Position numbers and translations under genes: made by a program
In this document: positions 1 to 64,000 of the stretch, in pieces
Layout of the letters: each line of letters begins with the position of its first letter
Numbering within the stretch: position 1 is the stretch's first letter
Source of the DNA: Bradyrhizobium sp. SK17
GTDB lineage: Bacteria; Pseudomonadota; Alphaproteobacteria; Rhizobiales; Xanthobacteraceae
DNA: 64,000 nucleotides
Direction of reading: 5' to 3'
Assembly (NCBI RefSeq): GCF_002831585.1
Contig: NZ_CP025113.1
Span: 3,983,001 to 4,047,000 of the forward strand
Notes under the pieces: model-generated
Told to the model about the DNA's origin: nothing
What the model saw: the letters and a program-made list of their open reading frames with translations, nothing else
Database searches by the model: none

Positions 1-291
1 GCCGCCTTCGGGCAGCTCCTCGACCGCGGTGGGCGCGGTCTTGCGCCGCGCAAATTCGGCCCGGCAGACATTGCGCAAGATCGCGAACAGCCACGGCTTC
101 ATCGCAGGTCCCCGATAGCTGTCGAAGTGCTTGTAGGCGCGCAGATAGCATTCCTGCACCGCGTCCTCGGCGTCGGCGGCATCGCGCAGCAGATAGCGCG
201 CCAGCGTGTAGGCGTCATCGAGATAGGGCAGCGCGGCTTCGCGGAAGCGCCGCGCCTTTTCGGGATCGTCTTGCGGCGCGTTGACAACCAT
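1..291 (-). CDS. ECF RNA polymerase sigma factor (3' part missing)
   Basis: The gene reads leftward and runs off the window, so only about 97 codons are present. The visible part is sigma-70 region 2 of an extracytoplasmic-function sigma factor: DAEDAVQECYLRAY at residues 40-53, then PWLFAILRNVCR at 67-77. Region 4, which binds the -35 element, lies outside. ATG 291 was taken as the start because it gives a normal short ECF N-terminus. It sits 94 bp downstream of the cupredoxin gene on the same strand, so the three leftward genes (phosphoesterase, cupredoxin, sigma factor) may be one transcript. No anti-sigma gene is visible; it could lie beyond the edge. The family call is secure, the regulon unknown. 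Confidence 0.88.
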   Translation of the reverse strand, partial: MVVNAPQDDPEKARRFREAALPYLDDAYTLARYLLRDAADAEDAVQECYLRAYKHFDSYRGPAMKPWLFAILRNVCRAEFARRKTAPTAVEELPEGG

Positions 292-385
292 CGTGTCCTG
301 CCCGGCATGTCGAGAGACGGCTTGTGCCCGGTCGGCGGCTGTGGGCCACCGGCCGGGCATGGTTGTGATTGTATGGGTGATCACG

Positions 386-709
386 TTACCCAACCTTGAT
401 ACTGCCTGTCATGTGCGGATGCAGCGAGCAGAAATACTTGTACTCGCCGGGCTCCGTGAAGGTGAACGAGAAGGTGCCGTCGGTATCCATGGTCTTGGAG
501 CGGAATTTGCCCGCGCACACCACGGTGTGCGGGATGTCGTCGCGATTGGTCCAGGTCACGGTGGTGCCGACCTTCACGTCGAGCGGGTTCGGCGCGAACG
601 AGAAGTTGTCGATATGGACCGCGACGTCTTCGGCGCGGGCCGCCGTGACCGGCAGCAGCATGGTTGCGACCACGGCGATGCCGAAGTCGCGTCGGTTGAT
701 CGAGCTCAT
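386..709 (-). CDS. periplasmic cupredoxin (plastocyanin/amicyanin-like)
   Basis: A 107-residue exported type-1 copper protein. Residues 1-26 form a signal peptide ending in AARA; it starts with NRRDFG, so export could be Tat-dependent. The mature part is a single cupredoxin domain. All four copper ligands are visible in the expected order: His61 (in IPHTVV), Cys94, His97 and Met100 (CSLHPHM), with the C-x2-H-x2-M spacing of amicyanin-type proteins. It would carry single electrons in the periplasm; the partner is not evident. It begins 25 bp after the stop of the Tat-exported phosphoesterase and is likely co-transcribed with it and the downstream ECF gene. Confidence 0.9.
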   Translation of the reverse strand: MSSINRRDFGIAVVATMLLPVTAARAEDVAVHIDNFSFAPNPLDVKVGTTVTWTNRDDIPHTVVCAGKFRSKTMDTDGTFSFTFTEPGEYKYFCSLHPHMTGSIKVG

Positions 710-734
710 CGGTCTCGTCCTCTAGCCCTTTGCC

Positions 735-1685
735 CTAGCCCTGCAGCGGCGTGTCGATGATCGCCAGCGGCTGGCTGTTCTGCTTGAAGTTGATGCTGGC
801 GACGCCGAGCATGCTGCGCAGCTTGGCATCCTCGACCTTCATCGGGCCGGGCGAGGGCGCCGCACCCGGCGCCGGCTGCGGGAAGGCGGTCGACCGCGCG
901 GTGTGGAAGGTGACGTTGCCCTCGACCTTCTGCATCACCTGGTGGATGTGGCCGTTGAGCACGGTGACCGAGCCGAAGCCCTTGACGTATTCCAGCGCGC
1001 GGGCGCCGTCCTCGGTGCCCCAGCCCCATTGCGGATAGACCGTCCACAGCGGGATGTGGGCGAACAGCACGATCGGGGTCGACTTCGAGCGGCCCTTGAG
1101 GTCGTTCTCCAGCCATTCGAGCTGCTCGTTGCCGATATTGCCGAGGCCGCCGCCCTTGAGGTCGACGACGTTGACGAGGCCGACGAAGTGGACCCCGCCG
1201 GCGTCGAACGAATAGTAGCCCGGGCCCTTGGTGCCCTTGCCATAGCGCTCCTTGTAGAGCTTGACCTCTTCGTCGATGAAGTCGTGCTCGCCCGGCACGT
1301 AATGCACGTCGAGCTTGGCCTGCGAGATGATGCGATCGGCGTCATCGAACTCCGACGCCTTGGACAGATGCGTGATATCGCCGGTGTGGATCATGAAGGA
1401 CGGCTTGACCGGCATCGCGCGGACCTTGTTGATGGCCTCTTCCAGCGTGCCGATGGCGTTCGGGTTGGCCGGCTTGTCGAAGCCGACATGGCTGTCACTG
1501 ATCTGCATGAAGGTCATGCCGGTGGCTTCCGCAGCCTTGGCGGAGCCGACGATGCCGAGCGAATGCGGCACGCCGCCGGTGACGGTCCAGAGCACGCCGG
1601 TGCCGGCCCAGGTCATGCATTCCAGCACCTTGCGTCGGCTGACGCCTTTCTCCTCATCGTGGTGATTGTGATCGTGTCCGCTCAT
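735..1685 (-). CDS. Tat-exported metallophosphoesterase (calcineurin-like)
   Basis: A 316-residue binuclear-metal phosphoesterase. The N-terminus is His/Asp-rich, then carries a twin-arginine motif (SRRKVLECM, Arg17-Arg18) and a hydrophobic stretch ending near residue 52, so export of a folded metalloprotein is expected. Metallophosphatase motifs run in order: D64-x-H66 (ISDSHVG), GD (102-103, HTGDITH), GEHD (132-135, replacing the usual GNHD), FAHIPLW and NGHIHQ. The GNHD Asn is normally a metal and phosphate ligand, so Glu there is notable. First gene of the leftward set with the cupredoxin and ECF sigma gene. The substrate cannot be read from sequence. Confidence 0.85.
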   Translation of the reverse strand: MSGHDHNHHDEEKGVSRRKVLECMTWAGTGVLWTVTGGVPHSLGIVGSAKAAEATGMTFMQISDSHVGFDKPANPNAIGTLEEAINKVRAMPVKPSFMIHTGDITHLSKASEFDDADRIISQAKLDVHYVPGEHDFIDEEVKLYKERYGKGTKGPGYYSFDAGGVHFVGLVNVVDLKGGGLGNIGNEQLEWLENDLKGRSKSTPIVLFAHIPLWTVYPQWGWGTEDGARALEYVKGFGSVTVLNGHIHQVMQKVEGNVTFHTARSTAFPQPAPGAAPSPGPMKVEDAKLRSMLGVASINFKQNSQPLAIIDTPLQG

Positions 1686-1914
1686 GACAAGTCTCCCGTG
1701 GGCCCAGGGATTGGGTTTCCGGGGGAGGTGATCGGCGGCTCCGGGGGTTTATTCCCGCGGCTTTGGAGAGGGGTGAGGGCAGGGATGACGATTTCGTGAA
1801 AACCATGGGAAGCCGACCGCGCGACCGGTGGCCGCAACGGCAAGATGCGCCATTGCAGGCACCGGGCTCGCGACGCTATCGACCAGGCAAACCCCTGATC
1901 GGTTGGAGCAAAAC

Positions 1915-2322
1915 ATGGTTGGCGTCACCGGTGGCTGTCACTGCGGCGAGATTCGTTACGAGGTGACTGGAACACCGGTCGTTCATGCGCTGTGTCACTG
2001 CACCGATTGCCGACGCCATGCCGGCGCGCCAATGGTCGGCTGGGTCATGGTCGCCGACGATGCGCTCAAGGTGACCAAGGGGCAGCCCAGCATCTATCGA
2101 TCCTCGGAGCATGGCCGGCGGCACTTCTGTGCGAGCTGCGGGACCGGGCTTTTCTATGCCAACGGCCATATGTTGCCCGGGTTCATCGACATTCAAAGCG
2201 GCACCTATGACGATCCCGGCGCGGTGCCGGCCACGATGCATATCCAGGTCGCGGAGCGGCTGCACTGGATGGAAACGGCGCACGAGCTGCCGTCGTTCGA
2301 TCGCTTTCCGCCGACGGAATAA
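1915..2322 (+). CDS. GFA-fold zinc protein (glutathione-dependent formaldehyde-activating family)
   Basis: A 135-residue protein of the GFA/CENP-V fold. The seven zinc-binding cysteines are all present: Cys8/Cys10 (GCHCG), Cys27/Cys29/Cys32 (CHCTDC) and Cys72/Cys75 (CASCG). The start was set at ATG 1915 rather than an in-frame upstream codon because MVGVTGGCHC gives the usual family N-terminus. Members are commonly annotated as formaldehyde-activating, but most have no proven reaction, so the function is left open. It stands alone on the + strand, with the next gene 158 bp downstream. A second GFA protein lies at 60320-60790 in a different context. Confidence 0.88.
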   Translation: MVGVTGGCHCGEIRYEVTGTPVVHALCHCTDCRRHAGAPMVGWVMVADDALKVTKGQPSIYRSSEHGRRHFCASCGTGLFYANGHMLPGFIDIQSGTYDDPGAVPATMHIQVAERLHWMETAHELPSFDRFPPTE

Positions 2323-2480
2323 CTGGCGCCTATGGATGCTGCGTCGACGAGACGCGCACAAGGGCGATGCCGCGCAACGTAGATGAACGGCCGCAACAAA
2401 GCTGTCTTGCAACCGTCAGCATAATGTCAGCGCTTCTGCTTAGAGATGGCGGACTTCATTCGCCACACCGGGAGATCATC

Positions 2481-2699
2481 ATGAGCGACCACGCAGGCGT
2501 TGAGCATCATCACAAGGCAGCCGAGCATCACGAGCACGCGGCGCATCATCATCGCGAAGCCGCCAAGCACCATGCCGCCGGCGACCATGAGAAGGCGGCA
2601 CATCACGCCCACAGCGCCCATGGTCACGCCAGCCATGCCGAGCATCACCACACCGAAGCGAGCCGGCATCACGCCGAGCACCACGGCAAGCACCAATAA
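2481..2699 (+). CDS. very histidine-rich small protein
   Basis: A 72-residue protein with 27 histidines (37 percent), many in HH or HHH runs alternating with Ala, Glu and Lys (patterns like AEHH and AAKHH). There is no Cys, signal peptide or membrane segment. GGAG lies about ten bases before ATG 2481, and a strong terminator follows the stop, so it looks like a one-gene transcription unit. The composition resembles Hpn-like metal-storage proteins, which suggests Ni, Zn, Co or Cu binding in the cytoplasm; this is inference from composition. No regulator or metal transporter is adjacent. Confidence 0.75.
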   Translation: MSDHAGVEHHHKAAEHHEHAAHHHREAAKHHAAGDHEKAAHHAHSAHGHASHAEHHHTEASRHHAEHHGKHQ

Positions 2700-2726
2700 A
2701 CGTTCCAGTACTGCGTGAGTGGCTTC

Positions 2727-2759
2727 CGCCGTCCCCGTAAGGGGACGGCGCTTTCTTTT
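2727..2759 (+). terminator. rho-independent terminator after the His-rich gene
   Basis: Perfect 10-bp arms CGCCGTCCCC (2727-2736) and GGGGACGGCG (2741-2750) enclose a GTAA loop and are followed by CTTTCTTTT. It lies 28 bp after the stop of the His-rich gene. On the other strand it also faces the end of the MFS gene, which stops at 2796. Confidence 0.9.
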
Positions 2760-2795
2760 CGCCACTGCCGGCCTTTGGCTGGCCGTCGCGTCGAC

Positions 2796-4097
2796 CTATC
2801 GTCTGATCAGAAGTGCGGAGACGGCGCTCGCCGCGCACAGGCATGCGACGATCGGAAAGATGATGGCGGTGTTGCCGGTGTGGTCCATGAAGCGCCCGAT
2901 CAGGGGCTCGCCGATCCCGGCGCAGGCGTAGGAAATGAAATTCAGCACGCCGGTTGCGGTTCCGGCCAGGCGACGGCCGAAGATGTCGGGACAGAGCGCC
3001 CAGAATGACGATGCCGGACCGAACACGAAGAAGCCGCACAGGAACAGGCCGGCAATCCCGATCAGGCTGCCGTGGGGCACCAGCTCCATCGCCAGCGCGA
3101 TGATCGCGGCGAGCACCATGTAGGAGATGATCGCGAGATAGCGCCGCGACTTGAACAGGACGTCGGAAATCCAGCTGTTGGTCGATGCGCCGAGCGCCAT
3201 CCCGACCGGCAGCGCGACGGTGATCCAGACTGGATCGATCACGCTTGCGGTCGATTTCCAATTCGGCCCGAGGAAGTGGACGGGAACCCAGACCAGCAGG
3301 GCGTATCGTGCGGCATTCTGGAAGCCGATCGACAGGCCCGTCGCGTAGAGCCGCCAGTTCGAGAGCACCGCGCGATAGCGCGCGCCGCTGGTCGTGCTGT
3401 CGATCGCGCCGTCGACGTCCGCTTCCTCCGGAGATTTCTCGTCGGCCGGGCCTGTCAGGCCGAGATCCTCGGGGCGCTCGCGCACCACGAGGAACATGAC
3501 GATGGCGCCGAACAGCATCAGGAACACCGACAGGCGGAAGATCCAGCGCCAATCGAACCCCAACGTGCCGAGAATGACGATCGGGACGAAGTAGGCCAGC
3601 ACCGACGAGAAGCCGGACATGCCGACATAGAACGAATAGACGAAGCCGCGATGCCGGTGCCCCCACCAGTTCGACAGCAGCCGGCTGCCCGGTGCGAAGC
3701 CCATGGCCTGGAAATATCCGTTGAGACCCCAGGCCAGCAGCAGCACGATGAAGCCGTTGGCGAAGCTCGTGGCCCAGTTCGCGGCAAACGACAGCACCGC
3801 CCCGGCGAGCATCATGACGCGGCCGCCCCATTTGTCGCCGAGGTTGCCGTTGATCGACTGGCCCAGCGCATAGGCCCACAGCATCGATGCGCTGACCCAT
3901 CCGAGCATCTCCTTGGAGAGCCCGAGTTCCTTCTGGATGCCGGGGATGGCAAAGCCGAAGGTCTGCCGTCCGAGGTAGTAGAAGAGATAGCAAAAGGAGA
4001 CGCCGAGCAGCGCCGTCCATTTGTAGCGCCGATACATCTGCGTCGCAGCCGGCTCGGTTGCGAACGCCCGTGCAAAGGCCTGCCCTGTCTCGAGCAT
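2796..4097 (-). CDS. MFS transporter, GlpT-like, probable phosphonoacetate permease
   Basis: A 433-residue major-facilitator protein of the organophosphate:phosphate antiporter type. The N-terminal RRYKWTALLGVSFCYLFYY and GRQTFGFAIPGIQ resemble GlpT, and twelve hydrophobic segments can be traced. It lies 30 bp downstream of phnA on the same strand, so the two are probably one operon. In the characterised Pseudomonas fluorescens 23F cluster the phosphonoacetate hydrolase gene is accompanied by a GlpT-related transporter gene (phnB) and a LysR regulator, the same trio as here. Uptake of phosphonoacetate is therefore inferred from context; another organophosphate substrate is possible. Confidence 0.82.
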   Translation of the reverse strand: MLETGQAFARAFATEPAATQMYRRYKWTALLGVSFCYLFYYLGRQTFGFAIPGIQKELGLSKEMLGWVSASMLWAYALGQSINGNLGDKWGGRVMMLAGAVLSFAANWATSFANGFIVLLLAWGLNGYFQAMGFAPGSRLLSNWWGHRHRGFVYSFYVGMSGFSSVLAYFVPIVILGTLGFDWRWIFRLSVFLMLFGAIVMFLVVRERPEDLGLTGPADEKSPEEADVDGAIDSTTSGARYRAVLSNWRLYATGLSIGFQNAARYALLVWVPVHFLGPNWKSTASVIDPVWITVALPVGMALGASTNSWISDVLFKSRRYLAIISYMVLAAIIALAMELVPHGSLIGIAGLFLCGFFVFGPASSFWALCPDIFGRRLAGTATGVLNFISYACAGIGEPLIGRFMDHTGNTAIIFPIVACLCAASAVSALLIRR

Positions 4098-4127
4098 GGC
4101 GTATCCTCCCGTGTTTTATGTTTTGGT

Positions 4128-5360
4128 TTATTGCGCGCCGTTCAGCGCAAATTCGAAGATGTCGAAGTTGCGCATGCGCCTGGTCTCAGCGAGCTTCCGG
4201 TAGCTGTCGTTGACCGGGTGCGACAGGATGAACGGCACGATCTGCTCGCCCAGCCCGCCATGGGAGCGGAGGCGATGCCCGTCGAGCCCGCTGAGATCGT
4301 GCTCGGCCCGCGTCGAGCCGATCGTGGTGTGAGTGTCGCCGATGGCGACGAAATCGCCTTCGCGGTCGAGCGGCATCTGGTAGCGGCTCGCGGCGCTCGG
4401 CCCGTCGAGGACCAGCGCCACTCCCGGGATGCTCGCCGCGGTCTCCATCACTTCGGCCAGGGCGAGCCCCTTGCGCAGATAGACGCGAACGAAGGAGCCG
4501 AGCGCGCCGTGATGCTTCACGAACGGGTCGGTGATCGGGCAGATCACGCGTGCCGCCTTGGCGCCGAAGCGCTGATTCAGCTCCTCCTCGAGGAACACCA
4601 CGCGCGGTGTGCCGTCGGCATTCGCCTTGTCGTTCATCCCGTGATCGGCGATCAGCCCGACGATGGCGCCGAGCTCGGCGATGCGGCCCACCTTCTGGTC
4701 GACCGCGCGGTGAAAGGCGTCGGCCTCGGCCTCGCCCGGGCCGTGCGCGTGCTGAACCAGATCGGACAGCGAGAGATAAAGCAGCTCCGCGCGATTCTGC
4801 TCGAGCAGCTTGATGCCCGCGTCGAGCACGAACAGCGACAGATCGGGACTGTACATGTCGGGGGTTTGTCGCCCGACCAGAGCCTCGACATGCTCGATGC
4901 CGTTCTCCGCGATGGTCGCGCTTCCGGCCTTTTCCGACGAGAAGCAGATGCCGCCCTCCATGCGGTGGCCGAGCATCTTGCGCAGCTTGTCCTTGGCGGT
5001 CACCGCGGCGACGCGGACGCCGGCGCGCGACATCTCGGCGAGGATGGTCGTCGCCCGCATCGGCGTCGCATCGACGATCATGATCTCCTTGCCGGTCTCG
5101 CGATCGAGATAATAGTTTCCGGAGATGCCATGCACCGCCGGCGGCGCGCCGGTCACGATCGAGACGTTGTTGGGATTGGTGAAGGTCGGCATCGCCGCGT
5201 CGGCGAGGGTGGCGAACCCGCTGTGCATCATCCGCGAAATGTTCGGGAACACTTGCCGCGCATTGGGGAAGTTGAGATAGCGCGGGTCGCATCCATCGAG
5301 GCAGATCACGACGGTGGGGCGCGTGGGCTTGCGGTAGCGACGCCCGTTGACTTCGATCAT
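4128..5360 (-). CDS. phnA: phosphonoacetate hydrolase
   Basis: A 410-residue alkaline-phosphatase-superfamily enzyme that would cleave the C-P bond of phosphonoacetate to acetate and phosphate using two zinc ions. Visible active-site elements: Asp22 in CLDGCDP, the nucleophile-region Thr61 in PTFTNPNN, Asp200/His204 in LSDLVQHAHGPGE, Asp239-His240 in IADHGMND, and a C-terminal His-rich HRLRSHGGLGEQ segment. Length matches known PhnA proteins (about 400). The divergent LysR gene starts 121 bp away and the transporter follows. The upstream steps from 2-aminoethylphosphonate (phnW, phnY) are not in the window, so imported phosphonoacetate may be the substrate. Confidence 0.9.
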   Translation of the reverse strand: MIEVNGRRYRKPTRPTVVICLDGCDPRYLNFPNARQVFPNISRMMHSGFATLADAAMPTFTNPNNVSIVTGAPPAVHGISGNYYLDRETGKEIMIVDATPMRATTILAEMSRAGVRVAAVTAKDKLRKMLGHRMEGGICFSSEKAGSATIAENGIEHVEALVGRQTPDMYSPDLSLFVLDAGIKLLEQNRAELLYLSLSDLVQHAHGPGEAEADAFHRAVDQKVGRIAELGAIVGLIADHGMNDKANADGTPRVVFLEEELNQRFGAKAARVICPITDPFVKHHGALGSFVRVYLRKGLALAEVMETAASIPGVALVLDGPSAASRYQMPLDREGDFVAIGDTHTTIGSTRAEHDLSGLDGHRLRSHGGLGEQIVPFILSHPVNDSYRKLAETRRMRNFDIFEFALNGAQ

Positions 5361-5441
5361 GGAGGCTCCTTGAGGCCAGGTCGGTGAGCGGTGGCCGGTA
5401 AGCGGTTTCGGCGCGATCCTAGGAAGCGGCGCCTGGAATAA

Positions 5442-5464
5442 AAATTGAATAATTTACCGGTTCA
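5442..5464. promoter_or_regulatory. candidate LysR operator between phnA and its regulator
   Basis: An AT-rich patch in otherwise GC-rich DNA holds two overlapping dyads. AAATT-GAAT-AATTT is a 14-bp inverted repeat at 5442-5455. TGAA (5446-5449), eleven bases, then TTCA (5461-5464) has LysR-box spacing. It lies in the divergent promoter region just before the LysR start, where such regulators usually bind. Seen by eye only. Confidence 0.45.
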
Positions 5465-5480
5465 TGTAACTTTCATTCCC

Positions 5481-6449
5481 ATGAAGCTGCGCGACCTTCC
5501 GCTGGTGTCGCTCCGGACATTCGCCGTCGTGGCGGAGACCGGCGGGGTCGCGGCTGCGGCGGAGGCGCTGGGCGTCACCCACAGCGCAGTCAGCAAGCAG
5601 GTCAAGCTGCTCGAACGCTGGCTGGGCCAGGCGCTGTTCACGCTGGAGGGACGGCGGCTTGCGCTGACGCCATTCGGCCGGGTGTTGTCGCGTGAGGTTG
5701 GACGCGCGCTCGAGGATATTGCCGGTGCCTGCGCCCACGTACAGCGCCAGCGCGAACGCCGCACGGTTACGATCGAGGCGCCGGCGACCTTTGCGATGTA
5801 CTGGCTGTTGCCGCGCGTGAACCGCTATCGCGCGCAAAATCCGCGTACCGACGTGTGGGTCTCGACCCGGATGACCGGGCAGCCGCCGAATTTCTCGGCG
5901 CATGATCTCGTCGTGACGCGTGGCGAGGCCGCGGTGACGTCCTCGCGTCTCGACGAGCGAACGCTGCTGTTCCGTGAGGATCTCGCGGTGCTGACCTCGC
6001 CGGAATTGCTGGCGCGCAAGCCGCTCGCCAGGCCCGCCGATGTCAGGAGCCATCATTTGATCGAGTCGATGACCCGCCCACAGGAATGGGCGGCATGGCT
6101 GAAGCACGTCGGCGTCAGCGATGCCTTCATCGCCGGTGGACATCGGTTCGATCATTTGTTCGTGGCGATCCAGGCGGTCAAGGATGGGCTTGGATCGGTG
6201 GTGGCGCCGCAGAACGTGTTGCAGGAGGCGATCGCGAGTCGTGATCTGGCAAGTCCGTTTCCGGAGCTGAACTTTCCCGGCGAATCCTATTTCTGCTATG
6301 GCGTGGCAGGCGGCATCGATCCCGCGACACAGAAGTTCAGGGACTGGCTGGTCCAGGAAGCGCGCACGCAAGCGAGAGCAGCGCCGACGACGCGGCGCTT
6401 CGGAGCCCGACGTCCGCCGCCTCGGCCGGGATCGAAGCGCCGGTCCTAG
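5481..6449 (+). CDS. LysR-family regulator of the phosphonoacetate genes
   Basis: A 322-residue LysR-type regulator. The winged helix-turn-helix is at residues 8-65 (LRTFAVVAETGG, GVTHSAVSKQVKLLE) and is followed by a two-lobe effector domain. The start was set at ATG 5481 (MKLRDLPLVSLRTF); a longer frame from TTG 5445 would run through the putative operator and is less likely. It is transcribed away from phnA and probably activates phnA and the transporter in response to phosphonoacetate, as PhnR does in Pseudomonas. The C-terminal 30 residues are unusually Arg/Pro-rich. The stop overlaps the convergent kup stop by 4 bp. Confidence 0.85.
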   Translation: MKLRDLPLVSLRTFAVVAETGGVAAAAEALGVTHSAVSKQVKLLERWLGQALFTLEGRRLALTPFGRVLSREVGRALEDIAGACAHVQRQRERRTVTIEAPATFAMYWLLPRVNRYRAQNPRTDVWVSTRMTGQPPNFSAHDLVVTRGEAAVTSSRLDERTLLFREDLAVLTSPELLARKPLARPADVRSHHLIESMTRPQEWAAWLKHVGVSDAFIAGGHRFDHLFVAIQAVKDGLGSVVAPQNVLQEAIASRDLASPFPELNFPGESYFCYGVAGGIDPATQKFRDWLVQEARTQARAAPTTRRFGARRPPPRPGSKRRS

Positions 6450-8365
6450 AGCTCGGTCCGGCTGCCGATCTCGACCAGCGAGCCGTTCGGAATCCTGAAG
6501 CGGTCGATCGCGTGTGCGGAGTTTCGCGCCATAAATGCGAACACCGCGATCTGGAACCGGGCCAACGGATTGCGGCGCTTGCGGCTGAGCGGATCGTGGC
6601 GCTCGACAAAGTAGGTCGTATCCTCCTGCATCGGCACTCCGATCTGCTTTGCGTTCGCAAGGACCGCCGGCAGATCGGGTATCTCGACAAAGCCGAAATG
6701 CACCGAGATGTGCCAGACGCCTTCGCAAAGCTGCTCGCAACGGATGCGATCGGAGGGGCGGATACGGGGCACGCTTTCAAAGGTGGCCGTCAAGGCGATC
6801 GCCGTCTGATGCAGCGAATGGGCTTGCCTGACGTAGTTGACGATGATCGGGGGAATGCGGTGGCTCAGCCGCGTGAGGAAGATCGCGGTCCCCGGTACGC
6901 GCGCGATGTGCTGGTCGCGCAGGCCGGCGAAGAACGCATCGATATGCTCCGACTGGGCCATGCTTCGCCGGTGCAGCGCATCGAGGCCGAAATGCCAGGT
7001 GACCATGATGCCGAACAGCAGTGCGCCGAACAGCAGCGGAATCCAGCCGCCTTCTTCGATCTTGAAGAGATTGGCAAGAAAGAACGCAAGATCGACCGTG
7101 AGCAGCACGCCGGTGAGCGAGGTCGCTCGCGCCGCGCTCCAGCCCCATCTTCGCCGCATCACCTGGTAGAGCAGGGCAGTGGTCAGGACCATGGTGGTGG
7201 AAACGGCCGCGCCATAGGCGCCGGCGAGGCGGTCAGAGCTGCCGAAGCCGATCGTCAGTGCGACGGTCAGGCACATCATGGTCCAGTTCACGAACGGCAC
7301 ATAGATCTGGCCGTATTCCTCGGCCGATGTCTGGTTGATCCGGACGCCCGGAAACCACCCGAGCTGCATGGCCTGGCGAGTCATCGAGAATGAACCGGTG
7401 ATGATGGCCTGGCTGGCGATGATGGTCGCCAGCGTCGCCAACGCCACCAACGGGTAGATCGCCCAGACCGGCGCGAGCTTGAAGAATGGGTTGGCGCCGG
7501 GATCGGGCGAGGCGATGAAGTTGCCGACCTGCCCTGCATAGTTGAGGACGAGAGCAGGCAGCACGAAGCCATACCAGGCGAGCCGGATCGGCGTGCGGCC
7601 GACATGCCCCATGTCGGCGTAAAGCGCTTCGCCGCCGGTGAGCGCGAGGAAGACGCCGCCGAGCAGGGTGAAGCCCAGCAGGCCGTGGGTCGTGAGCAGC
7701 AGGATGCCGTGCATGGGATTGAGCGCGCGCAGCACCTCGGGGTGCCGGACCAGCGAGGTGATGCCGAGCAGCGCCATGGTCAGGAACCAGAGCAGCATCA
7801 CCGGGCCGAACGCCTTGCCGATGGTCGCGGTCCCGTGCCGCTGCAACGCGAACAACCCGATCAGGATCGCAACCGCGATCGGCATCGTGTACGGCTTGAA
7901 TGCCTCGGTCGCGACGTTGAGGCCTTCGACCGCGCTCAGCACGGAGATCGCCGGCGTGATGATGCCGTCGCCATAGATCAGGGCGGCGCCGAACAGCCCC
8001 AGCGTCACCAGCCACCGTCCGCGACCGGACCAGCGGGCTCCGGTCAGCGCCATCAGCGCCAGGATGCCGCCTTCGCCGTGATTGTCGGCGCGCATGACAA
8101 AGATGCAGTATTTGACCGAGATCGTGATGATCAGCGCCCAGACGATCAGCGAGAGCGAGCCGAGGGCTGCCTCCGGCGTGAAGCCGCCTCCCATCAAATG
8201 GACGATCGTCTGAAGCGTGTAGAGCGGGCTGGTCCCAAGGTCGCCGTACACGATGCCGAGCGCGAGCAGGATGCTGGTCGGGCCCGGCGGTTGCTCGAAC
8301 CGGCGGTGCGCTTCACCCTCGAATCCGGTCGTGTCGTTCAGGGCCGAAACTGTCGAAGACGGCAT
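6446..8365 (-). CDS. kup: Kup potassium uptake protein
   Basis: A 639-residue KUP/HAK/KT family K+/H+ symporter of the inner membrane. The family signature GDLGTSPLYTL is at about residues 40-51. Roughly twelve membrane helices run to about residue 460, followed by a cytosolic C-terminal domain that includes the HIPPIIVNYV-like segment RIPPIIVNYV. Length is typical (about 620-640). Start MPSSTVSALNDTTGFEGE at 8365 is the only good one before the signature. The gene is single; its 3' end overlaps the convergent LysR gene by 4 bp. Alphaproteobacteria often carry several kup paralogues, so this one's specific role cannot be told. Confidence 0.95.
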   Translation of the reverse strand: MPSSTVSALNDTTGFEGEAHRRFEQPPGPTSILLALGIVYGDLGTSPLYTLQTIVHLMGGGFTPEAALGSLSLIVWALIITISVKYCIFVMRADNHGEGGILALMALTGARWSGRGRWLVTLGLFGAALIYGDGIITPAISVLSAVEGLNVATEAFKPYTMPIAVAILIGLFALQRHGTATIGKAFGPVMLLWFLTMALLGITSLVRHPEVLRALNPMHGILLLTTHGLLGFTLLGGVFLALTGGEALYADMGHVGRTPIRLAWYGFVLPALVLNYAGQVGNFIASPDPGANPFFKLAPVWAIYPLVALATLATIIASQAIITGSFSMTRQAMQLGWFPGVRINQTSAEEYGQIYVPFVNWTMMCLTVALTIGFGSSDRLAGAYGAAVSTTMVLTTALLYQVMRRRWGWSAARATSLTGVLLTVDLAFFLANLFKIEEGGWIPLLFGALLFGIMVTWHFGLDALHRRSMAQSEHIDAFFAGLRDQHIARVPGTAIFLTRLSHRIPPIIVNYVRQAHSLHQTAIALTATFESVPRIRPSDRIRCEQLCEGVWHISVHFGFVEIPDLPAVLANAKQIGVPMQEDTTYFVERHDPLSRKRRNPLARFQIAVFAFMARNSAHAIDRFRIPNGSLVEIGSRTEL

Positions 8366-8429
8366 CCGGTCTCACCCTCGTCGTCGCACCCCGCGCAGGA
8401 GGGCCGCTGCCCGCCGACAGATCACCTGA

Positions 8430-9383
8430 TTACAACGGCGATGCTGCCGGATCGTTGCGTCGGCTATCATCGGTCTGTGCGGCAAACGCCCGGAGCGCCG
8501 TAACCATCAGCTCCGGCGCCTCCTGGGCGACGCAATGCCCAACGCCGTCGAACCTCCAGCGGCTGGCGTGCGGGATCAGGGCCGCAGCGCGATCAGCCAT
8601 CTCCTTGTAGACCGGCCACGACTGCTCGGCAGTCGCGATGCGGACCGGGCAGGCGATCTCGGAGAACCACGGGAACGGATTGCCGCGAGAATCGCCGGCG
8701 TAGATCTGCTCCATGGCCTGCATGATCGGCAGCAGCAACGCCGCCTCGATCTCCGGCGTGCAGCGCAGCCGCATGCGACCGTCGTCGAGCGTGGCAAAGC
8801 CGTGATGGACATAGGACCACAGCGATGGTTCGGTCCACGGCGCGAACGCCGGTGCCAAGCGCAATCGCTGGAACAGGCCGTCGGCGCTGTCGAACTCGGC
8901 CCGTCGCCGCAGCGTGCCTTGCACCGACGCCTTGGACATCTCGCTCAGGTCCGCGGCGCGCGGCGCGCGCGGGTCCATCACGGTCGGCTCCGTCACGAAC
9001 AGACGCGCGAAGCGATCCGGCATCAACTTCGCTGCCAGCAGCAGATCAGTCGCGCCGGCGCTGTGGCCGATGCCGTAGATGTCGTGCAGATCGAGGCCAT
9101 CCACCACGTTGCAGACGTCGTCGGCAAAGTCCTCGAAGTGATAGCGGTCGGCAGGCGGCTTATGGCTCAGGCCATGGCCGCGGCGGTCGATGGCATAGAC
9201 GGTGTAGTCGGTGGCCAGCGCCTCCGCCACTTCAGCCCAGACTTCGCCGACAAAGCCGGTGCCGTGCAGCAGCAGCGCGACTGGCTTGCCCGAGGCCGGC
9301 TCGCCCCATCGCGCCACCGCGACCTCTCCGCCGGGATCGCCAACCAGAACGCGCGTCGGGGCGTTCATCGTTCTATCGTGCAT
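8430..9383 (-). CDS. alpha/beta hydrolase
   Basis: A 317-residue alpha/beta-hydrolase. The oxyanion loop LLLHGTGF (38-44) and nucleophile elbow GHSAG (Ser108) are clear, and the late catalytic His is in GVGHCVAQEAP. The first 11 bp overlap the end of the upstream GMC oxidoreductase gene, which implies translational coupling; MNAPTRV at 9368 is an alternative start. With the oxidoreductase it forms a two-gene leftward operon. The cap domain gives no clear substrate hint; an esterase, lactonase or C-C hydrolase are all possible. Confidence 0.85.
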   Translation of the reverse strand: MHDRTMNAPTRVLVGDPGGEVAVARWGEPASGKPVALLLHGTGFVGEVWAEVAEALATDYTVYAIDRRGHGLSHKPPADRYHFEDFADDVCNVVDGLDLHDIYGIGHSAGATDLLLAAKLMPDRFARLFVTEPTVMDPRAPRAADLSEMSKASVQGTLRRRAEFDSADGLFQRLRLAPAFAPWTEPSLWSYVHHGFATLDDGRMRLRCTPEIEAALLLPIMQAMEQIYAGDSRGNPFPWFSEIACPVRIATAEQSWPVYKEMADRAAALIPHASRWRFDGVGHCVAQEAPELMVTALRAFAAQTDDSRRNDPAASPL

Positions 9384-10992
9384 CCCCGAGGATCATCGTG
9401 GCGCCCTTCTCCGCGATCATCGCGGTCGGCGTGTTGGTGTTGCCGGAGGTGATGGTGGGCATCACGGAGGCATCGGCGATGCGCAGGCCGTGCAGCCCGT
9501 AGAAGCGCAGGCGCTCATCGACCACGGCCATCGGATCGTTGGCCGTTCCCATCTTTGCGGTGCCGACGGGATGGAAGATCGTGGTGCCGATGTCGCCGGC
9601 GGCCTTGGCAAGCGAGGCGTCGTCGTCGCCGACCGAGGGACCGGGCAGAAACTCCTCGGGATGATATTTCTCCAGCGCCTGCTGCTTCATCAATCTGCGC
9701 GTGGTGCGGATGGCGTCTGCCGCGACCTGGCGGTCGTCGTCGGTCGACAGATAGTTCGGCGCGATCGACGGCTTGTCGTCCGGCGCGGTCGATCGGATTC
9801 GTACTGTGCCGCGCGAGGTCGGTTGCAGGTTGCAGGCGCTCACCGTGATCGCCGGGAAGCGGTGCAACGGATCGCCGAACTTGTCGAGCGACAGCGGCTG
9901 CACGTGGAACTGGATGTTGGCGCGTGAGCGCGTCGCATCCGAGCGCGTGAAGATGCCGAGTTGCGACGGCGCCATGGTCAGCGGGCCGCGGCGGCGGAAT
10001 GCATAGTCGAGGCCCATCAGGCCGCGGCGCACCAGGTTGTAGTAGGTCTCGTTCAGCGTGCGCACGCCGGAGACCTTGTAGATCGCGCGCTGTTGCAGAT
10101 GGTCCTGAAGATTGTGGCCGATGCCCTGGACGTCGGCGACGATGTCGACGCCTAGCGGCGACAGCCATTCGGCCGGGCCGATACCGGAACGATGCAGCAC
10201 CTGCGTGGTTCCGATCGAGCCGGCGCAGAGGATCACCTCGCCCTTGGCACGGGCTTCGACGGTCTCGTTGCCCTGGCGGAACAGCACGCCGGCGGCCCGG
10301 CCGCTCTCGATGATCAGGCGGTCGACCAGCACATTGGTCTCCAGCCTGAGATTGCCGCGGTTCAGCACCGGCTTGAGGAAGCCGCGCGCCGACGACCAGC
10401 GTCGGCCGCGCTTCTGGTTGACGTGGAAGTAGCTGGTGCCCTCATTGTCGCCGGTGTTGAAATCCGGAATCCGCTTGATGCCCATTTCTTCCGCGGCATC
10501 GCCGACCGCGTCGAGGATCTGCCACGACAGCCGCGGCGCTTCGATGCGCCAGCCGCCGCCGGCACCGTGGTGCTCGCTCTCGCCGAGGAAGTGATCCTCC
10601 AACCGCTTGAACGCCGGCAGCACGTCGTCGTAGCTCCAGCCGGTGAGGCCGAGCTGTCGCCAGTGGTCGTAATCCGCGGCCTGGCCGCGCATCGAGATCA
10701 TGGCGTTGATCGCCGACGAGCCGCCGATCACCTTGCCGCGTGGATAGGCGAGCGCGCGGCCGTTGAGGCCGGGCTCGGCCTCGGTCTTGAACATCCAGTC
10801 CGAGCGCGGATTGCCGATCGCGAAGAGATAGCCGACCGGAATGTGAAACCAGATCCAGTTGTCGGTGCCGCCGGCTTCCAGCAGCAGCACGCGCTTCTTC
10901 GGATCCGCCGACAGGCGGTTGGCCATGATGCAGCCGGCGGTGCCTGCGCCGACGACAATGTAGTCGAAATCACCCTCGAGCCTTCGCGGCAT
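9373..10992 (-). CDS. GMC-family FAD oxidoreductase (choline dehydrogenase-like)
   Basis: A 539-residue glucose-methanol-choline oxidoreductase. The N-terminal FAD Rossmann motif DYIVVGAGTAGC is at 10-21, the first GMC signature follows (YPRGKVIGGSSAINAM, about 83-98), and the catalytic His is in HPVGTAKMG near the C-terminus (about 477-485). Such enzymes oxidise primary or secondary alcohols with quinone or another acceptor. No betaine-aldehyde dehydrogenase or betI is nearby, so calling it BetA is not justified. It is co-transcribed with the alpha/beta hydrolase, and a 17-bp near-perfect palindrome lies 31 bp upstream of the start. Confidence 0.9.
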   Translation of the reverse strand: MPRRLEGDFDYIVVGAGTAGCIMANRLSADPKKRVLLLEAGGTDNWIWFHIPVGYLFAIGNPRSDWMFKTEAEPGLNGRALAYPRGKVIGGSSAINAMISMRGQAADYDHWRQLGLTGWSYDDVLPAFKRLEDHFLGESEHHGAGGGWRIEAPRLSWQILDAVGDAAEEMGIKRIPDFNTGDNEGTSYFHVNQKRGRRWSSARGFLKPVLNRGNLRLETNVLVDRLIIESGRAAGVLFRQGNETVEARAKGEVILCAGSIGTTQVLHRSGIGPAEWLSPLGVDIVADVQGIGHNLQDHLQQRAIYKVSGVRTLNETYYNLVRRGLMGLDYAFRRRGPLTMAPSQLGIFTRSDATRSRANIQFHVQPLSLDKFGDPLHRFPAITVSACNLQPTSRGTVRIRSTAPDDKPSIAPNYLSTDDDRQVAADAIRTTRRLMKQQALEKYHPEEFLPGPSVGDDDASLAKAAGDIGTTIFHPVGTAKMGTANDPMAVVDERLRFYGLHGLRIADASVMPTITSGNTNTPTAMIAEKGATMILGDAR

Positions 10993-11022
10993 ATCCTCGT
11001 TCCCGGCAAGCGTCTTTTGTTA

Positions 11023-11039
11023 TCTGTCTATTAGTCAGA
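11023..11039. promoter_or_regulatory. candidate operator upstream of the GMC oxidoreductase
   Basis: TCTGTCTATTAGTCAGA has the dyad form TCTGnCTAnTAGnCAGA, matching at every paired position except one, with a single central base. It lies 31-47 bp upstream of the leftward GMC oxidoreductase start, about where a repressor would overlap the promoter. Size and symmetry suit a dimeric regulator such as TetR or GntR, but no such regulator gene is adjacent. Confidence 0.5.
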
Positions 11040-11245
11040 CGCGGCCGGTCGAGACAAGCCCGGCGGTGGATAGGGCGGCCTGCGCCGGACGATCAGGGAC
11101 GGCCCGGCTTGGCTGCTTCGGCGAAGCCGTGTCGATTCGACGACAATCGTCGATGCCGGCGAGGCCGGGCAGCGATGCGGCCAAGGTCTGGCGCAGCATG
11201 CGCTGGTATGCCAATTTGACTGCGTCAACTCGCAGGAGGACAGCC

Positions 11246-12040
11246 ATGCGAACCCATATCGTCGCCGCACTTTTCGCGATCGCAATGGTCACAAGTGCAA
11301 ACGCCGCGATCCGCGAGGAGCCGGTCTCCTATTCGGACGGCGAGACCACGATGAAGGGCTTCGTGGTCTATGACGACGCGAGCGCGGCCAAGCAACCCGG
11401 CATCGTGATGGTGCATGAATGGTGGGGCATCACCAAGCACATCCATGACGAGGCGCGGAATTTCGCACAGCAGGGCTATACGGTCCTGATCGCCGACATG
11501 TATGGCGACGCCAAGACCGCGGATAATCCGAAGGACGCCGGTGCGCTGTCATCCTCGGTGATGAAGAGCCCGTCGGTGATGGAGGCGCGTTTCAACGCTG
11601 CGCGGTCGCAACTTGCCAAGCAGGCCTCGGTCGATCCCAAGCGGATCGGTGCGGTCGGCTACTGCTTCGGCGGCGCGGTGGTGCTGAACATGGCGCGTGC
11701 CGGCGCCGATCTCGCCGCGGTAGCTGGGTTCCACGCGTCGCTTGGTCTGAATACGCCCGCACCGGCGCCGGGTACCGTCAAGGCCAAGGTTCTGATCATG
11801 AACGGTGCGGACGATTCCTTCGTGAAGCCGGAGCAGTACGCTGCGCTGAAGAAGGACTTTGACGCCGCGAAGGTCGAGTATCGGATCATCGAATATCCCG
11901 GCGCAGTGCACGCCTTCACCAATCCGGAAGCCACCGAGCTCGGCAAGAAGTTCAACATTCCGATCAGGTACGACGCCAAGGCGGATCAGGAATCCAAGGC
12001 CGAGGCTGCCAAGTTCTTTGCCGCCGACCTGAAGAAATGA
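11246..12040 (+). CDS. exported dienelactone hydrolase family protein
   Basis: A 264-residue alpha/beta-hydrolase of the dienelactone hydrolase type with a signal peptide (MRTHIVAALF..., cleavage after about Ala20), so probably periplasmic. The Cys-His-Asp triad is visible: Cys140 in GAVGYCFGGA, Asp189/190 in NGADDSF and His222 in GAVHAFTNP. The start was set at ATG 11246 because AGGAGG lies at the right distance and the signal peptide begins there. Classical DLH enzymes are cytosolic; exported versions are common in rhizobia and have unknown substrates. It is monocistronic and divergent from the GMC operon. Confidence 0.9.
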   Translation: MRTHIVAALFAIAMVTSANAAIREEPVSYSDGETTMKGFVVYDDASAAKQPGIVMVHEWWGITKHIHDEARNFAQQGYTVLIADMYGDAKTADNPKDAGALSSSVMKSPSVMEARFNAARSQLAKQASVDPKRIGAVGYCFGGAVVLNMARAGADLAAVAGFHASLGLNTPAPAPGTVKAKVLIMNGADDSFVKPEQYAALKKDFDAAKVEYRIIEYPGAVHAFTNPEATELGKKFNIPIRYDAKADQESKAEAAKFFAADLKK

Positions 12041-12110
12041 CCAAGGCCAACCGCGGTCGGCTATTCTCGTCTGCGGCGAGCCGACTACGCGCGCGAGCAG
12101 CAACCCACGA

Positions 12111-12536
12111 TCACGGCAGCGGCGCCATGTAGGGGATGCTGGCCACCAGCGCGAACACCTGGACCGCATTGCACAGCATGCCGCCCCAATGCAGGTGGCG
12201 CAGTCGCCGTACGGCGGTGGGATCTCCCAAGTCTCTCGCATCCGCCTCGGCATCGAGCCGCCGCAGGAACCATCGGCGTGCCAGCACCGCGAATCCTGCG
12301 ATCAAGGCGATGCAGAGTGCGACCGCTGGCCGGCCGGCTGCGGCAAAGGCGAGTGTCCCGATTGCGCCGGATACGGTCAGTACCAGGAAGTAGGCATTGA
12401 ACATGCCGCGCAGCAGCCGGGTGACCGGCGGGAGGTCGAGCTTCACGAGCAGGAAGGCCGGCGCCGCCAGCAGGAAATAGCCCATCGGCACCAGCAGGAT
12501 GATGGTGGAAAACAACACCGCTTGATCCGGCGTCAT
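12111..12536 (-). CDS. small inner-membrane protein, unknown
   Basis: A 141-residue hydrophobic protein with about four membrane segments (near residues 7-30, 44-66, 70-88 and 118-138). A basic/acidic loop RRWFLRRLDAEADARDLGD lies between the third and fourth. No family was recognised. It is convergent with the dienelactone hydrolase and separated from the + strand amidohydrolase by 275 bp. The open frame and strongly transmembrane composition favour a real gene. Confidence 0.6.
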   Translation of the reverse strand: MTPDQAVLFSTIILLVPMGYFLLAAPAFLLVKLDLPPVTRLLRGMFNAYFLVLTVSGAIGTLAFAAAGRPAVALCIALIAGFAVLARRWFLRRLDAEADARDLGDPTAVRRLRHLHWGGMLCNAVQVFALVASIPYMAPLP

Positions 12537-12811
12537 GCAGCCGATCCCTTGATTTTGGTTCAGGCGGAAAGCTCAAACAGTATCCGCACCGGATATTTCC
12601 TGCACCATTATGCTTTGGTCGGATGCGATCATCGTCTCGGTGCACCCGGTGATAACTCATCCGGCGATCGATGCCTTCGACGGCATCCAGTCGGCCGGCT
12701 CTGCATTTGCCGCGCTGCGGGGCCCAGTCTGAAGCATGTCACATCTGTTGGGTGGACCGGCTCTTGCATGCTAGTGGTAATCCACGTTCAACCTCCGAGG
12801 CCAGAATTCTC

Positions 12812-13984
12812 ATGCCCATCGTCAACCGCGTCGCCGATCTGCAACCCGATATTCAGGCCTGGCGCCGCGACATCCATGAAAACCCCGAACTGCTGTACGA
12901 CGTGCACCGCACTGCATCATTCGTGGCCGACCGTCTGCGGGAATTCGGCTGTGACGAGGTCGCGACCGGGCTCGGCAAAACCGGCGTGGTCGGGGTCATC
13001 AAGGGCAAGAAGGGGCCGGCCAAGGGCGACGTCAAGGTGATCGGCCTGCGTGCCGACATGGATGCGCTGCCGATCCACGAGGAAACCAACCTGCCTTACG
13101 CCTCGAAGACGCCGGGCAAGATGCACGCCTGCGGCCATGACGGCCACACCGCGATGCTGCTCGGTGCCGCGCGCTACCTCGCCGAGACACGCAATTTCGC
13201 CGGCGATGCGGTGGTGATCTTCCAGCCCGCCGAGGAGGGTGGCGCCGGAGCTGCCGCGATGATCAAGGACGGCCTGATGGACCGCTTCGGCATCGAGCAG
13301 GTCTACGGCATGCACAATGGTCCGGGGATTCCGATCGGGTCGTTTGCGATCCGCACCGGCCCGATCATGGCTGCGACCGACGCGATCGACATCAAGATCG
13401 AGGGGCTCGGCGGTCATGCCGCGCGGCCGCACAAATGCATCGATTCCGTGCTGGTCGGCGCGCAACTCGTCACCGCGCTGCAACAGATCGTCGCGCGCGC
13501 CGTCGATCCGCTCGACTCCGCCGTGATATCGATGTGCGAATTCCACGCCGGCAATGCCCGCAACGTGATTCCGCAGACCGCCGAGCTGCGCGGCACCGTG
13601 CGCACGCTGACCAAGGAGGTGCGCGATCTGATCGAGAAGCGCGTGCGCGAGGTGGTGGATGGTGTTGCGAAGATGACCGGCGCCAAGATCGACCTGACCT
13701 ATGAGCGCGGCTATCCGGTCACCGTCAATCACGAAGCGCAGACCGAATTCGCGAGCCGGATCGCACGTGATGTCGCGGGCGCGTCCAACGTGCACGAAAT
13801 GCCGCCGCTGATGGGCGCCGAAGACTTCTCCTATATGCTGGAGTCGCGGCCCGGCGCCTTCATCTTCTGCGGCAATGGCGACAGCGCCGGCCTGCATCAC
13901 CCCGCCTACAATTTCAACGACGAGGCGATCGTGTTCGGCACCTCGTATTTCGTGAAGATCGTGGAGAACGCGCTGGCGGCGTGA
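12812..13984 (+). CDS. M20 family amidohydrolase (hippurate hydrolase-like)
   Basis: A 390-residue M20D metallopeptidase of the HipO/IAA-amino-acid hydrolase type, which removes acyl groups from N-acyl amino acids. Zinc-site motifs are present: HACGHDGHTAMLLG, then QPAEEGGAGA, then GMHNGPGIPIGSFA, with the dimerisation domain after them and a C-terminal MGAEDFSYML segment. Start ATG 12812 (MPIVNRVADLQPDIQ) gives the usual N-terminus; an in-frame extension upstream has no family character. It stands alone and is followed by a palindromic repeat. Physiological substrate unknown. Confidence 0.92.
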   Translation: MPIVNRVADLQPDIQAWRRDIHENPELLYDVHRTASFVADRLREFGCDEVATGLGKTGVVGVIKGKKGPAKGDVKVIGLRADMDALPIHEETNLPYASKTPGKMHACGHDGHTAMLLGAARYLAETRNFAGDAVVIFQPAEEGGAGAAAMIKDGLMDRFGIEQVYGMHNGPGIPIGSFAIRTGPIMAATDAIDIKIEGLGGHAARPHKCIDSVLVGAQLVTALQQIVARAVDPLDSAVISMCEFHAGNARNVIPQTAELRGTVRTLTKEVRDLIEKRVREVVDGVAKMTGAKIDLTYERGYPVTVNHEAQTEFASRIARDVAGASNVHEMPPLMGAEDFSYMLESRPGAFIFCGNGDSAGLHHPAYNFNDEAIVFGTSYFVKIVENALAA

Positions 13985-14010
13985 GGCAGAGAGCCGTCGC
14001 GCTTTCGGCC

Positions 14011-14130
14011 GTCATTGCGAGGAGCGAAGCGAGGAAGCAATCCATATCTCCGCTTGCAGTGCGATGGATTGCTTCGCGGAACCTGTCATAGGGCGACGCT
14101 GGGTGCCGACCCGTTGGCTCGCAATGGCGG
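14011..14130. repeat. palindromic intergenic repeat (GTCATTGCGAGGAGCGAAGC family)
   Basis: GTCATTGCGAGGAGCGAAGC at the left and GGCTCGCAATGGCGG at the right form the outer imperfect inverted repeat. Inside, GAAGCAATCCAT (14034-14045) pairs with ATGGATTGCTTC (14064-14075). Elements of this form are common between genes in Bradyrhizobium. It sits between the convergent amidohydrolase and P450 genes and could fold into a long hairpin at both 3' ends. Confidence 0.75.
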
Positions 14131-14158
14131 GTTTCCTCTCGGTTGGGAGGTGCGTCCC

Positions 14159-15340
14159 TCACGCATCCCATCGCACCGGCAATGATACCGGGCCGCGGAA
14201 CACCCAGCCGCGGACGACGGGCGGAGCGTCTTCGCGCAAGCGCAGATTGCGCAGGCGTTCAAACAGCATCGGTGCCACGATCTTGCCGACGGTGAGCCGT
14301 GATACCCAGGTGCCGGCGCAGAAATGCGGGCCGGCGCCGAATGCCAGGTGCGATTGCTTGGGCCGCGTCACGTCGAAGCGATCGGGGTCGGCGAAGCGGT
14401 TGCCGTCGCGGTTGGCGGCGCCGACGCAGAGCCCGATCTGAAGGTTCTCGGGCAGCGTGGTGCCGGAGAGTTCGACATCGCGGGTGACGCGGCGCGGATA
14501 CATGCCGATCGGCGAGATCCAGCGCACCGCTTCCTCGAGCGCGGCCGGCCATAGCTCCGGCCGTGCCAGCACGTTGTCTTTCTGCGCAGGGTTTTCCAAC
14601 AGACCGAGCACCAGCGTCAGGATCGCGTCGCGCGGCTCGTTCAGCCCACCGCCGATGATCACCTTGACGTTGGCGCGGATGCCGTCGAGCGGCATCGGCG
14701 GATCGGCATTGATCATCGAGGACAGGATCGAAGGGTTCGGATGGCTGCGATGGTCATCGAGCGCGGCGTCGATTGCGGCATCGACATCTGCGCTGGCCTG
14801 CATCGCCTTGCGCTCGACCTCGGCATCGGCGGCGTAATTGCCGGCGCCGTCGATCAAGGCTTGCGACCATTCGGCAAGGGTCTGCCACGGCATGTCGCGA
14901 AAGCCGATCATCGCCATCAGGCTGAGCGAGGCCATCGGCGCGGCGAGCGTTGCGAACAGATCGGCCTCGTCGGCAACCGACAGGTCGGCGATCAATCTTT
15001 CCGCGATCGCGGTGAAGATTGGCGCCCAATGCTCCTTGATCGTGGCCGGGCGGAACGAGGGTTCGATCGCCTTGCGGCCGATAGCGTGCTCGGCGCCGTC
15101 CTTGCGCATGAAGGTCGGCCCCATCACTCTGTTGACCAGCGAGCCGGGATTGTCGGCCGAGTAGGTCGCGGGCTCGCGCTCGATCCGCGTGATATCGTCG
15201 AAACGGGTCACCAGCGTCAGCTTTGCGGGCTCGACATAGACGGCCGGCGCCAGCTCGCGCAGGCGGCGGAAGATCGGATAGGGGTCGTCGAGCAGGTCCT
15301 GATACGCGATGTTGGTGACGATTGGCACGGCGCTGGTCAT
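14159..15340 (-). CDS. cytochrome P450
   Basis: A 393-residue soluble bacterial P450. The heme loop FGAGPHFCAG puts the axial thiolate at Cys341, and the K-helix ExxR is Glu270-Arg273. The I-helix segment reads GGGLNEPRDA (230-239), so the usual acid-Thr pair for oxygen activation is not there in normal form; Pro236 occupies the Thr position. The start was set at ATG 15340, with GGGAGGACCC just upstream; an in-frame extension to 15463 would cross the promoter. It is divergent from a LysR gene with a palindrome between them. No ferredoxin or reductase is adjacent. Substrate unknown. Confidence 0.92.
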   Translation of the reverse strand: MTSAVPIVTNIAYQDLLDDPYPIFRRLRELAPAVYVEPAKLTLVTRFDDITRIEREPATYSADNPGSLVNRVMGPTFMRKDGAEHAIGRKAIEPSFRPATIKEHWAPIFTAIAERLIADLSVADEADLFATLAAPMASLSLMAMIGFRDMPWQTLAEWSQALIDGAGNYAADAEVERKAMQASADVDAAIDAALDDHRSHPNPSILSSMINADPPMPLDGIRANVKVIIGGGLNEPRDAILTLVLGLLENPAQKDNVLARPELWPAALEEAVRWISPIGMYPRRVTRDVELSGTTLPENLQIGLCVGAANRDGNRFADPDRFDVTRPKQSHLAFGAGPHFCAGTWVSRLTVGKIVAPMLFERLRNLRLREDAPPVVRGWVFRGPVSLPVRWDA

Positions 15341-15407
15341 GGGTCCTCCCGGGAGCGCTTTTTTGCCAAGGCTAGCGCCCGGGGCGAGATCGCTCAATTC
15401 GATGATG

Positions 15408-15424
15408 TCGATGAAAGTCATCGA
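15408..15424. promoter_or_regulatory. candidate LysR operator between P450 and LysR genes
   Basis: TCGATGA-AAG-TCATCGA is a perfect inverted repeat with 7-bp arms and a 3-bp spacer (outer T-N15-A). It is centred 76 bp from the P450 start and 63 bp from the LysR start. Neighbouring GATGA/TGATGA half sites at 15401 and 15431 may be extra half sites. Confidence 0.55.
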
Positions 15425-15478
15425 AATATTTGATGACCGTGTGATAGGCTGGGCCGCTGGCAATGCGGGAGGTGAAGC

Positions 15479-16387
15479 GTGGCGGTCAGTTCATCGATCG
15501 ATCCGATCGACATCGGGAGCTTGCGCACGCTGGTGCTGGTGTACGATTTGCAGTCGTTCTCCGCGGCCGCGAAGCGGCTCGACGTCAACCAATCCACTGT
15601 CAGCTATGCGGTCGAGCGGCTGCGCGGCGCGCTGCATGACCCGCTGTTCGTCCGCAACGGCAATGGCGTGACCGCCACCGAGCGCTGCGCGGCGCTGGTG
15701 GACTGGGCACGCGACATGATCGCCGAGATCGACGGACTGGCGGCACCGGCGGAATTCGATCCGGCGACGGCGCAGGGCAGCGTCACGATCTCCTGCAACT
15801 ATCACGAACGCCAGACCCTGATCCCGCAGTTCAGCGTGCGGCTGCGCGCCGGCGCGCCGAAGGTTCGGCTCGTGCTGCTCGATGCCGCCGGCCATGGCGA
15901 CATCCATCTCAAGCAGAACCAGTGCGACATCGTGCTGGGTCCGGTCGGGATCGTCGGCGAAAGCTTCTTCAGGCGCCATGTCCTCACCGACCACTATGTC
16001 TGCGTGATGGATCCGGCCAATCCGCTGGCGCGGGGCCGGATCGCGCTGTCGGCCTATGCCAGCGCCGCGCACGTCTTCATCACCCATAGCGGCGAATGGC
16101 AGCCGCTTTATCTGGAGGCGCTGAAGGCAAGGAAGGTCGAGATCGAGCCGGTGGTCAGCCTGCCGAACCATGACAGTCTGGAGCGCATCGTCGCCGGCAC
16201 CAGGCTCGTCGCAACGATTCCGCATCACCTGGCGCGGGCGATGCGCGGCGGTCTGCATGTCGCGGCGCTGCCATTCCGCGTGCCGATCTCGATCGACATG
16301 TACTGGAGCGCCCGGACGGCCAGATCGGGCCTGCACAAATGGGCACGCGGGCTGCTCGCGGAGGAGGCGAGGGCCTACGCGGCCTGA
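15479..16387 (+). CDS. LysR-family transcriptional regulator
   Basis: A 302-residue LysR protein beginning at GTG 15479, preceded by GGGAGGTGAAGC. The HTH is at about residues 10-68 (LRTLVLVYDLQSFSAAAKRL, NQSTVSYAVERLRG), followed by the two-lobe sensor domain. It resembles the NodD/NahR-like branch in general layout, but that is not firm. It is transcribed away from the P450 gene across a shared 138-bp region with a perfect palindrome, so it probably controls the P450 and itself. A strong terminator follows the gene. Confidence 0.9.
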   Translation: MAVSSSIDPIDIGSLRTLVLVYDLQSFSAAAKRLDVNQSTVSYAVERLRGALHDPLFVRNGNGVTATERCAALVDWARDMIAEIDGLAAPAEFDPATAQGSVTISCNYHERQTLIPQFSVRLRAGAPKVRLVLLDAAGHGDIHLKQNQCDIVLGPVGIVGESFFRRHVLTDHYVCVMDPANPLARGRIALSAYASAAHVFITHSGEWQPLYLEALKARKVEIEPVVSLPNHDSLERIVAGTRLVATIPHHLARAMRGGLHVAALPFRVPISIDMYWSARTARSGLHKWARGLLAEEARAYAA

Positions 16388-16403
16388 GCCCACCTTGACG
16401 GCA

Positions 16404-16432
16404 AAAGGCCCGCACTTGACGTGCGGGCCTTT
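16404..16432. terminator. bidirectional terminator between LysR and the phosphate transporter
   Basis: AAAGGCCCGCAC (16404-16415), loop TTGAC, GTGCGGGCCTTT (16421-16432): a perfect 12-bp stem with A and T runs in its own arms, so it works in both directions. It lies 17 bp after the LysR stop and 37 bp beyond the convergent transporter stop. Confidence 0.92.
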
Positions 16433-16468
16433 GTCCGGCGCGGGTCGTGCACCGAGAGCGGGTCGGTC

Positions 16469-18091
16469 TCAGAACACGTGGTAGAACACGTAGTACAGGA
16501 TGCCCGAGAGGATCATCGCGGCCGGCAGGGTCAGCACCCAGGCCATCGCGATGTTGCGGATCGTCGCCCATTGCAGGCCGGAGCCGTTCGCCGCCATGGT
16601 GCCGGCGATGCCGGACGACAGCACGTGGGTGGTCGAGACCGGCAGGCCGTAACCGTCGGCCGCCGCGATCGTCGCCGCTGCCGTGATCTCGGCGCAGGCG
16701 CCCTGCGCATAGGTCAGGTGGGTCTTGCCGATCTTCTCGCCGACGGTGACGACGATGCGCTTCCAGCCGACCATGGTGCCGAGGCCGAGCGCGATGGCGA
16801 CGGCGAACTTCACCCAGCTCGGGATGAACTTCGTCGCGGCATCGAGCGAGCCCTTGTACTCGTTCAGCGTGGAGACGTCGGTCGCGCTCAGCTCGGCTTC
16901 CTTGTCCTTCATCAGGAGGCGGATCGCTTCCGAGGCGAGGTACATGTCGTTGCGGGTGTTGCCGACCACGTCAGCCGGGAACTTGGCCAGCGAGCCATAC
17001 TGGGCGACCTGTTGGCCGATATCGCGGACCAGCACCGCCAGCGAAGGATAGGTGCCTTCATTGATCTGGTGCTGCGAGACGTAGTTGGTCACGGCCGGGC
17101 GCGGATTGCCGATCACGTTGTAGCCGGCGGCCTTGCCCTCGATCACCTTGCTGGCCGCGGTCGAGTGCGAAGCGAACTGCTCGATCTGGCTCGCGGGCAG
17201 CGCGCGGTTCAGCGCATAGGCGGTCGGCACGGTGCCGATCAGGATCAGCATGATCAGGCCCATGCCCTTCTGGCCGTCATTGGAGCCGTGGAAGAAGCTG
17301 ACCAGGGTGCAGGTCAGGATCAGGATGCCGCGGATCCACCACGGCGGCGGCTGGTCGCCGACCGGCTCGCCGAACAAAGCGGGCGTGGCACGCACCAGCA
17401 CGGCCTTGAGGATGTAGAGCAGGCCAGCCGCCAGCACGAAGCCGAACAGCGGCGACAGCAGCAGCGCCTTGGCGATATTGGCCGCCTGCGACCAGTCCAC
17501 GCCGGAGGTGCCGTCGCGGCCGCGCAGCAGCGCGTTGGTGATGCCGACGCCCATGATCGAACCGATCAGGGTGTGCGAGCTCGAAGCCGGCAGGCCGAGC
17601 CACCAGGTGCCGAGATTCCAGATGATGGCGGCGATCAGCAGCGCGAACACCATCGCGAAGCCGGCGCTCGAGCCGACCTGCAGGATCAGCTCCACCGGCA
17701 GCAGCGACACGATACCGAACGCGACCGCGCCGCTGGAGAGCAGCACGCCGAACAGGTTGAACAGGCCCGACCACACCACGGCGACATGCGCCGGCAGCGA
17801 GCGGGTGTAGATCACGGTGGCGACCGCGTTCGCGGTGTCGTGGAATCCGTTGACGAATTCGAAGCCGAGCGCGATCAGCAGCGCGACGAACAGCATGATG
17901 TACGGCAGGAACGAAGTCACGCGCGTGCCGGTGGCGTCGACGTCGGCATAGATGCTGTAGGCAACAAACAGTAGGGCGGCCGCAACCACGCCCATGTAAA
18001 TGACACCCGTCATCGGGTGAAAGCCCTTGTCGAGATCCGGGCCCTTCTTCAAGGCTGGTTCGATCGAGCCGGGTAACGCCATATCGCTCAT
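16469..18091 (-). CDS. pit: PiT-family inorganic phosphate transporter
   Basis: A 540-residue low-affinity phosphate (metal-phosphate/H+) symporter of the inner membrane. Both PiT signature halves are visible: GFEFVNGFHDTANAVAT (about 78-94) and the repeat STTHVLSSGIAGT near residue 500, with PASSSHTLIGSIMG in between. A long hydrophilic insertion (about 310-430) splits the helices, as in PitA-type proteins. Start ATG 18091 is preceded by AGGAG at good spacing; the frame continues upstream to 18232 without family similarity. No phoU-like partner adjoins it. Confidence 0.93.
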   Translation of the reverse strand: MSDMALPGSIEPALKKGPDLDKGFHPMTGVIYMGVVAAALLFVAYSIYADVDATGTRVTSFLPYIMLFVALLIALGFEFVNGFHDTANAVATVIYTRSLPAHVAVVWSGLFNLFGVLLSSGAVAFGIVSLLPVELILQVGSSAGFAMVFALLIAAIIWNLGTWWLGLPASSSHTLIGSIMGVGITNALLRGRDGTSGVDWSQAANIAKALLLSPLFGFVLAAGLLYILKAVLVRATPALFGEPVGDQPPPWWIRGILILTCTLVSFFHGSNDGQKGMGLIMLILIGTVPTAYALNRALPASQIEQFASHSTAASKVIEGKAAGYNVIGNPRPAVTNYVSQHQINEGTYPSLAVLVRDIGQQVAQYGSLAKFPADVVGNTRNDMYLASEAIRLLMKDKEAELSATDVSTLNEYKGSLDAATKFIPSWVKFAVAIALGLGTMVGWKRIVVTVGEKIGKTHLTYAQGACAEITAAATIAAADGYGLPVSTTHVLSSGIAGTMAANGSGLQWATIRNIAMAWVLTLPAAMILSGILYYVFYHVF

Positions 18092-18619
18092 GGTAAACTC
18101 CTGTCCCAATGCCTCCGATTTTGATCGATGCATATGACAAGCAATTGAAATCCGGCCCGTGAAATGAAGCGGCGCTCCTTGGCGGTGGACGGCGGGCCGA
18201 ATTTTTGTGCAACGCATTGAAGGTGCGCGCACTGTTTCGATCTCGTGGCAATGTTCAGCAACAGAAGCGGGTTGATCGCGACGTAAACTTGCTGCCTGCG
18301 TTGCACAGCGCGAAACAGTGTGAGTACGAGATCACACAGGACTGTCAGTCCGGCCGACGAGAGCTCACGACGAAGTATCCGACGAGCGCGGCGACGAGAT
18401 GGGTCGGCTGGCTGGATGAGGTAGCACGCGAGTGAGGTGGTGAGATGAGGTGGCGCGCCGCACGATTGGGGCTAGTCGAACCGCGCAGCGCGCCTGCCTC
18501 AGGGTACGTCATGGCGTGAACATGACGCCCGATACCGTCTGAATGTGCTACGCTATCACGGATCAATTAAAGGTTGTAGGTATTTCAGAGCAATTTCGCA
18601 CAGGGCTGTGCGTCCTCCA
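18092..18619. other. 528-bp gene-free stretch upstream of the phosphate transporter
   Basis: It must hold the promoter of the leftward phosphate transporter. Small open frames on both strands lack ribosome-binding sites and family character. A single TGTCAT half site (revcomp near 18132-18137) is not enough to claim a PHO box. No tRNA or other RNA structure was recognised. Confidence 0.5.
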
Positions 18620-18640
18620 GTTCCGCTGGTCTTGCGGAAC
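18620..18640 (-). terminator. hairpin directly after the udgX-like stop codon
   Basis: GTTCCGC, 7-bp loop, GCGGAAC: a perfect 7-bp stem that begins at the base following the leftward stop codon. There is no T-run after it, so it may be a weak terminator or a 3'-end protecting hairpin. Confidence 0.5.
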
Positions 18641-20086
18641 TCAAGCCGCATCGGCGGCGTCTCGCAGTTGACCTGCCGCGATCTTCAAGTCGTCGATAAA
18701 ATGCTGATATTCCAGTGCCTTGGTACTCTCGTCTGGCAACCGCAGCAGATAAGAAGGATGCACTGTGACCAGCACCCTGGTTCCGTCGTGCTCGATCAGC
18801 CTGCCGCGGTTCTTGTTGATCGGCGTGATCTTGCCGAGCACGCTTTGCGCTGCGGTCGCGCCGAGCGCCACCACCAGTTCCGGCCTGACGGCGGCGAGCT
18901 CGCGCTGATACCATGGACGGCAGGTGCGGATCTCCGCCGTGCCCGGTTTCTGGTGCAGTCGGACCTTGCCGCGCTGCACGAATTTGAAATGCTTCACCGC
19001 GTTGGTGATGTAGACCTTGGCGCGATCGATACCCGCTTCCTTGAGCGCACGATCGAGCATCTGCCCGGCCGGTCCGACGAACGGATGGCCGGCGAGGTCT
19101 TCCTTGTCGCCAGGCTGTTCGCCGACCAGCATCAGTGTCGCGTTCTGCGGGCCTTCGCCGAACACGGTCTGCGTCGCGTCCTTCCACAGTGGACAGGCGC
19201 GGCAAGCGGCGGCCTCTTCGCGCAAGGCGGCGATCGCGTCAGCAATCGCTTCATGGGCTTGCCTGTCATGGGCCTGCTTGCGGGGCATCGGCACATCCTG
19301 CCGCTTCTGCGGTTCGCTCGCCCGGCGTGCGATGAAGGGACCGCTGGTCATGCGCATGGCGTCTTCGATCAAGGGCTTAATGATCGAGTCCTCGGGCAGG
19401 TTCCTCCAATAGGCCTGCGGCGCCTCCATCAGTTTCAGCCGGGCGGGATTGAACAGGCCGTTGTGATGACGCCGCCAGACCTCCTCGAGCCGATCCTCGC
19501 TCGGCACCTCGGACTTGGCGATGCCTGACGTGATCGAGATCGCGTGGCCGTCCCAATGCGCGCAGACATCCGGGGTCAGGATCGACCACGGCATGTCGGC
19601 GAAGCGGCTGGCGAAAAACGGTGCGGCGGACGCGACGATATGATGCTCGGGCTCGAACCAGGCGACGTAGTGCGCCTTGTGCTCGCGGCCGATTTCGCGG
19701 AAGCGGAGATGCGCATGCATCCTGTCGATGTCGCCATAGACCGCGCGTGCCATTGCGTGGACTTCGGCGACATCAGGATCGATGGTCGTGCCGAGCAGAT
19801 CGTGATGGCTGCGCAGTCGCCACAGCAGGCGATAGAGCAGGGCGAAGCGCTCGTCATGGCAATGCAGGATCGCCGTTCGCGCCAGCTCGACGAATCTGGC
19901 GGGGACGTTGAACTGCACCTGCGGCGCGTCGGGCATCTCGTTCGCGCGGGATGTCGGCAGCAACGCGTCGTCACTGCGTATTTGCCATGTGACGTCCGCC
20001 GGCCTGACGTCATGCGATGCCAGTTGCCGTGCGGCTTTGCGCCAGCCTTCGAAATCGGTGTCGTTGTCGAGCACGATGAGATGCAT
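18641..20086 (-). CDS. udgX: UdgX-family uracil-DNA-binding protein fused to DUF4130
   Basis: A 481-residue two-domain protein. The N-terminal ~250 residues are a DUF4130-type domain; the C-terminal ~190 are a Fe-S uracil-DNA glycosylase. In the latter: the CRACPLW Fe-S cysteines near 295-298 with CRPWYQ later, GEQPGDKE (322-329), ITNAVKHFKF, the loop RGKVRLHQKP with His378, and VHPSYLLR with His443. In Mycobacterium smegmatis UdgX the equivalent loop (KRRIH) carries the His that bonds covalently to the sugar after uracil removal; here it reads KVRLH, with the His kept. It is divergent from imuA across a region with an SOS box, which fits a DNA-repair role. Confidence 0.9.
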   Translation of the reverse strand: MHLIVLDNDTDFEGWRKAARQLASHDVRPADVTWQIRSDDALLPTSRANEMPDAPQVQFNVPARFVELARTAILHCHDERFALLYRLLWRLRSHHDLLGTTIDPDVAEVHAMARAVYGDIDRMHAHLRFREIGREHKAHYVAWFEPEHHIVASAAPFFASRFADMPWSILTPDVCAHWDGHAISITSGIAKSEVPSEDRLEEVWRRHHNGLFNPARLKLMEAPQAYWRNLPEDSIIKPLIEDAMRMTSGPFIARRASEPQKRQDVPMPRKQAHDRQAHEAIADAIAALREEAAACRACPLWKDATQTVFGEGPQNATLMLVGEQPGDKEDLAGHPFVGPAGQMLDRALKEAGIDRAKVYITNAVKHFKFVQRGKVRLHQKPGTAEIRTCRPWYQRELAAVRPELVVALGATAAQSVLGKITPINKNRGRLIEHDGTRVLVTVHPSYLLRLPDESTKALEYQHFIDDLKIAAGQLRDAADAA

Positions 20087-20255
20087 GCGATTGCTCCGTT
20101 TCCGTCACGCCGCCGATGTCCGGGCCCGTGCGCCTCACCGCCGCGGGGAAAGCGGAGAAGGCCGGTGCGGCCGCTTCCAAACCCCTTGATTCCGCTGATG
20201 AATCGGCAGGCTCACCAATCCGATTGACTCCGCTGGCCCTGTTAGCTTTATATTA

Positions 20256-20270
20256 GAACATATCATGAAC
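20256..20270. promoter_or_regulatory. LexA (SOS) box, GAAC-N7-GAAC
   Basis: GAAC (20256-20259), ATATCAT, GAAC (20267-20270): an exact match to the alphaproteobacterial LexA motif (GTTC-N7-GTTC read on the other strand). It lies 72 bp upstream of imuA and 170 bp upstream of the divergent udgX-like gene. LexA control of imuA-imuB-dnaE2 is established in Caulobacter and other alphaproteobacteria. Confidence 0.9.
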
Positions 20271-20341
20271 ATTTGGGCCAGTCCCTGGCTCTCTGTTCAG
20301 GTCAGTGACGGCTTCAAATTTTGGTTGGAAGGAGCGGCGCA

Positions 20342-21136
20342 ATGAACGGCGCACGCACGGGTACGCTTGCGTCTCTGCGCGGCAGCATCGCGCGCATCGA
20401 GGCGTCATCGGAGGCGGCGATGCCGAGCCGCGTTGCGCTCGGTCACAGCGGCGCCGACGCGATGCTGCGCGGCGGGCTTGCACCGGCTGCGCTGCACGAG
20501 GTGTTCGCGGCCGGCCATCAAAGTGGCGCGGCGACCGGCTTCATCGCGGGGCTCGCCGGACGGCTATCGGCGCGCAAGCCGCTGGTGTGGGTGCGGCAGG
20601 ATTTTTCCGACCGCGAGAACGGCGCGCTGTCGATGCGCGGGCTTGCCGAGCTCGGCCTCGATCCGCGCCTGCTGGTCACGGTGCGCGCCGCCGATGTCGA
20701 TGGCGCCCTGCGCACTGCGGCCGATGCGCTGGCCTGCGATGCGCTCGGCGCTGTGGTGCTCGAGGTCTGGGGCGAGGCGCGCCAGCTCGATCTCGTCGCC
20801 AGCCGCAAATTGACGCTTGCGTCGCAGGCTGCCGGCGTCACCGCGCTGGTGCTGCGGATCGCGGCGACGCCGATCCCCTCGACCGCGGAGACGCGCTGGA
20901 TCGTGCGCGCGGCGCATTCGCCGCCCGGCCATGCGGCCTCCGCCTGGGGCGCGCCGCGCTTCGATGCCGAACTCGTGCGCAATCGTCATGGCCCGGTCGG
21001 GCGATGGATCATGGAATGGAAATGTGATGAGTGCCAGTTCAGTGAACCGTCGGCGAATTCTCAGCCTGTGGCTGCCACGCCTGCCCATCGACCGCATCAA
21101 GCGCAAGCTCGCGCAGGAAATCGCCTCGCAAGCTGA
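20342..21136 (+). CDS. imuA: ImuA, RecA-like mutasome component
   Basis: A 264-residue protein of the ImuA (SulA/RecA-like) family, the first gene of the SOS mutagenesis cassette. It shows the partial RecA fold (PLVWVRQDFSDRENGALSMR, GAVVLEVWGEARQLDL) and the family's C-terminal RWIMEWKCDECQF segment. ATG 20342 has AAGGAG nine bases upstream. The last 110 bp overlap the start of imuB in another frame, so the two are translationally coupled. Known partners are ImuB, which binds the beta clamp, and the polymerase DnaE2; together they carry out error-prone bypass after DNA damage. Regulated by the SOS box upstream. Confidence 0.92.
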   Translation: MNGARTGTLASLRGSIARIEASSEAAMPSRVALGHSGADAMLRGGLAPAALHEVFAAGHQSGAATGFIAGLAGRLSARKPLVWVRQDFSDRENGALSMRGLAELGLDPRLLVTVRAADVDGALRTAADALACDALGAVVLEVWGEARQLDLVASRKLTLASQAAGVTALVLRIAATPIPSTAETRWIVRAAHSPPGHAASAWGAPRFDAELVRNRHGPVGRWIMEWKCDECQFSEPSANSQPVAATPAHRPHQAQARAGNRLAS

Positions 21137-22807
21137 TGCGCGGGAGGTGGCTGAACCTTCAAGTGAGGCGAGCACATCGGCAGGGCTCTCTCCCCCTTGC
21201 GGGGGAGAGTTGGAGAAAGGGGGACCACAGACGCCGGCGTACATGGCTTACCCCTCTCCCTAACCCTCCCCCACAAGGGGGGAGGGAACCCGTCCGCTCA
21301 TGCGTCCCTTACGAAGAGCAACGAACTCCCCAGCGTCGTGGTCGCAAAAGACCACAACGCCATCCTGCTGCATGCCGTCGACGAGGCCGCGGTGCGGGCC
21401 GGGCTGTCGATCGGGCTGCCGCTCGCCAATGCGCGTGCGATCTGTCCCGAGCTCACCGTCTACGACGCCGATCCCGCGGCCGACCTGAAGACGTTGAACG
21501 ACATCGCCGACTGGTGCGATCGCTTCACACCGTTGGTGGCGCTCGACGCGCCTGATGGCCTGTTCCTCGACATCACCGGCTGCGCGCATCTGTTCGGCGG
21601 CGAGCGCGCGCTGCTGCAGGTCGTGACCGGCGCGCTGAGCCGGCGCGGCTTTGCCGTCAGCGCGGCGATTGCCGGCACCTCGATCGCGGCGCGCACGCTG
21701 ACGCGCCATGTCTCGGGCAAGATCGTTGCCGATGGCGCGGAGGCGCACGCGGTCGGCCCGTTGCCAGTCTCCGCGCTCGGCGCCGATCCTGCCATCACCA
21801 CCGGCCTGCGCCGCGCCGGCCTGAAGACCATCGGCGATGTCGCCGCGCGCGCCCCGCACGAGATCTCGGCACGGTTCGGTTCGGCCTTCACCACCCTGCT
21901 CGGCCACGCGCTCGGACAGGGCGATGCTCCGATCAGCCCACGCAAGCCGCTGCCCGATTACATCGTCGAGAAGCGTTTCCCCGAGCCGGTCGTAACCGAT
22001 ACCGTGATCGCGCCGACGCTCTCGAGCCTCGCCAAAATGCTGGTCGCCGCTATGGACAAGCAAGGCAAGGGCGCCCGGCAACTGGAAGCGAGCTTCTTCC
22101 GCACCGACGGCAAGGTCGCGGCGATCATGGTCGAGACCGGGCGTCCGGTGACGCGGCCGGAAATGATCGACCGCCTGTTCCGCGAACGGCTCGATGCGCT
22201 CAACGATCCGCTCGATCCCGGCTTCGGCTTCGATCTCATCCGCCTCGCCGCAGGGCGTACCGAGATCGTGGTGCAGCAGCAGCGCGATCTCGACGCCACG
22301 GTGCACGACAATGACGAGATATCGGCGCTGATCGATCGCATCGCCGCCCGTATCGGCGGCAAACGCGTCGTCGTGCATCTGCCGCTCGAGAGCCACATCC
22401 CCGAGCGCGCGACGCTCGCACTGCCGGCGCAGCATCATCTGGCCGCCGCCAGTGCCGCCGCCTGGCCGGAGCGCGTCACGGGCGAGCCGCCGCTACGGCC
22501 ACTCAGGCTGTTCGAGCGGCCCGAGCCGATCAAGGTGCCATTCGCGAGCGTGCCGGACGGTCCGCCGCACCAGTTCACCTGGCGGCGCGCCTTGCATGCG
22601 GTGGTGCGGGTCGAGGGGCCCGAGCGGATCGCGATGGAATGGTGGAAGCAGGACGGCGCGTCGCTGACCCGCGATTACTTCCGGGTCGAGGATGCCGAGG
22701 GCCAGCGCTTCTGGATCTTTCGCGACGGTCTGTACGAAAGCGAGCTGCGCGACGAGGCGGGTAAACCCGTTCCGGCAAACTGGTATATGCACGGGCTGTT
22801 CGCATGA
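21027..22807 (+). pseudogene. imuB: imuB, reading frame broken by a palindromic repeat
   Basis: ImuB is a Y-family-like protein without polymerase activity that links ImuA and DnaE2 to the beta clamp. The frame from ATG 21027 gives a genuine ImuB N-terminus (RRRILSLWLPRLPIDRIKRK) but reads into a repeat and stops at TAA 21261-21263. The rest of the protein (VVVAKDHNAILLHAVDEAA onward, through FLDITGCAHLFGGE to the C-terminal WRRALHAVVRVEGPERI and NWYMHGLFA) continues in a different frame to 22807, with no defect of its own. The shift falls inside the 109-bp repeat. Either the gene is inactive, a sequencing indel is present, or two polypeptides are made. The 3' end overlaps dnaE2 by ATGA. Confidence 0.85.
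21184..21292. repeat. 109-bp palindromic repeat inside imuB (copy 1)
   Basis: Left half CTCTCTCCCCCTTGCGGGGG plus AGAGTTGGAGAAAGGGG; right half CCCCTCTCCCTAACCCTCCC plus CCACAAGGGGGGAGGGAACC. The halves pair imperfectly, and each has its own smaller CCCCCTTGCGGGGG-like hairpin. A second copy with the same arms and a different 20-odd-base centre lies in dnaE2. On the coding strand it presents TAA (21261-21263) in the imuB frame. Confidence 0.92.
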
Positions 22808-23130
22808 AGGCGCCAGTCACAGACTATGCCGAGATCGGCATCACCAGCAATTTCTCCTTCCTGCGTGGCGGCTCCGATCCGCGCGCCTATGTGCATCAGG
22901 CGAGCGAACTCGGGATTCCCGTGATCGGGATCGCCGATCACAACACGCTGGCCGGCGTGGTGCGCGCCTGGAAGGAGCTCGACAGCGAGAAGGTCGCCCA
23001 TCCGCCCAAGTTCCTGGTCGGCGCCCGCATCGTCTTCATCGACGGCACGCCCGACATCCTGGTCTATCCGCGCGACCGCGCCGCCTATGGCCGGCTGTGC
23101 CAGCTCTTGACCCGCGGCAAGCGCGGCGGC

Positions 23131-23198
23131 GGCAGAGCGTTTTCCAGCGAAGTGGACACCGGTTCGCGTGAAGAAAACGCGTCAACACAAAAATCCGA
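23131..23198. repeat. in-frame repeat insertion within dnaE2 PHP region
   Basis: A segment with GCGTTTTC (23138-23145) and GAAAACGC (23172-23179) arms, encoding [15 protein letters not shown], is inserted between LTRGKRGGG and the [12 protein letters not shown] strand. The same DNA element is a familiar intergenic repeat in Bradyrhizobium and Rhodopseudomonas. Here it keeps the frame open and adds about 25 residues to DnaE2. Confidence 0.75.
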
Positions 23199-25440
23199 GC
23201 GCGTCGAGAAGGGCGACTGCCGGCTCACCTTGCCTGATCTCGTCGATTTCGCCGAAGGTCAGCTTTTGGTGCTGGCGCTGCCGCATCGTTTCGAGACCGA
23301 TGACGCGCTCGACGTGCTCGCTCAATTGAAGGCGAGCGCTGCCGATGGCGTCTGGCTCGCCGCGAGCCTGCTTTATCGCGGCGACGACAGGCGCCGCCTC
23401 GCACGGCTGCATGGCCTCGCCACCGAAGCGGGCGTACCGCTGCTCGCCACCAACGAGGTGCTCTATCACCATCCCGCGCGCCGTCCGTTGCAGGACGTGC
23501 TGACCTGTATCCGCGAAAAGACCACCATTGAGGCGGTCGGCCGCCGGCTTGAAGCCAACGCCGAGCGGCATCTCAAGCCGGCGCATGAAATGGCAAGGCT
23601 GTTCCGCGACTGGCCAGCCGCCATCGCGGAAACCATGCGCTTCGCCGCGCGCATCTCATTCTCGCTCGACCAGCTCAAATACCAGTATCCCGACGAGCCG
23701 GTGCCGCCGGGCAAGACCGCGCAGCGTCATTTGGAGGATTTGACCTGGAGGGGAGCGCACCGAAAATTTCCAACTCGGATTTCGCCTAAACTCAAGAAGA
23801 CCTTGCACAAGGAATTGCGTCTCATCAGGAAGCTGAAATACGCACATTACTTCCTCACCGTGCACGACATCGTGCACTATGCGCGCAGCCAGAACATCCT
23901 GTGCCAGGGCCGCGGCTCGGCGGCGAACTCGGCAGTCTGTTATGTGCTCGGCGTTACCTCGGTCGATCCGACCAAGGTCGATCTCTTGTTCGAGCGCTTC
24001 ATCTCCAAGGAGCGGCTGGAGCCGCCCGACATCGACGTCGATTTCGAGCATTCGCGGCGCGAGGAGGTGATGCAATATGTCTACCGCCGCTATGGCCGGC
24101 ATCGCGCAGCGATCATCGCGACCGTGATCCATTATCGTCCGCGCAGCGCGATCCGCGACGTCGGCAAGGCGCTCGGGCTGACCGAGGATGTCACCGCGGC
24201 GCTCGCCGACACCGTGTGGGGCAGCTGGGGCAAGGGCCTCAACGACATGCAGGTGCGGCAGGCCGGGCTCGATCCGAAAAACGCGATGATCACTCTCGCG
24301 GTCGAGCTCGCCACCGAGCTGATCGAGTTTCCGCGCCATCTCTCGCAGCATGTCGGCGGCTATGTGCTGACCCAGGACCGGCTCGACACCTATGTGCCGA
24401 TCGGCAACGCCGCGATGGACGACCGCACCTTCATCGAATGGGACAAGGACGACGTCGACGCGCTGCACATGATGAAGGTCGACGTGCTCGCATTGGGCAT
24501 GCTGACCTGCATCCGCAAATGTTTCGACCTGATCGATGACCACAAGGGCAAGCGCTGGGAGCTCGCCTCGGTCCCGCCGGACGACGAGAAGGTCTACGAC
24601 ATGCTGTGCCGCGGGGAATCGCTCGGCGTGTTCCAGGTCGAGAGCCGGGCGCAGATGAACATGCTGCCGCGCCTGAAGCCGCGCACCTTCTACGATCTCG
24701 TCATCGAGGTCGCGATCGTGCGCCCCGGGCCGATCCAGGGCGACATGGTGCATCCCTATCTGCGGCGGCGCAACAAGCAGGAGCAGGTGAGCTATCCGTC
24801 GCCGGCATCTGACAAGGGCGACAAGAACGAACTCTACAACGTCCTGCACAAGACGCTCGGCGTGCCGCTGTTCCAGGAGCAGGCGATGCGGATCGCGATC
24901 GAGGCGGCGCATTTCACCTCGGAGGAGGCCAACGGCCTGCGGCGTTCGATGGCGACCTTCCGCAACCTCGGCACCATCGGCAGCTATGAGGAGAAGCTGG
25001 TCGGCAACATGGTAGCGCGCGGCTACGATCCGGATTTCGCCCGCAGCTGCTTCGACCAGATCAAGGGTTTCGGCTCCTACGGCTTTCCGGAAAGCCATGC
25101 CGCGAGCTTCGCCCAGCTCGTCTACATCTCGTCATGGCTGAAGCATTATCATCCCGATGCGTTCTGCTGCGGCCTGCTCAACTCGCAGCCGATGGGTTTC
25201 TATGCCCCGGCGCAGATCGTCGGCGACGCCCGCCACAACGGCGTCACGGTGCGCGAGGTCGACGTCTCCTTCAGCTTTGCGCAGAACACGCTGGAGGAGA
25301 AGGTCGGTGATCACTGCGCGGTCCGGCTCGGCTTCCGCCAGATCGACGGCTTTCACTGGCTCGATGAGGACGAGGAGCGGTTGAAACGAATGCAGCAGAC
25401 GCTGCGCAGTACAGGTGAGTCAGGGGGGCACGAACGGGTG

Positions 25441-25548
25441 GGCTCTCTCCCCCTTGCGGGGGAGAGTTGGAGAGAGGGGCAAGCCACGACCACCGCCCGT
25501 GCGGCTTACCCCTCTCCCTAACCCTCCCCCGCAAGGGGGGGGAACCCG
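25441..25548. repeat. 108-bp palindromic repeat inside dnaE2 (copy 2)
   Basis: Same family as the imuB copy: left half CTCTCTCCCCCTTGCGGGGG plus AGAGTTGGAGAGAGGGG, right half CCCCTCTCCCTAACCCTCCC plus CCGCAAGGGGGGGGAACCC. It differs in its central ~22 bases and near the right end (8 G run instead of GGGGGGAGGG). The length is divisible by three, so the frame is kept, but it brings TAA at 25519-25521. Confidence 0.92.
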
Positions 25549-26406
25549 CCCACCTCCCGCGCGGCCTTGGACAGAAATGAGCTCGACTGGGCCGACCGCA
25601 TCGTCGCGGCGCGCAACCGCCGGCCCTTCACCTCGCTGGAGGAGTTCGCCCGCGACACCGCTCTCCCCAAGCGCGCGCTGATCCTGCTCGCCGACGCCGA
25701 TGCGTTCCGCTCGCTCGGGCTCGACCGCCGCGAGGCGCTGTGGGCGGTGCGGCGGCTGCCTGACGACGTGCCGCTGCCGCTGTTCGAGGCTGCCACCGCG
25801 CGCGAGCAGCCGGATGAAGGCACAAAACCATTGCCGGAGATGCCGCGCCCCGAGCAGGTGGTCGCCGACTACCAGACCATCCGTCTGTCGCTGAAGGGCC
25901 ACCCGATGGAATTCCTGCGCGAGATGTTCACCAAAGAACGCGTCGTCGCCTGCCACACCATCAACCGCCGCAACGACCGCCGCCGCGTCCGTTGCGCCGG
26001 CGTCGTGCTGGTGCGGCAGCGGCCGGGCAGCGCCAAGGGCGTGGTGTTCATGACGCTGGAGGACGAGACCGGCATCGCCAACATCGTGGTGTGGCCGAAG
26101 GTGATGGAGCAGTACCGCAAGGAGGTGATGGGCGCCCGCCTGATCCTGGTCGAGGGCTATATCCAGAGCAGCCCGGAGGGTGTCACGCATCTGGTGGCGC
26201 AGCGCATGACCGACCGCTCCCACGATCTGATCGGCCTCGCCAATGAATCTCCTGTCAGCAAGCACCCGGTGCCCGCGGGTCCCGCGCTGATCGAGCCGCT
26301 CAACGACGACCGCCGCGATCACGGCGACAACTCGCCGCAGAAGATCCGTCATCCCCGCAACGTCCGCATCCTGCCGCCGTCGCGGGACTTTCATTGAGGG
26401 ATACAC

Positions 26407-26443
26407 GAATCGTAGGGCGGATTAGCCGAAGGCGTAATCCGCC
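26407..26443. repeat. REP element flanking the RAYT gene (left)
   Basis: A 37-bp sequence starting GAATCGTAGGGCGGATTAGC with inner dyad GGCGGATTA/TAATCCGCC around GCCGAAGGC. It is identical, in opposite orientation, to 27016-27052, and lies 10 bp after the dnaE2 stop. Confidence 0.92.
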
Positions 26444-26468
26444 GCTCAGTTCAACCAATGTGAAGCTC

Positions 26469-27002
26469 ATGCCGAATTATCGTCGCGCATTCATCCCCGG
26501 TGGCTGTTGGTTCTTCACGGTAAACCTGCTGGACCAACGATAAACCCTGCTCGTTGATTACATTGCGGAATTGCGCAGCGCCGTTGAGGCGACGCGTCGG
26601 GACTATTCCTTTACAATCGACGCATTCGTTGTCCTGCCCGATCATTTGCACGCGATCTGGACCTTGCCACCAGGCGATGCCGATTTCTCCACGCGCTGGC
26701 GGCTGGTCAAGAACCGTTTCGCAAGAGTGCTTCCAAAGCACGAACAGCTCAGCGACGTTCGTATCTCTCGCAACGAACGCGGAATCTGGCAACGTCGGTT
26801 CTGGGAACACCTGATACGCGATGAGGCCGATTACGCGCGTCATATTGAGTACTGCTACATTAATCCGTTGAAGCATCGGCATGTCGCACGGGTATGCGAT
26901 TGGCCACATTCTTCGTTTCATCGCGACGTGCGCGCAGGATTGTTCCCGGGCGACTGGGGTGGTGACGTCGCGCTGAGCAGCGACTTCGGCGAACGACAAT
27001 GA
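26469..27002 (+). pseudogene. REP-associated tyrosine transposase (RAYT) with one nonsense codon
   Basis: A Y1/IS200-like transposase of about 177 codons. MPNYRRAFIPGGCWFFTVNL starts at ATG 26469, TAA occupies codon 25 (26541-26543), and the same frame resumes through to 27002. Catalytic elements are intact downstream: the HUH motif in LPDHLHAIWTLP and the tyrosine region HIEYCYINPLKHRHV. A single C-to-T change (CAA to TAA) would account for the stop. An in-frame restart after the stop would lack the conserved N-terminal strand. The gene is flanked by two inverted 37-bp REP copies, the arrangement by which such enzymes recognise and spread REPs. Confidence 0.88.
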
Positions 27003-27015
27003 TCCCCGAGGGAAT

Positions 27016-27052
27016 GGCGGATTACGCCTTCGGCTAATCCGCCCTACGATTC
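27016..27052. repeat. REP element flanking the RAYT gene (right)
   Basis: Exact reverse complement of the 37 bp at 26407-26443, beginning 14 bp after the transposase stop. Each copy can fold into a hairpin, and the pair encloses the whole transposase gene. Confidence 0.92.
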
Positions 27053-27200
27053 TCCAATCCTCACGCTATTTTCATCGCAGCCGAGCCCATACCGCGCCGC
27101 ACATCGACCGCCGCCGCCTTGTACGCCGTGCGCCAATTGCTATCGTCCCGCCACCCGGGCGATCGATCCGGGGTCTGCAACAACGACTGGGGAGGACTAC

Positions 27201-27737
27201 ATGCGTTATCTCACTGCGCTCATCGGCGCGGCATGCGTCGCGTTCGTCACCGCCACCGGCGCCTTTGCCCAGGTGCCCTCCAATCCCGACAATCCCAACG
27301 ACGTCGTCCCCGATGCGCTGACGCCGCCGCCCTATGGCGAACCGATCAACCTCGAAACCGCCAAGAAGGTCGCCGCCGCGGCGGTCGCCGAGACCCAGAA
27401 GCGGAACTGGAATGCATTCTGCATCGCGATCGTCAATCCGGCCGGCGAGCTCGTCTATTTCGAGAAGCAGGACAATTGCCAATACGCCTCGATCGGTGTC
27501 TCGCAGCACAAGGCGCGCACCGCGACCCGCTATCGCCGGCCGACGCTGACGTTCGAAAACCTGATCGGCAAGGGCGCCTATTTCAACTATCTCATGACGC
27601 TCGATGACGTGATCGCCTCGCGTGGCGGCAATTTGCTGATGGTCGACGGCAAGATCGTCGGCGCCATCGGCGTCAGCGGCGGCTCCGGCTCGCAGGACAA
27701 CGTGATCTCGCTCGCCGGCCAGGCCGCGCTGAAGTGA
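27201..27737 (+). CDS. secreted GlcG/HbpS-like (heme-binding) domain protein
   Basis: A 178-residue protein with a signal peptide (MRYLTALIGAACVAFVTATG, cleavage after FAQ at about 23). It contains one GlcG/HbpS domain: INLETAKKVAAAAVAETQKR, CIAIVNPAGELVYFEKQDNC, ASRGGNLLMVDGKIVGAIGVSGGSG. Family members include heme-degrading HbpS and GlcG of glycolate operons; binding of heme or a small ligand in the periplasm is plausible but unproven here. Two Cys (in AFCIAIV and DNCQYAS) could form a disulfide. It is preceded by GGGGAGG and stands alone. Confidence 0.85.
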   Translation: MRYLTALIGAACVAFVTATGAFAQVPSNPDNPNDVVPDALTPPPYGEPINLETAKKVAAAAVAETQKRNWNAFCIAIVNPAGELVYFEKQDNCQYASIGVSQHKARTATRYRRPTLTFENLIGKGAYFNYLMTLDDVIASRGGNLLMVDGKIVGAIGVSGGSGSQDNVISLAGQAALK

Positions 27738-27887
27738 GGTAACGCCGTGATGCTTCCGCCGCAGGATGGACCGTCCAGCCTTCGGCGGTTGCCGCAATTC
27801 ATACGATTTGAGCTAAACCCCTAAGCAACCCGAAAGCGAGGCCGGATACTGATCGTCCGTCGAGCGGGCTTTCAGTACGGGTGATGC

Positions 27888-28592
27888 TTGCAGTCTTCGG
27901 AATCGCCGCGGAAATCGCGCGGCCTGGTCGTCGTCAGAACGCCGGATCGAAAGCCGGCCCGTATCAAGCGGCTGAATCTCTGGTTGTCGACAGGCAGCAC
28001 CACCGATGGACTCTGGGTGGGCAGCCGCGAGAACAAGCCCTATCCGGGATTGCGTCGTGTCGAGCAGGCCTTGCAGCTGATCAAGGATAGCGACCCGCTC
28101 AACTATGCCCGTGTCGTGCGCCATCTCGATCGCGTTTGGGTAGATCTGATCCCGGCGTCCGTTGCGCTTTACGATTCGTCATTGAACGCGTGCGTCATCG
28201 ACGAGCGGCATGTCGTCGATCCCGCGACGACCCTCGAAAGAATCGCCTCCACGATTATTCACGAGGCGACCCATGCGCGGCTCGAAGGATGGGGCATCGC
28301 CTATGTCGAGCGGGATCGGTCGCGCATCGAGGCAATTTGCCAGCGCCGGGAGTTGAAATTCCTCGCCAGGTTGCCCGAAAGCGAGGCCTTGCGGGAGGAA
28401 ATCGCGTGGTCGATCGAATGGTACGATTCCAATGTGGACGACCTTTCGGACGCGAGCTTTCGGCACCGCGATGATCAGGGCATGATCGAAGCTCTGCGCC
28501 ATGTCAACGCGCCGAACTGGTTGGTCAGATTCGCTTTGTGGGTGATCTGGCGACGGCGCTTGCGTCGGTTCGCAGCGCAGGCCGCGAAATGA
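27888..28592 (+). CDS. uncharacterised protein with HExxH metallopeptidase motif
   Basis: A 234-residue protein of no recognised family. The most informative feature is IIHEATHARLEGWG, an HExxH motif at His125-Glu126-His129 within a predicted helix, followed by Glu148 (RSRIEAICQ) 19 residues later, the spacing of gluzincin-type zinc peptidases. There is no signal peptide; the C-terminus (LVRFALWVIWRRRLRRFA) is amphipathic and basic and could touch the membrane. The frame opens at TTG 27888, and the start is uncertain. It stands between a GlcG-like gene and a convergent membrane protein gene. Confidence 0.7.
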   Translation: MQSSESPRKSRGLVVVRTPDRKPARIKRLNLWLSTGSTTDGLWVGSRENKPYPGLRRVEQALQLIKDSDPLNYARVVRHLDRVWVDLIPASVALYDSSLNACVIDERHVVDPATTLERIASTIIHEATHARLEGWGIAYVERDRSRIEAICQRRELKFLARLPESEALREEIAWSIEWYDSNVDDLSDASFRHRDDQGMIEALRHVNAPNWLVRFALWVIWRRRLRRFAAQAAK

Positions 28593-28635
28593 AGCCGCTG
28601 TGGGAGCAGCAGATGAAATCTTCCGCAGTTGCACA

Positions 28636-28923
28636 CTATTCCACCGCGGCCCCCACCGGCGGCCCGCCGGGCGGGCGGTGCAGGAAGGTGATCGACGCAT
28701 AGGCGCCGACCCACGAGCCGGCCGCGGCAAAGGCAACGTAGAGCCAGTTCTCGGTGTAGCTGATCACCGCGTAGGAGGAGAGCACATACCAGACGCTGCT
28801 CCAGGTCGCCGCCGGCACGCGCTTGCGCGCGACGACCGCCGAGGTGAACATGACATAGACGGCGTCGGTCGCCGCGGTCGCGAGGAACACGCCGCCGGCG
28901 GTGAAGGGATCGATGGCAGCCAT
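28636..28923 (-). CDS. small membrane protein, unknown
   Basis: A 95-residue protein with three likely membrane helices (about residues 10-32, 41-58 and 61-80) and a Pro/Gly-rich tail (RPPGGPPVGAA). No family is recognised with confidence. AGGAG stands a few bases upstream of ATG 28923. It is convergent with the HExxH gene and divergent from the CoA transferase gene, with a palindromic repeat in the divergent region. Confidence 0.65.
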   Translation of the reverse strand: MAAIDPFTAGGVFLATAATDAVYVMFTSAVVARKRVPAATWSSVWYVLSSYAVISYTENWLYVAFAAAGSWVGAYASITFLHRPPGGPPVGAAVE

Positions 28924-28950
28924 GGCAACTCCTGCTAGGGTCCGGAGAAG

Positions 28951-28995
28951 GCATGATCCGGAAAGACGTGCAGCGGTTTTCCGACGAGATCATGC
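28951..28995. repeat. GCATGATC hairpin repeat, copy A
   Basis: GCATGATCCGGAAA ... TTTTCCGACGAGATCATGC: arms GCATGATC/GATCATGC with a second stem CGGAAA/TTTCCG inside. Same family as 31885-31933 and 52239-52285. It lies in the divergent region upstream of the CoA transferase gene. Confidence 0.85.
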
Positions 28996-29072
28996 CCAAA
29001 CAAGATATGACGGCGAAAACGGGCGCCGCCTGTTTGTCATCATGCTCGGGCATAGGATAATCGCAACGAGGA

Positions 29073-30485
29073 ATGCGCATGCAAGACGTCCATGAAATTC
29101 TGGCTGATATCTGGACTGGCGCCGGCGGTGCGCTGTCCGTGCTCGACGCGGTCAGGCTGACTGGCAGCGAGCCGCAGCTGCCGTCCTCGTTTCGTGTCGC
29201 GGCGGCGGCGCAGGCGCCGATCGCCGCCGCTGGCCTTGCGGCAGCCGAGATCTGGAAAGCCCGCAGCGGCGAGGCGCAGGACGTCGCGGTCGACATGCGC
29301 CATGCCGTGGTCGAATGCCGCAGCGAGCGCTATTTGCGCCTCGACGACAAGCCGCCGCCACCGGCCTGGGACAAGATCGCCGGCGTCTATCGTGTCCGCG
29401 ACGGCCGCTTCGTCCGCCTCCACACCAACTTCCCGCATCACCGCGACGCCGCCTGCAAGGTGCTGGGCTGTGACGCCGAGCGCGATGCGGTCCAGGCCGC
29501 GCTGCTGCAATGGGATGGCGAGGCGTTCGAGACCGCCGCCTATGCCGCAGGCGGCGTCGTTGCCCTGATGCGCTCGCATGACGAGTGGTCGGCGACACCG
29601 CAGGCCCGGGAGCTGGCAAAGCTGCCGCTGATCTCGATCGAGAAGATCGGCGAGGCCGCGCCGAAGCCGTGGCCCGCGGGCGACCGGCCGCTGGCCGGCA
29701 TCCGCGTGCTCGATCTGTCGCGCGTGATCGCAGGTCCGGTCGCCGGCCGTACGCTCGCGGCGCATGGCGCCGATGTGCTGCTGATCTCGGGCCCCGATCT
29801 ACCGGCGATTCCCTGGCTCACCATCGACACCGGCCGCGGCAAGCTGACCACGTTCCTCGAGCTGCGCAGCGAAGAGGGGCGGGGCGTGATGCGCGGCCTC
29901 GTGGCGCAGGCCGACATCCTGTCCCAGGGCTATCGACCGCAGGCGATCGCGCGGCTCGGCTTCTCGCCGGAAGAGGCGGCGAGCATCAACCCCGGGATCG
30001 TCTATGTGACGCTCTCGGCCTATGGGCATGCCGGGCCATGGGCGGACCGCCGCGGCTTCGATTCGCTGGTGCAGACCACGACCGGCTTCAATCATGCCGA
30101 AGGGCAGGCGGCCGGTATCGAAGGGCCGAAGGAACTGCCGGCCCAGATGCTCGACCACGCCACCGGGTATTTGATGGCATTCGGCGCCATGATGGCCAAG
30201 GCGCGGCAGGCCCGCGAGGGCGGCAGCTGGCACGTCCGGGTGTCGCTGGCGCAGACCGGGCGCTGGCTGTGGAATCTCGGCCGCCTCCAGGGCGGCCTTA
30301 CGACCGAGGACCTGAAAGCGGACGCGGTGCAGCCTTTCATCGAACAGCTTCCGTCCGGCTTTGGCATGCTGAGTTCGGTTCGGCACGCCGCCGTGCTGTC
30401 GAGGACCCCGGCGCATTGGTTCCGTCCGGCCATGCCGCTCGGCAGCCATCCTCCGGAGTTTCCTGTCCCGGGGTTTCCCGGATGA
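29073..30485 (+). CDS. CaiB/BaiF (class III) CoA transferase
   Basis: A 470-residue family III CoA transferase. The C-terminal half holds the recognisable core: LAGIRVLDLSRVIAGPVAGR (about 209-228), then VTLSAYGHAGPWADRRGFDS with the conserved Asp (GFDSLVQTTTG) expected to form the acyl-enzyme anhydride, and the QMLDHATGYLMAFGAMMAK segment. The N-terminal 200 residues carry a partial copy of the fold, so it resembles the double-length members. Such enzymes move CoA between carboxylic acids; the substrate is not evident. ATG 29079 is an alternative start. Confidence 0.85.
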   Translation: MRMQDVHEILADIWTGAGGALSVLDAVRLTGSEPQLPSSFRVAAAAQAPIAAAGLAAAEIWKARSGEAQDVAVDMRHAVVECRSERYLRLDDKPPPPAWDKIAGVYRVRDGRFVRLHTNFPHHRDAACKVLGCDAERDAVQAALLQWDGEAFETAAYAAGGVVALMRSHDEWSATPQARELAKLPLISIEKIGEAAPKPWPAGDRPLAGIRVLDLSRVIAGPVAGRTLAAHGADVLLISGPDLPAIPWLTIDTGRGKLTTFLELRSEEGRGVMRGLVAQADILSQGYRPQAIARLGFSPEEAASINPGIVYVTLSAYGHAGPWADRRGFDSLVQTTTGFNHAEGQAAGIEGPKELPAQMLDHATGYLMAFGAMMAKARQAREGGSWHVRVSLAQTGRWLWNLGRLQGGLTTEDLKADAVQPFIEQLPSGFGMLSSVRHAAVLSRTPAHWFRPAMPLGSHPPEFPVPGFPG

Positions 30486-30636
30486 GACATTCAGCCGCTG
30501 TTCACGCTACCCGAACTTTAACCACAGGCGTCATCGAAGTGCGATTTAGTGGTTGTTTAGAACGCCAATTCGGCACTATTAGCGCGCCGCTGGGGCTACC
30601 CCGCCGGAAACTGCAACGATCGACCCTGCGGACCGC

Positions 30637-31884
30637 ATGTTGAAAGAGTTTCGCAAAAAAATGCAGACGCTTAGCCGCCCACGCCTGGTCGTGGCCGCTG
30701 CGGTGCTGGTGGCCGCCTGCGCGGGCGCCTATGGCTACACGCGTCTCGGCGCGGACAAGCAGCGGCCGTCGGAAGTCTCCAGCCAGTCCCGCAAGGGCGG
30801 GACGCGCTATGCCCCATCGCCGGCCGAGTGGGCCAGCCTGACCTTCCAGACCGTCACCGAGCACACCTTCCGCTCCGAACTCATCACCGAGGGCAAGATC
30901 GGGATCGACGAGGACCGCTCGACCCCGGTCTATTCGCCCTATACCGGACGCGTCACCCGGCTGCTGGTGCGGCCGGGCGACGCCGTGGTGAAGGGGCAGC
31001 CGCTGTTCGTGATCGAAGCGGCCGACACCGTGCAGGCGCAGAACGACTACGTCGCCGCGACGACCGGCCTCAACAAGGCGCAGTCGGCGCTCGATCTGGC
31101 GCAGATCCAGGAAAAGCGCGCCAAGGACCTGTCCGATGGCAAGGCGATCCCGCTGAAGGATTACCAGCAGGCGCAGGCGGCGCTGGTGCAGGCGCAGAAC
31201 GACGCACGCTCGGCGCAGACGCTGCTGGAAGCGGCGCAGAACAAGCTGCACATCCTCGGCTTCGGCGATGACGACATCACCACGCTGCAGCAGAAGGGCC
31301 GCCTCAATCCGGAAACGACGGTGTTCGCACCGATCGGCGGCACCGTGGTCCAGCGCAAGGCCGGCCCCGGCCAGTATGTCTCGACCGGCGCCAGCGATCC
31401 GGTCTACGTGATCGGCGATCTCTCGACGGTCTGGCTGATCGCCTTCGTCCGTGAATCCGATTCCGACAATGTCGCGGTTGGGCAGGACCTCAGCTTCAGC
31501 GTGATGGCGCTGCCGGGCAAGGTGATGAATGCCCGGGTCAACTATGTCGCCGCCGCGATCGACGCGACCTCGCGCCGGCTGCTGGTCCGCGCCACCATCG
31601 ACAACGTCGACAAGCGGCTGAAGCCCGAGATGTTCGCCAATGTGACGCTGTATTCGAAGGGCGACCATCCGGCGGTCGGCGTGCCGAAGCAGGCGCTGAT
31701 CTACGAGGCCGACCAGGTGCGGGTCTGGGTCGCGCGGCCCGACGACAAGACGATCGAGCTGCGCCAGATCAAGCCCGGGCTCGTCAATGGCGATCTCGTC
31801 GAGGTCGCCGGCAATCTCAAGCCGGGCGAGCAGATCGTGACGAAGGGCAGTCTCTTCATCGACCGCGCCGCGTCCGGCACCTGA
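30637..31884 (+). CDS. HME-type RND efflux periplasmic adaptor (CusB/CzcB-like)
   Basis: A 415-residue membrane-fusion protein. An N-terminal hydrophobic anchor (RLVVAAAVLVAACAGAYGY, about 15-33) is followed by a biotinyl-lipoyl half (YSPYTGRVTRLLVRPGDAV), a long alpha-hairpin (about 145-210, rich in QAQ/QAALVQAQNDA), the second lipoyl half and a beta-barrel (LSTVWLIAFVRESD), then a membrane-proximal domain. It joins the inner-membrane pump encoded 87 bp downstream to an outer-membrane channel. No His/Met-rich metal-binding tail is seen, so the metal or other substrate is not predictable. Confidence 0.9.
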   Translation: MLKEFRKKMQTLSRPRLVVAAAVLVAACAGAYGYTRLGADKQRPSEVSSQSRKGGTRYAPSPAEWASLTFQTVTEHTFRSELITEGKIGIDEDRSTPVYSPYTGRVTRLLVRPGDAVVKGQPLFVIEAADTVQAQNDYVAATTGLNKAQSALDLAQIQEKRAKDLSDGKAIPLKDYQQAQAALVQAQNDARSAQTLLEAAQNKLHILGFGDDDITTLQQKGRLNPETTVFAPIGGTVVQRKAGPGQYVSTGASDPVYVIGDLSTVWLIAFVRESDSDNVAVGQDLSFSVMALPGKVMNARVNYVAAAIDATSRRLLVRATIDNVDKRLKPEMFANVTLYSKGDHPAVGVPKQALIYEADQVRVWVARPDDKTIELRQIKPGLVNGDLVEVAGNLKPGEQIVTKGSLFIDRAASGT

Positions 31885-31933
31885 GAGCATGATCCGGAAT
31901 AGCGGGAACCGGATTTCCGACCAGATCATGCTC
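31885..31933. repeat. GCATGATC hairpin repeat, copy B, within the RND operon
   Basis: GAGCATGATCCGGAA ... TTCCGACCAGATCATGCTC: 10-bp outer arms GAGCATGATC/GATCATGCTC, directly after the adaptor stop codon and 38 bp before the pump start. As RNA it would be a stable hairpin between two co-transcribed genes. Confidence 0.88.
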
Positions 31934-31971
31934 AATCACCAAGTCTCTTGCAGTTGAAAGTGCCGATCTGA

Positions 31972-34900
31972 ATGGATCGCCTCGTCGCCCTTGCCGTCAA
32001 TCGCCGCTACTTGATGGTGGCCATGTTCGTGGTCGTCATGATCGGCGGCCTGCTCGCGTTCAGGCAGCTCAACATCGAGGCCTATCCCGATCCGACCCCG
32101 CCGATGGTCGATATCGTGACGCAGAGCCCGGGTCTCTCGGCGGAGGAGATCGAGCGCTACATCACGATCCCGATCGAGACCCAGGTCGCCGGCATCAAGA
32201 ACCTGCGCACGATCCGGACCATCTCGCTGTACGGCCTTTCCGACGTCAAACTGCAGTTCTCGTTCGACTACACCTATGACGAGGCGCTGCAGCAGGTGCT
32301 CAACCGCCTGTCGCAGCTTGCGCCGCTGCCGGGCAACGTGCAGCCCGGTATCTCGCCGGTCAGTCCGATCGGCGAGATCTTCCGCTACCGCTTGAAGGGG
32401 CCGCCGAACTACAGCGTGCTCGACCTCAAGACGTTGCAGGATTGGGTGCTGCAGCGCCGCTTCCGCGCGGTGCCCGGCGTGATCGACGTCACCGGCTGGG
32501 GCGGCAAGACCAAGACCTATGAGATCCAGGTCGACTTCAACAAGCTGGTGGCCAACGGACTGACCTTGCCGCAGGTGCTGCAGGCGGTCTCCAACGCCAA
32601 CATCAATGTCGGCGGCAACACCGTCAATATCGGCTCGCAGTCGGCCGTCGTGCGCGGCGTTGGCCTGATCCGTTCGATCGACGACCTCGCCAACACCATG
32701 GTTTCGCAGTCCGGTGGCAATCCGGTGCTGGTCAGGGATATCGCCACCGTCACGGTCGGCGAGAAACCACGGCTCGGCATCGCCGGCATCGACAATGATG
32801 ACGACATCGTGCAGGGCATCGTGCTGATGCGCCGCGGCGAGCAGAGCTCGCCGACGATCGCCCGCGTCGAGCAGCTCGTCAACCAGATCAACAACTCCTC
32901 GATCCTGCCGCCGGGCGTGAAGATCGAACGCATCTACGACCGCAAGGACCTGATCGACCTCACCACCCACACCGTGCTGCACAACATGGTGGTCGGAATC
33001 CTCTTGATCGTGCTGTTGCAGTGGATATTCCTCGGCGACCTGCGCAGTGCGCTGATCGTCGGCGCAACGATTCCGTTCGCGCTGTTCTTCGCAGTGGGCA
33101 TCCTGGTGTTGCGCGGTGAATCCGCCAATTTGCTGTCGGTCGGCGCGATCGATTTCGGACTGATCGTCGATGCCACGGTCATCATGGTAGAGGCGATCTT
33201 CCGCCGGTTGTCGCAGACCACCGCGCTGTCCGACGCGGAGCAGGCGCACATCTCCGACGACACCGTGATGGGGATGAAGAGCCACGCGATCCTGTCGGCC
33301 GCGGCAGACGTCTCGCGCTCGATCTTCTTCGCCGCCACGATCATCGTCGCCGCGTTCCTGCCGCTGTTCACGCTGGGCGGCGTCGAGGGCAACATCTTCG
33401 GCCCGATGGCGAGGACGTATGCGTATGCATTGGCGGGCGGGCTGCTGGCGACGTTCACGATCACGCCGGCGCTGAGCGCGATCATCCTGCCCGCTCATAT
33501 CCACGAAACCGAGACCTGGATCGTCAAGAAGCTCGACCAGATCTATCTGCCGGTCCTGAATTGGGCGATCGCCAACCGCAAGGTCGTGATGACCGGCGCC
33601 GCCGGGCTCGTGGTCATGACCATCGTGTTCGCGCGGTTCCTCGGTCTCGAATTCCTGCCCAAGCTGGAAGAGGGCAACCTGTGGATCCGCGCCACGCTGC
33701 CGCCGACCATCTCGCTGCAAGAAGGCAATGCCTATGTCAACGAGATGCGGCGCCTGATCCGCAGCCGGCCGGAGGTCGTCTCGGTGGTGTCGCAGCATGG
33801 CCGGCCCGATGACGGCACCGACGCCGCCGGATTCTTCAATGCCGAGTTCTTTGCGCCGCTGAAGCCGGCGAGCGAATGGCCGAATACGCACGACAAGGAC
33901 GAGCTCACCGCGCAATTGCTGGCGCAATTGCAGGACAAGTTCCCGGGCGTCGAATTCAACTTCTCGCAATATCTGCAGGACAACGTCTCGGAAGCGGTGT
34001 CCGGCGTGAAGGGCGAGAACTCGATCAAGCTCTACGGCAGCGACCTGCAGGCGCTGAGCGACACCGCCAACAAGATCAAGTCCGTGCTGTCGACCGTGCA
34101 GGGCGTCACCGATCTCGCGGTGTTCACCTCGCTCGGCCAGCCGACCATCCAGATCGACGTCGACCGTGCCCGCGCCGCGCGCTACGGCCTGTCGCCCGGC
34201 GACATCAACGCCACCATCAAGGTCGCGGTCGGCGGCGATGCCGCCGGCGACCTCTATGAATCCGGCAGCGACCGGCACTTCCCGATCATCGTCCGGCTCG
34301 CGCCGGAATTCCGCAAAAGCGCGGAGGCGATCCAGAACCTGCGGATCGGGGTCACCAACGCCAATGGCGGCATCACGCAGATCCCGCTCAGCGAAGTGGC
34401 CTCGATCAACCTGATCTCGGGCGCGGCCTACATCTACCGCGAACAGCAGGAGCGTTACCTGCCGATCAAGTTCTCGGTGCGCGACCGCGACCTCGGCAGC
34501 GCGATCCTGGAGGCGCAGCAGAAGGTCAACGAGCAGGTGCAATTGCCGCCGGGATCGCGGCTCGAATGGGTCGGCGAGTTCGGCAATCTTCAGGACGCCA
34601 TCAAGCGGCTGTCGATCGTGGTGCCGATCAGCCTCGTGCTGATCGCGGCGCTGCTGTTCTTCAATTTCGGCTCGATGGTCGACACCATGCTCGCGATGAG
34701 CGTGATCCCGATGGCGATCTTCGGTGGCGTGCTCGGGCTGTTGATCTCGGGCATCCCATTCAGCGTCTCGGCCGCGATCGGCTTCATCGCGTTGTTCGGC
34801 ATCGCCGTGATGGACGGCATCATCATCCTGTCGCGGTTCAACCAGCTGATCGACGAGGGCTACGACCGGATGCGCGCGGTGATCCGCACCGGCGAGTTGC

Positions 34901-35106
34901 AGCTTCGCCCGGTGCTGATGACCTGCGTGGTCGCCGGCATCGGCCTGCTGCCGGCCGCGGTGTCGGAGGGGATCGGCTCGCAGGTGCAGAAGCCGCTGGC
35001 GATTGTCGTCGTCACCGGCATGATGCTGGCACCGATCGTGATCCTGATCACGCTGCCGGTGCTGATCTCCTATTTCTCGCGCCGGCCGAAAGATAACGTC
35101 AGGTGA
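31972..35106 (+). CDS. HME-type RND efflux pump (CusA/CzcA family)
   Basis: A 1044-residue inner-membrane antiporter, full length for the family. It has the N-terminal helix and YPDPTPPMVDIVTQ segment, porter domains, TM2-6, a second porter half and the final helix block (LFNFGSMVDTMLAMSVIPMA-like region near 895-920). The TM4 proton-relay segment reads GAIDFGLIVDATVIMVEAIF, with two acidic residues as in heavy-metal efflux members. It works with the adaptor upstream; a TolC-like gene nearby (36206-37636) may supply the channel. Its stop overlaps the convergent amidohydrolase gene by 8 bp. Confidence 0.93.
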   Translation: MDRLVALAVNRRYLMVAMFVVVMIGGLLAFRQLNIEAYPDPTPPMVDIVTQSPGLSAEEIERYITIPIETQVAGIKNLRTIRTISLYGLSDVKLQFSFDYTYDEALQQVLNRLSQLAPLPGNVQPGISPVSPIGEIFRYRLKGPPNYSVLDLKTLQDWVLQRRFRAVPGVIDVTGWGGKTKTYEIQVDFNKLVANGLTLPQVLQAVSNANINVGGNTVNIGSQSAVVRGVGLIRSIDDLANTMVSQSGGNPVLVRDIATVTVGEKPRLGIAGIDNDDDIVQGIVLMRRGEQSSPTIARVEQLVNQINNSSILPPGVKIERIYDRKDLIDLTTHTVLHNMVVGILLIVLLQWIFLGDLRSALIVGATIPFALFFAVGILVLRGESANLLSVGAIDFGLIVDATVIMVEAIFRRLSQTTALSDAEQAHISDDTVMGMKSHAILSAAADVSRSIFFAATIIVAAFLPLFTLGGVEGNIFGPMARTYAYALAGGLLATFTITPALSAIILPAHIHETETWIVKKLDQIYLPVLNWAIANRKVVMTGAAGLVVMTIVFARFLGLEFLPKLEEGNLWIRATLPPTISLQEGNAYVNEMRRLIRSRPEVVSVVSQHGRPDDGTDAAGFFNAEFFAPLKPASEWPNTHDKDELTAQLLAQLQDKFPGVEFNFSQYLQDNVSEAVSGVKGENSIKLYGSDLQALSDTANKIKSVLSTVQGVTDLAVFTSLGQPTIQIDVDRARAARYGLSPGDINATIKVAVGGDAAGDLYESGSDRHFPIIVRLAPEFRKSAEAIQNLRIGVTNANGGITQIPLSEVASINLISGAAYIYREQQERYLPIKFSVRDRDLGSAILEAQQKVNEQVQLPPGSRLEWVGEFGNLQDAIKRLSIVVPISLVLIAALLFFNFGSMVDTMLAMSVIPMAIFGGVLGLLISGIPFSVSAAIGFIALFGIAVMDGIIILSRFNQLIDEGYDRMRAVIRTGELQLRPVLMTCVVAGIGLLPAAVSEGIGSQVQKPLAIVVVTGMMLAPIVILITLPVLISYFSRRPKDNVR

Positions 35107-36067
35107 AGCCGTAGAGCCGCGCCGGATTGTCGACCAGGATGATCTTGCGGATTGCAGCGTCCGGCGCCCACACCGGAAGCTGGTTGAGGAGGCGGCCGTC
35201 GTCGATCTGGTACAGCGGCGTCACGTCGGTGACCTTCTTGCCCGCCGGCGTCACCGAATCCGGGTGTGGCCAGTCGGTACCCCAGACGATGCGCTCGGCA
35301 TTGGCGGCGATCAGTGCCTGGGCTAGCGGCGCGGCGTCCGCATAGTCGGGCGCAAGCCTGGAGGCGCGGTAGGCGCCGGAAATCTTGACATGGGCCTTGC
35401 CGGATTTGACGAGGCCGAGCAGGTCGGCGAACCCGGGTTGGCCTGTGCCGAGTGCGGCCTCGGCGCCGCCGAAATGGTCGAATACGACCGGCACCGGAGC
35501 GGTGGCGACGAGGTCCTTGATTGCGGTGATCATGGCAAGGTTGGTGAACAGCTGCACATGCCAGCCGCGCGCCTTCATGCGCTCGACCGCGGCCGAGAAG
35601 CGCTGCCGTCCGACATTGGGATCGTTGACGCCGCCGGTCGCAAGGTTGAGGCGGATGCCGCGGAAGCCGGCCTTGTGCATCGCGTCGAGATCGCTCTCGC
35701 TGGTCTTGTCGTCGATCACGGCAACGCCGCGCGCCGTCGGTCCGCGTGCGGCCATGCCGAACAGCGTCGATGAATTGTCGGGGCCGTAGACGCTCGGCGT
35801 CACGATCACCACACGCTCGATATGCAGCGCCTTGTGCAGCGCGCTCATCTCCTCCGGCGAGGCCGATTCCGGCGTGTAGACGCGGCCGGCGAAGAACGGG
35901 AATTTGGCGGGGTCGCCGTGGATGTGGGTGTGGCAGTCGCACGCACCGGCAGGCACGTCGAAATTCACCGGCGTCGACGGTTGCGATGCCCTGGAGAATG
36001 CGCTGCCGCTGGTCATGGTCGCTCCTGCTGCGATGGAAGCCAGCATCATACCGCGTCGCGTCAGCAT
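35099..36067 (-). CDS. exported TIM-barrel amidohydrolase (PDC-hydrolase-like)
   Basis: A 322-residue metal-dependent hydrolase of the amidohydrolase-2 group (2-pyrone-4,6-dicarboxylate hydrolase/4-sulfomuconolactonase-like). An N-terminal twin-arginine-like signal (TRRGMMLASIAAG, about 3-26) suggests export, unusual for cytosolic PDC hydrolases. Barrel motifs: CDCHTHIHG (about 43-51), RGIRLNLATGG, VFDHFGG, and WGTDWPHPD with the catalytic Asp. Aromatic-lactone hydrolysis is a family-level guess. It is monocistronic and convergent with the RND pump gene. Confidence 0.87.
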   Translation of the reverse strand: MLTRRGMMLASIAAGATMTSGSAFSRASQPSTPVNFDVPAGACDCHTHIHGDPAKFPFFAGRVYTPESASPEEMSALHKALHIERVVIVTPSVYGPDNSSTLFGMAARGPTARGVAVIDDKTSESDLDAMHKAGFRGIRLNLATGGVNDPNVGRQRFSAAVERMKARGWHVQLFTNLAMITAIKDLVATAPVPVVFDHFGGAEAALGTGQPGFADLLGLVKSGKAHVKISGAYRASRLAPDYADAAPLAQALIAANAERIVWGTDWPHPDSVTPAGKKVTDVTPLYQIDDGRLLNQLPVWAPDAAIRKIILVDNPARLYGFT

Positions 36068-36205
36068 TGGACGTCTCCCTGCGTGCTCGGCTGTTATGCG
36101 CGCACTCCGCGCGCCGGCATTGTCGGGCGCCGGCGGGGCGGAAGGTTATCGGCGGAGAGGGGTTGCGGAAAGGGCCGCTTCGGCGCGCGAGCGGTTCCGC
36201 TGGGC

Positions 36206-37636
36206 CTATTGTCCCGACGGCGTGCGCAGGCCGTGCCAGGCGTCGCGGACCTGGTGGTAGTGCACCTCGGGCAGGTAGTCCGGCGTCTTGAGGTTGAGCG
36301 TCTTGACGTCGAGCCGTCCGGTCGCGCTGAGCAGCGTGTAGGAGGCGATCACGCGGTCGCGCTGTGCGCCGATCAGCCGGGCCCGGGCCGTGATCAGGTC
36401 CTGCTGGGCGTTGAGCACGTCGACCGTGGTGCGCTGGCCCCCGGCGGCTTCCTTCTGCACGCCGGCGAGCGCGACCTCGGCGGCCTTCACTTCGGACTCG
36501 GAGGCCGAGACCGCGATCTTGGCGCCCTCATTGGCAACCCACGCGCTGACCACGGCGGTCTTGGCCTGGTTGCGGACCTGATCCAGCACCAGCCGGCTCT
36601 GCGTCGCCACTTCCTTGGCCTGCCGGGTCTGCGAGGCCGCGGTGCCGCCGTCATAGATCGGCTGCGTGACCTGGCCGATCACCGAGGCCTGATCGGTGCC
36701 GAAGGTGCCAAGCGTGGAATCGGTGTCACGGCTGCGACTCACGCTGCCTTGCACGCTGACATTCGGCATCAGGCTGCTTTCGGCGACGCGGATCGAGGTC
36801 GAGGCCACGTCGACGTCGTAGCCAGCCGCGGTCACCGCAGGATGCTCGCGCAACGACAGCGCGATCGCGTCCTCGCGGCTGCGCGGCAGCAGCCGGTCGA
36901 TGGTCTCGGCCGGCCGCAATTGGGAGGGCGAGTTGCCGATCACCTGCGCATAGGTCGCCTGGCTGATCGCGAAATTGACCTCGGCGGCGTTGAGATCGGC
37001 GAGGCCGCGGTTGAGCCGGGCCTCGGCCTGGGCGGTATCGGTCGGCGTGACGTCGCCGGCATTGAGCCGGCGTTGCGTGATCGCCTGGGTCTCTTTCAGG
37101 GAGGCGACGTTGGCGCGCTGCGCCTCGACCAGCGTCTGGTTGGCGAGCACGTTGGTATAGGCGGTGACGGCGTCGAGCAGCACGCCCTGGCCGACATTGC
37201 GCAGCGCCTCGCGGCCGGACTGCACCTGCAACTCGGCGACGCGGACGCTGTTGGCGGTCTTGAAGCCGTTGAACAGGGTCTGGGTCACGGTGACGCCGAT
37301 CTGCCACGGCTTCAGCGTCGCGGTCTGGATCACATTGCCGGGCAGCTGGTCGCGCACGGCCTGAAGGCCGACCGAGAGACCGGCGATGATCTGCGGCCGG
37401 TAGCCGGCCAGTGCCTGCGGCACATTCTCGTCGGTCGCACGCTGTCGAGCCCGCTCGGCATTGAGCTGTGGATTGGTCTGATACGCCTTCACGAGGGCTT
37501 CGGGCAGGCTCTCGGCGCGGGCAGCGGCGCTTGCCAGCACGGCACACGCCAACGCAGCAGGACCGATGCCCGACAAAAGCACGCGCCTCGCTACATCGCC
37601 GATATCGGCAGCACGCCCAACCATGTGATCCCGCAA
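36206..37636 (-). CDS. TolC-family outer-membrane efflux protein
   Basis: A 476-residue outer-membrane factor. A signal peptide is evident (up to ARAESLPEALVKAY, cleavage about residue 42), followed by two TolC repeats rich in coiled-coil Ala/Gln/Leu (VAELQVQSGREALRNVG, IRVAESSLMPNVSVQGSVS, VDVLNAQQDLITARARLI). The NPQLNAERARQRATDE opening is typical of the type I secretion TolC branch. MVGRAADIG at 37624 is an alternative start. It could serve the RND pair encoded on the other strand nearby or act generally. Divergent from the acetyl-CoA hydrolase gene. Confidence 0.9.
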   Translation of the reverse strand: MRDHMVGRAADIGDVARRVLLSGIGPAALACAVLASAAARAESLPEALVKAYQTNPQLNAERARQRATDENVPQALAGYRPQIIAGLSVGLQAVRDQLPGNVIQTATLKPWQIGVTVTQTLFNGFKTANSVRVAELQVQSGREALRNVGQGVLLDAVTAYTNVLANQTLVEAQRANVASLKETQAITQRRLNAGDVTPTDTAQAEARLNRGLADLNAAEVNFAISQATYAQVIGNSPSQLRPAETIDRLLPRSREDAIALSLREHPAVTAAGYDVDVASTSIRVAESSLMPNVSVQGSVSRSRDTDSTLGTFGTDQASVIGQVTQPIYDGGTAASQTRQAKEVATQSRLVLDQVRNQAKTAVVSAWVANEGAKIAVSASESEVKAAEVALAGVQKEAAGGQRTTVDVLNAQQDLITARARLIGAQRDRVIASYTLLSATGRLDVKTLNLKTPDYLPEVHYHQVRDAWHGLRTPSGQ

Positions 37637-37864
37637 CCAAAACCCCGGCAGTCCGCTCTCGCCGACGCCATCGACACGTCTACCTGTTTACGGGGCGACG
37701 CCGCCACAGGCAAACCGCCGCACGACATCTGCACATCATTTCACGCCTTGTCTGTTGCCGGTTCGTCACAGGCGAACATGTCAGTCTGATGAAGTATAAG
37801 CTCGAACCGCCGGCCGCCGATCGGTGCCGCCAGTTGTCCACCGCCTGCTTCGGGTCCATTGTCG

Positions 37865-39727
37865 ATGCCCAAATTCTTCTCTGACCCCGAGGCGATTGCG
37901 GAACAGATCGTTCGCGACGTTGGAACCGAACTGGTGGTCGGGCTGCCGCTCGGCCTCGGCAAGGCCAATCACATCGTCAATGCGCTGTATGCGCGCGCGG
38001 TCGCCGACCGCTCCATCAACCTGACGCTGTTCTCCGCGTTGACGCTGGAAAAGCCGAAGCCGAAAAGCCTGCTCGAACGGCGTTTCATCGGCCCGGTCAT
38101 CGACCGCCTGTTCGGCGGTTACCCCGATCTCGCTTATGCGGATGCGCTGCATCGGGGGGCGCTGCCGCCCAACATCAAGGTGATCGAGTTCTTCTTTCTC
38201 GCGGGGCAGTGGTTGTATCAGCCATTCGCCCAACAGCATTACATTTCGGCTAATTATACCCACGCGGCGTCATACCTGTTGTCGCGCGGGCTGAATGTCG
38301 TGCCCCAGCTCGTTGCCAAGCGCGTGGTCGACGGCGTGCCGCGCTACAGCCTGAGCTGCAACACCGACACGACGCTCGATGTGCTGCGTGCCCGCGCGCA
38401 GGGGAGGGCGTCGTTCAAGCTGATCGCCCAGGTCAATTCCGAGCTGCCGTTCATGCCTGGACCCGGCGACCTGGCGGCGGATGAGTTCGACGCTGTGCTC
38501 GACAGTCCCGAGACTGATTTCCCGCTGTTTGCGCCGCCGTCCGAGCCGGTCAGCGACACCAAATATGCGATCGGATTGCACGCCGCCGGCCTGGTCCGCG
38601 ACGGCGGCACGCTGCAGATCGGGATCGGGCAGGTCGGCGATGCGCTGGCGCAAGGGCTCGTGGTGCGGCATCGCGACAACGCCCAATTCCACGGCATCAT
38701 GCAGCGCCTTACGCCCGGTACCGAGCAGCTCGTGGCGGCCGAGACCGGGCCGTTCGAGAAGGGTCTCTATGGTGTCAGCGAGATGCTGTTCGAGGCATTC
38801 CTGGGGTTGATCGATGCCGGCATCCTCAAGCGCGACGTCGACGGCGTGATTCTGCACGGGGCGTTTTTCCTGGGGCCGCAATCGTTCTATCGGGCGCTGC
38901 GCGAGATGCCGCCGGAGCAATTGGCGCGCATCCAGATGATGCCGGTGTCGTTCACCAACGAGATATTCGGCGACGAGGCGGGCAAGCGCCGCGCGCGGGT
39001 CGATGCGCGGTTCGTCAACAATGCGATGATGGCGACGCTGCTGGGAGCGGCGATCTCCGACGGGCTCGAGAATGGCCAGGTCGTGAGCGGCGTCGGCGGC
39101 CAGTACAATTTCGTGGCGCAGGCGTTCGCGCTCGAAGGCGCGCGCTCGGTCTTGGCGCTGGAGGCGAGCCATCAGTCCGGCAAGCAGACACAGTCGAACA
39201 TTCGCTGGTCCTATGGCCACGAGACCATCCCGCGTCACCTGCGCGATATCTTCGTCACCGAGTATGGCGTTGCCGACGTCCGAGGGAAATCCGATGCCGA
39301 CGTGGTCGCCGCGATGTTGCAGGTGGCGGATTCACGCTTCCAGGACGAGCTGATGCGGCAGGCCAAGGACGCCGGCAAGCTGCCGCGCAGCCATGAGATA
39401 TCGGCCGCCTATCGCGAGAACTATCCCGAGCGCATCAGCGCTGCGCTGAAGCCGGCGCGCGATGCGGGCCTGCTGCCGTCATTCCCGTTCGGCAGCGATT
39501 TCACCGACGTCGAGCAGCGCTTGATTCCCGCCTTGCAGATCTTGCAGCAGGCGCAGCGGACACCGCTGCAACTCGCAGGGTTGCTGTGGCAGGGCATGCG
39601 GCAACCGCCCGATGCTGCCGACCGTGAATGCCTGGCGCGGCTCGGCCTCGACAAGCCGACGCATGTCGCCGAGCGCGCCTATCGCGCGCTCGTCACCGCG
39701 GCCTTGCAGAGAAGTCGGATGGCTTAG
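37865..39727 (+). CDS. acetyl-CoA hydrolase/CoA-transferase family protein
   Basis: A 620-residue protein with the two-domain fold of acetyl-CoA hydrolases and 4-hydroxybutyrate-type CoA transferases. The N-terminal domain has [19 protein letters not shown]; the C-terminal domain has [36 protein letters not shown] and [16 protein letters not shown], all conserved family elements. It is longer than typical (about 430-500), with an extended region around residues 390-440. ATG 37865 was preferred over TTG 37859. It ends in a 4-bp convergent overlap with the enoyl-CoA hydratase gene. Exact acyl substrate unknown. Confidence 0.87.
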
Positions 39728-40503
39728 CGGTTCTTGTTGACCGGCTTGCGCTTCTCGATGAAGGCCGCCATGCCCTCGGCGCGATCCTCGAGCGCGAAGG
39801 TCGAGTGGAACAGGTTGCGCTCGACATTCATGCCTTCCGACAGCGGCGTCTCGAAGGCGCGGTTGATGGCTTCCTTGGCCATCGCGGCCGTCGGGCGCGA
39901 CATCGAGGCGATCTTCTCCGCCGCGGCGAGCGCCTCTTCCATCAGCTTGTCGGCCGGAACGATCCGCGACACCAGGCCCGAGCGCTCGGCCTCGGCGGCG
40001 TCCATCATCCGCCCGGTAAGACAGAGGTCCATCGCCTTCGACTTGCCGATCGCACGCGTCAGGCGCTGGGTGCCGCCGATGCCGGGAATCGTGCCGAGCG
40101 TGATCTCCGGCTGGCCGAACTTGGCGGTGTCGGCGGCGATGATGATGTCGCACATCATCGCCAGCTCGCAGCCGCCGCCGAGCGCGTAGCCCGCGACCGC
40201 CGCAATGGTCGGCTTGCGGCAACGGGCAATGCGATCGCCGCCGATCGCGGCGAAATCGCTGGTGAACATGTCGATGAAGCCCTTCGGCTGCATCTCCTTG
40301 ATGTCGGCGCCGGCGGCAAAGGCCTTCTCGCTGCCGGTGATCAGCAGGCAGCCGATCTTGTCGTCGGCCTCGAGATCGTCGACCGCCGCCGCGATCTCGC
40401 GGAACACGCCGAACGACAGTGCATTCAGCATTTTCGGCCGGTTCAGCGTGATGACGCCGACCGGTCCCTTGCTTTCGACGATGATGAATTCGAACGTAGC
40501 CAT
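39724..40503 (-). CDS. enoyl-CoA hydratase (crotonase)
   Basis: A 259-residue crotonase closely resembling the short-chain hydratase of beta-oxidation. Both catalytic glutamates are present: one in [12 protein letters not shown], the other in [13 protein letters not shown], followed by [20 protein letters not shown]. The oxyanion-hole segment [11 protein letters not shown] is also intact. Start ATG 40503 ([13 protein letters not shown]) gives the family N-terminus; the longer frame to 40563 adds an atypical extension. It would hydrate trans-2-enoyl-CoA to 3-hydroxyacyl-CoA. Monocistronic in this window. Confidence 0.93.
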
Positions 40504-40628
40504 GGACGCAAACCCCGTGCCTGATTTGGCCGGCAATGTGCCCGCTGGCGGGATGCGCTTCAAGAGGCTGAAACGAGGCTTTGGGCCGCGGTGCGGCGCT
40601 CCCGGCGCCGCAAGCCGCGAATGACCGG

Positions 40629-41306
40629 TCAGGCCATGAACATGCGTGCGGCGGAGGCCACCGTGAGCAGCGCGCCGAAGCCGATGAAGATCTTGCCGAT
40701 CAGCGACGTCTGGTCCCAGCTCGCGCTGTCGCTGCTCGCCAGCACCGGCTTGGGTGGTGCCGGTGCGACGGCCGGCGCCTGGGCCGGCGGCGCCTCCTGT
40801 TGGGCGGCCATCGGTTGGGCCGGTTGCGGCTGTTCCGCAGGCTGCCCCTGTTGCAGGGCACGGTCGACGTCGTTGAGCTGGTCGGATGCCACCACATTAC
40901 CGTCAGCCTGCGCGTCGGCAGGCTTGTCGGAAGCGGCCATCATTGAATTGGTGCTGGCGGGCGGGGGGCTCGCATTGCCGTCGCTAGCGGTCAGCTCCGC
41001 ATTGGCGTTGGCGACCGTGGCAGGCATGCCTGCCGACGTCACGCTGCCGGCATCCTTGCTGCTGGCCTTGCTGTCGGATTTGTCGGCCGACCTGTCGGCG
41101 GTCTTGGACGAACTGTGGCGCGCATGGCGGCGGCCATGCCGCGAAGTCTGCTGAGGGGACTTGTCGGTCGTTGCGCTGTCGGATTTCGATGCCGACGTGT
41201 CCGAACCGGCCGCCTGGGCCGGCAACGGGCCGGCGAGAGCCACAAACAATCCTGTCAGCCCTGTCGCAACCATCAAGGCCAAGCGCCCACTGGCTTTGAT
41301 CTTCAT
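40629..41306 (-). CDS. exported low-complexity protein with C-terminal membrane anchor, unknown
   Basis: A 225-residue protein. A signal peptide ([20 protein letters not shown], to AQAA at about 32) is followed by a Ser/Asp/Lys-rich region ([13 protein letters not shown]), then an Ala/Pro/Gln-rich region (about 140-185), and finally a hydrophobic anchor ([20 protein letters not shown], about 200-220). There are no catalytic motifs and no recognised family. It is probably tethered in the periplasm. GGGGAG precedes ATG 41306, and a perfect stem-loop sits just upstream of that site. Divergent from an ECF sigma gene; a functional link is only suggested by position. Confidence 0.7.
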
Positions 41307-41622
41307 TCTGATGATCTCCCCATTTCGCCCGCCCGAGGGCGAAATGAGACCCCGCTGCGTGTCCACACCGGGGCAAAAAAAGGGAATCTTCGGGCCTCTG
41401 GGGGCGAAAGCTGGGCAATTTCCGTCGAGGCGGGTCATCGATGGCAGCATCGCCGATGCTTGTCGGACCGATCGGTGTTATGAGCCGTTACGTCTGGAAC
41501 CCCCGCCGGAGCGATTCCTTGAGGCCCGGTCTTGCTGGAGCATTGCGATCACGAATTCGTGAGCTTTGGGCTTGCCGCGTAACGAATTGAAAGATCGGCC
41601 GAATTGCAAATCAGGAGCCTGC
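41307..41622. other. 316-bp divergent control region
   Basis: Between the membrane-anchored protein gene and the ECF sigma gene. It contains one clear stem-loop (41321-41346) near the left gene. No ECF-type promoter pair could be assigned with confidence, and no additional gene is seen. Confidence 0.5.
41321..41346. promoter_or_regulatory. perfect stem-loop just upstream of the ribosome-binding site of the anchored protein gene
   Basis: CATTTCGCCC (41321-41330), loop GCCCGA, GGGCGAAATG (41337-41346). On the leftward transcript it ends right before GGGGAG and 14 bp before ATG 41306. It could be a protein-binding operator or an RNA element limiting translation. Confidence 0.5.
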
Positions 41623-42168
41623 GTGCGCGAACGTGAGGATGAATGGACCGACCTGATGCGGTCGGCCATTTCGGGTGATGATGCCGCCTATCATCGCCTG
41701 CTCAAAGCCATCACGCCGGTGCTCCGTGCCGCGGCGCGACGTGGCCTGGCGCGCGCGGGACAACCGGTCGATCAGTCCGAGGACATCGTGCAGGACATCT
41801 TGCTTGCTGTGCATTTGAAGCGACAGACCTGGGACACGAGCGCGCCGTTCGCGCCGTGGCTGTTTGCGATTGCGCGCAACAAGCTGATCGATGCACTGCG
41901 CCGCCGCGGCAGGCGCATCTTCGTCAATATCGATGACTTCGCCGAGACGCTGCCGGGGGAGACGCCGGAGCCGACGGCGTCGCCCGGCGAGGTCACCGCC
42001 CGGTTGCAGGCGCTGCCGGCCCGGCAACGCGATGTGCTGCAGTCGATCGCGGTCGACAGCGCCTCGATCAAGGATACGGCGACGAAATTCTCGATGAGCG
42101 AAGGCGCCGTGCGGGTGGCGCTGCATCGCGGGCTTGCGAGCCTCACGGCAAAACTGCGGGACCGGTGA
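41623..42168 (+). CDS. ECF RNA polymerase sigma factor paired with NrsF
   Basis: A 181-residue ECF sigma factor. Region 2 covers about 25-85 (QSEDIVQDILLAVHLKRQTW, FAPWLFAIARNKLIDALRRR) and region 4 about 120-178 (LPARQRDVLQSIAVDSASIK, MSEGAVRVALHRGLASL). GTG 41623 was chosen because CAGGAG lies nine bases upstream; a longer frame starts at TTG 41566. The anti-sigma gene follows with essentially no gap. The same SigF-NrsF pairing in Caulobacter responds to heavy-metal and oxidative stress; that role is inferred here. Confidence 0.9.
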   Translation: MREREDEWTDLMRSAISGDDAAYHRLLKAITPVLRAAARRGLARAGQPVDQSEDIVQDILLAVHLKRQTWDTSAPFAPWLFAIARNKLIDALRRRGRRIFVNIDDFAETLPGETPEPTASPGEVTARLQALPARQRDVLQSIAVDSASIKDTATKFSMSEGAVRVALHRGLASLTAKLRDR

Positions 42169-42170
42169 GC

Positions 42171-42809
42171 ATGGATACCGATCAACTCATTCGAACCCTT
42201 GCCGCCGACAATGCCTATCGAGCGCGGCCGGTCGGTCTTGCGCTGATGCTGGCGCTGCTGGCGGCGGCGCCGGTTTCGCTGCTGATCTTCTTCGCCGAGC
42301 TTGGTGTGCGGCCGGACGTGATGACGGCGATGCACAATCCGTTCTTCGACCTGAAATTCGCGGTCACGCTGGCGCTTGCCGCCTCGGCGATTGCCGTCAG
42401 CCTGCATCTGTCGCGGCCGGAGGCCTCGCTGCGCGGCTTCGGCTGGTGGTTGCTGATCCCGGCCGGCATCCTCGTGGCCGCCATCAGCGGCGAGATGATG
42501 ATGCCGCAGCGGACGCCGATGATGACGCGGTTGATCGGCAAGAATTCGATGGCGTGCATGTCCGCCATCCCCGCGATGTCGCTGCCGCTGCTGGTCGGCG
42601 CGATCTACGGGCTGCGGCAGGGTGCGCCGTCGCGGCCGGCGGTCGCGGGCGCCGTCGCGGGGTTGCTGTCGGCGGGCCTGGCGGCGACCATCTACGCGTC
42701 ACACTGCACCGATGACTCGCCGCTGTTCGTCGCCACCTGGTACACGCTGGCGACCGCGATCGTCGCGAGCGTCGGTGCGCTGATGGGAAAGCGGGCGCTA
42801 CGCTATTAG
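42171..42809 (+). CDS. nrsF: NrsF (DUF1109) membrane anti-sigma factor
   Basis: A 212-residue inner-membrane protein with six predicted helices, of the DUF1109/NrsF family. Two conserved cysteines are visible, in KNSMACMSAIPAM and in YASHCTDDSP; in Caulobacter NrsF such cysteines are needed for stress sensing and sigma release. ATG 42171 lies 3 bp after the sigma stop; GTG 42165, overlapping that stop, is an alternative that would also couple translation. It likely holds the upstream sigma factor at the membrane. A palindromic repeat follows directly. Confidence 0.88.
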   Translation: MDTDQLIRTLAADNAYRARPVGLALMLALLAAAPVSLLIFFAELGVRPDVMTAMHNPFFDLKFAVTLALAASAIAVSLHLSRPEASLRGFGWWLLIPAGILVAAISGEMMMPQRTPMMTRLIGKNSMACMSAIPAMSLPLLVGAIYGLRQGAPSRPAVAGAVAGLLSAGLAATIYASHCTDDSPLFVATWYTLATAIVASVGALMGKRALRY

Positions 42810-42810
42810 C

Positions 42811-42900
42811 CTGTAGCCCGCATCAGCGAAGCGGCATGCGGGGCAGTCGTATGGGTCGGTGGTGCCGGCCCCGGATGTCGCTTCGCTCATCCGGGCTACA
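42811..42900. repeat. paired GTAGCCCGGATG-type REP repeat
   Basis: Left half CTGTAGCCCGCATCAGCGAA (continuing GCGGCATGCGGGGC) and right half CCCCGGATGTCGCTTCGCTC (continuing ATCCGGGCTACA) pair over about 30 bases with mismatches. It fills the gap between the convergent nrsF and DUF2336 genes. A related single half lies at 56658-56688. Confidence 0.8.
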
Positions 42901-42907
42901 TCAATAA

Positions 42908-44014
42908 TCAGGCGGCGGGCGCGGATTGCTGCATGCGATGGAAGCGCAGCACCTGTTGTGCGGTGGACGGCCGCAGCCGCTCGTAGGTGTCCTTGCAGGC
43001 CTGCAGGTCGGTCGGCTCGCCGCCCGAGATGTCGTCACGCAGGTTGATGATCGCCCGCACCGTCGACCATGACAGGCCCGAGACCTTGGCCAGGATCATC
43101 ACGCCCTCGGCACGGGTTTCGATCATCATGTTCTCGGCGACACCGACCGAAACGTTGGCGAGCGCAGCCAGCGAAGCATTGGTCTCGTCGAACTTGCCGG
43201 CCTCGGCAAAGGCTGCAAGCTGGAATTCGTCGAGCCGGCCATCCTGGTAGAGCGACTTGACCAGCGCATGCGCGATCGTGGTATCGGGCGTCACGGCGGC
43301 GGGCGCCGAGCGTGCCCGCCGGGTCGCTTCCTTGACCGCAATCGGGATCTCCTTGGCCTGCTGCGGATTGGCCGCCTCGAGCCGCTGCCTGACCGCGTCC
43401 GACGCCTTGGCGACCAGCTTGAGATAGAGATGCCGCGGGATGTTCGGGCGCAGGCCGACGCAGGTTGACAGGTTGTCGTCGCCTTCGGCGCGGCTGACCA
43501 GCCGGGTGAAGCCGCGCTCGGTGAATTCCGCGCCGGGATTGTTGACGGCGCTCTGGATCACCTCGTCATTGCCGCGCAGCACCAATACGTCGGTGACGGC
43601 GCCGCTCAGCGTCTTCCGGTTGGAGATCGCGAGCAGGTGGGCCTGGCTCTTGCTGCGCGCCGTCTCGATCAGGGTGTCGTCGTCGAGTCGCGGCGACAGG
43701 GTCAGCACGGGGCCCGCGACCTCGATCAGGTCGTCGAATGCCAGGGTCCGGATGGTTTGCGGCGGGACGGTGTCGACGGGGGCGAGGCGGTTGGCAAGCA
43801 GCGACTTGGCCGAGCTCTCGATGTGCTCGAGCAGGCACTGGAAGACATCGTCGAACAGGACGATCTGCTCGTCCGAATAGTTCACCGAACCGTTGATGAA
43901 GAGGTCGGTCACGCGGCGCAGCGTCTCGACACGGCGTGCGACGGTGCCGTGGGCAAGGGTCGTCTGCAACTCGTCGAGCAGACTTTCTGGGGCGGTCGCG
44001 GGCTTCGAACTCAT
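42908..44014 (-). CDS. DUF2336 domain protein
   Basis: A 368-residue all-helical cytosolic protein matching the DUF2336 family of alphaproteobacteria. Telltale segments: RRVETLRRVTDLFINGSVNY, ALANVSVGVAENMMIETRAE, GLSWSTVRAIINLRDDISGG. There is no enzyme motif or membrane segment. ATG 44014 (MSSKPATAPESLLDEL) is preferred over an upstream in-frame ATG at 44032. Family members sit near chemotaxis and signalling genes, but the molecular function is unknown. The adjacent upstream gene on the same strand is a diguanylate cyclase, 62 bp away, so an operon is possible. Confidence 0.85.
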   Translation of the reverse strand: MSSKPATAPESLLDELQTTLAHGTVARRVETLRRVTDLFINGSVNYSDEQIVLFDDVFQCLLEHIESSAKSLLANRLAPVDTVPPQTIRTLAFDDLIEVAGPVLTLSPRLDDDTLIETARSKSQAHLLAISNRKTLSGAVTDVLVLRGNDEVIQSAVNNPGAEFTERGFTRLVSRAEGDDNLSTCVGLRPNIPRHLYLKLVAKASDAVRQRLEAANPQQAKEIPIAVKEATRRARSAPAAVTPDTTIAHALVKSLYQDGRLDEFQLAAFAEAGKFDETNASLAALANVSVGVAENMMIETRAEGVMILAKVSGLSWSTVRAIINLRDDISGGEPTDLQACKDTYERLRPSTAQQVLRFHRMQQSAPAA

Positions 44015-44076
44015 GACTCTGTCCTGGAGCAATGGCGACGGATTCTCCGGCGCCGAACTTGGAAAAAATGAAAGGA

Positions 44077-45225
44077 TCAGGCGCTGGCGATGCGGTTGCG
44101 TCCCTTCGCCTTGGCTGTGTAAAGCGCGCCATCGGCGCGTGCGAGCAACGTGTCGGAGTTTTCGCGCGGCTTGAGTGTCGTGACGCCGGCGGAGATCGTT
44201 ACCTGCATCCCTGGCGAGAATGCGCTCCAGTCGAGATCGGCGATGATGGCACGCAGCCGTTCGAGCGCGCGGATCGCCTGATCCTGCGACAGATCGGGCA
44301 GCACCAGCAGGAATTCCTCGCCGCCATAGCGGCCGAAGCGGTCGATGCTGCGCAGATTGGCGAACATGCCGATCGCGAAGGTGCGCAGCGCCTCGTCGCC
44401 GATTGGATGACCGTAGACGTCGTTGATCCGCTTGAAATGGTCGAGATCGATCAGCGCGACCGCGCAGGAGCTGCCGTTGCGGGCGCAGCGCGCGATCTCC
44501 TCTTCGAGCGTGCGCATGATGCTGCGGCGATTGGAGGTACCGGTCAGTTCATCGAGCTCGGCGAGCTCCTCGATGCGCCGGTAGGCCTCCTTCAGCTTCA
44601 CGCCGCTCTGATACAGCGATTGCTGCATCGAGCTCGAAACGATGCCGAGATACATGCAGCGCCCGATCGTCAGCGCGAACACCAGCATGGTGGCGAAGCG
44701 GTCGACCTTTGTGCCTGTCGGCATCCCGATCGCCTTGTCGGTGCCGAGGAACAGCGCGGCCAGACCCAACACCATGACGGTCCAGACGACAGCACTCTGT
44801 CGCGCCGAGGTGCGCAGCGCGCCGAAGCCGAACACCACGAACAGGTTGCAGAGGAACAGCACGCCGACTTCCGGCGCGATGTAGGTGAACATCAGCAGGT
44901 TCACCATGTTGATGGCCGATTGCGGCGCGACCAGATAGTGATCGTGGAAACGCTCGTGAAACCCTCGCTCCGAGAGCAGCACATAGATGGCCACCAGCGA
45001 GAGACCGGTCAGGGCATAGCCGGCGGCGACCAGAACCGACGTGGTGCCGGCCTGTGCGTAGATCAGCAGCACGACAGCATCGAGCAGGAAGCAGGAGGCG
45101 ATCATCGATTGGATCTGGCGGCGCTGCCTGGCGCGGCGCGCCAGACGCTCGATCGTCAGCTTGGGACGGCCGCTTTCCGATGCGCCCGCGATCGGGCTCA
45201 GAAGTGACGACGCAGCGCTGCCCAT
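44077..45225 (-). CDS. membrane-bound diguanylate cyclase (GGDEF)
   Basis: A 382-residue protein with about six membrane helices in residues 38-200 and a C-terminal GGDEF domain. The active-site loop reads RYGGEEFLLVLPD (GGEEF, catalytically competent), with DELTGTSNRRSIM and LIDLDHFKRINDVYGHPIGD at the nucleotide site. No RxxD inhibitory site is seen before GGEEF. It would make cyclic di-GMP from GTP under control of a membrane-sensed signal. ATG 45225 (MGSAASSLLSPIAG) was chosen; the frame extends to 45354 without family character. Possibly co-transcribed with the DUF2336 gene. Confidence 0.9.
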   Translation of the reverse strand: MGSAASSLLSPIAGASESGRPKLTIERLARRARQRRQIQSMIASCFLLDAVVLLIYAQAGTTSVLVAAGYALTGLSLVAIYVLLSERGFHERFHDHYLVAPQSAINMVNLLMFTYIAPEVGVLFLCNLFVVFGFGALRTSARQSAVVWTVMVLGLAALFLGTDKAIGMPTGTKVDRFATMLVFALTIGRCMYLGIVSSSMQQSLYQSGVKLKEAYRRIEELAELDELTGTSNRRSIMRTLEEEIARCARNGSSCAVALIDLDHFKRINDVYGHPIGDEALRTFAIGMFANLRSIDRFGRYGGEEFLLVLPDLSQDQAIRALERLRAIIADLDWSAFSPGMQVTISAGVTTLKPRENSDTLLARADGALYTAKAKGRNRIASA

Positions 45226-45642
45226 GGTCTCGCCATTGGTGGAATCCGGCGAAAATCTACGTGGGAAAGCCTTTAGGTTTGGTATCTTTTGGAACCGAAT
45301 CTGCTCCGGTGTAATCCAGTCATCACCCTTGTTTCGTAAGGGGAATCCGTGCACCGGAACGGGATGGGAGCGATCATGCCGCGCGTCTCTTGCTGCTGCT
45401 CGCTTCGTGGTGGTGCTGGCTTGCCGCCAAAGCCTTGATATGGTCCGCCGACGGCGGGCGTTTGTGAGAGTTCTTAGTGCTATGATACCGTTAGACGAGC
45501 CTTCGGCGATTATTCCTTATTTGGATCGTCGACTGTGTCATAGATCACACATGCAGCCACGGCATTGCCGTAATGTGAAGAATCTTGGCTCTCGCGTCGA
45601 ACCACGCACCACCCCCCTCAGACCAACTTTGCGAGACGGCCA
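45226..45642. other. 417-bp divergent intergenic region
   Basis: It lies between the GGDEF gene and an ECF sigma gene and must hold both promoters. Open frames crossing it lack support. No operator or RNA structure was recognised with confidence; AT content rises at 45465-45550 (AGTGCTATGATACCG and TTATTCCTTATTTGG), the likely promoter zone for the sigma gene. Confidence 0.45.
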
Positions 45643-46212
45643 TTGAGCGCGACACAGGCGGCTTCAGACGAGGTTCTGATCGCTCGGATCGCTCAAGGCG
45701 ACCGGCTTGCCATGCAGGTGCTGTATGGACGGCACCATGTCAGGGTGTACCGCTTCGGGCTTCGGCTGGTGCGGAACGAACAGGTGGCAGAGGACCTCAT
45801 CAGCGAGGTCTTTCTGGACGTTTGGCGTCAGGCGGGGAAATTCGAGGGACGATCCGCCGTTTCAACCTGGCTCCTGGCGATTACCCGGTTCAAGGCGTTG
45901 TCTTCGCTGCGGCGACGGAAAGACGCCGAACTGGACGATGAGGCCGCGAACGCGATCGAGGACACGTCCGACGATCCGGAAACGGTGGTGCAGAAAAAGG
46001 ACACGGGTGACACGCTGCGGAAGTGCCTGGCGGGACTGTCGGCGGAACACCGGGAAATTGTCGATCTTGTCTACTATCACGAGAAATCCGTCGAAGACGT
46101 CGCAGGGATCGTGGGGATTCCGGAGAATACCGTGAAGACGCGCTTGTTCTATGCGCGCAAGAAACTTGCCGAGTTGCTCAAGGCAGCCGGCGTCGAGCGA
46201 GGTTGGCCATGA
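45643..46212 (+). CDS. ECF RNA polymerase sigma factor
   Basis: A 189-residue ECF sigma factor starting at TTG 45643. Region 2: LYGRHHVRVYRFGLRLVRNE, VAEDLISEVFLDVWRQAGKF, STWLLAITRFKALSSLRRR. Region 4: GLSAEHREIVDLVYYHEKSV, VGIPENTVKTRLFYARKKL. It overlaps the next gene by ATGA, so the product of that gene is probably its anti-sigma factor. A better start cannot be seen: no ATG or GTG lies before region 2. The stimulus and regulon are not apparent. Confidence 0.92.
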   Translation: MSATQAASDEVLIARIAQGDRLAMQVLYGRHHVRVYRFGLRLVRNEQVAEDLISEVFLDVWRQAGKFEGRSAVSTWLLAITRFKALSSLRRRKDAELDDEAANAIEDTSDDPETVVQKKDTGDTLRKCLAGLSAEHREIVDLVYYHEKSVEDVAGIVGIPENTVKTRLFYARKKLAELLKAAGVERGWP

Positions 46213-46961
46213 CGGCTGCGAGCAAGAAGGTGCTGGGTCAAGAGCCTGATGATGTCGAGATGCTGCTGCCCTGGCATGCGGCCGGCACGTTGAGCGCGCG
46301 CGACGCGCGCCGTGTCGAGGACGCGCTGGCGAGCGATCCGGAACTGGCACGGCAATATGCCGTGATCCGCGAGGAATATGCCGAGACCATCGGCCTCAAC
46401 GAGAGTCTCGGTGCGCCCTCGGCACGCGCCATGCAGAAGCTTTTTGCGGCGATCGATGCCGAGCCTGAACGCAAGCCGTCTGTGGGGGCGCGGATGTCGG
46501 CCCGCATCTCGGAGTTCTTTTCGAAATTGTCGCCGCGGACGCTGGCCTGGTCGTCCAGCCTCGGTGCGGTCCTGGTGTTGCTGCAGGCGGGCGTGATCGG
46601 CGCGGTGCTGATGCGCAGCGAGCCGGCCGCATTCCAGACGGCATCGTTCGATGCCACTGAACAACGCAGCGCGCCGAGCCCAGCCGTTGCGCGCTCCAGC
46701 CCGGCACCCAGTGCGCCGATCACCCGTGACCTCGGCGGCGGCGTGGCGGCGGCGCCGACGCGGATCTTGGTACGTTTCACACCGGATGCCAGGATCGCCG
46801 ACATCACTGCGCTGCTCGACAACTACCAGGGCTCGATCGTCGACGGGAAGGGCGGCATGTTCCGCTTGCAGTTCCGTGCCATGGACAAGGACAGCGTCGC
46901 TTCGCTGATCGCCCGTTTGCAGCGGGAGAAGATCGTCAGCCTCGCGGTCGAAACGCCGTAG
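46209..46961 (+). CDS. probable membrane anti-sigma factor
   Basis: A 250-residue single-pass membrane protein coupled to the ECF gene by ATGA. The N-terminal ~110 residues look like an anti-sigma domain without zinc ligands (EMLLPWHAAGTLSARDARRV, no CxxC). One helix follows (LAWSSSLGAVLVLLQAGVIG, about 113-135), then a Ser/Ala/Pro-rich linker and a folded periplasmic tail (RILVRFTPDARIADITALLD to VSLAVETP). The tail resembles the small ferredoxin-like domains that sense or undergo proteolysis. The role is inferred from position and architecture. Confidence 0.78.
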   Translation: MTAASKKVLGQEPDDVEMLLPWHAAGTLSARDARRVEDALASDPELARQYAVIREEYAETIGLNESLGAPSARAMQKLFAAIDAEPERKPSVGARMSARISEFFSKLSPRTLAWSSSLGAVLVLLQAGVIGAVLMRSEPAAFQTASFDATEQRSAPSPAVARSSPAPSAPITRDLGGGVAAAPTRILVRFTPDARIADITALLDNYQGSIVDGKGGMFRLQFRAMDKDSVASLIARLQREKIVSLAVETP

Positions 46962-47689
46962 CCGGCGACCGGACAACTCCGCGTCGACGTCGCCGTGACG
47001 ACGTCTACCGCAGTGGCAACGGACAATCCGTCGCAGCCTCGTTCACACCGGACGGCAATAACACTTCCGTGAGCCGCCCGTGGGGCGATACCGCAGCGCC
47101 GGCTGCATTGAACGATTTCCTTGCAAATCACCGTGCTGCACAGCGATTTTCGGCATCGATTGCCTGCAATGGTGCGATGAAACCGCGTGGCGAAATCGTT
47201 AAAAAAGATCGCCGGCGATTTGAACGTCCGCCTGTCTCTCACGACTTATGTGTGTGGGAGCGGTTTATCCCTCCCCGGCTATATCAGGCGCGAGCGCCCA
47301 TCCACCCCAAGCGCCCATATGGCTTTGACCCGTCCGGTTGTCCCCCGGACGGGTCTTTCATTTTGGGGGTACCCCAGCATGGCTGGCTCGCTGGACCCGA
47401 CCAATGACGGGGAGCGCGGCGGGGTGGCGAGCGTCGGCTTTCAGAGTTTACTGTGGATCGTTTCGCCACGCCGGGGCCGGCAAGCACCGCGCATCGCCTC
47501 CATGCAACTCGATGACTTGACGAGGGTTCGGGCGAGAAACTCCGTATTCAAGCGGACTTCTTTCATCGCCCGTCGGCGATTAAGAATTTAGTTAGACTTT
47601 ATTTACCTTTTCCACAGAATATCCATGTCACGTCCAGTTGATTCGGTTCGGTTGCGTCTGCGTCCGTTTCTCTCTTGCGGGCAAGTTGA
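46962..47689. other. 728-bp region without a convincing protein gene
   Basis: No frame here has a credible start and family character. The region holds a strong terminator (47327-47364) 365 bp beyond the anti-sigma stop, preceded by a possible RNA with several short stems and a CCCTCCCC run (47269-47276). AT-rich DNA at about 47581-47625 probably contains the promoter of the next gene. Confidence 0.5.
47327..47364 (+). terminator. rho-independent terminator in the 47-kb gap
   Basis: GACCCGTCCGG (47327-47337), loop of seven, CCGGACGGGTC (47345-47355), then TTTCATTTT. The 11-bp stem is perfect. It is too far from the anti-sigma gene to be its obvious end and may close a separate small transcript. 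Confidence 0.8.
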
Positions 47690-48181
47690 ATGACACATCG
47701 GACTGACGTGGCCAGGGGCCAGGAGATCGTTGCGCGCTGGTGCAACCTAGCCGAGCAAAGGCTGGAGCATCTCACCGAACTATTCGAGACCGGACGCTGG
47801 CGCCGCTATCACAGCGAGCAGGCCTTTCTCGAGAACATCAGGGAAGCACGGGCCGCGGTCGATATCTGGCGCGAGCTGCTGACCCGCGAAGCCTCGCTCG
47901 ACAATTCGCCGATCGACCTGTCCTGGCTCGGCCGTGGCAAATCGATCCTGCCGCCGCGCCGCCTCTCGCTGACGCCGGAGCGCCGGTCGGAGGCCACGGC
48001 ATTGGCGCAGGCTGCGATGACCGCGGTCGCGGCCGCGCTGGAGACCGCGGCAGACGTGCTGGAAGATCCGCCGATCGTGGCCGACGCGCCGCCGCTGGAG
48101 ATGCCCCCTCCGGCGCGGCCGCCGGTGCTCGATCTCGACACCATCCAGCGGCGCTATCCGCTGCTGCGCAACGCGCTGTAA
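47690..48181 (+). CDS. conserved hypothetical protein (TIGR03809-like)
   Basis: A 163-residue cytosolic protein. The N-terminal ~65 residues are helical and conserved-looking (EIVARWCNLAEQRLEHLTEL, FETGRWRRYHSEQAFLENI), the middle is charged (PPRRLSLTPERRSEATALAQ), then Ala-rich helix, then Pro-rich linker and a RRYPLLRNAL end. It resembles a Bradyrhizobiaceae-restricted family catalogued next to TIGR03808, which matches the neighbouring gene; this identification is from memory. No enzymatic motif. Function unknown. Confidence 0.7.
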   Translation: MTHRTDVARGQEIVARWCNLAEQRLEHLTELFETGRWRRYHSEQAFLENIREARAAVDIWRELLTREASLDNSPIDLSWLGRGKSILPPRRLSLTPERRSEATALAQAAMTAVAAALETAADVLEDPPIVADAPPLEMPPPARPPVLDLDTIQRRYPLLRNAL

Positions 48182-48314
48182 GCGGAAGGCTATGCGCCCC
48201 TCCGTCGCAGTGGCCGGGTGTTTTCTCAAAAGTGAGGCTTTCTCAACGGCGGATTGTTAAGCGCCGTTGCGGATAGTCCGCCTGGTCGCCAGATCGACCA
48301 GCGCGGTTTCTGTC

Positions 48315-48941
48315 ATGCCTTACGCCATTCTTGTTGCCGTCCTGGGCGGCATCGTCTCAACGGGCTTCGCACTCGTTGTCTTGCGCTCATCTTCAGCGAC
48401 GGTGATAGCACCGCTTCTTGGTGCCATTTTGGGTCTGCTGGTGGGGACTGCATCAGTCAGGCAGCGTGGTCTGTCACTTGGCGCTAGCCTCGAAGAATAT
48501 CGACGTGCCGCAGGCGTTCGTTCCCTCAATCAAGTCGCTACACGTTTCATCGGTATCGCGCTTGGCGCGGCCGCAATCGTATCTATCGTGGAACTGCTCG
48601 GTCTGCTGTCAGGGCCGGGTCTTGTGATCGCCATGGTGCCGGCAGGCTGCGTTCTTGTTGTCGTCTATACGCTCTGTCGATGCTGGCAGGTTTCCGATTC
48701 CGGGCAGTTCGGCAAACTTGACGTGATCCAGGCGACTGGCGGCGTCATGGGCATGCTGTTGGTTGGTCTCATGCTGTATCCTTTCATCGCAAGAGTACCT
48801 GATGGAGACATGGCGGTGCCGGATGTCGTCCGCTTCGTATTCGTTGCGAACGCGACAGCTGCACTGGAAGCCGCGATGGTCGCCGCTCTGGGTCTCAGCC
48901 TTGTCTACCGGATGCTGGATTTGCTCGCACCGCGGCGCTAG
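48315..48941 (+). CDS. membrane protein, unknown, atypical codon use
   Basis: A 208-residue protein with about six membrane helices (for example MPYAILVAVLGGIVSTGFAL at the start and MGMLLVGLMLYPFIA later). No family was recognised. Third-position GC looks lower than in its neighbours (many GAT, CTT, TCT, TTC choices), which suggests recent acquisition. The start is ATG 48315; an in-frame GTG-type start at 48267 would add 16 residues. It overlaps the convergent TIGR03808-type gene by 4 bp. Confidence 0.65.
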   Translation: MPYAILVAVLGGIVSTGFALVVLRSSSATVIAPLLGAILGLLVGTASVRQRGLSLGASLEEYRRAAGVRSLNQVATRFIGIALGAAAIVSIVELLGLLSGPGLVIAMVPAGCVLVVVYTLCRCWQVSDSGQFGKLDVIQATGGVMGMLLVGLMLYPFIARVPDGDMAVPDVVRFVFVANATAALEAAMVAALGLSLVYRMLDLLAPRR

Positions 48942-50314
48942 CGCCGGACCGCGTTCGCGCCGACCACGAGCTGCGTATATTGCTGGGCGCCACCGGCCGA
49001 CAGGTCCGATGTGACCGGGCGGGCGTGATCGAGGCCGACCACCGCGCCACGCGGGGTTTCCGCGATCATGTTGTTGTTGATCAGCGCCGAGCCCGCGCCG
49101 GGCACGACCGAGACGCCGATGCCGATCAGGGCGTTGCGGATCACATTGCCTGATATCGCGACGTCGCGCAGATATTTACCCCAGCCGGCGACGATGCCGA
49201 AGCTCGGCGCGTTCTCGATCACATTGCCGGTCACTGAGGTGTCGGCCTCGACATAGATGCCGATGCCAGCGCCGTCGTTCGGGTCGGTGCCGACGGGACG
49301 CTTCGGCAACAAATTGCGGATGATGTTGCCTTGAACCACCGCGATGCGGCCGCCTTCGTTGAAATTGCAGACGGAGACGCCGAGGGCCGCGCCGTCGACG
49401 CTGTTGTTGGCGATCACGGCGGCCTCGAACGAGAACTCCGAGTAGAGCGCGACCTCGCGGACATTGCTGACGCTGTTGTCGGTGATGTGGATGTTGGAGG
49501 CCGAATTGCCGCGCACCGCCGAGAAGTCGCAATTGCTGAGGCGGTTGCCGCGCACGATCACATTGCCGGCCCGGAACGCGTTGATGGCGTTGCCATACTG
49601 TCCGGAGCCGCCAGGGCCGGCCTTGATGTCCTCGATCCGGTTGTCGGCGACGATCGAGCCGTCATCGCCGATCGCGGTGCGCAGGATCTCGATGCCGTTG
49701 TCGTTGGTGCCCTTGATGGTGTTGCGCGAGACGATCAGGCCGAGCGCATCGAACGACACCAGCGCTGTGGTCGCGATGCCGGTGAAGACATTGTTGCTGA
49801 CGTCGCCCGACATCTGCTCGAACCAGATGCCGCTGCCGCCGCTTGCGGTGAACTGGCAATCGGTGATGCGGATGTCGCGGCCGGACAGGCAATGGACGAG
49901 GCCGCGCCGCGTCGGTAGCGGAATATTGCCGCCGTCGAAGGAAAGGCCCATCAGGACGATGCCGCCGGCGCTTTCGCCTTCCAGCAGCGAGGCGCCGCCA
50001 TTGAACACCAGCCGGCTGGCGCCGCGCACGCCGATCAACTGGCTGCCGGGCGCAAGCCGCAGCAGCCCGGTGCGGTAGACGCCGGGCGGGAACGCCAGCG
50101 GCACCTGCGCGCGTGCCGCATCGTCGATCGCACGTTGCAGGTTGCGGGTCTGGTCGTCGGGGCTGCCGGGGCGGACGCCATATTGCGTGACGTCGCGGCC
50201 GAGCGAGCCGGTAGATTGCGCGGCGCGCGCCGCGTCCGGCGACATCGCAATCGCGCCTGCGACGCCGGCGGCGGATGCTCCGATCAGATGGCGGCGGTTG
50301 ACGTCCATGGGCAT
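48938..50314 (-). CDS. Tat-exported parallel beta-helix repeat protein (TIGR03808 type)
   Basis: A 458-residue exported protein. MPMDVNRRHLIGASAAGVAG carries a twin-arginine signal with cleavage after about residue 34 (ARAA). The mature part begins with a pectate-lyase-like cap (DVTQYGVRPGSPDDQTRNLQ) and continues as repeated short strands with NN/GN turns (ITDNSVSNVREVALYS, VIANNSVDGAALGVSVCN, VVQGNIIRNLLPKRP), a right-handed parallel beta-helix. ATG 50314 has GAGGGC upstream. Members are restricted mainly to rhizobial relatives and have no known reaction; carbohydrate binding is a fold-level guess. Confidence 0.88.
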   Translation of the reverse strand: MPMDVNRRHLIGASAAGVAGAIAMSPDAARAAQSTGSLGRDVTQYGVRPGSPDDQTRNLQRAIDDAARAQVPLAFPPGVYRTGLLRLAPGSQLIGVRGASRLVFNGGASLLEGESAGGIVLMGLSFDGGNIPLPTRRGLVHCLSGRDIRITDCQFTASGGSGIWFEQMSGDVSNNVFTGIATTALVSFDALGLIVSRNTIKGTNDNGIEILRTAIGDDGSIVADNRIEDIKAGPGGSGQYGNAINAFRAGNVIVRGNRLSNCDFSAVRGNSASNIHITDNSVSNVREVALYSEFSFEAAVIANNSVDGAALGVSVCNFNEGGRIAVVQGNIIRNLLPKRPVGTDPNDGAGIGIYVEADTSVTGNVIENAPSFGIVAGWGKYLRDVAISGNVIRNALIGIGVSVVPGAGSALINNNMIAETPRGAVVGLDHARPVTSDLSAGGAQQYTQLVVGANAVRR

Positions 50315-50573
50315 TGCCCTCGCAAATACTCGCGAGCGGTGGCGTTCGCGCCCGATCAGTAGCGCGAAAGGCGGCGCAGCATGGTGAACACGCCGACGCA
50401 GCCCTGCGATTGTTGGCGGTAGGGTTAACCCCGGGTGCAGCCGCTTCACGCCGTCAAAGCCATGCAGGAGACGCAGCGCGCCGCGCGGACACGAACTGTC
50501 TTGCGCGGTTGCCATGGGCCGCGCCCCGGCCGATGATGCGCAAAACAAGTCAAAGCCAATCGAGAGGAAACGA

Positions 50574-52238
50574 ATGCGCGGGCGTCGTGTACTGATGGAA
50601 TCGTTCGTGTCGCACGGCGTGCGTCATCTCTTCGGAAATCCCGGTACCACCGAAACACCGCTGCTCGACAGCCTGCCGGCATTTCCGCAACTCGAATACA
50701 TCATGGCGCTGCATGAAGGTGTCGCGGTCAGCGCCGCCAGTTTCTACGCGCAGGCGGCGGGGCGCGTCACCGTCGCCAATCTGCACGTCGCTCCCGGTCT
50801 CGGCAACGGCATCGGCTCGCTCTACGGCGCGCTGAAGGCAGGTTCGCCCGTGGTGGTGACCGCCGGCCAGCAGGACACGCGGATGCGGCTCAAGAACCCG
50901 CTGCTCGGGCACGACCTCGTTGCGATGGCGGCGCCGGTGACGAAGTGGAGCGTGCAGATCGAGCGCGCCGACGAGATCGCACCGATCATGCGACGCGCGT
51001 TCAAGGTCGCAACCGACGCGCCGCAGGGGCCGGTGTTCGTGTCGCTGCCGATCGACGTCCTGGAACAGGAGACCGCGGTCGATGCCGCGACGCCGGACAA
51101 TCTGTGGCGATCGACACGTCCCGACCCGGCAGGCATCGACGCGCTGGCTGCGCTGCTGCTGAAGTCGAAAAATCCTGCCATCATCGCCGGCGACGACGTG
51201 GCGAGATCGGGCGGCGAACAGGGGTTGGTGGCGCTGACGGAGGTGATCGGCGCCACGGTGTGGTTCGAGGGCCTGCGTCATCACGCGCCGTTTCCGACCA
51301 GCCATCCAAGTTACCGGCAGTCGCTCCCGGGCGACGCCCGACAGGTGCGGAAGGCGCTCGGCGACACCGATCTCGTGCTGCTGATCGGCGGTCCGTTCTT
51401 CGAGGACATCTGGTTCGCACCCGGCGGCCACATCCCCGACGGCGCGGTCTCGCTACAGATCGAAGCCTCCGCCGAGCGCCTCGCGCTCAACAACCGGATC
51501 GATGCCGGCGTCGTCGGCGACATCGCCGTCAGCCTCGGTGCGTTGACGGACGCGCTGCACGCAAAGGCGGGTGCGGAGTTCAGGCAGGCCGCGCAAGGCC
51601 GCAATGCCATCCTGGCCGAATTGCAGCGGAAAGAGAAGGAAGCCTACCGCGCTCGCGTCGAGAAAGGCTGGGACCGCGAGCCGAGCTCGATGCCGCGCGT
51701 CACCGCCGAGCTTCGTCGCGGGCTGCCCGACGATGTCGTGATCGTCGATGAGAGCATCACGGCGAGCCTCGACCTCGCGCGGGCTTTCGACTATCGCGGC
51801 TTCGGCGATTATTTCGGCGGCCGTGGCGGCGGCATCGGGCAGGGCCTCGCCGGTGCGATCGGCGTCAAGGTCGCGATGCCGGACCGTCCGGTCGTCGCGA
51901 TCTCCGGCGACGGCTCGGCGATGTACGCGATCCAGGCGCTGTGGACCGCCGCGCACCACAAGCTTGCGATTGTGTTCGTGGTGCTTGCGAACCGGGAATA
52001 CCGCATCCTCAAGCATAACGTCGATGTCTGGCGGCAGAATTTCGAAGCCGGAACCCAGCATCCCTATCAGAACATGGATATCACCGGCCCCGCGCTCGAC
52101 TTCGTGCATCTCGCAGCCGGGATGGGCGTCGAGGCCGTCAGGGTCGAAAAGGCCAACGAGATCGCCGGCGCGGTTGCCAAGGCTGTCGCGGCCGGGCGGC
52201 CCTATCTCGTCGAGATCGCAATCGAAGGAAAGCGCTAA
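50574..52238 (+). CDS. ThDP-dependent enzyme, benzoylformate decarboxylase-like
   Basis: A 554-residue thiamine-diphosphate enzyme. The cofactor-activating Glu48 (ALHEGVAVS), His71 (NLHVAPGLGN), the VTAGQQ segment and the ThDP/Mg motif GDGSAMYAIQALWTAA through LANREYRILK are clear. Layout and spacing match benzoylformate decarboxylase (Glu47, His70), but the residue matching its substrate-binding Ser26 is Thr here (GNPGTTETP). ATG 50574 has GAGAGGAAA upstream. A 2-oxo-acid decarboxylase or carboligase is likely; no mandelate genes are nearby. The SDR downstream may act on its aldehyde product. Confidence 0.87.
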   Translation: MRGRRVLMESFVSHGVRHLFGNPGTTETPLLDSLPAFPQLEYIMALHEGVAVSAASFYAQAAGRVTVANLHVAPGLGNGIGSLYGALKAGSPVVVTAGQQDTRMRLKNPLLGHDLVAMAAPVTKWSVQIERADEIAPIMRRAFKVATDAPQGPVFVSLPIDVLEQETAVDAATPDNLWRSTRPDPAGIDALAALLLKSKNPAIIAGDDVARSGGEQGLVALTEVIGATVWFEGLRHHAPFPTSHPSYRQSLPGDARQVRKALGDTDLVLLIGGPFFEDIWFAPGGHIPDGAVSLQIEASAERLALNNRIDAGVVGDIAVSLGALTDALHAKAGAEFRQAAQGRNAILAELQRKEKEAYRARVEKGWDREPSSMPRVTAELRRGLPDDVVIVDESITASLDLARAFDYRGFGDYFGGRGGGIGQGLAGAIGVKVAMPDRPVVAISGDGSAMYAIQALWTAAHHKLAIVFVVLANREYRILKHNVDVWRQNFEAGTQHPYQNMDITGPALDFVHLAAGMGVEAVRVEKANEIAGAVAKAVAAGRPYLVEIAIEGKR

Positions 52239-52285
52239 AGCATGATCCGGAAAAGTGCGAAGCGGTTTTCCGAGAAGATCATGCT
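52239..52285. repeat. GCATGATC hairpin repeat, copy C
   Basis: AGCATGATCCGGAAAA ... CGGTTTTCCGAGAAGATCATGCT: outer arms AGCATGATC/GATCATGCT and inner CGGAAAA/TTTTCCG. It begins at the base after the ThDP enzyme stop codon, in the gap before the SDR gene. Confidence 0.9.
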
Positions 52286-52350
52286 CAAACAGAGAACAAT
52301 GAAGTAGTCACGATTCGATCTATTCTCTTTGCGCTCTAAAGGAGCTTCTG

Positions 52351-53121
52351 ATGACGGGCATTCTGGACGGCAAGGCCGCATTGGTGACGGGCGGCGGCTC
52401 CGGCATCGGCCGGGCCACGGCGATTGCGATGGCGCGCGAAGGCGCGCGCGTGGCGGTGTCCGACCTCTCGAAGGACGGCATCGACCAGACGGTTGCGCTG
52501 ATCAACGCTGCCGGCGGCCAGTCGATCGCGATCCAGGGCGACGTCACCGATGAGGCAGATGTCGCGAACATGGTGGCGTGCACGGTGTCGGCGTTCGGGC
52601 GCATCGATTGCGCATTCAACAATGCAGGCGTTGCCGGACGCTCGGTCGGGCCGCCCGGCCAGCGCATTCATGAACTCACCCAGCCCTCGGTCGCGAAGAT
52701 GTTCTCGGTCAATCTGATGGGCGTGTTCCTGTGCCTGAAATACGAGATCGCGCAGATGCTCAAGCAGGGTGGTGGCGGCGCGATCGTCAACACGGCTTCG
52801 ATCGCAGGGCTGGTCGGCCTCGCGACGTCCGCCCATTATGTCGCGACCAAGCACGGTGTCGTCGGACTGACCAAGTCCGCGGCGATCGAATATGCCGAGG
52901 ACGGCATCCGGGTGAACTGCGTCAATCCCGGCTACATCAAGACGCCCATGACCAAGGAGACGATGGACGAACGTCATGACGAGATCATCGCCAAGGTGCC
53001 GGTGCGGCGCCTCGGCGTGCCCGAGGAGATCGCCGAAGCCGTAGTCTGGATGTGCTCGGACAAGGCCTCCTTCATGACCGGCGCATCGCAGGTGATCGAC
53101 GGCGGCTACAGCGCCGCTTGA
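52351..53121 (+). CDS. short-chain dehydrogenase/reductase
   Basis: A 256-residue classical SDR. NAD(P) motif VTGGGSGIGRATAIAM (13-28), NNAG (about 90-93), catalytic Ser in NTASIAGL, and Tyr-x3-Lys in HYVATKHGVVG are all in place, with the C-terminal GASQVIDGGYSAA. The acidic residue after beta-2 (AVSDLSKDG) suggests NAD over NADP. ATG 52351 has AGGAG upstream. It is probably co-transcribed with the ThDP enzyme, 112 bp upstream, though a hairpin repeat intervenes. Confidence 0.93.
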   Translation: MTGILDGKAALVTGGGSGIGRATAIAMAREGARVAVSDLSKDGIDQTVALINAAGGQSIAIQGDVTDEADVANMVACTVSAFGRIDCAFNNAGVAGRSVGPPGQRIHELTQPSVAKMFSVNLMGVFLCLKYEIAQMLKQGGGGAIVNTASIAGLVGLATSAHYVATKHGVVGLTKSAAIEYAEDGIRVNCVNPGYIKTPMTKETMDERHDEIIAKVPVRRLGVPEEIAEAVVWMCSDKASFMTGASQVIDGGYSAA

Positions 53122-53149
53122 CGCGCGGAGAGCAGTCCGCCCCGCATCC

Positions 53150-53797
53150 CTATGCGCGCGCGGCCTGCCGGGTCAGTTTCACCAGCTCCAGCAGCATGGC
53201 CTCGCCGGCGTCGACGAGCTGCTCGAGGGTAATCGACGATTTTCCGCGTGCGGCCTTTCCATCATGGGCGAGCGGTGGAACATGGACGAACTGTGCCAGA
53301 CGGAGGCTGTCGTCGCCATCCATAGTTTCGATCGCGCGCCAGCTCAGATAGTTGCAGAGATAGCTGCCGGCATCGCGTGACATCCGCGCATCGATGCCCG
53401 TCGCCAACGCAGCGCGCAGCAGCCTTTCGCTGTGCGGCCCGAACCTGCGCGCGTCGACGCCGTCGACAATCGATCCCTTGCGCGCATGCTGGCGGCCGGC
53501 GTCGGGAAAGCGCGTCGTCACCGCGTTGCGGGCGCGGCTTTCGATCCGCAAATGCGCGGTGCGGCCGGCGAGGCCGAACATCAGCAATGCCTGCGGGCGA
53601 TGCTGCGCGATCAGCTCCGGCAGCTCGCGATCGACGGCAGTATAGGTGACGTCGAAGACGTGGCTCGTCAGCGCGACGTCGTCGAAGGCAGGCCGGCGCA
53701 ACGTAGACAGCCGCTTCACCAGTGGCATGGTGGGGTTGTACGGCGCACCCGGAAACGGTCCGAAGCCGGTGAGCAGGATGCGCAGGCGGCCGTTCAA
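53150..53797 (-). CDS. pcp: pyroglutamyl-peptidase I (C15 cysteine peptidase)
   Basis: A 215-residue enzyme that removes N-terminal pyroglutamate from peptides in the cytosol. The family opening ILLTGFGPFPG (7-17) is present, the catalytic Cys is in DAGSYLCNYLSW and the His in AQFVHVPP. The Glu-containing FGLAGR(T)AHLRIE segment is present in modified form. The start overlaps the meaB stop by 4 bp (ATGA), so the two are translationally coupled, an unusual neighbourhood for this peptidase. Confidence 0.9.
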   Translation of the reverse strand: MNGRLRILLTGFGPFPGAPYNPTMPLVKRLSTLRRPAFDDVALTSHVFDVTYTAVDRELPELIAQHRPQALLMFGLAGRTAHLRIESRARNAVTTRFPDAGRQHARKGSIVDGVDARRFGPHSERLLRAALATGIDARMSRDAGSYLCNYLSWRAIETMDGDDSLRLAQFVHVPPLAHDGKAARGKSSITLEQLVDAGEAMLLELVKLTRQAARA

Positions 53798-54786
53798 TGC
53801 AGCATCTCCGCGATCTGCTCAGCGGCGACCGCGGGCGAGATGCGGCCGGCGGCGACTTCGGCCTCCATCTTCTTCACTCTGGCGCGGATCGCTGAGTCCG
53901 AACGCAGCCGCGCCATCATCCGGCTCTCCAGCATCGACCACATCCACTTCACCTGCTGGTCGCGGCGCCGCGCCGCGAACTCGCCCGAGGCGTTCATCGC
54001 GGTGCGGTGATCGAGGATCTTCTGCCACAACTGCTCGAGCCCCGCGCCGGTCAGCGCGGAATAGGTCACGACCGGCGGATGCCAGTGCTCGGAGCGTGGC
54101 GCGAGGATGTGCAGCGCGCTGCGATAGTCGGCCGCCGCATGGTTGGCGCGCTTGACGTTGTCGCCGTCGGCCTTGTTGATCGCGATCATGTCGGCGAGCT
54201 CGACGAGGCCCTTCTTGATGCCCTGCAACTCGTCACCTGCGCCGGGCAGCATCAGCGCCAGGAAGAAATCGGTCATGTCACAGACCGCAGTCTCGGACTG
54301 GCCGATGCCGACGGTCTCGACCAGCACGACATCGAAGCCGGCCGCCTCGCACAGCAGCATCGCCTCGCGGGTTTTCGCCGCGACGCCGCCGAGTGTGCCC
54401 GAGGACGGCGAGGGCCGGATGAAGGCTTGATCGGAGACGGCAAGCCGCGCCATCCGCGTCTTGTCGCCGAGGATCGAGCCGCCGGTGCGCGCCGACGACG
54501 GATCGACCGCCAGCACCGCGACCTTGTGGCCGCGCTCGATCAGGAACATGCCCAGGGCATCGATGGTGGTCGACTTGCCGACGCCAGGCGAGCCGGTGAT
54601 GCCGACCCGCACCGCCGTGCCGGTGTCGGGCAGCAGCGCCTGCACCAGTTCGCGCGCCGCGGCCTGGTGATCGCCACGCCGGCTCTCGACCAGCGTGATC
54701 GCCCGCGCCAGCGCGGCGCGGTGACCGGCACGGAGGTCACGGGCGAGGGCGGCGGTGTCAGGAGAGGCAGGCTTCGGTGAGGTCAT
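53794..54786 (-). CDS. meaB: MeaB GTPase chaperone of methylmalonyl-CoA mutase
   Basis: A 330-residue G3E-type P-loop GTPase that gates cobalamin loading and protects methylmalonyl-CoA mutase. Walker A GSPGVGKST (about 63-71), VDPSSARTGGSILGDKTRM, the switch region VETVGIGQSE and the NKAD specificity motif are visible, followed by the helical dimerisation arm. ATG 54786 (MTSPKPASPDTAAL) was chosen; the frame runs to 54933 without family character. The mutase genes lie about 3.4 kb away on the same strand, with a rhomboid and other genes between. Confidence 0.93.
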   Translation of the reverse strand: MTSPKPASPDTAALARDLRAGHRAALARAITLVESRRGDHQAAARELVQALLPDTGTAVRVGITGSPGVGKSTTIDALGMFLIERGHKVAVLAVDPSSARTGGSILGDKTRMARLAVSDQAFIRPSPSSGTLGGVAAKTREAMLLCEAAGFDVVLVETVGIGQSETAVCDMTDFFLALMLPGAGDELQGIKKGLVELADMIAINKADGDNVKRANHAAADYRSALHILAPRSEHWHPPVVTYSALTGAGLEQLWQKILDHRTAMNASGEFAARRRDQQVKWMWSMLESRMMARLRSDSAIRARVKKMEAEVAAGRISPAVAAEQIAEMLH

Positions 54787-54901
54787 GGTCTTGGTTCTAC
54801 ATCGGCTGTCCGTGACAGGCGATAGCGGAATGCCCTGCCATGCTCTCCTCGGCCGCTTGCCAAATGCGGTATCGCCCGTGATCGTTCGGACTGGCGACCG
54901 C

Positions 54902-56587
54902 CTAACCTGGATTGGTGCAAAGGCCTCTGGCATTCAACTTCGCATATACGTCCGAAGACGTGTCATGGCATGCTGCCGATGCGATCTCCCTGGCCTCACC
55001 AGCGCGATGTTCGTCGAGCAGGATGATTGCAAGGGTACCCTGTAGGGCAAGCCTCACGGAGGAGGGAAGTGATTCCTCCAGCGCCCGCTTCTGATCAAGC
55101 GCGGTCCGCAACTCGCCCTCGGCACCTGCCAGGTCGGACTTCCTCGCCAGGTAGATCGCCTTGTAGAGGTGTGAGCGCGGATCAGACGGGTATTTGGCCA
55201 CGTACCACCAGGCCGAAGCTTCATGGATGTCCGAATCCCGCTGCGGAAGATATTCGGAAGGGATCAGGACGATCTGGTTCGCTGCGGCTATTTCCTGGTT
55301 GCGGGCGTCAGCAATTCCTTTTCCGCCAAGGGCCACGCCCAGCAGGCCAAGCGCCGCGACGGAGGCGGCTGCCCAGCGCAGGCCCGGTTGCGTCTCTTCC
55401 TCGCGCCACAGGCCGACGAGCAACAGGCCGACAACAATGCCACCGCCTGCGCCGGCGATGTGGGCCGCGAAATCGACCTTGCCGGAATGCAACGCCGACG
55501 CCAACGGCAACATTGACGGAATCAAGACCCCAAAGGCGCGCTTTTGAAGCGAAGCGCGGACCTGCGGATTGGTGTAGTGGGTGCTCACTGCCAGCATGGC
55601 TGCGAACAGCCCCATGATGCCGCCGGACGCCCCCACCGAAACCAGCGAATGCGGATTGAAAAGCAGCGAGCCGCAGGCGCCGGCCAGCGCGCTGATCACG
55701 AAGATGGCGGCGAGCCAGAGCCGCCCCACGATGCGTTCCAAAACGCTGCCGGCGAGCAGCAGCACGAAACAGTTGATCGCGAGGTGAATCGGGCTGCCGT
55801 GCAACAGAGGGCCAGTGAACAGACGCCACCATTGGCCTTGGCCGGCGACAAGAAGCTGTTGCAAGCCGCCAAGCGAAATCAGCGTCTTGATGCCGGGCTC
55901 GAACGCCTTGCCGGAAGCCTCGATGCTGAACAGAACTTCGCCGACGAAGATCAAGGTCAGTGCCGCAATGATGCCGACCGTCAGATAGGGGAACACCGCG
56001 GGCGGCAGCTCGGCCAATGGGCTGAGCTCGGCGGCGTGTTGTCGTTGAATCCGCAGCAGTCCCGCGATGAATGCCCGGTCGAAGCCGTCTTCAAGATCGG
56101 CCTCCCGCAGGATCTGGTTTTGCGCGGTGTCGATCGCCAGCGCGATCGTTCGATATTCGGCATCCCGCGGCGAGTTGAGGCGCCGCAACTCCCCCAATCG
56201 CTGGTCAGTCGTCGGTCCCACCTCGATCACGCGAATCACAATCGAAGATGTTGGCCCACCAAATGGCGCGGCGGCCTGTGAGTACTTCGCGCAGTCACGA
56301 CCGATGCGTTCCAGCTCCTGATGCGACAAGCTGAAGGTTCGTTCAGGATGGCTCTCTCGATCGATCAGGCACAGTATCGTGAAGGGCGCACCGACCCGGT
56401 TGAGGATCAGAACGATATCGCAGGCAGCGGCCAACTCTGCCGCTTCCGGCACGGGACCGACCGCAAAACCCTGCATCGCACATAATTGTCGGGCAAGGTA
56501 CTGACAGTAGGTATCGGTCGAATTGGAAACGTCGGCGGCGGCGGAGCCTTCTTGGGCAATCGTCGTTTCGGACATGGCTGCTGACAT
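54902..56587 (-). CDS. rhomboid intramembrane serine protease with extended N- and C-terminal domains
   Basis: A 561-residue protein. The rhomboid core (about 200-420) has the catalytic Ser in VGASGGIMGL and His in DFAAHIAGAGGG, with the INCFVLLLAGSVLERIVGR helix pair between. The first ~195 residues are a soluble domain of unknown type, and the last ~120 are helical and TPR-like (DPRSHLYKAIYLARKSDLAG). The soluble parts probably choose substrates or partners. It is monocistronic in appearance, 115 bp upstream of meaB on the same strand. Confidence 0.88.
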   Translation of the reverse strand: MSAAMSETTIAQEGSAAADVSNSTDTYCQYLARQLCAMQGFAVGPVPEAAELAAACDIVLILNRVGAPFTILCLIDRESHPERTFSLSHQELERIGRDCAKYSQAAAPFGGPTSSIVIRVIEVGPTTDQRLGELRRLNSPRDAEYRTIALAIDTAQNQILREADLEDGFDRAFIAGLLRIQRQHAAELSPLAELPPAVFPYLTVGIIAALTLIFVGEVLFSIEASGKAFEPGIKTLISLGGLQQLLVAGQGQWWRLFTGPLLHGSPIHLAINCFVLLLAGSVLERIVGRLWLAAIFVISALAGACGSLLFNPHSLVSVGASGGIMGLFAAMLAVSTHYTNPQVRASLQKRAFGVLIPSMLPLASALHSGKVDFAAHIAGAGGGIVVGLLLVGLWREEETQPGLRWAAASVAALGLLGVALGGKGIADARNQEIAAANQIVLIPSEYLPQRDSDIHEASAWWYVAKYPSDPRSHLYKAIYLARKSDLAGAEGELRTALDQKRALEESLPSSVRLALQGTLAIILLDEHRAGEAREIASAACHDTSSDVYAKLNARGLCTNPG

Positions 56588-56657
56588 GTGGCGCGGCGTT
56601 CGACCATAGCGACGGTCACCACACCTCGCAAGCCAGCTCTACCTCCGGTTTACTCCG

Positions 56658-56688
56658 CCGCATGTCGCTTCGCTCGTGCGGGCTGCGA
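56658..56688. repeat. half copy of the GTAGCCCGGATG-type REP
   Basis: CCGCATGTCGCTTCGCTCGT followed by GCGGGCTGCGA matches the right half of the repeat at 42869-42900 with a few changes. It has its own small dyad (GCCGCATG/CGTGCGGGC) and lies in the divergent gap between rhomboid and SRPBCC genes. Confidence 0.65.
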
Positions 56689-56823
56689 GCTTGGTTTGCG
56701 CCGCCAGCCGGTTGCGGGAGGGGCGGAGTCCGCGAGATCGGAAATCGGGTGGGCATGCCCGACGCCATACGGTTGATCAGGGCGCTTTCCACATCACAGC
56801 CGAACAACATTTCGGAGCCTGCC

Positions 56824-57303
56824 ATGACCGTTGCCTATTACAGCGCCGTCCTCGACCATCCGCTCGATACCGTGTGGTCGTTGATCCGCGACTTCAACAA
56901 CTATCCGGCCTATATCGATGGCGTCAGCGAAAGTGTGATCGAGGACGACAGACGTGGCGACGAGGTCGGTGCGATCAGGCGGTTCTGCTATCTTGGCCTC
57001 TGGGTTCGCCAACGCCTGGCCGGCCATTCGGACCGGCAGCACTCGCTGACTTATGCCGGCATCGAGCCGCTGCCGTTTCCGCAGGATGGCGGTTCGCAGG
57101 TGCCGCAGCCGACCCAGTACGAAGGCACCATGCATCTGCTGCCGGTCGTGGAGGGCAACCGCACCTTCATCGAGTGGTCGGTCAAGCTCGACACCGCGCC
57201 TCACGATACCGATCGCTGGCAGGTCCAGTTTGAGGAGTGGATTCCCGATTGGACCAATTCGCTGGTGAGGGCGCTGGCGCGCCATAGCACCGAGGCGCGT
57301 TGA
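56824..57303 (+). CDS. SRPBCC (START/Bet v1-like) family protein
   Basis: A 159-residue single-domain protein with the SRPBCC fold: an opening strand and two helices (YYSAVLDHPLDTVWSLIRDF, NNYPAYIDGVSESVIEDD), antiparallel strands (GAIRRFCYLGLWVRQRLAGH, RTFIEWSVKLDTAP) and a long C-terminal helix (WTNSLVRALARHS). Members bind hydrophobic ligands or act as cyclases/hydrolases; nothing here specifies the ligand. Start ATG 56824; a longer frame upstream passes through a repeat and is rejected. Confidence 0.85.
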   Translation: MTVAYYSAVLDHPLDTVWSLIRDFNNYPAYIDGVSESVIEDDRRGDEVGAIRRFCYLGLWVRQRLAGHSDRQHSLTYAGIEPLPFPQDGGSQVPQPTQYEGTMHLLPVVEGNRTFIEWSVKLDTAPHDTDRWQVQFEEWIPDWTNSLVRALARHSTEAR

Positions 57304-57312
57304 AACCCGCGA

Positions 57313-58110
57313 CTACGGATCGTCCGCATCGCCCTTCGGCCGCGCGCCGGCAAAGATCCTCGTGCCCTCCGGTGTGAGAAACGGCTTCAGCGTCTCCCAG
57401 GGCACGAAGATCACGTACTGGCCTTCGGCGTAGGGGCCGACGGCGTAGGGCGGATAGTGGAAGGTGAGGCCGGAGCTTTTGCCGGCTTCGGTCGACGGCG
57501 CCAGGGTCACGGCGCCGATCCGGAGCAGGGTCGGCTTCAGCTCCTTGTACCAGTCCGCGTTCGCGGTCTCGCCGGCGTCGCGCCGCTTCTTCTCGGCGTT
57601 CAGCGCGTTGACGATGGCCTTGCGCAGTGCAGTCAGGGTCGGGCCGTCATCGGCGGTCTCGGTGAAGAACGGACGGATGCTGATGCGCTTGTGGTCCGTC
57701 GTGTCCCACAGGATGGTGTTGACGTCGGTGTTCGGATGGGCGCCGTGGGTGTCCATGTAGTCGTCGCGCAGCACGCTGACATAGCGGCCGTCGACCACCG
57801 AACGCACCGAGTATCGGCGCTCGATTGAATAGCCGCCGCGGTCCTTGAACAGCGCAGGCTCCTGCTTGCGATCGGTCGCAGCTTCGGCGGCCTGCGTGTC
57901 GATCCATTTCCTGCCTTCGGCCAGGCAATTGGCCGCCAGCGCGCTATCGGCCTTGATCTTGTCGTCGAGATAGACGCCCGCCTCGATGCTGGCGTTCTTG
58001 ATCGCAGCGTCGGGCTTGGGATCGGCGGCGCGCGCCGGCAGGCAGAGGCAGGCCAGCAGGCCGGCGAGGCCCATGATGCGGCCAGGCGTCATCGAGCGTG
58101 CAGCGCGCAT
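57313..58110 (-). CDS. exported DUF3298/RsiV-like protein
   Basis: A 265-residue protein with a signal peptide (GLAGLLACLCLPARAAD, cleavage about 28). The core matches the DUF4163-DUF3298 layout seen in PdaC and the anti-sigma/lysozyme-binding RsiV: GGYSIERRYSVRSVVDGRYV, THGAHPNTDVNTILWDTTDH, RPFFTETADDGP, then FHYPPYAVGPYAEGQYVIFV. There is no membrane anchor beyond the signal peptide. GGAG is placed upstream of ATG 58110. It follows the large mutase subunit by 38 bp on the same strand, so it may be read from the mutase transcript, though a metabolic link is not obvious. Confidence 0.82.
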   Translation of the reverse strand: MRAARSMTPGRIMGLAGLLACLCLPARAADPKPDAAIKNASIEAGVYLDDKIKADSALAANCLAEGRKWIDTQAAEAATDRKQEPALFKDRGGYSIERRYSVRSVVDGRYVSVLRDDYMDTHGAHPNTDVNTILWDTTDHKRISIRPFFTETADDGPTLTALRKAIVNALNAEKKRRDAGETANADWYKELKPTLLRIGAVTLAPSTEAGKSSGLTFHYPPYAVGPYAEGQYVIFVPWETLKPFLTPEGTRIFAGARPKGDADDP

Positions 58111-58147
58111 GGAAAACTCCAGATGGGAGGAGACGACGACGGCGGCG

Positions 58148-60307
<2,160 letters not shown>

Positions 60308-60319
60308 TCCTTGGCTTCC

Positions 60320-60790
60320 TTAATCATGGTCCGGATGCTGGTGGCTGGCGATAGTCGCCATCTGCTCCGGTCCGTAATTCTGCATCGTGGTCTGGCTTGG
60401 TAAATTGGCGATGCCGACCACCCAGCCGAGCCGGGATTCGGTTCCATATTGCCGCGTCGGCACCACCCGGTCGGGCCGGTCGAAGGTGCCGGTCATGATC
60501 TCGATGTGGGGGCCGTCGATCCGGCGGAAGCTCAGCGGCGTGCCGCAGGCGGCGCAGAAGTCGCGCTCGGCGATCGAGGAGGATTTGAACGCCGCGGGCT
60601 TGCCGCGGGTCCAGGCAAAATGCTCCTTGTTGATGTCGGCGAACGAGGCGAACGGCGCGCCGGACGCCTTCTGGCACATCCGACAGTGGCAGATGCTGAC
60701 CCGGTTCGGTGCCGCGGACACCGCGAAGCGGACGGCGCCGCATTGACAGCCGCCGGTCAGAACGGGGGTTGATGGGGTGTCTGCCGTCAT
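60320..60790 (-). CDS. GFA-fold zinc protein inside the mutase operon
   Basis: A 156-residue GFA/CENP-V-fold protein with the seven zinc cysteines: Cys15/17 (GCQCG), Cys34/36/39 (CHCRMC) and Cys79/82 (CAACG). Its start overlaps the small mutase subunit by 4 bp (ATGA), and it ends 12 bp before the large subunit, so it is embedded in one translationally coupled operon. A role in propionate/B12 metabolism is possible but unproven; the family has no general assigned reaction. Unlike the copy at 1915-2322, it has a 10-residue N-terminal extension. Confidence 0.9.
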   Translation of the reverse strand: MTADTPSTPVLTGGCQCGAVRFAVSAAPNRVSICHCRMCQKASGAPFASFADINKEHFAWTRGKPAAFKSSSIAERDFCAACGTPLSFRRIDGPHIEIMTGTFDRPDRVVPTRQYGTESRLGWVVGIANLPSQTTMQNYGPEQMATIASHQHPDHD

Positions 60791-62661
60791 GTCTGCTCCG
60801 TCAGCCGATAGGCGTCGCGCAATGTCGCCAGCGCGTCACCGCCGGCGAAGACGAACTCACCGATGCCGGCCGCCCGCAGCGCCGCTTCCTGGTCGCCGGG
60901 CCGCCCTGCCAGATAGATATGCCTTGCACCGGCGTCGTGAAGGGCCTTGGCGGCGTCCGCCGCGCTCACGGCATAGACCTTGTCCGAGGAACAGATGCAG
61001 GCCATCGCGGCGCCCGAGGCCTTGAAGGCCGCGGCAAGCGCCGCCGGATCGGCAAAGCCCTCGCTGTCGATAGCCTCGATTCCGCCGGTCTCGAAGAAGC
61101 TCTTCGCGAAGGTCGCGCGGGCCGTGAAGTCCGCGGGCGTGCCGAGGTTGGCGAGGAAGATCCTTGGCCGCGCGCCATGCGCCTTCAGCGCCGCATCCGA
61201 CTTGTCGCGCAGCGCCTCGAACGGCTCGGCGAGCCGCATCGGCGACAGCGCATCGAACTTGATCTTGGCATCGGCTGGTGACACCGGCGCCGTGGGCTTC
61301 ACGTCCAGTACCGCGAGGTCGGCCTCGTGCAGGTTGGGGAATTCGCTGGCGCCGGTCAGCACGTCGCGGCGCTTCGCGACATTGGTTTCGCGCTGCGCCC
61401 GCGTCGCGGCGACTTTCTTTTGCAGCAGGCCTTGCTCGAGCGCGGCGAAGACGCCGCCGGCCTTTTCGATCTCCTGGAACAAGGTCCACGCCGCGTCGCA
61501 GAGCTGCGAGGTCAGCGTCTCGATGCCGCCTGAGCCCGCCGCGGGATCGGACACCTTGGCCAGATTGGACTCATCGAGCAGCACCAGTTGGGTGTTACGC
61601 GCAACGCGGCGGGCGAAGTCATCGGGCAGGCCGAGCGCCAGCGTGTGCGGCAGCACGGTGATCGCATTGGCGCCGCCGAGCCCGGCCGCAAAGGTCGCGA
61701 TGGTTGCGCGCAGCATGTTCACATTGGGGTCACGCTGGGTCAGCATCCGCCAGGCGGTCTGTGCATTGATGAAGATCGGCTTCGGCGCCAGCCCGCAGGC
61801 CTCTTCGACCTGTGCCCACAGCCGGCGCAGCGCGCGGAATTTCGCCATGGTCAGGAACTGGTCGGCATCGGCGCTGAGGCGGAAGGAGATGCCGGTGCGC
61901 GCTGCATCGAGATCGATCCCGGCGGCTTCTAGCATACGCAGATAGGCCAGCGCCAGCGCCAGCGTGAAGGCGAGTTCCTGCACCTCGGACCCGCCGGCAT
62001 CATGCACCGGCCGGCCATCGGCCAGCACGAACGGTCCCTTGAAGCCGCGCTTGATCAGGCCGTTGACCACCTGGCCGAACGGCTTCTCGTAGTCGGCCCA
62101 GGCGGCGGCTGCCGCACCCCGCACGGCGATGGTGCTGAGCGCCTGGTAGTTGAAATGAAGATCGAGCTTGGCCGGGTCGAGCTTCTGGGCCTCGACCATG
62201 TCGGCAAACGTCTCGCCGGCGTTCTCGCGTCCGATCACCGGGTTGAGCGCGATCATGATGCCGGCATCGAGATAGATGCCGTCGCAGACCTTCGCCAGGG
62301 TTTCCTTGCTGGCGTTCGCAAGGCCGAAGCCGCGCGTACCTGGACCGCCGGCGAACTCGAATTCGAGGCCGGTCGCGCCGTTCTCGAGATCGTGCAGCGC
62401 CTGCGCATTGGCCTGCGCGGCATCCGGATGGTCGACCCGTTGCAGGATCTGCCACGGGGTGGCGGCGGCGCGGCCCGGAAGCGGGCTCGAATTGGTGGCG
62501 CGACGGTAGATCGGATCGATCTTCAGGCCATCATAGGTCTTGCCCACCAGCTTCTCGAACGGCGCGCCTTTGAGCACGCCGTCGACCAGCTTGCGCCAGT
62601 CGTCATAGGTCGCAGCCGGAAAATCCGAAGCCAGGGTGAGATCGTCAGTCGAGGTCGTCAT
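60787..62661 (-). CDS. methylmalonyl-CoA mutase, small subunit
   Basis: A 624-residue subunit with the mutase barrel and a degenerate B12-like domain: the expected DxHxxG is absent (LANLGTPADFTARATFAKSF instead), so it is structural rather than catalytic. Recognisable segments include GLKIDPIYRRA, FHFNYQALS-like LDLHFNYQALSTI, and FRALRRLWAQVEEACGL. ATG 62661 (MTTSTDDLTLASDFPAATYD) was chosen over an extension to 62724. It is the first gene of the operon small subunit, GFA protein, large subunit. Confidence 0.94.
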   Translation of the reverse strand: MTTSTDDLTLASDFPAATYDDWRKLVDGVLKGAPFEKLVGKTYDGLKIDPIYRRATNSSPLPGRAAATPWQILQRVDHPDAAQANAQALHDLENGATGLEFEFAGGPGTRGFGLANASKETLAKVCDGIYLDAGIMIALNPVIGRENAGETFADMVEAQKLDPAKLDLHFNYQALSTIAVRGAAAAAWADYEKPFGQVVNGLIKRGFKGPFVLADGRPVHDAGGSEVQELAFTLALALAYLRMLEAAGIDLDAARTGISFRLSADADQFLTMAKFRALRRLWAQVEEACGLAPKPIFINAQTAWRMLTQRDPNVNMLRATIATFAAGLGGANAITVLPHTLALGLPDDFARRVARNTQLVLLDESNLAKVSDPAAGSGGIETLTSQLCDAAWTLFQEIEKAGGVFAALEQGLLQKKVAATRAQRETNVAKRRDVLTGASEFPNLHEADLAVLDVKPTAPVSPADAKIKFDALSPMRLAEPFEALRDKSDAALKAHGARPRIFLANLGTPADFTARATFAKSFFETGGIEAIDSEGFADPAALAAAFKASGAAMACICSSDKVYAVSAADAAKALHDAGARHIYLAGRPGDQEAALRAAGIGEFVFAGGDALATLRDAYRLTEQT

Positions 62662-62769
62662 CCGCCCAAATCGTCCTTCATCGGCCCCCGTGTGGGGCAC
62701 CTTGATTTGGCCGGAAATTGCCACGGGCAGGCGGCCAAGCCAAACTTTTGTTTGCGGCCGCTGGGCTTT

Positions 62770-63261
62770 TTAATCGAGGTCCGCTAGGCGGAAAATACCG
62801 TCTGTCGAGACCCCCGTGAGTGCGTCAGCGACGCGGCGTCCGGCGATGATGCGGTCGGGAACGATCTCGGCCAGCGGCACCAGCACGAAGGCGCGCTCGA
62901 ACAGCCGCGGATGCGGCAGCGTCAGTTCCGGCTTGTCGAGTGTGACGTCGTCATAGGCGATCAGGTCGAGGTCGAGGGTGCGCGGGCCGTAGCGCGTTTG
63001 CCTGGCGCGGTCGCGGCCGAATTTGGTTTCGATCTTGTGCAGCGTGAACAGCAGCGCATGCGGATCGAGACTGGTCTCGACCTCGATACAGGCATTGATG
63101 AAACTGTCCTGCTGTTCGTCGCCCCAGGGCGGCGTCGAATAATCCGACGAGCGTGCCAGCAGCGCCGCCTGGGTCATGCCCAAGATATTGGCGATCGCCT
63201 TGCGAAAGCTGCTGCGGACGTCGCCAACATTGCCGCCGAGCGCAATCAGGACGTCGGCCAT
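62770..63261 (-). CDS. folK: 2-amino-4-hydroxy-6-hydroxymethyldihydropteridine pyrophosphokinase
   Basis: A 163-residue folate-biosynthesis kinase that transfers pyrophosphate from ATP to hydroxymethyldihydropterin. The pattern is clear: ALGGNVGD near the start, SDYSTPPWGDEQQDSFINAC, FGRDRARQTRYGPRTLDLDL (the HPPK signature) and LPHPRLFERAFVLVPL. Full length. It is the third gene of the leftward folP-folB-folK set, 6 bp after folB. The gap of about 100 bp to the mutase small-subunit gene may hold that operon's promoter. Confidence 0.96.
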   Translation of the reverse strand: MADVLIALGGNVGDVRSSFRKAIANILGMTQAALLARSSDYSTPPWGDEQQDSFINACIEVETSLDPHALLFTLHKIETKFGRDRARQTRYGPRTLDLDLIAYDDVTLDKPELTLPHPRLFERAFVLVPLAEIVPDRIIAGRRVADALTGVSTDGIFRLADLD

Positions 63262-63267
63262 CGGCGC

Positions 63268-63648
63268 TCAGCCCTGCGACGTCGGATGGCGCGAGCGCGT
63301 CAGCACCACGCCAACATCGTCGAAGATCGCAGCGATCGGCGCGTGCGGCTTGTGCACGGTGACCTTGACCGCCCTGACGCGCGGGAAACTCGCCAGGATG
63401 TCCTCGGCCACCGCGCCGGCGGCGCGCTCCAGCAGCTTGTAATTGGTGTTCTTGAAGGCCGACGTCGCGGTCGCCACCACGTTGGAATAGGAGACGGTGT
63501 CGGAGAGGCGATCGGTGCGCGAAGACTCCGAGAGGTCGGTGTAGAGCTCGAGGTCGATGACGAAGCGCTGCCCGACCTCGGTCTCATGTTCCATCACGCC
63601 ATGGCGGGCATGGATGACGATCCCGGTGATGAAGATCGTGTCGGTCAT
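63268..63648 (-). CDS. folB: dihydroneopterin aldolase
   Basis: A 126-residue enzyme that converts 7,8-dihydroneopterin to 6-hydroxymethyl-7,8-dihydropterin and glycolaldehyde. Family landmarks: IVIHARHGVMEHETEVGQRF, the conserved Glu (LLERAAGAVAEDIL) and VRAVKVTVHKPHAPI. Its ATG overlaps the folP stop by 4 bp, and folK follows closely, a standard folate operon order in this group. Confidence 0.96.
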   Translation of the reverse strand: MTDTIFITGIVIHARHGVMEHETEVGQRFVIDLELYTDLSESSRTDRLSDTVSYSNVVATATSAFKNTNYKLLERAAGAVAEDILASFPRVRAVKVTVHKPHAPIAAIFDDVGVVLTRSRHPTSQG

Positions 63649-64000
63649 TGCTGTTCCTCGATGGCTGCGGCCACGCGCAGCGCCTGGACGGTCTCCGCGA
63701 CGTCGTGGGCGCGGATGATGCGGGCGCCATTCTGCGCGGCGATCAGATGCGCCGCGAGCGAGCCGCCGATCCGCTGTTGCGGTTCCGACGGCACCACCGT
63801 GCCGATGAAGCGCTTGCGTGAGGCGCCGACCAGCACCGGCAGGCGGAATGCGTCGAGCTCGGCGAGCCGCGCCAGCGCCATCATGCTCTGCTCCGGCGTC
63901 TTGCCGAAGCCGATACCGGGATCTAGCACGATCTGGTCGGGCGCAATGCCGGCGCGTGCGGCGATCTCGAGCGAGCGTTCAAAGAAAGCGGCAATGTCCC
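63645..64000 (-). CDS. folP: dihydropteroate synthase (5' part missing)
   Basis: Only the C-terminal ~118 residues are inside the window; the gene starts beyond the right edge. Diagnostic segments: IVLDPGIGFGKTPEQ, LVGASRKRFIG with the sulfonamide/phosphate-binding Lys-Arg region, and RAHDVAETVQALRVAAAI. The enzyme joins hydroxymethyldihydropterin pyrophosphate to p-aminobenzoate. Overlaps folB by ATGA. Confidence 0.95.
   Translation of the reverse strand, partial: DIAAFFERSLEIAARAGIAPDQIVLDPGIGFGKTPEQSMMALARLAELDAFRLPVLVGASRKRFIGTVVPSEPQQRIGGSLAAHLIAAQNGARIIRAHDVAETVQALRVAAAIEEQQ

Follow-up and report, generated by a model that had tools for sequence, protein, structure and literature searches.

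Palindromic repeats as probable inherited, recurrently replaced in-frame linkers in ImuB and DnaE2, and the broken mutasome frames of Bradyrhizobium sp. SK17 as written

The palindromic repeats within the mutasome genes imuB and dnaE2 of Bradyrhizobium sp. SK17 very probably represent inherited, in-frame linkers, seated in one loop of each protein and recurrently replaced there by other repeats, as comparison with related loci suggests. In SK17, these two damage-response genes are broken, as written, inside small palindromic repeats; most relatives have such repeats in one or both genes, apparently translated as harmless linkers. What had appeared to be a double gene loss may instead be regarded as a case of mobile palindromes absorbed into proteins, in which the same loops are used, many families take part, the peptide is near-neutral and the frame is kept.

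The window, meaning the whole stretch analysed, comprises 64,000 nucleotides (contig NZ_CP025113.1, positions 3,983,001 to 4,047,000) of the 8.29 Mb SK17 genome, which is assembled in two contigs. The genes imuA, imuB and dnaE2 follow one another head to tail on the plus strand (~20342-26397), among the features listed here:

20256..20270 (-), LexA-box-like word GTTC-N7-GTTC upstream of imuA, the sole match within the window
20342..21136 (+), imuA, open frame with an ATG start chosen in this analysis; weak hit to NCBIfam ImuA (32.5 bits; cutoff 150)
21027..21263 (+), imuB 5′ piece, 78 aa, stopping at the repeat's TAA; LWLPRLPIDR motif common to relatives
21178..21292 (+), imuB-loop copy of the F1 repeat, its C-run shorter by one base than in 14/14 comparable alleles of relatives
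21264..22807 (+), imuB 3′ piece, in a frame different from that of the 5′ piece; Pfam IMS and IMS_C; mechanical ORF start TTG at 21197
22804..25521 (+), dnaE2 5′ piece, 905 aa, stopping at the repeat's TAA; PHP, DNA_pol3_alpha and finger domains (Pfam); NCBIfam NF004225, error-prone polymerase, 1284 bits
~23134..23193 (+), F5 repeat in dnaE2, intact and in frame; 38/42 distinct alleles are without F5 in that stretch
25435..25548 (+), dnaE2-loop copy of the F1 repeat, shorter than in the closest relatives by one base in the C-run and by two in the last G-run
25522..26397 (+), dnaE2 3′ piece, in the frame of the 5′ piece; Pfam HHH_6 and tRNA_anti-codon (HhH, OB fold); mechanical ORF start TTG at 25567
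26469..27002 (+), gene for a RAYT (REP-associated tyrosine transposase) 3′ of dnaE2, with one in-frame stop; NCBIfam NF047646, 151 bits against a cutoff of 80, for the piece 26571-26999

According to domain scans, imuB is interrupted before its Y-family core and dnaE2 between polymerase core and HhH/OB part; a Pfam scan of the 78-residue imuB 5′ piece gave no match. Beyond its stop imuB is out of frame, and dnaE2 regains its frame with a single TAA interrupting. A search of the SK17 genome for a second imuB or dnaE2 returned none close, and a spare mutasome copy was rejected, the next matches being 26% (ImuB) and 32% (DnaE2) identical. The GTTC-N7-GTTC word upstream of imuA has the form of the alphaproteobacterial SOS box; the first-pass annotation had cited an SOS box, and such a word does stand at 20256-20270, although 1.39 are expected by chance in the window. 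The RAYT gene, whose frame is open in genome G215, is bordered by 37-base perfect inverted flanks that differ in sequence from F1.

The repeat at both SK17 breaks, F1, is a palindrome of ~110 bases that lies in the same orientation in imuB and dnaE2, and, itself aside, the dnaE2 copy is matched best across the genome by the imuB copy (86% over 108 bases). Both copies have stable computed folds (imuB, -60.7 kcal/mol, z -5.3; dnaE2, -77.3 kcal/mol, z -8.5). The 5′ frames of the two genes both end at CCCTCTCCCTAA (21252-21263 and 25510-25521), a word present twice in the window (0/100 shuffles), which bears out the earlier observation that one repeat in one orientation stops both frames at the same TAA. 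Among other F1-bearing alleles, the TAA word recurs in 12/19 of imuB and 14/19 of dnaE2, and is out of frame in 26/26; the TAA stop is part of the F1 repeat sequence itself.

A survey of the repeat across genomes, as proposed in the first-pass annotation, drew on 40 genomes of the genus and 79 named loci for the imuB-dnaE2 sequences, the assemblies partly overlapping. The compared stretch was that between conserved anchors, with identical stretches counted once. With SK17 included, the imuB site was readable in 115/120 loci (104 distinct; five dropped without a 5′ match) and the dnaE2 site in 111/120 (96 distinct; nine dropped). The same loops proved to be filled in frame, the site being open and in frame in 100/104 distinct imuB alleles and open in 94/96 distinct dnaE2 alleles. 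Broken imuB alleles are those of SK17, G253, G174 (partly N) and a poor MAG; at dnaE2 they are SK17 and the same MAG (L083), which was scored as broken at both sites and excluded from the tree described below. The masked locus L121 counts as broken at imuB, where it was assigned to no family. Many insert lengths at both sites are divisible by three.

A recognisable repeat occurs in 51/104 imuB and 77/96 dnaE2 alleles, SK17's own included, and the imuB site is empty in about half of alleles. Where both sites were read, the 93 distinct pairs comprise 47 with both filled, 28 with one and 18 with none. In the nearest relative (locus L110, genome G126) both sites hold F1, oriented as in SK17 and in frame. 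Because this closest genome carries F1 at both sites, both SK17 copies were most likely inherited. The earlier suggestion that each gene had taken the same element is wrong for SK17 on this evidence, and fresh independent insertions in this strain were rejected, since family, site and orientation are common to L110 and others.

At least five palindromic repeat families occupy the two loops in relatives, in frame. They were sorted by word patterns, with two dnaE2 alleles placed by eye, and many of the insert peptides are plainly repeat-encoded: F1 reads ...LPRKGGGNP, F2 reads LPLPLAGEGWGGG...PPPQAGEAK, F3 reads SFRGAR...PESI...PRND and F4 reads SPQRGEVD...GAQVPRE. A sixth type, F6, occurs in Nitrobacter and other non-Bradyrhizobium loci. 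In the F3 repeats of seven alleles, CGTCATTCCGG stands at the start or close to it and its complement at the end, with a CGTC terminal tag visible by eye. Within the SK17 genome F1 has 95 matches, and for F5 all 40/40 scored candidates match, its own site included, of 86 candidates in all; genome G259 has 58 matches to F2 and 78 to F3. In these counts a palindrome may match both strands, and 40 candidates each were scored for F2, F3 and F5. F1, F2, F3 and F5 are dispersed palindromic repeats in many genome copies, and they sit inside conserved genes with empty sites in relatives; both are properties of REP/RPE-type elements.

The families at the two sites turn over. On a quick tree, the minimum number of family changes is 32 at the dnaE2 site and 31 at the imuB site, and well-supported branches alone force 15 changes for F3 and 8 for F1 at dnaE2. 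The tree covers 94 of the 96 dnaE2 alleles and was built from flanks only, with the insert removed; 26/91 inner branches are unresolved, and some of the family changes may reflect allele exchange between strains or tree errors.

The inserts differ from their surroundings in coding constraint: within one family, pN/pS was 0.64-0.90 in the inserts versus 0.13-0.25 in the next 100 codons, for open alleles only and among related rows, with the qualification that palindromic structure may constrain silent sites. Since these values are near-neutral, the peptide appears hardly to matter, and the frame does; the insert peptide is nearly neutral by this measure, and selection keeps mainly the open frame. 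Structure models were poor (pTM 0.28 for ImuB and 0.40 for a DnaE2 piece), with low-confidence coil at the inserts. The host frame is kept open in relatives, by the SK17 F5 copy and by a further SK17 copy in a ligase gene (see below); it is not kept open by the F1 copies in SK17 imuB and dnaE2, as written. Relatives too can lose the frame: the G253 imuB is broken by one extra base within its own repeat.

The following course of events best accounts for these data. Dispersed REP-like palindromes of several families would repeatedly invade, and replace each other in, two permissive loops, one near the ImuB N-terminus and one between the DnaE2 polymerase core and the HhH/OB part. Judged from the open frames, the in-frame repeats are probably translated as near-neutral linkers, and selection, as seen in the sequences, retains those alleles whose frame stays open. 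The genus survey, the empty sites and the near-neutrality of the inserts lend good support to insertion into permissive loops, which the first-pass annotation had likened to the palindromic elements of Rickettsia. ImuB proteins in the database often begin within the repeat or behind it, which makes these genes prone to mis-annotation.

Other repeat copies in SK17 revealed a third host gene. At 29 other F1 places, 27 are outside called genes; of the two flagged, one is the shadow of two minus-strand genes, and the other lies inside an ATP-dependent DNA ligase that belongs to the TIGR04120 family of cisplatin damage response ligases (808 bits; cutoff 400). Of the 26 loci of relatives in which both flanks are present, 17 have this ligase site filled and 9 have it empty (27 genomes searched; L223, with its 5′ part missing, and SK17's own copy are excluded from the count). 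All 17/17 ligase inserts are a multiple of three and stop-free, and the SK17 ligase frame is open. For F5, 20/20 copies examined (of 39 others listed) are outside called genes, and the intragenic one is that in dnaE2, in frame. Gene calls here rest on codon use alone, by which a repeat-split gene would score as outside genes. Across the 52 copies examined from the two families, four are intragenic, two in dnaE2 and one each in imuB and the cisplatin-response ligase; all four are in damage-response genes, in a sample that is small and a comparison that is post hoc. It is conceivable, if improbable, that mobile palindromes land preferentially in the damage-response genes of Bradyrhizobium, perhaps since these are being transcribed, and are single-stranded, just as damage sets the repeats moving, and that the homopolymer arms of the translated repeats form a slippage switch toggling both mutasome partners at once.

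The frame breaks in SK17 can be traced to run lengths within F1. The C-run in the first arm has five bases in both SK17 copies and six in all 14 comparable imuB alleles of relatives; among relatives' dnaE2 F1 alleles it mostly has six, with four in two alleles and eight in one, all with open frames. With the C-run one base short, the repeat's TAA falls in frame. In the dnaE2 copy, the loss of two bases at the last G-run restores the 3′ frame and leaves the TAA between. F1 holds a stop-bearing frame, as its sequence shows, such that a length change in its homopolymer arms truncates the host gene.

The flanking coding sequence resembles that of intact genes. In imuB, dN/dS between SK17 and nine relatives is 0.07-0.13, compared with 0.08-0.12 between intact relatives; in dnaE2 it is 0.06-0.12 (intact relatives, 0.08-0.11) without a divergent patch at ~23740-23890, and 0.10-0.16 versus 0.08-0.12 with the patch kept. 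Only one sequence shares the patch, the database DnaE2 P0121, out of 119 further loci and 360 database proteins compared. Old decay was rejected given purifying selection in imuB and in dnaE2 outside the patch, as the first-pass annotation had argued from intact flanks, and any loss must be recent since the flanks are under such selection.

With a DnaE2 identical over 867 residues intact elsewhere, the breaks either arose very recently or are errors of sequence in a repeat of hairpins and homopolymers, and the odds are about even. Assembly or base-calling errors at both sites, with the strain's ImuB and DnaE2 normal and the repeats in frame, we put at an even chance. By this account the C-run was undercalled twice in the same hairpin context and a G-run collapsed, the errors perhaps persisting uncorrected with short reads mapping non-uniquely in a dispersed hairpin repeat. 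It is favoured by P0121 (an ENA contig of 13 kb), a DnaE2 with 100% identity to that of SK17 across 867 residues; its insert is open, and it departs from SK17 at several residues just behind the insert. The first-pass annotation had named normal full-length open frames in a high-quality assembly of the same strain as what would refute it; P0121 comes close to this with its open DnaE2, although it may come from another strain and is silent on imuB. A further protein, P0241, is also open and 100% identical over 87 residues ahead of the insert. Among the best 120 of 5864 proteins there was no separate DnaE2 C-terminal piece at ≥97%, only partial open ones, although 90% clusters could hide some. 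Long runs are also fewer in SK17: C/G runs of ≥6 over 264 kb number 11, versus 24 in G126, and of ten G126 six-runs that aligned cleanly, six are shorter in SK17 and none the reverse, three of those six being the runs at issue. The G174 imuB insert contains a run of N. Against error, frame-break flags are not in excess in SK17 (38/150 genes versus 43/150 in G126, many in both sets being upstream extensions or shadow frames by eye), and elsewhere in SK17 there are runs called at six to eight bases, also within long open frames.

We put the chance that the breaks exist in the strain itself at slightly below even. The corresponding explanation, a recent strain-specific loss of the mutasome by true slippage or hairpin-templated mutation, possibly with conversion between repeats, has in our view slightly less than an even chance. 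The shortened run is identical in both copies, both form strong hairpins, run length varies among relatives' dnaE2 copies, the flanks are under purifying selection, and the G253 break offers a parallel within another repeat. At least two or three events would be needed very quickly, given the open frame of P0121 with its 867 identical residues, and conversion would be indistinguishable here, the first arm being alike in both genes of relatives. As to phase variation through run length, the contrast between near-identical open DnaE2 proteins and the broken SK17 gene could equally be accounted for by sequence error, and a six-base run is short for slippage. We give next to no credence to the idea, also raised in the first-pass annotation, that the broken frames still yield functional protein through hairpin bypass, frameshifting or two-piece proteins. 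The hairpins are very stable and dnaE2 has one stop only, after which its frame resumes, but two mechanisms would be needed (a frame change in imuB and stop readthrough in dnaE2), imuB is without a slippery heptamer of the usual form by eye, and relatives run plainly open frames through the same kind of hairpin.

Should the breaks be real, ImuB would halt at residue 78 or have to restart downstream, and DnaE2 would be made without its HhH/OB part. SOS mutagenesis via the mutasome would then probably have been lost in SK17, and very recently. The loss of SOS mutagenesis put forward in the first-pass annotation follows only if the breaks exist in the living strain.

The ImuA-ImuB-DnaE2 mutasome as known has the same gene order and the Y-family and C-family domains found in SK17; unlike it, the SK17 imuB and dnaE2 frames are both broken as written. 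REPs inside DnaE2 and other repair genes are known already, from the parts of a 2013 study available to us (Di Nocera 2013, PMC3733652), which describe GTAG- and CGTC-tagged REPs within genes, stress replication and repair genes, list DnaE2, a DNA ligase and further repair genes among the hosts, propose tolerant loops, and report different REPs at about the same recB site in two Xanthomonas species. In our literature search, an ImuB host, genus-wide family replacement in the same loops, a neutrality test and in-repeat frame breaks were not found; the intragenic list of PMC3733652, which may include some of these, lay outside the search. As far as those parts of the study go, its REPs resemble the present repeats in being small dispersed palindromes in coding frames, often inverted dimers, and the CGTCATTCCGG-to-complement ends of F3 fit its CGTC-tagged class. 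Rickettsia palindromic elements, compared by description (PMC3733652), likewise lie in frame in genes for functional proteins. The repeats described here differ from the REPs of PMC3733652, so far as those parts extend, in their ImuB host, in genus-wide family replacement at each loop, in the neutrality test and in the frame breaks within the repeat, and they sharpen the question arising from that work of why intragenic REPs cluster in replication and repair genes.

Besides the palindromic family F1, the dnaE2–imuB pair of the window carries a third repeat, from the dispersed palindromic family F5; a transposase gene lies next to dnaE2, and a DNA ligase gene also serves as a host:

Window 23134–23193: F5 repeat, in frame in dnaE2
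Window 26407–27052: gene, with flanks, for a REP-associated tyrosine transposase (RAYT; NF047646), adjoining the 3′ end of dnaE2 and containing one in-frame stop
Locus L172, 5875–6060: F1-type insert, in frame in the gene for a cisplatin damage response DNA ligase

F5 is missing from its dnaE2 site in 38 of the 42 distinct alleles, and in other lineages this family occupies the N-terminal ImuB loop. The ligase site is filled in some relatives and empty in others. In L114, the locus of genome G253, the imuB frame is broken by one additional base within an insert of a family other than F1, and dnaE2 is open. At window 47342, in an intergenic, hairpin-like stretch, there is a further shortened C-run, lacking, as judged by eye, one base that three relatives have.

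The RAYT gene is bounded on both sides by perfect inverted repeats of 37 bases that contain GTAG. Its counterpart at the corresponding place in G215, a relative, has an open frame, and the gene was not found in window-sized stretches from the nearest genome (G126) and from G259.

DnaE2 also includes a stretch of divergent sequence (23740–23890; peptide not reproduced here), present in the database protein P0121 and in none of 119 other loci. With this patch removed, dnaE2 dN/dS falls to the level of the relatives, and the patch looks as if it arose by exchange with a distant dnaE2.

Among database ImuB entries (P0001, P0008, P0017 and similar), the annotated start often lies within or past the repeat. 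Since the frame upstream of the annotated start is open at the P0017 locus, the N-termini of database ImuB proteins may be mis-annotated.
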